Origin: Gammaproteobacteria bacterium
GTDB taxonomy: Bacteria; Pseudomonadota; Gammaproteobacteria; SZUA-152
Direction: 5' to 3'
DNA length: 42,864 nt
Assembly (NCBI GenBank): GCA_022627515.1
Contig: JAKEGK010000066.1
Location: forward strand, 1 to 42,864
Position numbers and translations under genes: made by a program. The notes below the pieces were generated by a model, which ran no database searches, was not told the DNA's origin, and worked only from the letters and a program-made list of their open reading frames with translations. How positions within the stretch are numbered: the stretch's first letter is position 1; every line of letters starts with the position of its first letter. Shown one piece after another: positions 1 to 42,864 of the stretch.

Positions 1-243
1 AGCAGCATGGGCGGCTGGCGCTTCCATGGCTTGCCTTGGGAACAATGCTAACTAGTAGTCTTAATCCAGGTAGTGTTATTCACGGTTGTAATCGTTGGTA
101 AGTCTCTGACTTATTAAATATTCCCCAAATCTCCGCCACTTGTGGCATACCGGCTTAAAAAAACGCCAGTTTCCTGTTTACGTGATAGAATAGCCGGCTT
201 TTCGATGGCTCTGCAAAATCAACAGGCTGGTTGAGGACCTGAA

Positions 244-3200
244 ATGTACAGTTTAGAAAACCTGCTCAAGCAACGTATTTTAATTCTGGACGGCGCCATG
301 GGCACCATGATCCAGGGCTATCGCCTGGATGAGCAGGGCTATCGCGGCCAGCGCTTCAAGGATCATCCATCGGATCTGAAAGGCAATAATGATTTGTTGT
401 CGCTGGCCCAGCCGCAGATTATCAAGGAAATTCACACGGCGTATCTTAATGTGGGCGCGGATATCATCGAAACCAACACATTTAATTCCACGTCGATTTC
501 CCAGGCGGATTATGCGCTGGAACATATCGTTCATGAGCTGAATTATCAGGCTACGCGCATCGCCAGGGAAGCCGCCGATGAAGCGGCGCGGCGAACGGGC
601 CGCCAGCGTTTTGTTGCCGGGGTGCTGGGTCCGACCAACCGCACCGCCAGTATTTCTCCCGACGTGAACAATCCGGGATTTCGCAACATTGACTTCGATA
701 CGCTGGTGACTTCCTACGGCGAGGCCATTCATGGATTGGTGGAAGGTGGCGCTGACTTGTTGTTAGTGGAAACCATCTTCGACACGCTTAACGCCAAAGC
801 GGCAATCTTTGCGATTGAATCCTATTTCGAGCGGCATAATATGCGTTTGCCCGTGATGATCTCGGGCACCATTACCGACGTCAGCGGCCGCACGCTCTCC
901 GGCCAGGTTGTAGAAGCATTCTGGAATTCCCTGCGTCACGCCAGGCCCATCAGTTTCGGCTTGAACTGCGCGCTGGGACCCAAAGAATTGCGGCAGTATA
1001 TCGAAGAGTTATCGGCGCTTGCCGACACGTTTGTCAGCGCCCATCCCAATGCCGGCTTACCCAACGCGTTTGGTGAATACGATGAATCCCCGGAATCCAT
1101 GGCGGCGCAGATTCATGAATGGGCGCAAAGTGGTTTTCTGAATATCGTCGGCGGTTGTTGCGGCACCACACCCGCGCATATCGAAGCCATAGCCCACGCG
1201 GTGGCGGAGGTGGCGCCGCGCCATGTGCCCGTGCTGGAACCGAAATGCCGTTTGAGCGGCCTTGAGCCGTTGAATATCGGGAAGGACTCCCTGTTTGTGA
1301 ATGTAGGTGAACGCACCAATGTGACGGGTTCGGCGCGGTTTAAAAAATTAATCCTGGAAGAGAATTACGACGCGGCGCTCAGCGTGGCGCGCGAACAGGT
1401 GGAAAACGGCGCGCAAATCATCGACATCAACATGGATGAAGCCATGCTGGACGGCGAAAAAGCCATGGTGACATTCCTGAATATGATAGCTTCAGATCCG
1501 GATATTTCCCGCGTGCCGATTATGCTGGATTCGTCCAAGTGGTCGATCATCGAAGCGGGGCTCAAATGCATCCAGGGCAAGGGTATCGTTAATTCCATCA
1601 GCCTCAAGGAAGGCGAAGAACACTTTGTCGATCACGCGCGGCTGATCAGAAAATATGGAGCGGCGGTGATTGTCATGGCGTTTGACGAGCAGGGACAGGC
1701 GGACACCATCGAACGCAAGGTTGGAATCTGCCAGCGTTCCTACCAGATCCTGACCCAGGAAATCGGCTTCGCGCCGGAAGATATTATCTTCGATCCCAAC
1801 ATATTCGCGGTTGCCACGGGCATCGAGGAACACAACAACTACGCGGTGGATTTCATCGAGGCGACGCGCATCATCAAGCAAACCCTGCCGCACGCCAAGG
1901 TATCGGGCGGAGTATCCAACGTGTCGTTTTCATTCCGCGGCAACGACCCGGTGCGCGAAGCCATCCACGCCGTGTTCTTATACCACGCCATCAAGGCCGG
2001 CATGGACATGGGCATCGTCAATGCCGGACAGCTGGCGGTGTATGAGGAAATTCCCGCGGAATTGCGCGAGCGTGTGGAAGACGTGGTTCTCAACCGCCGC
2101 GATGACGCCACCGACCGCCTGCTGACCGTCGCCGAACAGTACAAGAGCGGCGGCGGCGTGCAGGCAAGGGAAAAAGACCTGGCCTGGCGTGATGAGCCAG
2201 TGGCCCAGCGGTTGGCCCATGCGCTGGTCAAAGGCATCGACCAGTATGTGGTTGAAGACACCGAAGAAGCGCGACTGCAATTTGCGCGTCCCATCCAGGT
2301 GATCGAAGGGCCGCTTATGGATGGCATGAACATCGTGGGCGACCTGTTTGGTGAAGGCAAAATGTTTTTGCCGCAAGTGGTGAAAAGCGCCCGCGTCATG
2401 AAAAAAGCGGTCGCGCATTTGATACCTTTTATCGAAGCGGAAAAATCCGGCGGCGCGAGAAGCAACGGCAAAATCCTCATGGCCACGGTCAAGGGCGATG
2501 TGCATGATATAGGAAAAAATATCGTGGGTGTGGTGCTGCAATGCAATAACTTTGAGGTAATCGATCTGGGAGTGATGGTGCCGGCGAACAAAATTCTGGA
2601 AACTGCGCAAAAGGAAAACGCGGATATTATCGGCCTGTCAGGATTGATTACACCGTCGCTGGAAGAAATGGCCCACGTCGCCAAGGAAATGCAGCGCCAG
2701 GGATTTACTATTCCGTTGCTGATTGGCGGCGCCACCACGTCGCGCGCGCATACGGCGGTAAAGATTGAACCCAATTACGCGCATCCCGTGGTATGGGTAA
2801 AGGACGCCTCGCGGGCGGTGGGCGTGGCGCAAAACCTGGTAAGCGAAGAGCTGAAAGACGGCTTTGTAAAATCCGTTAAACAGGAATATATCGCGCTGCG
2901 GGAACAGCACGCCAGCCGCCGCACCAAGACCAGCTGGCTGAGTTACAAAAAGGCCTGCGAAAACAAGTTTGCGTTTGACTGGGAGCATTATGTGCCGCCC
3001 ATCCCCAACAAGTATGGCGTGCACGTCTTTGAAGACTATCCGTTGCAGGGTATTCGTCACTATATTGACTGGACGCCTTTTTTTCATACCTGGGAAATCA
3101 AGGGCAGCTATCCCAAGGTGCTTAACGATCCGGTAAAAGGCAAGGAAGCGCAAAAGCTTTTTAACGACGCGCAGGCCATGCTGGAAACCGTTATTAAAGA

Positions 3201-3909
3201 AAAGTGGCTGATGGCGCGGGCGGTGATCGGCCTGTTCCCGGCCAACAGCACCGGTGATGATATTGAAGTCTATACTGACGAAAGCCGTAAGGAAGTCAGA
3301 ATGACGTTGCATCATTTGCGGCAACAACAGGAAAAGGCGGATAATAAGCCTAACTATTGCCTGGCGGATTTTGTGGCGCCCAAATCCAGCGGCCTGAATG
3401 ACACGATCGGCGCGTTCGCCGTGACCGCGGGAATTGGCGTTGAAGAACATGTGAAACGCTTTCAAGCGCAGCATGACGACTATAATGCCATCATGATCAA
3501 GGCGCTGGCCGACAGGCTGGCGGAAGCCTTTGCCGAGTTGATGCATGAGAAAGTGCGCAAGGAATACTGGGCTTACGCGGCCAACGAAGCCATGGATAAT
3601 GAGGCGCTGATCCGGGAAGAATACCGCGGCATCCGCCCGGCGCCGGGATATCCCGCCTGCCCGGATCATACGGAAAAAGCCCTGCTGTGGGACTTGCTCG
3701 ATGTGGAAAACAAAACCGGTATTATCCTGACTGACAGTTATGCCATGCATCCCGCGGCATCCGTCTCCGGTTTTTATTTCGCGCATCCGGAAGCGCGTTA
3801 TTTTGCCGTCGGCAAGATCAACAAGGACCAGGTGGAAGCCTATGCGCAACGCAAGGGCATGAGTGTGGAAGAAGCGGAACGCTGGCTGGCGCCGAACTTA
3901 GGTTACTAA
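244..3909 (+). CDS. metH: Cobalamin-dependent methionine synthase
   Basis: Transfers a methyl group from methyltetrahydrofolate through cobalamin to homocysteine, the last step of methionine synthesis, in the cytoplasm. At 1221 residues it is full length (E. coli MetH has 1227) and matches it closely along its whole length. The modules run in order: homocysteine domain with the zinc ligands Cys242, Cys305 and Cys306; pterin-binding domain (about 350-640); cobalamin domain with the lower-ligand histidine His754 in GDVHDIGKN; and the C-terminal S-adenosylmethionine reactivation domain with [15 protein letters not shown] Shine-Dalgarno lies 8 bases before the ATG. The 243 bases upstream show no recognisable B12, SAM or SAH riboswitch. 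The long open frames opposite it are coding shadows. Function is near certain. Confidence 0.99.
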
Positions 3910-4047
3910 AACCTGCTTCAAAATTGAAAAGTCAGCGGCTTCGGGGCCGTTAACCTGGTTGGCGCGGTTTCTTTTGCTGAATAGTAATTTTGAGATAGGT
4001 TCCAATTTGGATCGCTTGTTTTTATTTGGAGTATTGATTGGTAAGCA

Positions 4048-5106
4048 ATGATGCATAGCACAACAGAAGATTTACGGATTAAATCCATCAAAGAGGTGAT
4101 CACCCCCGAAGCGCTGCATGATGAATTTCCGATTACAGATAGCGCCGCGCAAACAGTGTCTGCAACGCGCGCGGAAATCCACCGGATATTGCACGGCGAG
4201 GATGAGCGGCTGCTGGTGGTAGTGGGCCCGTGTTCCATTCATGATCCTATTGCCGCGCTGGATTACGCGCGCCATATCAAACAGGCCAGGGCGCAGTGGG
4301 AAAAGGATCTTCTGATTGTGATGCGGGTTTATTTTGAAAAACCGCGCACCACAGTGGGCTGGAAAGGTTTGATCAATGATCCCAACCTGGACGACAGCTA
4401 TGAAATCAACAAAGGCCTGCGCCTCGCGCGCCAGTTGTTAATCGACATCAACAATCTGGGCGTGCCGGCGGGTACGGAGTTTCTCGATTTGATTACCCCG
4501 CAATACGTCGCCGATCTGGTCAGCTGGGGCGCCATCGGGGCGCGCACCACCGAAAGCCAGGTGCATCGTGAACTGGCCTCCGGCCTGTCCTGTCCCGTGG
4601 GATTTAAAAATGGCACTGACGGCACGCTGAACATTGCCATCGACGCGGTCCGCGCCGCGATGCGCCCCCATTGTTTTCTGTCCATGACCAAGGCCGGGCA
4701 TTCCGCCATTTTTAACACCGCCGGGAACGAAGACTGTCATATTATTTTACGCGGCGGCAAGGAACCCAATTATGACGCGGCCAGCGTGAAAGAGGCGACC
4801 AGCGCGCTGCTGAAAGCGGAAGTCAATCCCCGCCTGATGATAGATTGCAGTCATGCCAATAGCCAGAAAGTCTATCAGCGCCAGATCGGCGTTGCTGAGG
4901 ATGTGGCGCAGCAAATTGCGGCCGGCAACGCGTATATCATGGGCGCCATGATTGAAAGCCACTTAAAGGAAGGCCGTCAGGACGTTGCGGCCGGTCAGGC
5001 GTTGATTTATGGCCAGAGCATTACCGATGCATGTATCAGCTGGGATCAGACCACGCCGTTATTGGCCATGCTGGCGGATGCGGTTCAACAACGGCGCCAC
5101 AAGTAG
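4048..5106 (+). CDS. aroG: 3-deoxy-7-phosphoheptulonate synthase, class I alpha
   Basis: Condenses phosphoenolpyruvate and erythrose 4-phosphate to DAHP, the entry reaction of the shikimate pathway. The 352-residue protein aligns end to end with E. coli AroG (350). The metal and active-site residues are visible: Cys62 in GPCSIHDP, His269 in DCSHAN, Glu303 in MIESHL and Asp327 in ITDACI, each shifted by one from E. coli. The N-terminal DLRIK/IKE segment is most like the Phe-sensitive AroG, so Phe inhibition is a reasonable inference, but the sequence alone does not settle which amino acid inhibits it. The start has only a weak Shine-Dalgarno, and a second ATG follows directly. It stands alone, 138 bases after metH, with no clear terminator between. 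Confidence 0.96.
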   Translation: MMHSTTEDLRIKSIKEVITPEALHDEFPITDSAAQTVSATRAEIHRILHGEDERLLVVVGPCSIHDPIAALDYARHIKQARAQWEKDLLIVMRVYFEKPRTTVGWKGLINDPNLDDSYEINKGLRLARQLLIDINNLGVPAGTEFLDLITPQYVADLVSWGAIGARTTESQVHRELASGLSCPVGFKNGTDGTLNIAIDAVRAAMRPHCFLSMTKAGHSAIFNTAGNEDCHIILRGGKEPNYDAASVKEATSALLKAEVNPRLMIDCSHANSQKVYQRQIGVAEDVAQQIAAGNAYIMGAMIESHLKEGRQDVAAGQALIYGQSITDACISWDQTTPLLAMLADAVQQRRHK

Positions 5107-5191
5107 CGGTTTATCGTTTGAACGTGATGGAACCGGTTAGACGCAGGGATTTCCGGCAATCCGCGGATCTTCAATACAGGACAGTTTAGAG

Positions 5192-5380
5192 ATGGAATAC
5201 GGAATCTGGACAAAGATTGGGTTGGCGGCGCTCGCCCTGGTATTGCTGGTATTTGTCGCGCCGGGATTGAAAAACGCGTTACAACAAAGTCAACAGGCGG
5301 AAAAGGACTGGAAAGGGATCTTGATCCCCATTGCGTTTGTTGTGCTGTTCGTGATTTTTTTGATCATTTCGGTTCGTTAA
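5192..5380 (+). CDS. Small two-helix membrane protein, unknown function
   Basis: A 62-residue protein that I do not recognise. Two hydrophobic segments (about residues 7-25 and 42-60) flank a short polar stretch rich in Gln, Lys and Asp, so it should be a hairpin in the inner membrane. Purine-rich AGGACAG and AGAG stretches precede the ATG. It lies 85 bases after aroG in the same direction and ends 11 bases before the convergent gene that follows. The hydrophobic pattern and clean frame favour a real gene, but nothing indicates its role. It could be a stress-type or complex-assembly peptide. Confidence 0.6.
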   Translation: MEYGIWTKIGLAALALVLLVFVAPGLKNALQQSQQAEKDWKGILIPIAFVVLFVIFLIISVR

Positions 5381-5391
5381 CTTAAAAAACG

Positions 5392-5934
5392 CTAACTGCA
5401 TTTTTGTTTCAGGTTTTTAACCCGTTCCATCAGGGTGCCCGCATCCCACGGGCGATAGAGCTTGTTGGAATCAAACTTCTCGATTTGTTCCTCGGTATAT
5501 CCCAGCAGCAAACCTAGCCGCTTGAACACACGCTTGTTATTTATCGGAATCAGATTGTCGCGGCGCTTCTGCGCAAACGCAACGGGTGGTTCGTGGATCA
5601 GCACGTCATCGTCGTTATCGAACGCATCCGTCAACGGGTACTCGTCTACGGTGTTTTGCGCCTTTAATGCGCCGTTTAGTATCGGGGACGCTGATCTGAC
5701 GGCAGACATGTTGGTCTTGAAGCGGGTGAATTCGTATTGGGTGATTATTGCTTTTGCCCTGTTTACATCGGCATAGGAACGCAGCCACACTTCATGCCAG
5801 ATAACGGTGTAAGAACTGAATTGATGCTCTGATTTTTTGCTTTCGATGACCGAAGTCTGGATGTTGTGACCCAGCAGGAGTGATTGTATCGCCTTGGCCT
5901 GATCACGATCCGGCGATCGATAAATCGGCGTCAT
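5392..5934 (-). CDS. DUF2007-like putative signal-transducing protein
   Basis: A 180-residue soluble protein. The N-terminal 65 residues (MTPIYRSPDRDQA, then an alternating strand-helix pattern ending in AKAIITQYEF) resemble the small ferredoxin-like DUF2007 domain, whose function is unknown. The middle is acidic and low in complexity, and the C-terminal 45 residues are basic and then mixed, with GLLLGYTEEQIEKFD. I chose the ATG at 5934 because AGGGG sits just before it. A longer frame reaching 6015 has no ribosome site and adds a Cys-rich tail of no known kind. No domain predicts a substrate. It is divergent from the DNA glycosylase gene. Confidence 0.7.
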   Translation of the reverse strand: MTPIYRSPDRDQAKAIQSLLLGHNIQTSVIESKKSEHQFSSYTVIWHEVWLRSYADVNRAKAIITQYEFTRFKTNMSAVRSASPILNGALKAQNTVDEYPLTDAFDNDDDVLIHEPPVAFAQKRRDNLIPINNKRVFKRLGLLLGYTEEQIEKFDSNKLYRPWDAGTLMERVKNLKQKCS

Positions 5935-6420
5935 TGTTATCCCCTCATGATTACCAGTTTTACAACTTCGCACTTTACTTTCACAGTGGCGGATGTAATC
6001 AGTACTGCAACTCATGCACTAAGAATTTCTGTACGCCCTGACACAGTATTGGGAGATAATCGTAGTACATCGCAATGGTACTGCATTGTAATGCTACTAC
6101 TTCGTACTACACAGAGAGTGTAGTGTGTGTTTTTGACGCGTCAAGCAGTGTGCTGCAAATTACCGGAAAAAATCCCCTGTTACGGCAAAAAAACTTAGCG
6201 TATTTAAGAACACGAGGTGATTGTAATCAAGATCGTCTTGCACCACAATCCGTATCAAGCATCGAAATTTACTAAATTAATACTTGCAACAGCGAAGTCA
6301 AATAAGGGAAATACCTATTGAGAAGTTTTACCGCACATAAACAAATACAATTCGTGCAGCAACACAAACAAAGTGGAAGTTCAATGCGGTTCAGTATGGA
6401 TAGCGCAATTCAGCAAAGTT
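5935..6420. other. Intergenic region with clustered inverted repeats
   Basis: About 490 bases between two divergent genes. It holds no convincing gene. Short inverted repeats are packed into 6062-6122 (listed separately). The rest is AT-rich with A and T runs, as expected of a double promoter region. Short open frames here have no ribosome site or recognisable product. Confidence 0.5.
6062..6122. promoter_or_regulatory. Nested inverted repeats in divergent promoter region
   Basis: GTAGTAC (6062-6068) is mirrored by GTACTAC (6104-6110). Inside this pair, CAATG (6073-6077) is mirrored by CATTG (6084-6088). Just downstream, TACAC (6108-6112) and GTGTA (6118-6122) form a third pair around AGAGA. 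TACTAC also occurs twice with a 10-base step (6095 and 6105). The pattern suits regulator binding or a structured leader. I do not recognise the regulator. Confidence 0.4.
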
Positions 6421-7053
6421 ATGGACAGTCAGGAAAGAATTAAAACATATCTGGTTGAAAGCGACAGCCGGCTAAAGCCGGTTATCGATGCTTGTCAATT
6501 TCCCCGCTCGAAAAAGAATACGGACATATATCTGGCGCTTCTGTCTTCCATCGTTTCACAACAGCTCTCATTGAAAGCCGCAGATACAATCTATAACCGT
6601 TTACTGGATATGTTTGACGACCGGTATCCCGCTCCGGAACGTATTATAAGGACACGGCTGCAACGGCTGCAAAAAGCGGGATTGTCCCGTCAGAAGGCGA
6701 ATTACGTAAAGAATGTCGCAGGATTTGCGCTGCAGGGTGACGGCCTCAACTATCATCAACTCAAAAAACGGTCGGATGAAGAGCTGATTGAACACCTGAC
6801 ACAAATAAAAGGCGTTGGCCGCTGGACGGTGGAAATGCTGCTCATGTTCGCGTTTGACCGCAAGGATGTATTTTCTTCTGACGACCTGGGCATTCAGCAG
6901 GCGATGAAACGGCTTTATCAGATGGAAGGCGGTGGCCGCGAGCTGAAGCTGCAAATGCATGCGGTAGCGGAAAACTGGCGGCCGTACCGCAGCATCGTCT
7001 GCAAATACCTGTGGCAGTGGAAATCGGCCGTCAAAACAGGCCGGATGTTTTAG
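6421..7053 (+). CDS. DNA-3-methyladenine glycosylase II family protein (AlkA-like)
   Basis: A base-excision repair glycosylase of the helix-hairpin-helix GPD superfamily, expected to remove alkylated purines from DNA. From this start it has 210 residues, the usual length of the short AlkA-like proteins that lack E. coli AlkA's N-terminal domain. The hairpin motif is [13 protein letters not shown], and the catalytic aspartate should be Asp155 in SSDDLGIQ, matching the PDD of AlkA. SIVSQQLS near residue 45 is the conserved first helix. A GTG 48 bases upstream would add 16 residues, but the family normally begins near MDSQERIK, so I chose the ATG at 6421. Its last four bases overlap the end of the convergent chemotaxis gene. 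Confidence 0.88.
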
Positions 7054-8666
7054 ATTTTAAACTGGTTGACCGCCGATTGGAGAGTTGCGGCAAGACCGGT
7101 CAATTGCCTGCTGCTGACCGCGGTTTGTCGAGCATCATGGGCGGTATCCATGGCAATTTCGCTGATCGCCACAATGTTCCTGCTGATTTCATCGGCGACC
7201 ACGCTTTGTTGTTCCGCGGCGCCGGCAATCTGAACATTCATATCCGTTATGGTGTTCACCGACGCCGTAATCAGGGAAAGAGATCTGCCTGCAATACCGG
7301 CTTTGGCAACGCTTTCCTGAGCCTTGCTGCACCCTTCCTGCATAACCTGCACCGCTTCCCGGGTGCCACGCTGCAGTTTTTCAATGATGCTCTGGATTTC
7401 CGCTGTCGATGACTGGGTGCGGTTGGCGAGATTCCGGACTTCATCAGCGACCACCGCAAAACCGCGGCCTTGTTCGCCAGCCCTGGCCGCCTCTATCGCG
7501 GCATTGAGCGCCAGCAGGTTGGTTTGTTCCGCGATGCCTTTGATAACACCCAGTACCGCCCCGATTTCTTCACTGTCTTTTTCCAGGTTTGAAATCACTT
7601 TGGCGGCTTGTTCGACTTCGCTGGCTAAAACACCGATTGATTCGGTGGTTTCCCGCACTGCCTGGTAGCCGCTATTACATTCGTTATCCGCATCTTTTAC
7701 CGCTTTTGCAGCGGCTTCCGCGTTACGGGAAACTTCCTGCACCGTCGCCGCCATTTCATGCATGGCCGTTGCCGCCTGTTCCGTTTTGTCCTGCTGATCC
7801 CGCATGCTGTGGTTGGTTTTTTCCGTAATCGTGGCGGATTGACTGGAAGCGGCGGCAAGCTGGTCAACAGACTGCTTGACCTGGATAATCATGGATTGGA
7901 GTTTTTCCATGAACATATTGATCCAGTGCGACAGCTCTCCCAGTTCATTCTGCGTTGAGGAATCCAGCCGCTTTGTCAAATCCCCTTCACCCCGCGCGAT
8001 ATCCTTTGCGAGTTCAATGACATGTTTTAATGGCTTTAAGACTCCGCGGTAGGTAAGCGCCGCCGCTAACACCAGCATAGCCGTAAAAAGGACAGTGAAT
8101 GCAATCACCAATGACTGCACCAGTTGGGATTGCCGGTTTACTGTATCAAGCATGGCGGTGGATTCACTTTCAATGCGCGTGATGAATGAATCAACCGATC
8201 CGGCTATCTCCTGCGCTTTGGTGTCAAAATGTTTCATCATTCTATTGCCGCTTTCCGGCCCCTGTTCGATATAGGCCGTTGCCATTTTTTTGCCAGCCTC
8301 ATAATAGGACTCAAAAACGGGTATTAACGCGTCATAATGCTTTTCATTGGCGGTATGCAGTGATTTCAATTCGCGGATTATGCTGCGCACCCGGGACGCG
8401 TAGTTGTCAGCTTGCCTAAATCCGTCATCGAGTCCGTCTTGCGCCCGGGTTGCGCTGATGTCGGTCAGCCATTGCTGAACCTGTATCACCGAAAATTTAA
8501 GTTCGCCGGACTTTTGCAGAACCGGATTGATCCTGGTGGTCAATTCCCGGACGTGAAACTGCATCGACCGGGTGTTGGCAAGCATGGTCGCGGATTGAAT
8601 GGACAGGAATACGGCCAGTGAAATGACAACAGTAAATATTATTTGCTTGATGGAAAGGTGACGCAT
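7050..8666 (-). CDS. Methyl-accepting chemotaxis protein
   Basis: A membrane chemoreceptor that relays a periplasmic signal to CheA/CheW. The 538 residues show a first membrane helix (about 7-29), a periplasmic domain of about 155 residues that looks all-helical (four-helix-bundle type), a second membrane helix (about 187-209), a HAMP linker with LKPL and GDLTKRL, and a signalling domain whose hairpin tip carries [19 protein letters not shown] and [12 protein letters not shown]. No CheR-tethering pentapeptide is present at the C terminus. No other chemotaxis gene is near, so it is an orphan receptor. The ligand cannot be told from sequence. No strong ribosome site precedes the ATG. Confidence 0.95.
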
Positions 8667-8912
8667 GGTAATTTATTCCGCAGCTCCGGGTGGATTCAGT
8701 TACTGGATTTCCACAAGGATCTATCGGATAAACCGCTGTCCGGCTTCAATGGTTTTAATTAAATATCGCTTAAGAAAGAGGGAGGTTGTTCTATACGCTT
8801 GTCATGCCGGATGGCCAGGTGTAGTTTCCACTCTGTCCCCGGGACGCGGCATAACGAAATAAACGAATGTCATAGGCGGGAATAACTAGTTTCGCCTTGC
8901 GCCGGCTGGTAA

Positions 8913-8942
8913 CGCTTCGGGGCCGATGCCGGCCCCGAAACG
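8913..8942. terminator. GC-rich hairpin after the small heat shock gene
   Basis: TTCGGGGCCG (8916-8925) and CGGCCCCGAA (8930-8939) pair perfectly around ATGC, and two further pairs are possible outside one mismatch. It lies 24 bases past the stop of the leftward heat shock gene, where a terminator would be expected, but no good run of U follows on either strand. Termination is inferred from position and stem strength. Confidence 0.5.
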
Positions 8943-8965
8943 ATCTCATGTTTTACGGCTTTGTA

Positions 8966-9430
8966 TCAGGCGCTGGCTTTTTCGCCTTCGATCAGTGTGT
9001 TTTTTTCGGCCTGAATTGCGATAGTCCGCGGTTTCATGGCTTCCGGGATTTCGCGCATCAGGTCGATATGCAGCAGCCCATTATGCAGTTTTGCATGGGT
9101 CACTTTGACGTGATCGGCCAGTTGAAAGCGCCGCTCGAAGTTACGTTCCGCAATGCCGTGGTAAAGATAATTTTTTGCGGCATCCTTGTTTTTAAAGCCA
9201 CTGACTGTTAGCGTGTTTTCCCTGGTTTCGACATTTAATTCGGATTGGTCAAAGCCGGCTACCGCCATGGAAATCCGGTAGGCGTCGTCGCCGACACGCT
9301 CGATGTTGTAAGGAGGGTAGCTATTACCACCCTGATCAATGCGGCGGGCTGAATCCAATAGTGAAACCAGGTGGTCGAAACCAATGGATGAACGATATAA
9401 AGGTGAAAAGTCAAAACTAACCATAGTCAT
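8966..9430 (-). CDS. Small heat shock protein, Hsp20/IbpA type
   Basis: An ATP-independent chaperone that binds unfolding proteins and passes them to DnaK/ClpB. The 154-residue protein has a short N-terminal arm, an alpha-crystallin domain (about 38-130) beginning near YPPYNIER and containing the YLYHGIAER loop typical of IbpA/IbpB, and the closing motif NGLLHIDLMREIPE. A C-terminal tail follows. AGGAG lies 4 bases before the ATG, and a second in-frame ATG is two codons later. The upstream sequence carries a heat shock promoter and a thermometer hairpin that hides the ribosome site, so heat should act at both transcription and translation. The symbol ibpA would be reasonable, but A and B forms cannot be separated here. 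Confidence 0.95.
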   Translation of the reverse strand: MTMVSFDFSPLYRSSIGFDHLVSLLDSARRIDQGGNSYPPYNIERVGDDAYRISMAVAGFDQSELNVETRENTLTVSGFKNKDAAKNYLYHGIAERNFERRFQLADHVKVTHAKLHNGLLHIDLMREIPEAMKPRTIAIQAEKNTLIEGEKASA

Positions 9431-9450
9431 ATTCTCCTGTTAAGCAATAT
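9429..9450 (-). ncRNA. ROSE-like RNA thermometer hairpin over the ribosome site
   Basis: In the leader RNA, AUAUU-G-CUU pairs with GAG-AAUAU around a five-base AACAG loop, with the single G bulged. The 3' arm includes the GAG of the AGGAG ribosome site and the first two bases of the start codon. A UUGCU strand with a bulged G opposite the Shine-Dalgarno is the hallmark of ROSE elements, which melt on heating and control ibpA-type genes in Proteobacteria. The remaining leader of about 80 bases could form the usual extra hairpins. Confidence 0.75.
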
Positions 9451-9535
9451 GAAGTTGCGGCTCATTATGCAATCAAGCCATGCATGAAAGTTACTTACTT
9501 GGCGTAATCCTCTCGCTGAGCAATTACTGAAATAT

Positions 9536-9563
9536 ACATAGGGTTGGCTGGTGAATTTTCAAG
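9536..9563 (-). promoter_or_regulatory. Sigma-32-type heat shock promoter
   Basis: On the minus strand, CTTGAAA (9557-9563) is followed after 13 bases by CCCTATGT (9536-9543). The sigma-32 consensus is CTTGAAA, 11-16 bases, then CCCCATNT, so the -35 box is perfect and the -10 box has one mismatch. Transcription would start near 9530, giving a leader of about 100 bases for the small heat shock gene. Confidence 0.82.
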
Positions 9564-9655
9564 ACACTGTGCTAAATTGATAACAGATTGATTGTCATTG
9601 CTGTCTGACAAATATTGCTTATAAACAGAATAGAGTACGAGATTTGCAGGTTTTC

Positions 9656-9811
9656 ATGAACGCTGAAGCTGGTGAGGCAAGGATTTACAAAACCGTCGGC
9701 GGCATGGATGCCGCCGTCGAGCTTACAGGGACGTATTCACAGCGTGTTTTTAAATCCATGTCTCACCGGCTATTCAAGGTCAGAGATCTGTTGGCATTAG
9801 AGGGGCACTGA
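9656..9811 (+). repeat. REP-like intergenic repeat with palindrome
   Basis: The core is a near-perfect palindrome, CGGCGGCAT (9697-9705) against ATGCCGCCG (9708-9716), followed by GTCGAGCTTACAGGGACGT. From memory, the phrase 'ATGGATGCCG... ACAGGGACGTATTCACAGCG' is common to short repeats dispersed through gammaproteobacterial intergenic regions. Only one copy occurs in this window. A 51-residue open frame spans it, but such frames are a by-product of the repeat and have no ribosome site. Confidence 0.5.
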
Positions 9812-9877
9812 TCCGCACGGCATTTTGTGCGACAGTAGTAATTGATTTTATTATCTGAAGCGTCTTTCACTTTTAAA

Positions 9878-10279
9878 ATGCACAGACTTTTTGTTTACGG
9901 TACCCTCGAATTTCCGGTAATAGTGAAAAAGCTGTTGGGTTTTTCATTGACCGGAGAGCCTGTACAACTGCAAGGCTATGAGCGCTACTTGCTGGTGAAC
10001 CGCAATTATCCGGGTATTATCCGCGCGCCTGGCAAACGTGTTGACGGCGTGCTGTATCAAGGTGTTACGCCGAAATACTTTAAAGTGCTCGACCGCTATG
10101 AAGATGACATTTACGCGCGGCGGCGGGTAAGGGTGTTAAATTCCCATGGTCAGCTGGTTACTGCCTGGACCTACGTTATTCCGTTGCGGCATAAGCGTGA
10201 ATTGTCCAGCCGGCCGTGGGACCGGGAAACTTTTATGAACACACAACTCAGGCGTTTCTTAAATGTCCGTTGCCCGTGA
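9878..10279 (+). CDS. Gamma-glutamylcyclotransferase-fold (AIG2-like) protein
   Basis: A 133-residue cytoplasmic protein of the GGCT/AIG2 fold. It opens with LFVYGTLE, the ligand-binding YGSL-type loop, and has the expected acidic residue, Glu75, in LDRYEDDIY. Family members release 5-oxoproline from gamma-glutamyl compounds or remove gamma-glutamylamine adducts, and the exact substrate here is unknown. I chose the ATG at 9878 because YGTLE normally lies within the first ten residues. A TTG at 9842 would add 12 residues with no family support. No clear ribosome site is visible. Confidence 0.8.
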   Translation: MHRLFVYGTLEFPVIVKKLLGFSLTGEPVQLQGYERYLLVNRNYPGIIRAPGKRVDGVLYQGVTPKYFKVLDRYEDDIYARRRVRVLNSHGQLVTAWTYVIPLRHKRELSSRPWDRETFMNTQLRRFLNVRCP

Positions 10280-10286
10280 GCTGAAT

Positions 10287-11069
10287 ATGACTGCCTGTAA
10301 AAACGGCGTGATGAAACATGGCTTGTTTTACCTGCTCCTGTGCCTGCTATTGGCGGGTGCAAACGGTTGCGCGTCTTTCTCCCGCGAGCCGGCCGCCGCC
10401 GGTGATAAAACGCAGGATCAAGTAACCGGCATTGAGCCGGCAAAAGCCGCCGCTGAAGAGAGTGGTTGGTGGCATGTGGGATTTCACCGGGCTATTAAAG
10501 CGGATGAAGAACCGTTATGGCATTTGGACGCCTTGCTGGCCTATGAAGTTATCAGACCAATCCTTGAAAAGCAGCCATTGACGCTGTGGCGCTTTCACCG
10601 CCGCGCGGCGCCCGATGCGTCCGGTCACAAATTCAGTTTTATTTTTTTCAGCAGCCGCAGTACGGGTGAACAAATTTACCGGCAGATCAAGGAGCATCCG
10701 CTGGTTAACCGGCTGCAGGGTGAAAATGTTATTGAGAGCCTGTCATTTGTGGATATCAACAGTGACGCCCGTTCCAATATTGAGGACACCAGCGATAAAA
10801 AATGGTCCATCGAACTGCAAAAAGCCTGGCCCGCGTTTATTATGGGTGTCAGCCAGACCTGGCTGAATCTGATAGAAGAGTGTATCAAGCAGACGGATGA
10901 AGCCAACCCGGAAGATGTTGCATCACAGCTGGCGCGGTTTGAGCTTGTTAATGGCAAGATCAACTCGGTCTGGGAACTGGAAGGAGGTCATGCCTTTTTG
11001 CATCATCTCAATGCACTCTTCGGCTATCAGGAAGTCTATATTGTAGAACGCAGGCGAACGCGTTTTTAA
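10287..11069 (+). CDS. Predicted lipoprotein, unknown function
   Basis: A 260-residue protein with a lipoprotein signal peptide: a positively charged start, the hydrophobic LFYLLLCLLLAG stretch and the lipobox NGC. It should be anchored to the inner face of the outer membrane or to the inner membrane. After a variable linker comes a mixed fold of about 200 residues, with strands such as FSFIFFSS and a conserved-looking Trp-rich stretch (ESGWWHVGFHRAI). I recognise no family. GTGAG lies 7 bases before this ATG. The ATG at 10311 gives a classic short signal peptide and is the main alternative. The start follows the cyclotransferase-like gene by 7 bases, which suggests co-transcription. Confidence 0.8.
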   Translation: MTACKNGVMKHGLFYLLLCLLLAGANGCASFSREPAAAGDKTQDQVTGIEPAKAAAEESGWWHVGFHRAIKADEEPLWHLDALLAYEVIRPILEKQPLTLWRFHRRAAPDASGHKFSFIFFSSRSTGEQIYRQIKEHPLVNRLQGENVIESLSFVDINSDARSNIEDTSDKKWSIELQKAWPAFIMGVSQTWLNLIEECIKQTDEANPEDVASQLARFELVNGKINSVWELEGGHAFLHHLNALFGYQEVYIVERRRTRF

Positions 11070-11131
11070 TTATGATCATAAAGCATGACCGTAAACCTTA
11101 ACCGCGGATTTCCACTAAATTAATATTTTTT

Positions 11132-11680
11132 ATGTCTATTGATCCCGACCGATTTGAACATTCGCAATCCAGACGCATTGGCGTCTGGATGGTGGCAGCC
11201 ATGTGGATCGTTTTGCTGTGGTTGTTAACCATGTTTTTCGGGCGATGGTCAGAGCACGAATACAATCCCAATCAAAATGTCGCGAACATAATTGACGAAG
11301 ACGGTGTGCGCGAAGTCGTTTTGGCGCGCAACCGCCATGGCCACTATGTCACGTCCGGATTCATCAACAATAAACCGGTGACTTTCATGCTCGACACCGG
11401 TGCGACGGATATTTCCATACCCGCCATGCTTGCCGATGAGCTGGGCTTAAAGCGTGGCGCCACGATCTATTTTCAAACCGCGAACGGACCGGCGGCGGGA
11501 TACGCTACAGTCCTGGACAGCGTGGCGATAGGTCATATTGAACTGAATAATGTTCGGGCATCCATCAATCCCAATGTGAAGGATCTGGATATTTTATTGG
11601 GGATGACGTTTTTAAAACATCTTGAGTTTACACAGCGGGGTGATACGCTGACGTTGCGTCAGAATCCGCTGTCACGCTAG
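11132..11680 (+). CDS. Membrane-anchored retropepsin-like aspartic protease (TIGR02281 type)
   Basis: A 182-residue protein with one N-terminal membrane helix (about 17-37) followed by a periplasmic single-lobed aspartic protease domain. The catalytic motif is DTGATDISIP with Asp88, and the second family signature, ILLGMTFLKHLEF, closes the domain, so it should act as a dimer in the manner of retroviral protease. Members of this DTGA family are common in Proteobacteria, and their natural substrates are mostly unknown. It starts 62 bases after the lipoprotein gene in the same direction. No good ribosome site is seen. Membership is clear. Proteolytic activity is inferred from the intact motif. 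Confidence 0.88.
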   Translation: MSIDPDRFEHSQSRRIGVWMVAAMWIVLLWLLTMFFGRWSEHEYNPNQNVANIIDEDGVREVVLARNRHGHYVTSGFINNKPVTFMLDTGATDISIPAMLADELGLKRGATIYFQTANGPAAGYATVLDSVAIGHIELNNVRASINPNVKDLDILLGMTFLKHLEFTQRGDTLTLRQNPLSR

Positions 11681-11789
11681 CCGGCAAAGGGGAAATCGCG
11701 CAACATGGTCAATAATGATTACATCGACTTGAATTTTGTGAATTAAACTATATTGTTAATAGGAATCATATTGGTAGAGGGTAAGCGCT

Positions 11790-12596
11790 ATGGCCATACC
11801 ACTTTATATCAATACTGCAGACGCCGATTCCATTTCTAATGTCATACGGGAAGCGGTCGACAAGGTTTCCCATGCCTTTGATCTCTCGGAAGAAATAGCC
11901 GTTCCCAACGCCGTTTCCCCTCATCTTATCGGCAAGGCTCTGAAGCAGTTTCTGGATATTCTATATCGTGCAGAATCTGATCAGAAGCTGATAGCGAATG
12001 GCGGAGCGGTTTCCGTTCACCAGCCCTATATTGAAGATGCCCACTACGAACCCCTCTCGCGCGACGAAATCTCGGAGGTTGGCAATCATGGCTTGCAGTT
12101 GCTGGGCACGCTGAGTGAATGGGCGCAGGCCCTGGAGCTTCCTTATCAAAAAAATCAAATCAACGCCATTATGGTGATGGTGGCATTATGGATTGCCCGC
12201 CGGGGCGGCGAGCTGAGTTCCATTGAAAGTGTCGTAAATACCTTGGCTGATATTGCCAATTCCACAACCGAACCCGATGCTTTGGCGGAATTAAGTTATA
12301 TGATGGGTGAATTGATCAGCGCGGTTTCCCTGGAAACCCGGTTTGACTTTGAAAACAGCAACCATCAGCATCCGTGGCGTGTATTGAACCTTAATCGCGG
12401 CATCATTGCCACTCGTTCCCATGATACCGGCTTGATGGAGCATGCATTTGAGGAGTTGATCCGCAACGTTCCCGAGGATGCGGAGCAGTTTTTCAAGCAG
12501 GGTATGCAGCAAATGGAAGCGCTGGATTATCCTGATCACGTGCGGGCGGTAATGACCCGGTATTTTCAGCAGTCAAAAACCCGGGTATTGCATTGA
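11790..12596 (+). CDS. Conserved-looking soluble protein, unknown function
   Basis: A 268-residue protein without a signal peptide or membrane helix. It is predicted to be almost wholly alpha-helical, with an acidic N-terminal half and repeated helical stretches such as GKALKQFLDILYRAE and INAIMVMVALWIARRGGEL. The central part (MVMVALWIA) is hydrophobic but too short and interrupted to be a clear membrane helix. I do not recognise the family. GAGGG lies about 9 bases before the ATG, supporting the start. It is the last of the rightward genes here and is convergent with the formyltransferase gene, with 41 bases between them. Confidence 0.75.
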   Translation: MAIPLYINTADADSISNVIREAVDKVSHAFDLSEEIAVPNAVSPHLIGKALKQFLDILYRAESDQKLIANGGAVSVHQPYIEDAHYEPLSRDEISEVGNHGLQLLGTLSEWAQALELPYQKNQINAIMVMVALWIARRGGELSSIESVVNTLADIANSTTEPDALAELSYMMGELISAVSLETRFDFENSNHQHPWRVLNLNRGIIATRSHDTGLMEHAFEELIRNVPEDAEQFFKQGMQQMEALDYPDHVRAVMTRYFQQSKTRVLH

Positions 12597-12637
12597 GACG
12601 AATGCGCCGCCAACCAGTTGGTTGTTATTCCGCACCA

Positions 12638-13561
12638 CTACGTAATTGACTCGATATAAGCATTCACCAGCCCCGGTGAAAATTGCATGGTTATGTAATT
12701 GTCATCGAGTTTGTAAGAATTATTGATCGTGCCGGAAGGGGAATAGGCCATCACGGTTTTGATATAAACGGTTCTGCCATTGATGGTAATTTGATACGGG
12801 CGATTCCATTCTTCAGTTCCGCGAATGAAACTGAAAGCGCGCCGCGCGGACCAGGACGGTATTATTTCAAAGTCATCATAGCGGGGTGCGGGCATATAAG
12901 TTGCCTGGATCCAGCTTTGCGCCTGAGCGTTAATGTTATTTAGCTGATACAGGCGCAATGCTTCCAGAAACAGTTTGGCGCCAAATTCACCCAGCCGGGT
13001 TTCGATGGCGCGGCCGCGCAAGCCGGCGCGTAACGGCACCTCTGCCTGCAAAATTATGTCGCCGGTATCTATTTCATCACTCAGTAAATGCAGAGTCACT
13101 CCGGTTTTCATTTCGCCGTTTCTCAGTTGCCAGAACACCGGAAATGGACCGCGGTAGGCAGGCAACAAAGAGGGATGGAGGTTGAGGGCTGTGATGCGCG
13201 CTGATTGCCATATTGGCGGGGGCAGTTTAAAAGGGAAGCAGGCAACCAGAATATAATCCGGTTTGAATTGCGCAATTTCATCCTGAAACCTGGGTGACGA
13301 AATATCCTGAACGTAACTCAGCGGAATATGATGTTCCAGAGCCAGTTTCTCTATCGTGCTGTGATTGGGATTTTGCACGATAGGGATACCGCCAATGTTT
13401 TGCAGTTCCGGATCAGGCTGCACGCCCGGCATTACAACCCCGACGACATTCACACCACGGGCCAATAGCGGTCCCAGGACCGCATGTGAAAAGATATCCG
13501 GCGTGCCGAAAAACAGCACGCGTTGTTGCGATGGTTTGGGTGAAGACATTGAAGTTGTCAT
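12638..13561 (-). CDS. Formyltransferase-family protein, substrate unknown
   Basis: A 307-residue cytoplasmic enzyme with the formyltransferase fold of methionyl-tRNA formyltransferase (Fmt), ArnA and related sugar formyltransferases, which use 10-formyltetrahydrofolate. The N terminus is RVLFFGTPDIF. The catalytic triad residues appear as Asn and His in LNLHPSLLPAYRG and Asp in DEIDTGDII. It is not typical Fmt: the expected LLPKWRGAAPI is replaced by LLPAYRGPFPVF, and the C-terminal 80 residues do not look like the tRNA-binding barrel of Fmt. The start at 13561 overlaps the stop of the upstream zinc-ribbon gene as ATGA, which indicates translational coupling. A longer frame to 13702 is the shadow of that gene. 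Confidence 0.85.
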   Translation of the reverse strand: MTTSMSSPKPSQQRVLFFGTPDIFSHAVLGPLLARGVNVVGVVMPGVQPDPELQNIGGIPIVQNPNHSTIEKLALEHHIPLSYVQDISSPRFQDEIAQFKPDYILVACFPFKLPPPIWQSARITALNLHPSLLPAYRGPFPVFWQLRNGEMKTGVTLHLLSDEIDTGDIILQAEVPLRAGLRGRAIETRLGEFGAKLFLEALRLYQLNNINAQAQSWIQATYMPAPRYDDFEIIPSWSARRAFSFIRGTEEWNRPYQITINGRTVYIKTVMAYSPSGTINNSYKLDDNYITMQFSPGLVNAYIESIT

Positions 13562-13773
13562 GAGACCGGCCTGAAGTGAATGACGGCGAAATCGATGCGG
13601 CCACGCCGGCCGCGCCGCGGCGGTACATCGTTGAAAAGGCGGTTTAAATAGCCGCGGCATTCTGTGCAGCGGATCACAACGCGCTTCGTGCAATGCTTGC
13701 ACTCGTTAGGGTGTTGTTTCGCTGAAAGCAGCGCACGCCATTCTGCATTTGATTTTACAACCTTGCCGTTCAT
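13558..13773 (-). CDS. Small four-cysteine zinc-ribbon protein
   Basis: A 71-residue basic protein with two CXXC knuckles, Cys25/Cys28 (CKHC) and Cys36/Cys39 (CTEC), which would bind one zinc ion. The tail is Arg-rich (PPRRGRRGR), suggesting RNA, DNA or protein contact. It starts with an AGGA ribosome site 9 bases upstream, only 9 bases after the thioredoxin gene, and its stop overlaps the start of the formyltransferase gene. The tight spacing on both sides is the best evidence that it is real and works with these neighbours. I do not recognise a named family. Confidence 0.75.
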   Translation of the reverse strand: MNGKVVKSNAEWRALLSAKQHPNECKHCTKRVVIRCTECRGYLNRLFNDVPPRRGRRGRIDFAVIHFRPVS

Positions 13774-13782
13774 TGCATGGTC

Positions 13783-14241
13783 CTAACTGTGTTGGGCCGC
13801 CTTGCATTGGTCAATAAACTGCTGCGGAGACAAATTCTGGCTGGTGCGAATCCGTGTCACCTTATCCGCGTTGGCATTGATCAGCAGAAATACCGGATAT
13901 CCGGTTACTCCATAATTATCGGCGATTTCCCGTTCTTTTGAACCGGATTCAGGATTAATCTTTACCGGGATGACGTTTTCCAGATATTGATCAAATTCCG
14001 GTGTCGCCAGCACGTTTTCCCTTAATCTCTTGCAACTGGCGCACCAGTCGGTGTGAAAAAACACTACAACAGGCTTATGGGTGGTTTTCTGCAATGCCAG
14101 CGCGCTCTGGTAACCTTTGGCGCCGCTATGCCAATGATTGAGTGACGTGTTCACGGTGAATTGGGTGAGTTGGAAAGCCATCAACGCGGCTGCGGCAATT
14201 ATCACCGCAAATGTTATTAAAGCCCGGCGCTTGAGTAATTC
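13783..14241 (-). CDS. Membrane-anchored thioredoxin-fold protein
   Basis: A 152-residue protein with one N-terminal membrane helix (about residues 6-25) and a periplasmic thioredoxin domain. The active site is DWCASCKRL, and the cis-proline is in GYPVFLL. The sequence around the site (VVVFFHTDWCASCK) is like the C-terminal domain of DsbD and the thioredoxin_7 group, so a reductant or chaperone role for envelope thiols is likely. AGG lies 7 bases before the chosen ATG. An upstream ATG at 14274 adds 11 residues and has no ribosome site. It is the first gene of a three-gene leftward operon with the zinc-ribbon and formyltransferase genes. Confidence 0.85.
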   Translation of the reverse strand, partial: ELLKRRALITFAVIIAAAALMAFQLTQFTVNTSLNHWHSGAKGYQSALALQKTTHKPVVVFFHTDWCASCKRLRENVLATPEFDQYLENVIPVKINPESGSKEREIADNYGVTGYPVFLLINANADKVTRIRTSQNLSPQQFIDQCKAAQHS

Positions 14242-14475
14242 CATAACGAACCTGAAAGTTATGTACGTGTGCACATGTTAGTGGATGTGATCCGCGATGT
14301 GAATAAAGTTAATTTATGGCCGGCCACAAAGCTCTCAATTCTATCGTACGAAGTGTGGGATATTAGGTAACAAACTGAATTCAAAACATTTACAGACGGG
14401 CGCAATTTGCTCAAGTTCCTTTTGGAGCAGACGATACAAAAATTGAGGCGCGCAACGCCTTGCAATGACGGTTAG

Positions 14476-14603
14476 GAGTTCTGTCAAAGGCAAGCTTACC
14501 GAAAGGTAAGACACGCAAAGTAACCGGTCTAAGGGGAAATTCCCTATGACAGCGGAACTACCGGAACTCAACTCAAGCAAGAAGCGCAGTATGGATCTTG
14601 CTT
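14476..14603 (+). ncRNA. Cyclic-di-GMP-I (GEMM) riboswitch
   Basis: The aptamer signature is present: a hairpin CTTACC-GAAA-GGTAAG with the GNRA tetraloop, then GACACGCAAAG, the ACCGGTCTAA strand, and ATGACAGCGG closing the second arm. The closing stem can form two ways. AGTTC (14477-14481) pairs with GAACT at 14555-14559, or the longer GAGTTC (14476-14481) pairs with GAACTC at 14564-14569, which may be the switching choice. Directly after it, AAGCAAGA (14575-14582) pairs perfectly with TCTTGCTT (14596-14603), a likely expression-platform hairpin. The next gene, 100 bases on, is a small pilin-like protein, which fits regulation by c-di-GMP. Confidence 0.85.
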
Positions 14604-14702
14604 TGACATTCCTCGATGTTTGCCTGCAAAACAATCTGAGGCTATGCTCCTGACTTGTTAAAACGGCAGTAATGTTTTATCGAGTGCATTAAAGGAGCTG
14701 GT

Positions 14703-15026
14703 ATGCAATCAGGTTCCTCTGATTTATTCAAATTAAATTCCGTGTCATCCGTGCGGCATTCCGGCCTTGGTGCTATCGAATGGCTGATTGCTGTAATGTT
14801 TATTATTACCTTGCTGATCAGTTCAGGCGTATTTTTCAAGGTATCCAACGCGGCTGACAATCGCATACAGGCTCAGGTATCAAAGCCGGAAAAAACGAAA
14901 TCAGTCGCGCTGGGAACTATTGGCGCCATGAACAGCAATATGAAGAAGGTAAAAGCTGATTCCGAATTGCTGTTAAAGAAACTGGCAAAAAACATGGATG
15001 GCGCTTCATGCGAGCTGATACCCTGA
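14703..15026 (+). CDS. Small Flp/type IV pilin-like protein under riboswitch control
   Basis: A 107-residue protein with a 21-residue hydrophilic leader ending in Gly, followed by LGAIEWLIAVMFIITLL. Glutamate falls at position +5 of the mature chain (Glu26), as in prepilin-peptidase substrates, and AIEW then a hydrophobic helix resembles the AIEY of Flp-type pilins. The mature chain would be only 86 residues, with a Lys-rich body and the tail DGASCELIP. AAGGAG lies 5 bases before the ATG. No pilus assembly or prepilin peptidase gene is near, so it must borrow machinery encoded elsewhere. The c-di-GMP riboswitch upstream supports a role in surface attachment. A plain single-helix membrane protein is the alternative. 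Confidence 0.72.
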   Translation: MQSGSSDLFKLNSVSSVRHSGLGAIEWLIAVMFIITLLISSGVFFKVSNAADNRIQAQVSKPEKTKSVALGTIGAMNSNMKKVKADSELLLKKLAKNMDGASCELIP

Positions 15027-15355
15027 ATCAGCAGGCTGTGAACTGGCTAACAAACAATAATCCGGATCTTTACTATATTAAATAACAAAGAGGAGGCTTT
15101 TATAGCGTAGTCCGTTAGGTTTATAAAGCATTTTTTGTACATAAGAAAGCGACTTTTGTTGCTTTGAAATTAAGTTGAAGAAAAGCGGTATTGTTTTTAA
15201 AAGCGAATGTTGAAAGAAGCATTTTTTTAAAGAAGTCATTGTTAAGCTGATAAACGCTTAAACTACAATTTGGTTTTGTTCATAGTGAATTATTCCTTGC
15301 TATCAATATTAAGTTGATAGTTTCTGACAAAGTAAACTATTGCAGGTAAACCTGC
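15027..15355 (+). other. AT-rich noncoding stretch, possible long 3' UTR or small RNA
   Basis: No open frame of note. It contains an AGGAGG-like sequence near 15091 with no start codon after it, and several T and A runs. Two hairpins share bases and cannot form together: CTATCAA (15300-15306) with TTGATAG (15314-15320), and ATAGTTT (15317-15323) with AAACTAT (15334-15340). The terminator at 15356 follows. It may be the 3' UTR of the pilin-like gene or a separate small RNA. Confidence 0.45.
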
Positions 15356-15390
15356 CCCGCCTGGTGTCACCGCCAGGCGGGTTTAATCAT
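15356..15390 (+). terminator. Intrinsic terminator, rightward
   Basis: CCCGCCTGG (15356-15364) and CCAGGCGGG (15373-15381) form a perfect nine-pair stem around TGTCACCG, followed by TTTAAT. It ends transcription from the pilin-like gene or from a small RNA between 15027 and here. Confidence 0.8.
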
Positions 15391-15646
15391 TGCCGCACGT
15401 GATTACCGCCATGGTAAATGCTCGTTGCCATTCATCACAACCGGGCGCTTTGACAAATTCCGCCTGCGTCCGGCTCTGTCAGTAGCTTTTTCCCGCGGGT
15501 GGCGTTATTTTCTAACCAGGCGCGCTTAATTACTCCGCTTGAATTGCAAATACAAAGTAAACAAATACCATATATTCCAGGAGCCGTTGATTGACTTGTT
15601 GCGCCTGTTTAACTAAGCGCTGTCCGGCTTCGGTTCATTCTGAGGA
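15391..15646. other. Intergenic stretch, nothing recognised
   Basis: About 255 bases between the terminator and the stop of the leftward lipoprotein gene. I see no gene, repeat or clear regulatory site in it. Confidence 0.4.
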
Positions 15647-16066
15647 TTACTTCACAACGCTGTCGATCAACTGTATTGCCATTATTTCCTGCTCGCTATA
15701 AATTGATTTTGTCTCTTCGAATACTGTGCCGTAATGCGGCAGAAACAACAGTTGCTTAATGTCCTTATGGTGCTGGGTAACGGCTTCCGGCTTTACTTTT
15801 GACAAGGCTTGCAGTGTTGCGGCGTAATCATATCCCGCCTCGTGAAACACCTGTTCCACAAACCGCCGCCTTGCCTCCGGCTTGAGTTGCACGGGGCTGG
15901 TCGGAATTGACTTTGACGCGGTATCATAAGCGGCCGCGAGCTTTTCCAGAGCGTTTTTATCGCCCAAGGGTGCGGCTGAATTCCGGGTTTGCTTTGACGT
16001 TTCGCAAGCCGTGAGGTTAAATATGCACGCTGAGATTAACATAATAATAAGCAATGTTTTTTGCAT
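15647..16066 (-). CDS. Small predicted lipoprotein, unknown function
   Basis: A 139-residue protein with a lipoprotein signal peptide (MQKTLLIIMLISACIFN) and the lipobox LTAC, with the acylated cysteine at residue 21. The mature part has a low-complexity linker and then a helical region of about 90 residues with PEARRRFVEQVFHEAGYDYAA. I know no family for it. AAGGA lies about 9 bases before the ATG, so the start is firm. It is divergent from zapE, 132 bases away, and stands alone. Confidence 0.75.
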   Translation of the reverse strand: MQKTLLIIMLISACIFNLTACETSKQTRNSAAPLGDKNALEKLAAAYDTASKSIPTSPVQLKPEARRRFVEQVFHEAGYDYAATLQALSKVKPEAVTQHHKDIKQLLFLPHYGTVFEETKSIYSEQEIMAIQLIDSVVK

Positions 16067-16198
16067 CTATGGGTTCCTTATTAAACGGCAGTAACCTCTC
16101 GGTAATTCTCGATTGCGGTTCCCCGTACAATTATTAAAGCCCGGCAAAACGTTGTCGCTAGTTTAGCTATCGCAAAGCAGAGAACCACCGGCTGTGTT

Positions 16199-17338
16199 AT
16201 GAGTTTTAAAAAGGCATATCAGGATGCTATTGTCCGCGAAGGTTACCACAATGATGTCGCCCAGGCGAAGGCAGTTGATTACCTGGATGCGTTATATACC
16301 GCTCTATTACAGGACAGGACAAGCTCCGGACTATTACCGGGGCGGCTGTCAACAGTTTTCAATCGCTTGAATGGCCGGGCCGGGACCAAAGGCTGCTATT
16401 TATGGGGAGGCGTCGGACTGGGAAAAACCTGGTTGATGGATTTGTTTTTTGACACGATACCGGTCCAGCAAATATCGAGATTTCATTTTCATGAATTCAT
16501 GCAACGGATTCATGTTGCGCTTGCCGGTCAAAAACGGCAGCGTGACCCGTTAAAGATAGTCGCCAGGTCGATGACTGCGGAGTCGCGCCTGATTTGCCTG
16601 GATGAATTTCATGTATCGGATATTACGGATGCCATGTTGTTGTATGGCCTGCTGGACGAAATGTATCGTCAGGGAGCGGTGTTTATTATTACGTCAAATG
16701 TCATGCCGGACGATCTTTATCAGAACGGTTTGCAACGCAGCCGTTTTTTGCCTGCGATAGAGCTGATCAAACAGCGCAGTCATGTTTTGCAATTTGACGG
16801 TGACAAGGACTATCGCTTGCAAAAACACCTAGCGAATCTCAACTACTATTGTCCACTGCAAGTGGATACGGACCGCCAGCTTGAAGAGCGGTTTCGTTTG
16901 CTGGCAAAAGGTGAAACCGGTAAAGACACACAATTAACCATCCGCAACCGGCCGGTGCATGCGCGGGCGCATGCGCAGAACATCGTGTGGTTTGATTTTC
17001 AGGATATCTGTGGCGGCCCGCGAGCGGCAATAGATTATATTGATATTGCGCAACGGTACGATTTTGTGATCATTTCCAACATGTTTAAAATGAATGATTC
17101 GCATGACGATATTGCGCGGCGTCTAATTTATCTGGTCGATGAATTTTATGACCGGGACACCGGTTTGATCATCAGCGCTGACGGCTGGCCGGGTGAATTG
17201 TATAGCGGCCGGAGGTTTGCGTTTGAGTTTGAGAGAACCATTAGCCGTTTGCAGGAAATCCGTTCCAGAAATCTTCAACCATTGGGTGGCTCGTTAGTTG
17301 ATGCAGAGATTGACTGGGCCGGCAAAAGCGCAGGATAA
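16199..17338 (+). CDS. zapE: Cell division ATPase ZapE (AFG1 family)
   Basis: An AAA-type ATPase that in E. coli binds FtsZ at the constricting ring and matters for division under stress. The 379-residue protein has the Walker A motif GGVGLGKT (Lys76), Walker B LICLDEFHVSD and the sensor-like IITSNVMPDDLY, followed by the family's QRSRFLPAIELIK stretch and a C-terminal FEFERTISRLQEIRSR. Length matches the family (E. coli ZapE has 375). No clear ribosome site precedes the ATG. It stands as a single gene. Identification is strong, and the division role is from E. coli. Confidence 0.95.
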   Translation: MSFKKAYQDAIVREGYHNDVAQAKAVDYLDALYTALLQDRTSSGLLPGRLSTVFNRLNGRAGTKGCYLWGGVGLGKTWLMDLFFDTIPVQQISRFHFHEFMQRIHVALAGQKRQRDPLKIVARSMTAESRLICLDEFHVSDITDAMLLYGLLDEMYRQGAVFIITSNVMPDDLYQNGLQRSRFLPAIELIKQRSHVLQFDGDKDYRLQKHLANLNYYCPLQVDTDRQLEERFRLLAKGETGKDTQLTIRNRPVHARAHAQNIVWFDFQDICGGPRAAIDYIDIAQRYDFVIISNMFKMNDSHDDIARRLIYLVDEFYDRDTGLIISADGWPGELYSGRRFAFEFERTISRLQEIRSRNLQPLGGSLVDAEIDWAGKSAG

Positions 17339-17544
17339 TTCCGCCAGAAATGCCGGGGGCGGTTAATATGTGAATTGTAAAGAACGGCGGTGTAAATAAT
17401 TAACAGTTTTTCACGGCGTCTGCCGTGTACATTGGTCACTTGAATTTATAGAGATACACTCCATTAATCATACTCTTTCGTGAACCGGCGCTTTGCGCAG
17501 CGCAACGAAGTAATCAGTGAGTTGGTAAAGGATTGATTTTTATC

Positions 17545-17967
17545 ATGGACGGAAATTCCGGCAACATCGCTGCTCAACTAAAGCAACAACTGAACGACAA
17601 CCCATCGGATATCGAAACTGCTGTCCTGTTAGGCAACCACTTTTACGATCGTGGCAATGCAGCGCAATCCATCGTGTATTACCAATACGCGTTAAACCTC
17701 AATCCCGATCAGCCGGGCGTGCAAACCGATATGGCCACCATGTATTGGGACAACGGTGACTTAGGCCTCGCTGAACGCAACTTCCGGGAGGTTATCGCCC
17801 GCTACCCTGATTTTGCCAATGCCTATCTGAACCTGGGTTTGCTATTGTTCCGGGGTAAACAACAAGCGAAGGAAGCCGCAACGATGTGGCAATATTTGCT
17901 TGCCAGGTTCCCGGAGCATCCTGCTGCCCAGAAAGCCCAGCAATTGCTAAACGCTCACTATCAGTAA
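17545..17967 (+). CDS. TPR-repeat protein, cytoplasmic
   Basis: A 140-residue protein made almost wholly of three to four tetratricopeptide repeats, for instance AVLLGNHFYDRGNAAQSIVYYQYALNL and the NAYLNLGLLLF helix. There is no signal peptide or membrane helix in this frame. Such proteins are scaffolds for protein contacts, and the partner is unknown. AAAGGA lies about 12 bases before the chosen ATG. A TTG at 17533 would sit directly on that ribosome site and is unlikely. It follows zapE by 206 bases, which contain a small CACGGC/GCCGTG hairpin but no obvious terminator. Confidence 0.8.
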   Translation: MDGNSGNIAAQLKQQLNDNPSDIETAVLLGNHFYDRGNAAQSIVYYQYALNLNPDQPGVQTDMATMYWDNGDLGLAERNFREVIARYPDFANAYLNLGLLLFRGKQQAKEAATMWQYLLARFPEHPAAQKAQQLLNAHYQ

Positions 17968-18323
17968 ATTCCACCCAATGGCGCCAGTAACGTTTGGTTC
18001 AATGGGATAATCCTGCTCAAAGTTGCAGGCCATGCCGCCAGCCGGCCGGTGTTTGCCGCGCTTTCCTCTCATTCTTTAACTGAATGATTCTGCGGATATT
18101 ATAGCAATATTGCACATGGGTTATTACGAATCCGTATATGCTTTTTCGTAAAAAAATCTACAAATCCCGTAATGAATAATGAAACAGGCTGTCGAATTTT
18201 TTATTGGTGCCGACAGTTTTAGTAACTATTCAAGGGACCAGCAGCTTTAAACAAATAACAGGTTCAAACAATTCGAGGGAGTAGAGTTGGCTGATCCCCC
18301 CTATGACCAGGAGGAGGGATGTT
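17968..18323. other. Intergenic region with weak hairpin
   Basis: About 350 bases with no gene. CTGTCG near 18190 and CGACAG near 18213 form a six-pair hairpin with a long loop, followed by TTTTAG, which could be a weak terminator. The last 20 bases hold AGGAGGAGGG, a strong ribosome site for the next gene. The rest is AT-rich and may carry its promoter. Confidence 0.4.
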
Positions 18324-18674
18324 ATGACGCGAGCGAACTACACCTTGCTGACATTGGCTATGGCAGTTATGCCAGCCTATGCGGCGGCGTATGAGTACAA
18401 TGCATTTGGCGGTGATCAGGACGATTGTTTTGCCAAAGCCATGATCGGGATGGATTCAGTTATCAATTCCAGGCTGGGTGTGCCACCTGAGCATGCGCTG
18501 GACCTGACGATACTGCAACCTGCTGGCACCGACAATAATACCTACGATAATGACACCTTGAACGTTATCCTGTCGGCGTACTTGTGGGAGGACTCACCGC
18601 ACGCTTACGCGGTCAGGGTATTTTATAAATGCGCGCAACAAAAAGCCTATCGGCAGCAAGCGAGTATGGAGTAG
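18324..18674 (+). CDS. Small secreted protein, unknown function
   Basis: A 116-residue protein with a cleavable signal peptide ending in PAYAAA, so the mature chain of about 94 residues should be periplasmic. It has two cysteines, one in DDCFAKAM and one in FYKCAQQ, which could form a disulfide. A pair of aromatic and acidic patches (YEYNAFGGDQDD) opens the mature chain. I recognise no family. AGGAGGAGGG lies just upstream of the ATG at 18324, whereas the in-frame ATG at 18303 lies before that site and so is unlikely. It is convergent with folA. Confidence 0.78.
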   Translation: MTRANYTLLTLAMAVMPAYAAAYEYNAFGGDQDDCFAKAMIGMDSVINSRLGVPPEHALDLTILQPAGTDNNTYDNDTLNVILSAYLWEDSPHAYAVRVFYKCAQQKAYRQQASME

Positions 18675-18711
18675 GGTGAATTTGCGTTGTGCGGTTCGCA
18701 GCGGTTAAGCA

Positions 18712-18740
18712 TGACAATAAAACCCTGCGCAATAGCAGGG
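18712..18740 (-). terminator. Intrinsic terminator after folA
   Basis: CCCTGC (18723-18728) and GCAGGG (18735-18740) form a six-pair stem around GCAATA. Read leftward it is followed by TTTTATTGT, suiting the end of the lgt-thyA-folA operon. It may also weakly stop the convergent gene. Confidence 0.7.
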
Positions 18741-18743
18741 ACG

Positions 18744-19238
18744 TTATTCTATAGCCCGCGTTAAAATGCTGAACTCACAGCGGTATGCATTTTTATCGTC
18801 TGCTTCATGGATATGCTTCTCGATTTCCCGCCACTGGTTCGGGTCGAAGTCGGGAAACCGGGCATCGCCTGCCGGCGCCGCATCGACCACGGTCATATAG
18901 AGTCTGTCTGCGATCGGCAAGGTTTGTTCATATAGGGACATGCCGCCGATAATCATGACTTCTTCCGCATCATCACACAGGTCAAGCGCTCCATTAATGG
19001 AATGCGCTACCGCCGCGTTGGCGGGGTGGTAGTTTTTATCCCGGGTAATAATAATATTCTGCCGGTCGGGCAGAATTTTTCCACCAAAGGATTCAAAGGT
19101 TTTTCTGCCCATGATAACGGGTTTGCCCAGGGTGTGCCGGCGGAACCATTGCATATCCGCGGGTAATTTCCACGGCAAGCGGTTTTCACTGCCGATTACC
19201 CGGTTTTTAGCCATGGCCCAGATTAATGAAACGATCAC
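18744..19238 (-). CDS. folA: Dihydrofolate reductase
   Basis: Reduces dihydrofolate to tetrahydrofolate with NADPH, restoring the folate that thymidylate synthase oxidises. The 164-residue protein shows the family features: [10 protein letters not shown] at the N terminus, LPADMQWF with the substrate-binding Asp28, [11 protein letters not shown], and the cofactor motif [10 protein letters not shown]. The start is a GTG whose last three bases (with the following A) overlap the thyA stop as GTGA, so the two are translationally coupled. The terminator at 18712-18740 closes the operon. Confidence 0.97.
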
Positions 19239-20029
19239 ACCGCCACCGGAGCTTTAATGTGCGGGTGGGACTCGTAGCCCGCCAGTTCAAAATCATCGAA
19301 GCTAAAGTCAAACACGGATTTAACATCCGGATTAAGCTTCATGACGGGCAGCGGATAGGGCTTGCGCGCGAGTTGTTCCCCGGTTTGTTCCAGATGATTC
19401 AGATAAAGATGCGCATCACCCAGCGTATGAATAAATTCTCCCGGCGTGAGACCGGTAACCTGGGCTATCATCATGGTTAACAGCGCATAGGATGCAATGT
19501 TGAAGGGCACGCCGAGAAAGATATCCGCGCTGCGTTGATACAACTGGCAGGATAATTTATTGCCGGCAACATAAAACTGGAAAAACGCGTGGCACGGCGG
19601 CAGCGCCATCCTGTCCAGTTCACCTACGTTCCAGGCGCTGACAATAATGCGGCGCGAGTCGGGTGTGTTTTTAATCTGGTCGATGACCTGGCTGATCTGG
19701 TCAATATGCCGGCCATCGGGCGCCGGCCAGGAACGCCATTGGTAGCCATAGATGGGGCCAAGCTCGCCATTTTCATCAGCCCATTCATCCCAAATGCTGA
19801 CCTTGTTATCGCGCAGGTATTTGACGTTGGTGTCACCTTTTAAAAACCAGAGCAGTTCATGAATGATGGAGCGCAAATGCAGTTTCTTGGTGGTGACGAC
19901 CGGAAATCCCTGCGCCAGATCAAATCGCATTTGATAGCCGAACACGCTCAGGGTGCCGGTGCCGGTGCGGTCGGTTTTTTTAACGCCGTTGGTTTTAACA
20001 TGCTGCATTAAATCGAGATACTGCTTCAT
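19235..20029 (-). CDS. thyA: Thymidylate synthase
   Basis: Makes dTMP from dUMP using methylenetetrahydrofolate. At 264 residues it equals E. coli ThyA in length. The catalytic cysteine is Cys146 in [12 protein letters not shown], and the conserved [26 protein letters not shown] and the C-terminal APVAV are all present. AGAGG lies 8 bases before the chosen ATG. An upstream ATG at 20053 would add 8 residues not found in the family. It sits between lgt and folA with very short gaps. Lgt-thyA adjacency is also seen in E. coli. Confidence 0.98.
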
Positions 20030-20054
20030 TTCAGGCCTCTTTGCAGTGCTCAAG

Positions 20055-20867
20055 TTAACCCGGTTGTTTTATGGAGGATTTGGATTCAGTGTTTTTAGTA
20101 TAAGCCCACCATATTAAACCAACGCCCAGCAGGATCATAGGCGTGGACAGGAGTTGCCCCATGGTCAGCCATCCGAAAGCAATGAATTCCAGATGACTGT
20201 CAGGCTGGCGGGCGAATTCCACGATAAAACGAAACGCGCCGTAACAAAGGGCAAACACACCGGAAACGGCCATGCGGGGACGCGGTTTCGCGGAATAAAA
20301 CCAGACAATTAAAAACAACACAATCCCTTCCAGAAAAAATTCGTAGAGTTGCGACGGGTGACGGGGCTGGCTACCGGCGCCGGGAAATACCATGGCCCAG
20401 GGTACGTCACTCACACGCCCCCATAATTCGCCATTGATGAAATTGCCCAGCCGTCCGGCGCCGAGGCCAATCGGGGTTAATGGCGCCAGAAAATCCATTA
20501 CATCGAAGAATTTGCGCCGTTGTTTCTGGGCATAAACAAACATGGCAAACAATACACCGAGAAATCCGCCGTGGAAGGACATGCCGCCTTCCCAGACGCG
20601 GAAAATCATCAGCGGATCAGAAAAGAATTTGTCGCTGGCATAAAAAAGTGTATAGCCGATGCGGCCACCCAGCACAGCGCCGAGCGCGCCGTAGAAAATC
20701 AGGTCGGACATTTGCGCCGGGGTCCAGCCGGAGCCGGGTTGCCTGGCCCGGCGCGCGCCAAGCCACCAGGCCGCCGCGAAGCCCACCAGGTACATGATGC
20801 CGTACCAGTGTATCTTCAACGGGCCGATTTGAATGGCAATGGGATCAATAGCGGGATAAGTCAACAT
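20055..20867 (-). CDS. lgt: Prolipoprotein diacylglyceryl transferase
   Basis: Inner-membrane enzyme that transfers diacylglycerol from phosphatidylglycerol to the lipobox cysteine, the first step of lipoprotein maturation. The 270-residue protein has about seven membrane helices and the Lgt signature [14 protein letters not shown], with Arg139 and the essential His99 in SFHGG. HPSQLYE follows, as in the family. It is the first gene of the lgt-thyA-folA operon, 25 bases before thyA. The window encodes several lipoproteins that depend on it. The ribosome site is weak. Confidence 0.97.
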
Positions 20868-21062
20868 GGTGAATTCAAAGTAACTCTTGTATTGGCGGAA
20901 ACAGGTTCAAGGTTTGTTGTTTAATCGAGGGCCCGATGATACAACTTTTTTATCCGCGGTTCGACAACTAATCAGGGATTAATGCGGGGCGACAGGGAGT
21001 TAACACCGGAAAAATGCTCAAAAACCGCACCTGTTTTTTTAAAACAATAAAACCAGTTACAA

Positions 21063-22256
21063 TCATTCCCGCAACATGCGGACGGTGAAACAACTCAGGT
21101 AGGCGGTTTCGGCGATGGCCGGATGCACCGGATGGTCGGGACCCAGCCCGCCTTCCTCGACAACCTGTATCTGATGTCCTGTTTCGCGGGCGCAGGTGCG
21201 CAGTATCTTCAGATGCTGTTCCCGTGGCAGGTGAAACGAGCAGGATGCGGAAACCAATATGCCGTTTTCATTTAACAGCTGCATGGCGAGTTTATTCGTC
21301 CGCTGATAGGCAATCGCGCCTTGCTCCACATCTTTCTTGCGTTTGATAAACGCGGGGGGGTCAAGCACAATGACATCAAATTTTTCATTGGCGTGTTTCA
21401 GGTTTGTCATGGCGTCAAACGCATCCGCCGTGGTGATGTGCATGCGGTCCGCAACATTATTAAGTTGCGCGTTGCTGCGCAACAGTTCACAGGCGGTTTC
21501 GGATGTTTCTATGCAATGCACAGCGCGCGCGCCGGCCACCGCCGCCTGTATGCCCCAGCCGCCGGCATAACTGAACACGTCGAGCACGGTTTTATCCTTG
21601 ATCCATTTGCGCAACGCAAACCGGTTCATGCGGTGATCGTAAAACCAGCCGGTTTTCTGTCCTCCCATTGCGGGCGCATGAAACGGGACATCATTTTCCA
21701 TGACGCGAAGCCGGTCCGGCGCTTCGCCTTTGATAACTTTGGTAAACGTTTCCAGTCCTTCGAGTTCACGCGCTCTGGTGCTGTTATTCAGAATGATGGT
21801 GGCAGGTTGCAGCAGGTCATCAAGTGTCTGTGCAATATCATTTTGACGAATGTCCATGCCCAGTGTGGAAATCTGCATGACCAGGATGTTATCAAAACGG
21901 TCAACCACGAGTCCCGGCAACAAGTCGCCTTCACTATAAATCAACCGGTAAAACGGCTGATGAAAACATTGTTGACGCAAGTTGCGAGCCTGATTGATTC
22001 GCGCCGCGAACAACGCGCTGTCCAGCGCCTGCCGGGTATGGTGGGAAAAAATCCGCGCGCAAATCAATGAGTGCGGATTCAAATAGGCGTTCGCCAGCGG
22101 TTTGCCGCTGGCGCTGGTAACAGTAACCGTTTCACCCGGCTGAAATCCGCTTAATGGCGTGGACTTGGTGTCCACTTCGTTGCTGAATATCCATAAATGA
22201 CCGGCGAGCACACGGCGGTCTTCGTTTTTTTTTAATTTCAGAGTCGGGCAGGTCAT
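21063..22256 (-). CDS. rlmI: 23S rRNA (cytosine-C5) methyltransferase, RlmI type
   Basis: SAM-dependent methyltransferase expected to methylate C1962 of 23S rRNA. The 397-residue protein (E. coli RlmI has 396) begins with a PUA RNA-binding domain (about 1-75, containing GHLWIFSNEV), then a central EEHEE-like domain, then a Rossmann methyltransferase domain with motif I VLDVFSYAGGWG and the catalytic-pocket motif LDPPAFIKRKKD. SASCSFHLPREQ contains the catalytic-side cysteine. It is a single leftward gene, divergent from the YyaL-type gene. The assignment to RlmI is by overall likeness, and a related C5 methyltransferase is the alternative. Confidence 0.9.
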   Translation of the reverse strand: MTCPTLKLKKNEDRRVLAGHLWIFSNEVDTKSTPLSGFQPGETVTVTSASGKPLANAYLNPHSLICARIFSHHTRQALDSALFAARINQARNLRQQCFHQPFYRLIYSEGDLLPGLVVDRFDNILVMQISTLGMDIRQNDIAQTLDDLLQPATIILNNSTRARELEGLETFTKVIKGEAPDRLRVMENDVPFHAPAMGGQKTGWFYDHRMNRFALRKWIKDKTVLDVFSYAGGWGIQAAVAGARAVHCIETSETACELLRSNAQLNNVADRMHITTADAFDAMTNLKHANEKFDVIVLDPPAFIKRKKDVEQGAIAYQRTNKLAMQLLNENGILVSASCSFHLPREQHLKILRTCARETGHQIQVVEEGGLGPDHPVHPAIAETAYLSCFTVRMLRE

Positions 22257-22434
22257 GCGGATCTATATTGAATACTCACAATAACAATAGCAAAACTGCG
22301 CGTATTATGCGGGAGCAAATCGCAAAGCACAATCAATGCAGTGGCGCTGATGTTAAGCTGGTATAAAGCAAATTGTAAAAGAGGTACAATCAGGCTTCCC
22401 GCAAATTCCAAATCACCACAGGTTTGAACTTACT

Positions 22435-24492
22435 ATGAAAAACCATTTAGCCTCGGAAACCAGTCCATATTTGCTGCAACATGCGGATAATCCCGTGGAT
22501 TGGCATCCCTGGAATGAAGAGGCCCTCGCGCTGGCGCGTGAACTTGATAAACCGATTCTGCTGTCCATTGGTTATTCGGCGTGCCATTGGTGTCATGTCA
22601 TGGCGCACGAATCATTCGAAGATGAAAATACCGCGCGCGTCATGAATGAATTGTTCGTCAACATCAAGGTGGACCGGGAAGAGCGGCCGGATCTGGACAA
22701 GATCTATCAGTTTGCGCATCAGATGCTGGCGCAGCGGGGAGGCGGCTGGCCATTGACCATGATCCTCACGCCGGATGATCAAACGCCGTTTTTTGCCGGA
22801 ACTTATTTTCCCCGGGAACCCCGTTACGGCATGCCATCATTTGTCGATATCATTCAGCGCGTGGCCGGTTTTTATCGCCAGCGCAAGGATGAAGTGAAAC
22901 GGCAGAATGACGCACTAAAGGATGTGCTGCGCCAGATTGAGGCCAGCTTTGTACCGACCCGCCAAAATCTGTCGCCGCTGCCGCTGGATGAAGCGCGGCG
23001 GCAACTGGAAAAAAGTTATGACGGCCTGTATGGCGGGTTTGGTGAAGCGCCGAAGTTCCCGCATCCGGGCAATATTACCCGCCTGTTCCGCCATTGGTCC
23101 GCAACCAGCCAGGATAAAAAACCGGACAAGACCGCTTTGGATATGGCTGTCACCACGCTCAAGGCAATGGGCATGGGCGGTATCAATGATCAATTAGGCG
23201 GCGGCTTTTGCCGCTATTCAGTGGATCAGGAGTGGATGATTCCGCATTTTGAAAAAATGCTGTATGACAACGGTCCTTTACTCTGTTTGTACACTGACGC
23301 CTGGGCCATCACGGGGGAAGCGTTTTTCAAGCGCGTCGCATCCGAAACCGCGGAATGGGTCATGCGCGAGATGCAGTCGGATGAAGGTGGTTATTATTCT
23401 TCAATGGATGCGGACAGCGAAGGTGAAGAGGGACGCTTTTATGTCTGGGATGTTGAAGCTGTTAAATCTTTATTGAGTGAAGAAGAATATAACGTTGTTG
23501 CGCATCACTACGGCCTGAACCGCCAGGCCAACTTTGAAGGTCAGTGGCACCTGCATGTTTATGAGACACTGGAAGATACCGCCAGGCGTTGCCATATCAG
23601 TTTGCAGGATGCCCTTGAGTTACTGGCCAGCGCGCGCCAGGCCATGTTCCGCATCCGGGAAGAACGTGTCAGGCCAGGCAGGGATGACAAGGTATTGACC
23701 TCATGGAATGGTTTGATGATAAAAGGAATGGCAATGGCCGGCCGGCGCCTGCAGCGCATGGATTTTCTGCACTCAGCGGAATCCGCGCTGGCCTTTATCA
23801 AGCGCGCGTTATACACGCCGGACCGCCTGCTGGCATCCTTTAAAGACGGCAAAGCGCATTTGAATGGATACCTGGATGACTATGTATTTCTTATCGACGG
23901 CATTCTGGAATTGCTGCAGGCGCGCTGGAACGCGGAGGATCTTGCTTTTGCCATTGCACTGGCCGATGCGGTGCTGGAAAAATTTGAAGACAGAAAGGCC
24001 GGCGGTTTTTACTTTACCTCCCATGATCACGAGACGCTGATTCAGCGTCCGAAAGTGCTGATGGATGAGTCGCTGCCGGCGGGCAACGGGGTCGCGGCGT
24101 TTGTATTGCAACGGCTGGGACATTTGCTGGGTGAACAGCGCTATCTGGATGCGGCGGAGCGGACCTTGAAAGCGGCGTGGGACAGTATTGTGCGCACGCC
24201 TTATGCTCACAATACGCTGCTCGACGCGCTGGAAGAGTATTTGTATCCCACGCAGACTGTCGTACTGCGCGGTGATGCCAACACATTAAAAGAGTGGCGC
24301 GCGCAGAGCGCGGCGGTTTACGCGCCCCGGCGGTTGCTGCTGGCGATACCAAGTACGGAACAGGAATTGCCAGGCTTGCTTGGCCAGCGCGTCCCGCAAG
24401 GCAAGCTGGTGGCGTACATCTGTGACGGGCATCAGTGCCGGCCCGCGCTGACCGGTGAAGCGGCGCTTAAAGAAACGCTGGCGATTCAATAA
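22435..24492 (+). CDS. YyaL/DUF255 thioredoxin-fold protein with alpha/alpha barrel
   Basis: A 685-residue cytoplasmic protein of the YyaL/SPATA20 family. The N-terminal 160 residues form the DUF255 thioredoxin-like domain with [21 protein letters not shown] and a CHWCHVM active site (Cys50, Cys53). The remainder is an (alpha/alpha)6 barrel like those of N-acylglucosamine epimerases, with [18 protein letters not shown] and the [15 protein letters not shown] segment. The family is found in all domains of life but lacks a settled biochemical role. The gene stands alone, facing the PfkB kinase gene 8 bases after its end. No good ribosome site is visible. Confidence 0.93.
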
Positions 24493-24500
24493 TTGCCGTT

Positions 24501-25433
24501 CTATATGGTCCGGTTGAATTCGAACTTGAAACGCTCCTCAAAATCCCGGAATGTAAAGTGATGGTTTTGCGTGCCGGCTTTTTCGATCTTGATCGCGCCC
24601 ATGAGTGATGCAATGCGTCCGGTGGTTTCCCAGTCCATGTCATTCATCAGGCCAAAAAGAATTCCTGCCCGGTACGCGTCGCCGCAACCGGTCGGATCCA
24701 CTATCATGCGCGGCGAAGCGCTGGGTATTTCAATATAATCATCTTTGGTGTAAATAACGGATCCATCGCCGCCCTTGGTGACGATCAGGGCATCCAGTGA
24801 TTGCGCCAGCTGGTCAATGGTTTCACCGGTTTTTTCCTGCATTAATTGCGCTTCGTAGTCGTTGAGTATTGCCCAGTCGGCCTGGTCGATGAAGGTTGCC
24901 AGTTCATCGCCGCTGAACATGGGCATGCCCTGGCCGGGATCAAAAATAAAGGGAATGCCGGCCTCGGTAAATTCCGCCGCGTGTTGCAGCATGCCGTCGC
25001 GGCCATCGGGTGAAACGATCCCGATTGAAACATTGCTGGCGTCAAACACGCTGTTAGTGTGTGATAAATTCATGGCGCCGGGATGAAACGCGGTGATCTG
25101 GTTGTCATCCAGATCGGTGGTTATAAAGGCCTGTGCGGTATACGAATCCGCGATGATGGTAATGTGACTGTCGTTGATCCCGCATTCCGTCACCCATTCG
25201 CCGTACGAGCCGAAGTCGCTGCCCACGGTCGCCATCGGGATTCCCTCGCCACCCAGCAGGTTCAGGTTGTAGGCGATATTGCCGGCGCAACCGCCGAATT
25301 CGCGGCGCATTTCAGGCACCAGAAATGAGATGTTGAGTATGTGAACCTTGTCAGGCAAGATGTGATTTTTGAAATGGTCATTAAATACCATGATGGTGTC
25401 GAACGCATAAGAGCCACAAATTAAAGCGGACAT
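24501..25433 (-). CDS. PfkB-family carbohydrate/nucleoside kinase
   Basis: A 310-residue kinase of the ribokinase fold. It has the N-terminal signature GGCAGNIAYNLNLLG and the C-terminal signature DPTGCGDAYRAG, with the catalytic base Asp252. The anion hole reads GCGD instead of the common GAGD. Proteins of this subtype are often annotated as adenosine kinase-like, but the substrate cannot be assigned from sequence. AAGGA lies 6 bases before the ATG. It follows dgkA by 130 bases with a GC-rich hairpin between, so it may be a separate unit at the end of the glycine cleavage operon. Confidence 0.88.
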   Translation of the reverse strand: MSALICGSYAFDTIMVFNDHFKNHILPDKVHILNISFLVPEMRREFGGCAGNIAYNLNLLGGEGIPMATVGSDFGSYGEWVTECGINDSHITIIADSYTAQAFITTDLDDNQITAFHPGAMNLSHTNSVFDASNVSIGIVSPDGRDGMLQHAAEFTEAGIPFIFDPGQGMPMFSGDELATFIDQADWAILNDYEAQLMQEKTGETIDQLAQSLDALIVTKGGDGSVIYTKDDYIEIPSASPRMIVDPTGCGDAYRAGILFGLMNDMDWETTGRIASLMGAIKIEKAGTQNHHFTFRDFEERFKFEFNRTI

Positions 25434-25509
25434 ATCGTTTCCTTTCTCATTATCTAATTCAGTTTAATTCACCAAGAAAAGCAACTTTCCAATCCAGTCT
25501 TTTTCCGGA

Positions 25510-25543
25510 AGATTAACCGGCGCTGGCCGATTGTCGCCAGCGC
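25510..25543 (-). terminator. Hairpin after dgkA, possible terminator
   Basis: GCGCTGGC (25520-25527) and GCCAGCGC (25536-25543) form a perfect eight-pair stem. Read leftward it is followed by GGTTAATCTT, a poor U run. Its position 20 bases past the dgkA stop suggests partial or full termination of the gcv operon. Confidence 0.5.
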
Positions 25544-25563
25544 GTGAAAAGCCACTGGAAAAA

Positions 25564-25926
25564 TCACGTGAAAATAATAATACCCCACATGATGACAACA
25601 TTAGCCAGACTGACAAACACGGCGGCCGATCCCATGTCTTTGGCCTGGCCGGACAATTCATGATGCTCGTGGCCCACCCGGTCCACCAACGCCTCGATGG
25701 CGGAATTCAATAATTCAACAATAAGCACCAGAAGCAGGCTGCCAATAAGTATAGATCGTTCTATATTATCCTGTCCCAGATAAATTGCGAGGGGCGTTAA
25801 AACCGCAACCAGCGCCAGCTCCTGGCGGAACGCGGATTCATGTTTAATCGCAGCGGTAAGTCCGCGTATGGAATAGCCGGTTGCGTTAATGATGCGCTTG
25901 ATTCCGGTTGCGCCGGGTTTTGCCAT
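25564..25926 (-). CDS. dgkA: Diacylglycerol kinase
   Basis: Small inner-membrane kinase that recycles diacylglycerol to phosphatidic acid. At 120 residues with three membrane helices it matches E. coli DgkA (122). The active-site helix ELLNSAIEALVDR carries Glu71 and Glu78, and HELSGQAKDMGSAAVF follows, both close to the E. coli sequence. It lies 37 bases after gcvPB, so it is probably transcribed with the glycine cleavage genes although it has no metabolic link with them. Confidence 0.96.
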   Translation of the reverse strand: MAKPGATGIKRIINATGYSIRGLTAAIKHESAFRQELALVAVLTPLAIYLGQDNIERSILIGSLLLVLIVELLNSAIEALVDRVGHEHHELSGQAKDMGSAAVFVSLANVVIMWGIIIFT

Positions 25927-25963
25927 TGTATGTTAATCTCTTGTTGTTATTTTTCCGGCGATG

Positions 25964-27415
25964 TTAATGTTCCGGTTGCCAGGCGATATCGAGTTCCCGC
26001 GCGGCTTTGACATCGTCCAGCCGTCTGACCGGCAATGAGTAGGGCGCGCCTTTTAGCAGTTCGGGATTTTCTTTTGCTTCCTGGTTGATTTTAACCAGCG
26101 CCTCGGCAAACGCATCCAAAACCTGCTTCGATTCGGTTTCAGTGGGTTCGATTAACAGGCATTCCGGCACGATCAAGGGAAAGTATGTGGTGGGCGCATG
26201 AAAACCGTAATCGAGCAATCGTTTGGCGTAATCCATTGCGTTAACACCGAGTTCTTTTGCCTGCCGCTTCAAAGTAATAATAAATTCGTGGGTCGCGCGG
26301 CGGCCTGGCAAGGCCAGATCAAAACCGGCCTGCGCCAGTTTGATCATCAGGTAGTTAGCGTTCAGCGTGGAGTACTCGGCAATACGATGCATGCCTTCAC
26401 GCCCTATAAGGCGCGCGTAAACATAGGCGCGCAGCAGCACGCCGGCGTTGCCCATAAATGCGGACAGGCGGCCGATGGTTTGCGGACAGTCTTTTTCCGC
26501 CAGCCAGTGATAGCGTTCACCGTCGAAGCCAACATAGGGTACCGGCAAAAAGGGTATCAAGCGCTGATTGACACCCACCGGACCGGCGCCCGGTCCGCCA
26601 CCGCCATGAGGCGTGGAAAAGGTCTTATGCAGATTCATATGGATTACATCAAAACCCATATCGCCGGGTTTGACTTTGCCAAGGATCGCATTGAGATTGG
26701 CGCCATCGTAATACAGCAAGCCTCCCGCGCCATGCACAATCTCCGCGATGGTTTTTATCTTCCGTTCAAATACTCCCAGGGTCGATGGATTGGTCAGCAT
26801 GATGCCGGCGGTTTGCGGACCCACCACCTGTTTCAACGCCTCGAGATCGACATCGCCTTCCCTGTTGGTGGGGATTTCCTTAACCTTGTAGCCACACATG
26901 GTCGCGGTCGCGGGGTTGGTGCCATGAGCCGCATCAGGCACCAGGATTTCGGTGCGGCCGGTATCGCCGTTGGCGTCATGATAAGCGCGAATCATGGCCA
27001 CACCGGCAAACTCGCCCTGGGCGCCGGCCATCGGTGAAAGACTCACGGCTTTCATGCCGGTCACGTCCTTGAGGATTTCCTGCAATTCAAACATGCAGGC
27101 CAGAAATCCCTGGCCCAGTTGTTCCGGCCCAAGTGGATGGCGCTGCAGATAACCCGGCAGCATTGCCAGGGTATTACAGCCGCGCGGATTGTATTTCATG
27201 GTGCAGGAACCCAAGGGATAAAAATGGGTGTCGATGGAAAAATTCTTTTGCGATAAACGCGTGTAATGGCGCACGGTTTCCAGTTCGGAAACTTCCGGAA
27301 GCCTTGGCGGCGCTTTCCGGCGGAATTTTTCGGGAATTGCCGTTACCGCTTTTCGTTCAACCGGCGACTGTGCCGCGTTGACACATCCCGGCGTGCTTTG
27401 GTCGAATATCAACAT
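25964..27415 (-). CDS. gcvPB: Glycine dehydrogenase (decarboxylating) subunit 2
   Basis: C-terminal half of the split P-protein of the glycine cleavage system, which decarboxylates glycine and passes aminomethyl to the lipoyl arm of GcvH. The 483-residue protein carries the pyridoxal-phosphate lysine, Lys264, in [16 protein letters not shown]. It also has the typical opening [10 protein letters not shown] and the glycine-rich DAAHGTNPA loop. E. coli has one fused protein of about 957 residues, and the split form is common in other bacteria. Unusually, the partner subunit gene is not adjacent: the thiol peroxidase gene lies between. Confidence 0.97.
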
Positions 27416-27472
27416 AATGCTTCTATTGCCCTTGATTTAAATTGTTATGCGTTAATGCTTGCGCTTGGTTAT

Positions 27473-27973
27473 TTATGCCAACGCCGCCAGCGCCTGTTCA
27501 TAATCCGGATCGCTGGTTAGTTCCTCAACCAGTTGCGTGTATAGCACTTTATTATTCTCATCCAGCACGACCACGGCTCTGGCCATGATGCCGGCTAGCG
27601 GGCCGTCCTGGATCAATACGCCATAGTCTTTGGCGAAATTCCGGTTGCGCATGCCGGAGAGCGCCTGGATATTTTCCATTTTTCCCTTGCCGCAATAGCG
27701 CGACTGCGCATACGGCAAGTCGGCGGAAATCAACAACAGCACCGCGTCATCACGTTGCTTGAACGCCTCGCTGAATTTACGCGTGGTAGCTTCACAAACA
27801 TCCGTATCCAGGCTGACCACGATATACAACAGTTTCTTTTTGCCTTTAAAGTCAGCCAGTGATTTATCTTTCAACCGGCTGTCGGTTAGGGAAAAATCCG
27901 GTGCTGTACTGTCAACGGCGGGTAACTCGCCATTGGTGGTGAATGCTTTCCCCTTGATTGTGAAAGTTGCCAT
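27473..27973 (-). CDS. tpx: Thiol peroxidase
   Basis: Atypical 2-Cys peroxiredoxin that reduces peroxides using thioredoxin. The 166 residues match E. coli Tpx along their length. The peroxidatic cysteine is Cys60 in SLDTDVC and the resolving one is Cys94 in AQSRYCG. ADLPYAQSR and DGPLAGIMARAVVVLDE are family signatures. It sits inside the glycine cleavage operon between gcvPA (48 bases upstream) and gcvPB (57 bases downstream), in the same direction, so it should follow glycine riboswitch control unless it has its own promoter. Confidence 0.96.
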   Translation of the reverse strand: MATFTIKGKAFTTNGELPAVDSTAPDFSLTDSRLKDKSLADFKGKKKLLYIVVSLDTDVCEATTRKFSEAFKQRDDAVLLLISADLPYAQSRYCGKGKMENIQALSGMRNRNFAKDYGVLIQDGPLAGIMARAVVVLDENNKVLYTQLVEELTSDPDYEQALAALA

Positions 27974-28021
27974 GATAAATTGTGCAGGCGGTTAACTGTC
28001 AGTTACCAGTTGGCTGCTCGA

Positions 28022-29377
28022 TTATGCCAGCGCCCTGGCAAGTTCAGCCGCAAACTGATCGATGTCCTGGCCGGTTTTGGTCTCCGTTGCGCACACGAGC
28101 AACGCATTGCCAAGTTCCGGATAATCATCCGCGAGGTTGAATCCCGCCAGAATATTTTGTTCCGCGAGCTGATTTATAACTTCCCGTGCGGGGCGGTTCA
28201 GCCTGATTACGGTTTCGTGAAACTCCGGGCGGTTAAACACCGGTTCGACGCCATTGATGCCGGCCAGTTTCTGTTTTAGCTGCATGGTATTGGCGTGGCT
28301 GTTGGCGGCCACGGTTTCAAGTCCAGCGGGACCGAGCAATGACATATATATAGTGGCGGCTGTGGTCATCAGGCCCTGGTTGGTGCAGATATTGGACGTT
28401 GCCTTGGAGCGCCGGATGTGTTGCTCCCGGGCCTGCAGTGTCAGGGTAAACCCCGGCTTGCCGTCGAGGTCGGTGGTTTTGCCGATGATGCGCCCCGGCA
28501 TTTGCCGGACATAGTCCTGCTTGCAGCACATGAAACCAAAATAGGGCCCGCCCGAGGACAATGGAATGCCTAACGGCTGGCCTTCGCCGCAGGCGATATC
28601 GGCGCCGTTCTGTCCCCAACTGCCGGGCGGCTTTAATAGCGCCAGGGAAGTTGGATTAACACAGGCGATCACCAATGCATGATGCTGGTGAGCCCAATCC
28701 GTTAACGCGTCGATTTCTTCGAGGATGCCGAAAAAGTTTGGTTGCGGTATGACAAGCGCGGCAAATTCACCCGGATTGGCCGGCAATGAATCCGGATTAA
28801 TGAATCCGCCTTTGCTGTCGTAGTCCAGTTCAATGGCGGTGATGCCCTGGTTTCTGACAATGGCATGCACGACCTTGCGGTACAAGGGATGCACAGTGCG
28901 CGGCATCAATATGCGTTTGGATTCTGATTTGCGGTTGGCGCGCACCGCCATCAGAACCGCTTCGGCCAGCGCCGAACCGCCGTCGTACAGTGACGCGTTG
29001 GAAACGTCCAGGCCGGTCAATTGCGTCATCATCGACTGGAATTCATAAAGCAATTGCAATGTGCCCTGGCTGGCTTCAGCCTGATAGGGAGTGTACGCGC
29101 TGTAGAATTCCCCGCGTGTTGCAATCTCCCAGACCGCCGCGGGAATATGGTGTTCGTAGGCGCCGGCGCCGAGAAAACACAAACCGCTGCGGTCGAGGTT
29201 CGCGCGTGCATGCATCAACCGCGATATTTCCATTTCACTCATGCGGGTTGGCACCTTGTCGAGTTTATCGTGGCGCAGCGCTGCGGGAATTTCATCAAAC
29301 AATTGGTCAATGCTGTCAACGCCAAGCGCGCCGAGCATTTCCTGAATTTCTGCTTTGGTATGCGGTATGAAAGGCAT
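28022..29377 (-). CDS. gcvPA: Glycine dehydrogenase (decarboxylating) subunit 1
   Basis: N-terminal half of the split P-protein. It is 451 residues, the normal length, and works as a heterotetramer with GcvPB. It opens with [19 protein letters not shown] and contains [34 protein letters not shown] and the PNFFGILEE segment, all typical. It lacks the cofactor lysine, which is in subunit 2. It follows gcvH by 77 bases. The start ATG is well supported by the family's N terminus. Confidence 0.97.
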
Positions 29378-29454
29378 GTTGCTTTTCTTATAGTAAAAGT
29401 CTATTGGTATAAGTCCGTCAGTATAAAGTAATTACGTATTGCACTGATAGACGA

Positions 29455-29850
29455 TTAATGTGACTCTTCTTCCGCTAATTCCCGGTAAGTTTCAGCGTCC
29501 AGAAGATCTTCCACTTCACCTTCATCGTTGGGCTTCAGTCGAAACAGCCAGCCATCGCCATAAGGATCCTGGTTTACCACTTCCGGTGTTTCAACCAATG
29601 CGACGTTGGTTTCAATGATTTCACCGGATACCGGACAATACACATCCGATGCGGCTTTTACGGATTCCACCACCGCGCAATCATCGCCGGTATTGAATTC
29701 CGAACCCGGGTCGGGCAGTTCAATGAACACCATATCGCCCAGCAGGTGTTGCGCATGGTCGGTGATGCCCACGGTCACAGTGCCGTCAGCATCCTGTTTT
29801 ACCCATTCATGGGTTTTAGTGTAATAAAGGTCTTCAGGAATGTTGCTCAT
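29455..29850 (-). CDS. gcvH: Glycine cleavage system H protein
   Basis: The lipoyl carrier that shuttles aminomethyl between the P, T and L proteins. At 131 residues it is of normal size. The lipoylated lysine is Lys65 in [15 protein letters not shown]. The flanking [20 protein letters not shown] is standard. AGGA lies 9 bases before the ATG. It follows gcvT by 42 bases. The L protein (lipoamide dehydrogenase) is not encoded in this window and is presumably shared with other complexes. Confidence 0.98.
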
Positions 29851-29892
29851 ATCATTGTCCTCATGCGTTGTTGTTCCACATTTTATTTTTGG

Positions 29893-30978
29893 CTAGTCAA
29901 TACAGGATTTGCCAAACCGCACAAAGGGTGGTTTGACAATTTTAGCTTTTAATTTCTTGTTGCGAATTTCGACTTCGCATTCGCCGCTTGTTTGTGCGGG
30001 CACGCGCGCAAAGGCGATGGAGCGGTTGAGCGTCGGCGAAAAACTGCCGCTGGTGGTTTCGCCCTCGCCGCCGTTGTGAACGATGACTTTTTGATGACTG
30101 CGCAAAACGCCGCGATCCAGTAACACGAGCCCCACCAGTTTGCGTGGCACACCGGCTTCGTGTTGTTGTTCCAGCGCCGGGCGGCCGATAAACTGGCGCG
30201 CGGCGGGTTGCCAGGCAATCGTCCATGCAAGTCCGGATTCCAGCGGTGTGGTGGTTTCGTCCATATCCTGCCCATAAAGATTCATTCCGGCTTCGAGACG
30301 CAGCGTATCGCGCGCGCCAAGCCCTATGGGTTTGACGCCGGCCTCCAGAAGTTTGTCCCACAGCTCCGGCGCCTTACCGGCCGGAAGTATGATTTCATAA
30401 CCGTCCTCACCCGTGTAACCGGTCCGGGCGATAAAGAGGTCTTCGCATTGCGCCGCAAAAAAAGGCTCGAGTTCATGTGCCGCGCCGATTTTGCCGCCTA
30501 GTACCTGATGGACGTTGCCGCGCGCGGCCGGACCCTGGACGGCCAGCATCGCCAGGTCAGCGCGCTCGGTAATTTCTATGTTAAAAGACGCCGCTTGCTG
30601 ATTAATCCAAGCGAGGTCTTTTTCACGGGTTGCGGCGTTGACAACCATGCGGTACCAGGTTTCGTTCATGTAATAGGTGATCAGGTCATCGATAATGCCG
30701 CCTTGTTCGTTGAGCATGCAGCTATAAAGCGCTTTACCGGGAATGGTTAGTTTGCCGACATCGTTGGCCAGTAACCGCTGCAAAAATGCGCGTGTCGCTT
30801 CGCCTTTGAAATCGATGACCGTCATATGGGATACATCGAACACTCCGGCGTGATTTCGCACCGTGTGGTGTTCTTCGATTTGAGATCCATAGTGAATAGG
30901 CATGTCCCAGCCGGCGAAGTCGACCATTTTGCCGCCGGCAGCGATGTGTTTTTCGTAAAGGGCAGTGCGTTGTGCCAT
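29893..30978 (-). CDS. gcvT: Aminomethyltransferase (glycine cleavage T protein)
   Basis: Releases ammonia from the aminomethyl-lipoyl arm of GcvH and forms methylenetetrahydrofolate. The 361 residues match the family (E. coli 364), with [20 protein letters not shown], the folate-site aspartate region GVFDVSHM, and [14 protein letters not shown] lies 7 bases before the ATG. It is the first gene of the operon and lies directly downstream of the riboswitch terminator. The methylenetetrahydrofolate it makes feeds thyA, and its onward reduction would serve metH, both in this window. Confidence 0.98.
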
Positions 30979-31045
30979 GGTGACTCCGTCTGGTTGAGTA
31001 ATCGTTTTGAGCCGTTAACCTGCAATGCAACAAAAGCCATGAAAC

Positions 31046-31093
31046 AAAAAAGGGCGGTAGAATTCGATTCATGAAAAAGGAATTCTACCGCCC
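31046..31093 (-). terminator. Strong terminator in the gcv leader
   Basis: GGGCGGTAGAATTC and GAATTCTACCGCCC (31080-31093 and 31052-31065) form a perfect 14-pair stem. On the transcribed strand it is followed by six Ts (31046-31051). It begins one base after the closing stem of the second glycine aptamer and precedes gcvT by about 70 bases, so it is the expected expression platform: without glycine, transcription should stop here. Confidence 0.88.
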
Positions 31094-31302
31094 CTCTGTC
31101 CTCGGTAACCTGAGAGTTAAGCGTGGCGGTGATCTTAAGACTTGTTTGCTACATGCTTAAGATGCCAACACGCTGCCCCTTCGGTGGATCACATTACCAT
31201 TGAGGGTAAATGATCGCTCTCCAGAGTCAACTATTGTCCGTGGTTCTTTTGCCTGAGCGATTCCGGGCTTGTTGCGCCTTCGGCGGCGGCTTTTTGCTGA
31301 AC
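31094..31302 (-). ncRNA. Tandem glycine riboswitch
   Basis: Two glycine aptamers in series lead the gcv operon. The first (about 31302-31235) has GCCGCCGAAGGCGCAAC and CTCAGGCAAAAGAACC, closed by GTTC with GAAC. The second (31226-31094) has CTCTGGAGAGCG, CACCGAAGGGGCAGCG and AACTCTCAGGTTACCGAGGAC, closed by CTCTG with CAGAG. These are the conserved cores of the glycine riboswitch class, which usually turns gcv genes on when glycine is plentiful. The terminator that follows fits that mode. Confidence 0.93.
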
Positions 31303-31306
31303 AAAC

Positions 31307-31335
31307 ACTTTCAAACTGCGCGTGAAACCTGTCAA
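31307..31335 (-). promoter_or_regulatory. Possible promoter of the gcv operon
   Basis: On the minus strand, a perfect TTGACA (31330-31335) is followed after 17 bases by GAAAGT (31307-31312), a poor -10 box. The start would fall at the first bases of the riboswitch. Just upstream, TGATTA (31349-31354) and TAATCA (31362-31367) form a palindrome that could bind a regulator. Confidence 0.42.
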
Positions 31336-31919
31336 ATCCACCAGCAAATGATTAGTTAAATTAATCAGTTATAAAATATTTGCAGTTTGTGGCGGGCTTG
31401 GTTAATTTATCATTACGTTTTGCAGGTCAGCGTTCTCCTGCCGGTTCATAGCAGTCAGTGTTTATCTTCAGCGGCCGCGCTCTCCCACAGCAATGCGTCT
31501 GTGTTGAAGTGGGAACTATAGCGCGTGTTCGCGCCAAAACCAAGACAGAACAAGGAGATAATTGTCACTGCCGACAGGCGCCGCATTTTTGGCGTGACAG
31601 TAAGCGCAAAATTAAAAATATCTTATTGAAATGTAAAAATAAAATGCGTATGCTCTAAGTAGTTACGTACCGCGCAGGGAGTGTTTTACAAAGCGCACAA
31701 ATGGGCACGCAATAGGGTAGTAATGGAGACGGGCCATTACTTTGTTTGGATTCCACAGAATCCGGGATGTTGGAAAGTTGTTTTTCCGAATGTGATTGAT
31801 TTCGCAAGCAATCTCCGTTCTGACAACGATAACTATAAATATTGGTAAATATTCGTCAGAGATCGCCGAAAAGAGCTTGTTGAAATGAGTCTCGGAACAG
31901 CGTCCGAGGTGGGAAATAA
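31336..31919. other. Divergent intergenic region before the envelope gene cluster
   Basis: About 580 bases without a convincing gene. The part near 31600-31660 is very AT-rich and may hold the promoter of the rightward cluster. GGATTC and GAATCC near 31750-31765 form a small hairpin. The last 30 bases contain another hairpin listed separately. A 66-residue frame at 31458 has no ribosome site and looks random. Confidence 0.4.
31891..31908 (+). promoter_or_regulatory. Hairpin abutting the ribosome site
   Basis: CTCGGA (31891-31896) and TCCGAG (31903-31908) form a perfect six-pair stem directly before the GTGGGA ribosome site (31909-31914) of the haem lipoprotein gene. It could tune translation by stacking on or shielding the site, but no ligand domain is visible. 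Confidence 0.4.
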
Positions 31920-34832
31920 ATGAAGGTAATGAGTGGTTCGTTTTCGTATGTCCGGTTTCTGTTGATCCCGGTTTTTTTCACGGCAGCCGTTTTTCTTGCA
32001 GGTTGTGGCCAGGAAGATCCTATTCTTGATGCCGCCGGCGAAGATGGCAGTCCCGTCATTGAAGATTTTTCCATAGCCTATATCAAACGGCCGGTAGGCG
32101 CGCTGGACAGCACGCGTGGCCCGCGCAGTATTCCGCCGTTCCCCGAAGAACTCGACAACAATGATCCTGAAGCCGGTATTACGCCGGGAGATGTGTATAT
32201 ACGCGATTTATCATCGCCGAGCGCGCCGGAAACCAATATTACCAGCCATATCACCGCGGCTGTTCCCGGCGTGAAATCCGCCGGCGACGTGTCGGATCTG
32301 GAAGTCTCTTATGACGGCAGCAAGCTGGTGTTTGCCCTTCATGAAGGCATGTATACCGCCATCAATGACGACGAAGATCAACCCCGCTGGAACATCTACG
32401 AATTTGATATCACCCAAGCGGTTATTCCGGGCGCCAACCCGAGAAAGGTTATGAATGACCTGGAAGCGCAAAAAGGTCATGATGCCGATCCGCATTATTT
32501 GCCCGATGGCCGCATTGTATTTGTTTCCGACCGCCAGACCAGTTCCCGCGGGCTGCAAGCTATCACCGGCCTGCCGACGACGCCCACGCTCGATGAAGAA
32601 CGGCGCGATCCGGCGCTCGTACTGCACATCATGGACGCCACTGGCGGCAATATTAAACAACTTTCCTTTAATCAAAGTCACGAATTCAATCCCACCGTAT
32701 TGAGAAACGGCAAGATCCTGTTTGCCCGCTGGGAACGCACCGGTCCGCGTGACGCATTCAGTCTTTACACGATTAATCCCGATGGCACCGGGCTGGATGT
32801 TTTCTATGGCACGCACAGTCACGACCCCGCGACCAGCGAACAGGCGTTTTATGATGTCAAGCAGATGCAGGACGGCAGATTGATCTCCAGCATCATGTCC
32901 TACAACAGGCCAAGGACTCTGCTGCCCAACATGGTGGATGAAGAAGTCAACCATTTCAACGATGGTGAACTGGTTGTCATTGACCAGGAAAATTTTATCG
33001 AGATTGATCAGAAGCGTTTTACCAGCGCATCACAAAGCACGGTCGGGCAGGTGTCTGCAACCAACAATCAGGTGACGCGTAATGGCGATCTTTCACAGTA
33101 CGGGCGTTATTACTCGCCTCACCCCATCTGGGAAGAAGGCGGCGGCGCCCGTCTGCTGGTTGCATGGACCATGTGCCGCCTGACCAATGTGGATGAGCTG
33201 ATTCGTTTGCCCTGCGTTCAGGAAAATATTGATGACCCCGCTCTTAAGGAAGCGGATCCTTTTTTCGGTGTTTATTTGTTTGATATGGCCGAAAACCTGA
33301 AAAAGCCCATCGTCAATCCGGTGGAAGGCATTGCGATAGTAGACCCGGTCGCGATTATTAACATTCCTTATCAGGACCGGCCGGCGATTATTCCCGATCA
33401 AAGTCTGGATGCCGCGCTGGCGGCGCGCGGTGTTGGCGTCATCCATATTAAAAGCGTCTACGATACCCAGGGCAGCGTTGCGATGGTTGACAAGCCCCTG
33501 GAACCGCGGGACAGTTTCACGTTGACCGCTGCTGAGCGCGCCCTGATTCCACTGACGACGGTGAATATGGACCCCCTGACCGGCGCGGTTTTCAGCGACG
33601 TGGGCCGCACCGATCTGATTCCAAGAACCATTGCAGATATTTCAGTACTGCGTGATCCCATGCAGACACTCACCAGCCAGCGTGTCGTGCGGTTTGTGCG
33701 TATCACCAAGGCGGTGCCCACTATTGATGATGAGAACAATAATATTAACGGCGATGATTTTGGGCGTTCCGGCGGATACGAGATGCGGGAGATACTGGGC
33801 TACGCGCCGGTGGAACCCGATGGTTCGGTATACGCCGAAGTGCCCGCGGAGGTTCCCTTTACCATTGAGGTGCTGGATGCCAAGGGGCGGTCACTTATGC
33901 CGCAAACCACCTGGCTGCAACTGATGGCGGGAGAAACCAGGGAATGCAACGGCTGTCATTCGCCGCGCGATGGCCAGCAAAGCATTAATCCCGGCGCGCC
34001 GGGTTCGCAATTTCCCAATACCGATGATGTACTGTCACTGATCGGTGAAACCATGGCGGAATCACGCGCGCGCCAGGATGCGGGCAATGGCGTCACCTAT
34101 GCCGGGCTCGATAGGGATATCGTCGACGACAATATCTGGGTCACACCCGATGAGCTAACTGAGTATCGCTATGGCGGCGTAGAGGGATTAAGCACACTCA
34201 GTCCAGTGAGCGATAGTGCGTGTGACGCCGACTGGAACTGGGCCATTAGCAAATGCCGCATTAACATTACTTACGAACAACATATTCAACCAATTTTGGA
34301 TTTAAATTGTGTTGCATGTCACAACGATGATGATCCGAATGTGGTGCCCGCGGGACATCTGGCGCTGGATGGCAGCCTGGATATCAATCCCAATCACATG
34401 ACGGTGCAGGCTATCCGCGACAACAATACTGTTCAGGATCGCCCAGCGTCTTATGAAATGCTGTTTGTTACACGTCCCAGGATGGAAGTAGCTCCTAATG
34501 GTGGCACGCGGTTTATCGTGGTGCGGGATCCCGTTACCGATTTAGCTATTGATCGAAATGATCCAACCCTGGTTGCAGGGGAAACAGATTTTGGCGCGCT
34601 GGACTTTATTGATCCACGCCCAGGCATGGTCAGTGGCGGGGTGGCGCGCGCGCGTTTCAGCCGCCTGGTGCAGGTGATCACCGGCGAACAGATGCGGCTG
34701 GGTGATTTGACCACCACGCCCACCGTCGATCACACGCAGTTATTAACTGATGGTGAAAAGCGGTTGATTATCGAGTGGATCGATAACGGTGGCCAAGTCA
34801 CCAATGATCCTAACTTTGCAGCACTGCAGTGA
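31920..34832 (+). CDS. HzsA-like lipoprotein with two haem c motifs and TolB-like repeats
   Basis: A 970-residue exported protein. Residues 1-29 are a lipoprotein signal ending in the lipobox LAGC. Residues about 100-400 look like a beta-propeller of TolB/PD40-type repeats (for example DADPHYLPDGRIVFVSDRQ and EFNPTVLRNGKILFARW). The C-terminal third resembles the middle domain of the hydrazine synthase alpha subunit and holds two haem-binding CXXCH motifs, Cys676-His680 (CNGCH) and Cys797-His801 (CVACH), in ETRECNGCHSPRDGQQ and LDLNCVACHNDDD. It should carry two c-type haems in the envelope. Nothing suggests hydrazine chemistry here: the other subunits are absent. A redox or sensing role within the downstream cluster is inferred. 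GGTGGGA precedes the ATG. Confidence 0.85.
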   Translation: MKVMSGSFSYVRFLLIPVFFTAAVFLAGCGQEDPILDAAGEDGSPVIEDFSIAYIKRPVGALDSTRGPRSIPPFPEELDNNDPEAGITPGDVYIRDLSSPSAPETNITSHITAAVPGVKSAGDVSDLEVSYDGSKLVFALHEGMYTAINDDEDQPRWNIYEFDITQAVIPGANPRKVMNDLEAQKGHDADPHYLPDGRIVFVSDRQTSSRGLQAITGLPTTPTLDEERRDPALVLHIMDATGGNIKQLSFNQSHEFNPTVLRNGKILFARWERTGPRDAFSLYTINPDGTGLDVFYGTHSHDPATSEQAFYDVKQMQDGRLISSIMSYNRPRTLLPNMVDEEVNHFNDGELVVIDQENFIEIDQKRFTSASQSTVGQVSATNNQVTRNGDLSQYGRYYSPHPIWEEGGGARLLVAWTMCRLTNVDELIRLPCVQENIDDPALKEADPFFGVYLFDMAENLKKPIVNPVEGIAIVDPVAIINIPYQDRPAIIPDQSLDAALAARGVGVIHIKSVYDTQGSVAMVDKPLEPRDSFTLTAAERALIPLTTVNMDPLTGAVFSDVGRTDLIPRTIADISVLRDPMQTLTSQRVVRFVRITKAVPTIDDENNNINGDDFGRSGGYEMREILGYAPVEPDGSVYAEVPAEVPFTIEVLDAKGRSLMPQTTWLQLMAGETRECNGCHSPRDGQQSINPGAPGSQFPNTDDVLSLIGETMAESRARQDAGNGVTYAGLDRDIVDDNIWVTPDELTEYRYGGVEGLSTLSPVSDSACDADWNWAISKCRINITYEQHIQPILDLNCVACHNDDDPNVVPAGHLALDGSLDINPNHMTVQAIRDNNTVQDRPASYEMLFVTRPRMEVAPNGGTRFIVVRDPVTDLAIDRNDPTLVAGETDFGALDFIDPRPGMVSGGVARARFSRLVQVITGEQMRLGDLTTTPTVDHTQLLTDGEKRLIIEWIDNGGQVTNDPNFAALQ

Positions 34833-35105
34833 CAATTTGATAACATGAATTTATCGTAATTCCGCCGTAAATCCGTGTTTGATTTGTTTAAAGCGTAACC
34901 ATAAACGACCCTGGATTACATTTCATGGCGCAAAGGACTTAACAGGATTTTATTTGTGCCGATAGGACAATTAGGAAAATAGCACGTGTCGTGAATGGTT
35001 AAAAAACACCAAGGCTTGGTGGATTTAAATGCAGTACCTCCCATCACCTGTGCGTCAACTCTGTGCCTGTCGCGGTACTTCCGGTAGGATGCGTCAAACA
35101 TCACG

Positions 35106-35930
35106 ATGCGAGAGAATCAATTGAGGCTTGCAGTACGTAATTATTGCAGATATGAACGGGTTACAAACAGCGCTGGCAATTTTTACCTGCCGCGCTTTTG
35201 TTTGCTTTGCCTGCTTGCGACGGCTCTTTTTTACCCGCAAGCGTCACGGGCAGATGAGGAGCTGATCCGCCTGCAGGTAGACGAGCCGTATATTGAGTTG
35301 CATACCGGTCCGGGCCGCGGATTTCCGGTATTTCACGTGGTGGAGCGCCATGACTGGATCGATATCCTCAAGCGCCGCACTGACTGGTTCCGGGTAAGGA
35401 CGGAAGATGGCAAGGAAGGATGGGCCTACATCGAGCAGATGGAATTAACACTGGCGTTACCCGGTAAACGTACGGAGTTTGCGCAGGTTAAACAGGAAGA
35501 TTTTCTGCAGCGTGATTATGAGTTTGGCGCCATGGCGGGTGACTTTGAAGGCGCGGCGTTAATGACGGTGTATACAGGTCTTAATATGTCACGCAATCTG
35601 TCCGCGGAACTCGCGTTGTCTCAGGCGTCCGGCACGTTCACCAATAGTCTGATGTTGAGCGCGAATGTTTTATCCAGCCCGTTCCCGCATTGGCGCGTGT
35701 CACCGTTTATTTCCCTGGGCGGTGGCGTGTTGCGCAACGAACCCAAAGGCACTTTCGTGCAATCCGCCGAAACGGATGACGCAACAGCCAGCGCGGGATT
35801 GGGATTCAGGGCGTATCTGACACGGCGGTTTGTATTCAGGGCTGAAGTAAAAGAAGTGGTTGCATTTCTCAATGAAGATAACAACGGAGAATTTGTTGAG
35901 TGGAAGTTCGGTTTTTCATTCTTTTTCTGA
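35106..35930 (+). CDS. SH3-domain outer-membrane beta-barrel protein
   Basis: A 274-residue exported protein. A signal-like hydrophobic stretch lies at about 31-48, ending in QASRA. Residues about 55-112 are a bacterial SH3 domain (ELHTGPGRGFPVFHVVERHDW, then GWAYIEQM), a fold that often binds peptidoglycan. The remaining 150 residues alternate like an eight-stranded outer-membrane barrel and end in KFGFSFFF, the C-terminal aromatic typical of Bam substrates. The long N-terminal extension before the hydrophobic stretch makes the start uncertain, and no good ribosome site is visible. Its end overlaps or abuts the next barrel gene. It likely links the cell wall to the outer membrane. Confidence 0.82.
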   Translation: MRENQLRLAVRNYCRYERVTNSAGNFYLPRFCLLCLLATALFYPQASRADEELIRLQVDEPYIELHTGPGRGFPVFHVVERHDWIDILKRRTDWFRVRTEDGKEGWAYIEQMELTLALPGKRTEFAQVKQEDFLQRDYEFGAMAGDFEGAALMTVYTGLNMSRNLSAELALSQASGTFTNSLMLSANVLSSPFPHWRVSPFISLGGGVLRNEPKGTFVQSAETDDATASAGLGFRAYLTRRFVFRAEVKEVVAFLNEDNNGEFVEWKFGFSFFF

Positions 35931-35935
35931 TTCGC

Positions 35936-36595
35936 TTGCGTAAAGAGATTATTGGAATGAGTCTGGTGCTGCTGACTATGGCGGCAACGCCGCTGATTGC
36001 CGCCGCACAGGAACAACCGCAATCGCCGTTGGCGCCGACTGATGCGCCGTTAATTCAACCTGAAGTCGAGCGCAAGGAAATCATTGACGCAAAAATCGAT
36101 ACCGAGGATTTTGAAGTGGGTTTTTTTGGCGGTTTGTATAGTACCGAAGATTTTGGCACCAACTCGGTAATCGGCGCCACATTTTCCTATCATGTCACAG
36201 AGGACTTCTTTTTTCAGCTCGCCGCCGGTGAAACTGAAACCCAGAAATCCAGTGTTGAACGGTTGGGGTTTTTCGATATTCTCAACGACGATGAACGCAC
36301 CCTGCAGTATTACAACCTCTCTCTGGGGTATAACATTCTGCCGGGCGAGGCATTTATGACGTCAAATTGGGCCTTTTATACCGCGTTTTATTTTATCGCC
36401 GGCATAGGCAACACGCATTTTGCGGCACAGGATAATTTCACCATTAATTTTGGCGCGGGATTCCGCTTTATCGCCACCGACTGGATGGCGTTTCATGTGG
36501 ATATGCGGGATCACATATTTGATCTTGATATACTCGGCGAAGAGCAGACTACCCATAATCTTGAAATGAGTCTAGGAATTACTTTTTTCTTTTAG
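35936..36595 (+). CDS. Outer-membrane beta-barrel protein (TIGR04565-like)
   Basis: A 219-residue protein with a signal peptide (MRKEIIGMSLVLLTMAATPLIAAAQ if translated from this TTG), a Pro/Glu-rich linker, and about 160 residues of alternating strands ending in MSLGITFFF, the C-terminal Phe of outer-membrane barrels. The VGFFGGLYSTEDFGTN and FSYHVTEDFFFQ stretches are like the outer-membrane beta-barrel family named from Myxococcus relatives. The TTG gives a normal charged n-region and lies 5 bases after the previous stop. A GTG at 35900 and an ATG at 35957 are alternatives. It belongs to the envelope operon. Confidence 0.8.
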   Translation: MRKEIIGMSLVLLTMAATPLIAAAQEQPQSPLAPTDAPLIQPEVERKEIIDAKIDTEDFEVGFFGGLYSTEDFGTNSVIGATFSYHVTEDFFFQLAAGETETQKSSVERLGFFDILNDDERTLQYYNLSLGYNILPGEAFMTSNWAFYTAFYFIAGIGNTHFAAQDNFTINFGAGFRFIATDWMAFHVDMRDHIFDLDILGEEQTTHNLEMSLGITFFF

Positions 36596-36639
36596 CAATA
36601 ATCATTGCGAATCACGGGCAGATAACTGGGAATGTGGTG

Positions 36640-37167
36640 ATGAGGAAAGTACCGATCAAAAAATTATTATGTAACGCGCAGCTCGCGTTATTAGTAACAG
36701 TCATGCAATGGGTGGTGTTCGCGCCAATTGCAAAGGCGGAACTGGTAAAAGGCGAAGCGCCGAACTTCACGTTGAAGAGTTTGCGCGGTGACAATCTGAA
36801 GCTGAGTGAACACCGCGGCGAAGTGATCATGCTGAGTTTCTGGGCCAGCTGGTGCGATCCCTGTAAACAGGGTATGCCCGTGCTGAATGATATTTACCTT
36901 CGTTACCGCGATGAAGGCTTCACCCTGCTCAGTATCAATATTGAAAAAGATCCCGCTAAGGCAACAAAAGAATTGCGCAAAATGCAGGTGAGTTTCCCGG
37001 TGTTACTGGATCCCACGAATGAGGTAAGTGAAAAATACGAAGTCCAGGAAATGCCCAGCACTTATCTTATCGACCGCGATGGAAACCTGCGTTATTCGCA
37101 TCAGGGTTTTCCGGCCGGTTTTGATGATGTATTTCTTAAACAAATACGGGAATTAATGGCGGAGTAA
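36640..37167 (+). CDS. TlpA-family periplasmic thioredoxin
   Basis: A 175-residue exported thioredoxin. An N-terminal signal or anchor covers about 1-33, ending in IAKA. The thioredoxin domain has FWASWCDPCKQGMP with Cys72 and Cys75 and the cis-proline in EMPSTYLIDRDG. TlpA/ResA-type proteins reduce periplasmic disulfides, often for haem attachment or metal-centre assembly. This fits a cluster that also encodes a CXXCH protein and a Cys-tailed lipoprotein. GGGA lies about 8 bases before the ATG, and two in-frame GTG codons precede it. Its stop overlaps the first ATG of the next gene. Confidence 0.9.
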   Translation: MRKVPIKKLLCNAQLALLVTVMQWVVFAPIAKAELVKGEAPNFTLKSLRGDNLKLSEHRGEVIMLSFWASWCDPCKQGMPVLNDIYLRYRDEGFTLLSINIEKDPAKATKELRKMQVSFPVLLDPTNEVSEKYEVQEMPSTYLIDRDGNLRYSHQGFPAGFDDVFLKQIRELMAE

Positions 37168-37169
37168 TG

Positions 37170-37403
37170 ATGAGTACTATCCGGATGCTGCTGGTATTGG
37201 TATTGATCGCGGGATCGTTCACGATATCCGCCTGTGGCATCAAGCCCTGGGTGAAACCCTATGAGCGCGCCAACATGGCCGATCCCATCATGAGTTTTGC
37301 CAGGGACCCGGTAGCCGAATCTTACAAAAACCATGTGCACCAGGCGCGTGAAGGCGCGCGGGGCGCGGAATCAGGCGCGGGCGGCGGCTGTGGCTGTAAT
37401 TAA
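37170..37403 (+). CDS. DUF4266 lipoprotein with Gly-Cys tail
   Basis: A 77-residue lipoprotein. The signal peptide ends in the lipobox SAC, followed directly by GIKPWVKPYERANMADPIM, the DUF4266 core. A short helical region (YKNHVHQAREGARG) leads to a glycine-rich tail ending in GGGCGCN. I recall the same kind of tail in other DUF4266 proteins, which suggests that the two cysteines are modified or bind something. GGAG lies 5 bases before this ATG. An ATG one codon earlier overlaps the tlpA-type stop. The tail-coding bases overlap the start of the DUF3570 gene. Function is unknown. Confidence 0.88.
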   Translation: MSTIRMLLVLVLIAGSFTISACGIKPWVKPYERANMADPIMSFARDPVAESYKNHVHQAREGARGAESGAGGGCGCN

Positions 37404-38580
37404 TCTTCGGCGTTGGCCCGCATGGGCAATTGCGGTTTTATACGCGGTATTCGGATTGAGTCTGCCACTGATGGCGGCGATTTTGCCCGAGGACCGTTTT
37501 GATATTTTGTATCACCGTTACGAGGGTGACGAGGTGAAGGTGGATGGACCGTCCCTGCTCGGACGCAAGGCATTCGGCAAGCACACATCCTTGTACGCCA
37601 ACTACTATGCCGACGCGGTGTCCAGCGCCTCTATCGACGTGCGCACTTACGCTAGCCCGTATACGGAGGACCGCGCCGAGTATAGTTTTGGCGCTGATTT
37701 ATTATTTGATACCACGACCATGGCTGTCGGTTATACCAATAGCGAAGAAAATGACTATTCTTCGGATACCTATCACTTTGGCGTCAGCCACACCATGTTC
37801 GGTGATCTGACCACGGTGAATCTGGGATTTTCCTACGGCGATGATGAGGTGCGGAAAAACCAGTACGGTCCCGGCGGCGAATACATTGGCAATGACCCAA
37901 CGTTTGGAGCGGAAGAGTTAAAGCGCAGAAACTACCGCCTGGGCATGACCCAGATCCTGACCCGGAGTCTGATCATGAATCTGGCTTTTGAGGCGGTAAG
38001 TGATGAAGGTTATACGCAGAATCCCTATCGGTCCGCGTTAATAATCAGTGATCTGGGTGTTGTTAGTGGCACGCCGGAAAATTACCCCGATACCAGGACG
38101 AGCGACGCCTTTGCGGTTCGCGCCAATTATTTTCTGCCGTACCGGGCGGCGCTGAAATTTGAATATAAATATTACGAGGACAGCTGGGATATCAAGGCGC
38201 ATACCTACATGATCGGCTATACCCAGCCGTTCCGGGAACACTGGATGTTTGATTTCCACTACCGGGTTTATCAACAGGATCAGGCATCCTTCTATTATGA
38301 CCTGCTTCCTCAGGGTGGCGCGCAAGTCTACCAGGCTCGGGACAAGGAATTAAGCCAATTCACCAGTCAGGGCTTTGGAATCGGGGTGAGCTACGAATTA
38401 TTGAAAACGGGTTGGTGGAAATTGGACAAAGGCAGTGTTAGTTTTGGCTATGAGCGGATGGACTTTGATTACGATAATTTCAGTGACTATGAGGGCCTTG
38501 TAGGCACAACGAATACGGAGGGCAGGCCGTTTGCCTATAGCGCCGACGTCTTTGAGCTCTATTTCTCCGTTTGGTATTAA
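37390..38580 (+). CDS. DUF3570 outer-membrane protein
   Basis: A 396-residue protein from the GTG at 37390, with a signal peptide ending near LPLMA. The mature chain alternates strands throughout and ends in ELYFSVWY, with an aromatic C terminus, as in a large outer-membrane barrel of perhaps 14-16 strands. RFDILYHRYEGDEVKVDGPSL and the repeated SYGDDE/KYYEDSWDI stretches are typical of DUF3570. It regularly travels with DUF4266 in other genomes, from my recollection together with an FMN transferase (ApbE) that is absent here. The start overlaps the DUF4266 gene by 14 bases. An upstream ATG at 37333 would overlap more and looks less likely. Confidence 0.87.
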   Translation: MAVINLRRWPAWAIAVLYAVFGLSLPLMAAILPEDRFDILYHRYEGDEVKVDGPSLLGRKAFGKHTSLYANYYADAVSSASIDVRTYASPYTEDRAEYSFGADLLFDTTTMAVGYTNSEENDYSSDTYHFGVSHTMFGDLTTVNLGFSYGDDEVRKNQYGPGGEYIGNDPTFGAEELKRRNYRLGMTQILTRSLIMNLAFEAVSDEGYTQNPYRSALIISDLGVVSGTPENYPDTRTSDAFAVRANYFLPYRAALKFEYKYYEDSWDIKAHTYMIGYTQPFREHWMFDFHYRVYQQDQASFYYDLLPQGGAQVYQARDKELSQFTSQGFGIGVSYELLKTGWWKLDKGSVSFGYERMDFDYDNFSDYEGLVGTTNTEGRPFAYSADVFELYFSVWY

Positions 38581-38644
38581 TAGAATAAAAACAATGCTCT
38601 AAATTGTTTGATTAGTGAAAAACCATGAACAAAGGCAGTGAACC

Positions 38645-39163
38645 ATGATGAAAAAATTAGTTGCAGTAATCACATTTTTGTTGCTGATTCCTTTGGCGCA
38701 GGCGGAGGACAATAACCCAGCCAATCTGGATGACAAGATTCAGACGCTGAAAAAGGAAGTCATGAAACTCAATCGCGACCTGTTTATACTGGAAGAGGAG
38801 TTGTTATTTCCCACCAGCACCCAGGTTGCGGTATTTCTGTCCACGGATGTGGGGAATTACTTTAAGTTAGACTCGGTACAACTTAAAATAGACGACAAGG
38901 TTGTCGCCAACTATCTCTACACCAATCAGGAGCGGGAAGCCCTGTCGCGAGGTGGCGTGCAACGTCTCTATATTGGTAACGTCAAAAAAGGGAAGCGTGA
39001 AATCGTTGCCGTCTTCAATGGTCCCGGACCCAATGGCCGCGATTATAAGCGGGCTACCACCCATGTGTTCGAAAAGGGTTCCGGCACCAAATATATTGAA
39101 TTGAAAATCACTGACGTTTCTCAAAAACTCCAGCCTGAATTTGTCGTCAAGGAATGGGAGTAG
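38645..39163 (+). CDS. Periplasmic coiled-coil protein, unknown function
   Basis: A 172-residue exported protein with a signal peptide ending in AQA (residue 20 or so). A predicted coiled coil follows (DDKIQTLKKEVMKLNRDLFILEEELL region), then a mixed fold rich in strands with VQLKIDDKVVANY and VFEKGSGTKYIEL, which looks like a beta-sandwich. I know no named function. In related clusters such a protein lies next to TPR proteins. It follows the DUF3570 gene by 64 bases and precedes the TPR gene by 35. AAAGG lies about 10 bases before the first ATG. Confidence 0.78.
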   Translation: MMKKLVAVITFLLLIPLAQAEDNNPANLDDKIQTLKKEVMKLNRDLFILEEELLFPTSTQVAVFLSTDVGNYFKLDSVQLKIDDKVVANYLYTNQEREALSRGGVQRLYIGNVKKGKREIVAVFNGPGPNGRDYKRATTHVFEKGSGTKYIELKITDVSQKLQPEFVVKEWE

Positions 39164-39198
39164 TACAAAGGAAATAGGCATCGGGGGTCAAGGCAGTC

Positions 39199-41085
39199 GT
39201 GTTTGTAGTGATTGGTAACCATCGTTCAAAAAAAATTCTCGCGGCGGGTGTGTTGTTAGCGGCGGCGGTTATTCCTTTTGCCGCGGGTAACGCAGCCGGC
39301 AAACTGGATGACAAAAAGACCGTACTCGATCTGGATTACGGCGTTGCGCTTTATAACTTTTACCTGGAAAACTATCTCGAAGCCGCCAAGGTGCTGATGG
39401 CCGCCAAAGAGCTGGGCCGCCTGCCCAAACAGCCCGAAGACGCGAACATCCTGCTGGGTGGTATCTATTTACAATACGGTTTGCACCTGGACGCGGAAAA
39501 CCTCTTCAGCAACCTGATTGATGAAAAAGCGCCTCCCCAGTTGCGCGATCAAATCTGGTATTCCATCGGCAAGTTGCGTTATCAAAAAGGTTTGCGTGAT
39601 GACGCTATCCGGGCGTTCGAACAAATCCGCGGCTCACTCGATAAACATCTGTATAACGAAAGCCAGTTGCTGCTGGCGAATATGTTGATGCAAAAGAAGG
39701 AGTATGATCAGGCGGCCGCAATTCTGAAAAAACTGCCGGGTGGTTCCGTTGACGCAAAATTTGCGGAATACAATCTGGGTATCGCGTTGTTCCGCGGGGG
39801 CCGGGAAATAGAAGGCGCGGAATACCTGGCCGAGGTGGGCCGCCTGGAAAGTGGTGATCCTGAATTGCTGGCTTTGAAGGATAAAGCCAATCTTGCCCTG
39901 GGGTATGCGTTGCTGGGGCAGGAAGAAACCAACAAGGCGCGCGCGTTCTTCCAGAAAGTACGCTTGAAGGGCCCATTCTCCAACAAAGCCTTGCTGGGTT
40001 TTGGCTGGTCGCACGCCATGAAGAAAGATTACGAGACGGCGCTGTCTTCCTGGCTGGAACTGCGCTCCCGGAAAAAAACCGATTCCGCAGTCTATGAATC
40101 CCTGCTTGCGGTGGGTTATGCGCTGGAACAACTTAAAGCCTATCCCCAGGCCATGCAGTCATACCTGGAAGCCATTCAATTGTTCAAGGATGAAGTGACG
40201 CGCCTCGATATGGCGATACAGGAAGTGCAAACCGGGAAGCTGATGAACTTCCTGGTGTCACAAGCGCTGGGTGATGAGCGCGGACAATTGACGGAAGAAG
40301 GCTTGTTAAGAGATGTGCCGGAATTCCGTTTTATTACCAGCATTGTTTCCAGCCACCGCTTTAATGAAGCGATCAAAACCCTGCGTGATTTGCGTTTGAT
40401 GCGAAGCAACCTCGAATACTGGAGCGCGGCGCTCCCGGCCTATGAGGATATGCTGGCGCTGCGGCGCCAGGCTTATGAAGAACGCTTGCCGCAACTGATG
40501 CCGGAACAGGGAGTTTATAAAATTGCGGCGTTCAAGGACGAAAAAAATCTTTATGAAGAGGAATACAAGCGTATCGTGCAGCAGCATGACCTGAATGCGG
40601 TGGCCTCGGAAAAAGAGGCAAAATTGCTCGAACGTCTCAATAAGATAAAAGAGCAGTTGCGGGGTGTTGGGCGTCAAATGGACGCCACCGAATACGGCAA
40701 TCTGGAATACAAATACAATTTATACCGCGGTTTGATTGAATGGGACATCAGCACCACGTTCAATGCGCGTATCTGGAAACTGAAAAAAGGTTTGACGCAA
40801 CTGGATCGCGAGATCAAGAAGACCGAAGAACAACAAAGGACTATCACCACGGCAAAAACCCGCGCGCCAAGAGGGTTTGAAGGTTATAACCGTCAAATCG
40901 ACGGCATGAACAAGCAGATCAGGGGATTGCAGTCGCAAATCGACAAGGTTTATGAACTGCAGCAGCAGCAGGTGCAGGAAATTATCGTGGATCAGCTGGC
41001 ATGGTTACGCGACCGGCTGGCGGAATATCTGGACCAGGCGCAATTTTCCCTGGCGCGGTTGCAGGATTTGGCATCCGAGAAATAG
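39199..41085 (+). CDS. Large periplasmic TPR protein
   Basis: A 628-residue exported protein starting at GTG. A hydrophobic segment at about 13-30 ends in NAAG and could be a signal peptide. Residues about 45-350 are tetratricopeptide-like repeats (for example DYGVALYNFYLENYLEAAKV, WYSIGKLRYQKGL and LGYALLGQEETNKA). The C-terminal 200 residues form long charged helices with LERLNKIKEQLRGVGRQMD, and so are probably coiled coil. AAGG lies 6 bases before the GTG. This plan, TPR scaffold plus coiled coil in the periplasm, is like the TPR parts of Glt/Agl-type machines. No partner is shown by sequence. Confidence 0.85.
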   Translation: MFVVIGNHRSKKILAAGVLLAAAVIPFAAGNAAGKLDDKKTVLDLDYGVALYNFYLENYLEAAKVLMAAKELGRLPKQPEDANILLGGIYLQYGLHLDAENLFSNLIDEKAPPQLRDQIWYSIGKLRYQKGLRDDAIRAFEQIRGSLDKHLYNESQLLLANMLMQKKEYDQAAAILKKLPGGSVDAKFAEYNLGIALFRGGREIEGAEYLAEVGRLESGDPELLALKDKANLALGYALLGQEETNKARAFFQKVRLKGPFSNKALLGFGWSHAMKKDYETALSSWLELRSRKKTDSAVYESLLAVGYALEQLKAYPQAMQSYLEAIQLFKDEVTRLDMAIQEVQTGKLMNFLVSQALGDERGQLTEEGLLRDVPEFRFITSIVSSHRFNEAIKTLRDLRLMRSNLEYWSAALPAYEDMLALRRQAYEERLPQLMPEQGVYKIAAFKDEKNLYEEEYKRIVQQHDLNAVASEKEAKLLERLNKIKEQLRGVGRQMDATEYGNLEYKYNLYRGLIEWDISTTFNARIWKLKKGLTQLDREIKKTEEQQRTITTAKTRAPRGFEGYNRQIDGMNKQIRGLQSQIDKVYELQQQQVQEIIVDQLAWLRDRLAEYLDQAQFSLARLQDLASEK

Positions 41086-41191
41086 TTGCTTAATTGTGTG
41101 AAAGACATTGGCTATGGCTTTGCAAAAATGGTTTGACAAGGATTCCGGTTTTATCAAGACAAGAGTTAAGTTCATGCGGCAACTGAGTGAC

Positions 41192-42864
41192 ATGAAAATT
41201 TTACATAGCATTATAATTGCTGGTTTTATCATGACCATGTTTGCCTGTTCATCAGGCGGCCGCCAGGATATGGCGACACTGGAATCGCTGGAAAACCGCA
41301 AAATCAAGGTAAATCCGCAGGAGTTGCCTACGGCCAGCAAAGTGGACGCGAAGAAACGCTATCAGGAATTCGCGAAGTCCACCGACAATCAGGAGTTGCG
41401 CGCCGTGGCGATGGAACGCCTGGCGGATATCGAGCTTGAAAACAAGCAGAATGAGAAATTCCGGGAAGCTGAACTCAAAGAAGCCGAACAGCGCGCGCGC
41501 CTTGGCAGCGATACCGCCGTTGTTGATACGTCCAAGCTGGGTGACTATTCCAGTGTGGCGCAGCAATACGAGAAACTATTGAAGCGGTATCCTGACAGCA
41601 AGGACAATGAAAAAATTCTCTACCAGCTGGCGCGTGCTTACGATCTGAGCGCCCAGCCGGAGCAGTCGCTCAAGGTGCTGACCCGTTTGATGAAGGAATT
41701 TCCTGAGAACAAGCATGCGGAAGAAGTGCAGTTCCGGCGGGGAGAAATTTATTTCAGCCTGAGTGATTTTAAAAACGCGGAACATGCTTATGGTTATGTG
41801 CTGTCTAACCGCGATTCCCCGTTTTATGAACGCTCTCTCTATAAACATGGTTGGGCGTTGTTCAAATTAAACCGCCTGGAACAATCGCGCTATTCATTTT
41901 ACAAATTACTGGATTTGTATTTCAGTTCCGGCCGGAACTACGAAAATTTCAAACGCAGTGAAAAGGAATTGATCGACGATACCATGCGCGTGGTGGGTTT
42001 GACCTATTCCTTTGAAGGCGGCGTAAACACGTTAAAGCAGTTTTCCAGACAGTATGGCGCGCGCAATTATGAGTCGCTGATTTATAAGGAGCTGGGCAAC
42101 CAGTACCTGAGACAGGAACGCATAGAAGACGCGGCTAATGTTTTTGCGAATTATGCGGAAGTGTATCCCAACAGCCGTGAGGCGCCATTGTTTCTGGTTG
42201 AAGTCATCAAGATTTATGAAAAAGGCGGATTTCCGCAAAAATTGTCCGCTGCCAAAGGAGATCTGGTAACCCGTTACGCCATCAGCAAACCTTTCTGGAG
42301 CCGTCATGACCGGCAACTGCTGGAAGAAGTTTCGCCTTATATCAAGAATAACCTGGATGAACTGGCCCGCCATCATCATGCCCAGGCGCAGAAATCCAAG
42401 AAAGCCAGTGACTACAAGGTTGCGGCTCATTGGTATCGTGAATATGTCACTTCGTTCCCATCCGATGAAAAAGCGCCACAGATGAATTTTCTGCTCGCGG
42501 AAAATTTAATGGAGACCAAGGAGTACCTCGCTGCCGCCACTGAATATGAGCGTACCGCTTATAGTTATGCTCCGCACAAACAAAGCGCGGAAGCTGGTTA
42601 TGCGGCGCTGTTGGCCCATCAGACAATATTGGGCACGCTTAAAGGCGATCAACGCACTGCCAAGCGGCATGAGATCGTCGATAGCGCGTTGAAATTTGCC
42701 CAGTCTTTTCCAAAGGACAAACGAACCGCGACCGTTATGCTCAAAGCGGCGGAAGAATTGCTGGATCTGAAGCGGGTGGGAGAGGCGTCAACGGTTGCGC
42801 GGCAGGTGCTTGAACTGGAAAAAAACAAAAAGAAAGCGGACCAGCAACTGGTGGCATCCGCCTG
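41192..42864 (+). CDS. TPR lipoprotein, runs past the window end
   Basis: An open frame with no stop before the window edge: at least 557 residues. From the ATG at 41192 it begins MKILHSIIIAGFIMTMFAC, a lipoprotein-type signal with a slightly unusual MFAC lipobox, followed by SSGGRQDM. Several tetratricopeptide repeats follow (YSSVAQQYEKLLKRYPDSKD, ILYQLARAYDLSAQPEQSL, ANVFANYAEVYPNSREAP), many of the type found in outer-membrane YbgF/BamD-like proteins. An upstream ATG at 41114 in the same frame would add 26 charged residues and is less likely. It continues the operon 106 bases after the first TPR gene. Confidence 0.85.
   Translation, partial: MKILHSIIIAGFIMTMFACSSGGRQDMATLESLENRKIKVNPQELPTASKVDAKKRYQEFAKSTDNQELRAVAMERLADIELENKQNEKFREAELKEAEQRARLGSDTAVVDTSKLGDYSSVAQQYEKLLKRYPDSKDNEKILYQLARAYDLSAQPEQSLKVLTRLMKEFPENKHAEEVQFRRGEIYFSLSDFKNAEHAYGYVLSNRDSPFYERSLYKHGWALFKLNRLEQSRYSFYKLLDLYFSSGRNYENFKRSEKELIDDTMRVVGLTYSFEGGVNTLKQFSRQYGARNYESLIYKELGNQYLRQERIEDAANVFANYAEVYPNSREAPLFLVEVIKIYEKGGFPQKLSAAKGDLVTRYAISKPFWSRHDRQLLEEVSPYIKNNLDELARHHHAQAQKSKKASDYKVAAHWYREYVTSFPSDEKAPQMNFLLAENLMETKEYLAAATEYERTAYSYAPHKQSAEAGYAALLAHQTILGTLKGDQRTAKRHEIVDSALKFAQSFPKDKRTATVMLKAAEELLDLKRVGEASTVARQVLELEKNKKKADQQLVASA

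Follow-up and report, generated by a model that had tools for sequence, protein, structure and literature searches.

A cyclic-di-GMP riboswitch in the leader of a pilin-like gene

The window analysed here, the whole stretch of 42,864 nucleotides of contig JAKEGK010000066.1 from a gammaproteobacterium of the SZUA-152 lineage (GenBank assembly GCA_022627515.1), carries a class I riboswitch for cyclic-di-GMP (c-di-GMP) upstream of a small orphan ORF with a prepilin-like N-terminus. Our best explanation of this arrangement, to which we give an even chance of being right as a whole, is that the riboswitch belongs to a transcript made, probably, from a sigma28-type promoter and exerts translational OFF control upon an orphan protein resembling type IV pilins. 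If this is true, one leader joins the motility programme, via sigma28, and c-di-GMP on one gene, and the motile-to-sessile decision becomes testable on a single transcript; it would also suggest that c-di-GMP can repress a pilin-like gene, against the usual expectation. The parts of this explanation that the sequence itself establishes are the aptamer, the leader common to other genomes, the synteny of the locus, the complementarities within the leader and the presence of fliA and pilD genes. All coordinates below refer to the window and to its forward strand, unless the reverse strand is mentioned.

The aptamer and its closing stem

The aptamer (14479–14565) was recognized by cmscan as a full-length match to the covariance model RF01051 (c-di-GMP-I, GEMM-I), with 69.5 bits versus a gathering score of 35 and E 9.8e-12. 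This bears out the sequence-only reading, an earlier model-made annotation that had named a GEMM aptamer within 14476–15026, and we regard as certain that the element is a genuine c-di-GMP-I riboswitch, the sole one detected in the 4.4-Mb source genome. It would be expected to bind c-di-GMP. Its segment AAAGGC matches the Rfam consensus, the G20 numbering of Vc2 being carried over by eye; in Vc2, G20 favours c-di-GMP over cGAMP, while the G20A variant binds cGAMP (PMC6274999). A riboswitch of another kind, for glycine (RF00504, 39.9 bits), lies at 31086–31234 on the reverse strand, upstream of an ORF (29893–30978, reverse strand) that by eye resembles a GcvT-like aminomethyltransferase.

The closing stem P1 is formed by GAGUUCUG (14476–14483) and CGGAACUC (14562–14569), which give 8 pairs, one of them G-U. 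The perfect 8-pair hairpin previously reported 3' of the aptamer is also present, with AAGCAAGA (14575–14582) facing UCUUGCUU (14596–14603). As a candidate intrinsic terminator, this predicted hairpin (14575–14603) was rejected: It has no T-run 3' of the stem and was not flagged by a scan of the window, which found no terminator-like site 3' of the aptamer.

A candidate sigma28 promoter upstream of the aptamer

A candidate promoter of sigma28 (FliA) type, TCAAGTTC-N11-GACGATAC, was found by pattern match at 14411–14437 with canonical spacing, the standard of comparison being TAAAGTTT-N11-GCCGATAA together with the presence of FliA. Both elements are found here, a consensus-like site upstream of the aptamer and FliA in the genome. 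The candidate scores 21; of upstream regions that were shuffled, 0.24% score as high. The source genome contains 33 copies of TNAAG...GNCGATA with the canonical spacing, versus 15, 8, and 7 with the three shorter ones, and some canonical copies stand before csrA, a gene for a response regulator, and a further pilin-like gene. The last of these (L094, G000:C71 in the source genome; GLSIVEIVMTLVVLAILAATAIPG) lies 121 bases 3' of its sigma28-type site.

Two FliA genes of the source genome score above the NCBIfam cut-off, one of which adjoins a gene for a MinD/FleN-like ATPase and genes resembling cheY and cheA. FliA and chemotaxis genes are thus present, but flagellin was not found in the source genome, perhaps because of a gap in the assembly; this negative result counts against our explanation. 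Judging from site and genome content, the leader transcript is probably made by the sigma28 (FliA) RNA polymerase.

A shared leader with exchanged cargo

The locus is flanked by a divergent thioredoxin-like gene (13783–14274, reverse strand; PF13899, E 1.7e-14) and by a lipoprotein-like gene (15647–16066, reverse strand) for which no Pfam family was found. Counterparts of both, traced by tblastn for the second, occur in G007, a relative of the same family, and in G002, so marking the orthologous locus. Among named sources, uncultured gammaproteobacterial MAGs hold the closest relatives of the flanking gene. G007 has a GEMM between the same two genes, its cargo (L067) being an outer-membrane protein of the PagP family (PF07017, E 6.7e-15) and its leader carrying a sigma28-like site, whereas these genes adjoin each other in G002, where no GEMM was found. 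Outside the family, the GEMM-pagP leader of G355 (L180) starts with the same GGTTAGGAGTTCTG and has the same 14-base 5' strand, with a sigma54-like site in place of the sigma28-like one. Among the surveyed loci, this 5' motif is confined to the window, G007, and G355.

In evolutionary terms, the simplest reading of these sequences is one leader lineage in which the cargo has been swapped: The leader would be common to GEMM-pagP genes, with the pilin-like ORF as its cargo in the window. If true, this would suggest that a riboswitch leader can persist while the gene it controls is replaced.

The predicted translational switch

The sequence-only reading had noted that the closing stem can pair at two sites, 14555 or 14564, and had seen in this the mechanism of switching. 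The alternative pairing does exist in the window, as AGUUC (14477–14481) with GAACU (14555–14559), giving 5 pairs, but it is not conserved, for the 14555 site reads GGGUU and GGACU in the two related leaders, those of G007 and G355; a switch between the two closing stems was consequently rejected. Better supported is an exchange between P1, an anti-P1 pairing, and an anti-Shine–Dalgarno pairing. The 5' switching strand GGUUAGGAGU (14470–14479) can pair with GCUCCUGACU (14646–14655), an element predicted by constrained folding to act as both anti-P1 and anti-Shine–Dalgarno; its bases 14646–14651 can pair also with the Shine–Dalgarno AGGAGC (14693–14698). The complementarity of the P1 5' strand to a downstream element is kept in all three leaders (GCUCCUGACU in the window, GCUCCUAACC in G007, and ACUCCUGGCC in G355), as is the CUCCU within that element, which in each case can pair also with the Shine–Dalgarno, if less well in G007.

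When 81 leaders are ranked by their anti-P1 complementarity, the three that carry the motif take positions 1, 2, and 5. Taken alone, the complementarity of the window is only moderately unusual, being matched by 5% and 2.7% of shuffles, and across the 81 leaders 2 have p ≤0.03 versus 2.4 expected, which equals chance. Paired cells across the three leaders amount to 95.8% for P1, 96.7% for anti-P1, and 83.3% for anti-Shine–Dalgarno, all above slid versions, in segments hand-picked to fit the model, so that these counts lean towards it. The anti-Shine–Dalgarno pairing has one change on both sides among the three leaders, and three sequences provide almost no covariation. The alignment of whole leaders with MAFFT misplaced the linker.

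Constrained folding to position 14712 leaves the Shine–Dalgarno of the window unpaired at 0.08 with P1 versus 0.64 with anti-P1; the corresponding values for the G007 leader (G007a) are 0.04 and 0.38–0.39. When the fold is lengthened by a further 18 to 38 coding bases, the Shine–Dalgarno of the window is predicted to be paired in both states. From the constrained-folding values and the complementarity in three leaders we predict, with moderate confidence, a translational switch that c-di-GMP turns OFF, its direction being deduced from these folds. At low c-di-GMP, the 5' strand of P1 (14470–14479) would pair with the CUCCU element (14646–14655), leaving the Shine–Dalgarno more accessible; binding of c-di-GMP would let P1 form with 14562–14569 and free the CUCCU element, which would then pair with the Shine–Dalgarno (14693–14698) and lower translation. 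C-di-GMP is the bacterial "settle down" signal, and the pilin-like protein would be made mainly in motile cells with low c-di-GMP.

The OFF control predicted by this model opposes the direction implied in the sequence-only reading, in which c-di-GMP would promote attachment. We consider such an ON switch, with read-through or an opened ribosome site raising the level of the pilin-like protein, rather unlikely. There is precedent for it in Clostridioides difficile, where a class II c-di-GMP riboswitch switches on the pilin PilA1 (PMC6200980), and a further argument comes from G010, a genome of the same family as the window, in which a terminator-like hairpin followed by a T-run shares bases with the 3' strand of the aptamer. 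This overlap would give ON control, and the GEMM of G010 seems to act as such a switch by antitermination; hence, the direction of control may differ within this genome family. However, the window aptamer is followed by no terminator-like site, and P1 formation hides the Shine–Dalgarno in the folds ending at 14712. The OFF switch is the reading that we retain for the window.

The pilin-like ORF

The ORF of 107 codons (14703–15026) has GGAG 5 bases 5' of its ATG and encodes a 21-residue leader ending in HSG followed by LGAIEWLIAVMFIITLLISSGVFF, which places Gly at –1 and a Glu residue at +5; cleavage is predicted before Leu22 (G^LGAIE, HSG^LGAIEW). A leader ending in Gly, a hydrophobic helix, and Glu at +5 are all found in HSG^LGAIEWLIAVMFIITLLISS, in agreement with the prepilin-type cleavage site described earlier, which we also read in the translation together with the hydrophobic stretch after it. 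Only 2 of the 152 window ORFs with at least 60 residues fit a loose prepilin motif, and this ORF is the more hydrophobic of the two. Its coding score of 0.185 bits per codon, where genes average 0.34 and shadow ORFs 0.0 (maximum 0.3), is supportive, not decisive.

Searches with the protein gave no match to Pfam, NCBIfam, or PHROG profiles at E up to 1, and it is not among the PF07963 (N_methyl) matches of the source genome, having no match to N_methyl or any other pilin family. No relatives of the ORF were found in 57 related genomes, GTDB contigs, viral contigs, phages, or plasmids, and PDB sequences returned chance matches only. Having no homologue in the collections searched, the ORF may be non-functional or not a pilin, and its identity and function as a pilin are putative, being deduced from the features of its N-terminus.

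This raises the question of whether a functional riboswitch could precede a gene in decay, or an ORF present by chance, once pagP, as the original cargo, had been lost. The lack of homologues in every collection searched would fit such a history, as would the merely moderate coding score, the approximately 600 bases that separate the ORF from the next gene, and the finding that in G007 and G355 this leader stands before pagP. Conversely, the ORF combines a good Shine–Dalgarno and ATG with a well-formed prepilin-like N-terminus, its coding score exceeds that of most shadow ORFs, and the window contains no remnant of pagP. On balance we regard a non-functional ORF as unlikely, and continue to treat the ORF as encoding a pilin-like protein.

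Two features of the adjacent sequence may be added. A second frame is open across the end of the ORF (approximately 14990–15089, forward strand) and could encode about 25–30 residues more, ending in NNNPDLYYIK; it may represent an overlapping or shifted reading frame. Further downstream, a G+C-rich inverted repeat, CCCGCCTGG/CCAGGCGGG, forms a 9-pair hairpin followed by TTTAATC (15356–15381), a possible transcript end that was not flagged by the terminator scan.

Pilus machinery and the Flp question

No pilus machinery had been noticed near the ORF, and indeed we saw none among the surrounding ORFs (8–22 kb); the machinery sits on other contigs. The source genome does have a prepilin peptidase (PF01478, 101.6 bits), the gene of which, pilD, adjoins those of PilC and PilB, as well as 25 N_methyl matches and a cluster resembling GspD/E/F of type II secretion systems (T2SS), as read by eye. 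Its 7 ATPases of T2SSE type were read as PilB, GspE, or PilT/PilU, none of the seven being TadA; a profile re-check of selected proteins of the genome omitted GspE (L072) and the pilin of C71. Hence, of the Tad or type IV system that was to be looked for, the type IV side is represented by PilB-PilC-PilD, the T2SS, and PilT-type ATPases, whereas no ATPase of TadA type was found. With the covariance-model hit and this peptidase, neither of the two outcomes that would have refuted the sequence-only reading was observed. PilD would process the pilin-like protein for the machinery of a type IVa pilus or of the T2SS.

The protein had previously been called an Flp-like pilin. AIEY is the motif of Flp pilins, and the AIEW of the window protein, with AIE followed by an aromatic residue, resembles it; "Flp-like" can be taken as a resemblance only and does not hold in the Tad sense. 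That the protein belongs to the Flp/Tad type is a disfavoured reading which we consider very improbable, since PF04964 (Flp_Fap) fails on the protein itself and has no match above cut-off anywhere in the source genome, in addition to the ATPases just described. Given the latter two results, we prefer the term orphan pilin-like protein to Flp pilin.

Sigma sites across gammaproteobacterial GEMM-I loci

We surveyed 98 GEMM-I aptamers from Gammaproteobacteria, some of which share one genome, using promoter scores with weights that were chosen from the consensus, unfitted, and a simple rule for picking the cargo ORF, which may be wrong for some loci. Sigma28 sites scoring at least 21 lie upstream of 11 of the 98 aptamers and are absent from the reverse strand of the same regions, the number expected being 0.16 from other locus windows and 0.43 from intergenic-like windows. 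Sigma54-like sites scoring at least 15.5 number 7 upstream of GEMM-I and 0 on the reverse strand, with 1.6 expected; perfect ones precede two pagP genes, the GEMM-pagP loci of sigma54 type being L225, L202, and L180. Of three cargo proteins of sigma28-GEMM loci that were either searched with Pfam or judged by eye to be response regulators, two have a PilZ domain.

These data could reflect a recurrent class of gammaproteobacterial c-di-GMP-I riboswitches transcribed from flagellar-type promoters, with sigma28 and in some cases sigma54, which would constitute a two-input gate with interchangeable cargo; we put this forward tentatively, at slightly less than an even chance. If true, expression would need both the motility programme and a given level of c-di-GMP, for cargo as diverse as pilin-like, PagP, and response-regulator-PilZ proteins, and the excess of sigma28 sites upstream of GEMM-I would point to a regulatory theme that is general among Gammaproteobacteria. 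In the open-access literature, where wording varies, none of the papers listed for GEMM riboswitches dealt with pagP, and none was found that joins the c-di-GMP-I riboswitch with sigma 54.

Several loci of the survey can be recorded separately. Those preceded by sigma28 sites include L214, L226, L229, and L210, with response-regulator-PilZ proteins among the cargo. Outer-membrane proteins of the PagP family recur as GEMM-I cargo in L067 (1070–1624), L180, L202, and L225. In several genomes (L003, L008, L201, and L228), a pair recurs downstream of GEMM-I, made up of a small lipoprotein-like ORF and of a protein carrying the motif KF(I/V)Y(V/A)Y...LL/VTP.

Comparison with known systems

With respect to the c-di-GMP-I class defined by RF01051, the window aptamer is full length and well above the gathering score; it is distinguished by an expression platform that looks translational, with predicted OFF control, and by the sigma28-type site upstream. 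The GEMM-pagP leaders of G007 (L067) and G355 (L180) share with the window the 5' switching strand and the anti-P1/anti-Shine–Dalgarno layout, while their cargo is PagP (PF07017) instead of a pilin-like ORF, and only that of G007 occupies the same genomic place. The merRNA of Bdellovibrio bacteriovorus, a c-di-GMP riboswitch RNA expressed in a motile phase in which most promoters are of FliA type, offers a similar combination of riboswitch and promoter setting; however, it has no conserved ORF downstream and has been proposed to store c-di-GMP (PMC3627812), whereas a gene follows in the window. Control of a pilin gene by a c-di-GMP riboswitch has a known precedent in C. difficile, where the leader of the type IV pilin gene pilA1 contains the class II riboswitch Cdi-2-4, which turns the gene on (PMC6200980). 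The likeness lies in the position of a c-di-GMP riboswitch in the leader of such a gene, and the differences are as follows: class II, transcriptional ON control, and a major pilin in C. difficile, versus class I, predicted translational OFF control, and an orphan pilin-like ORF in the window.
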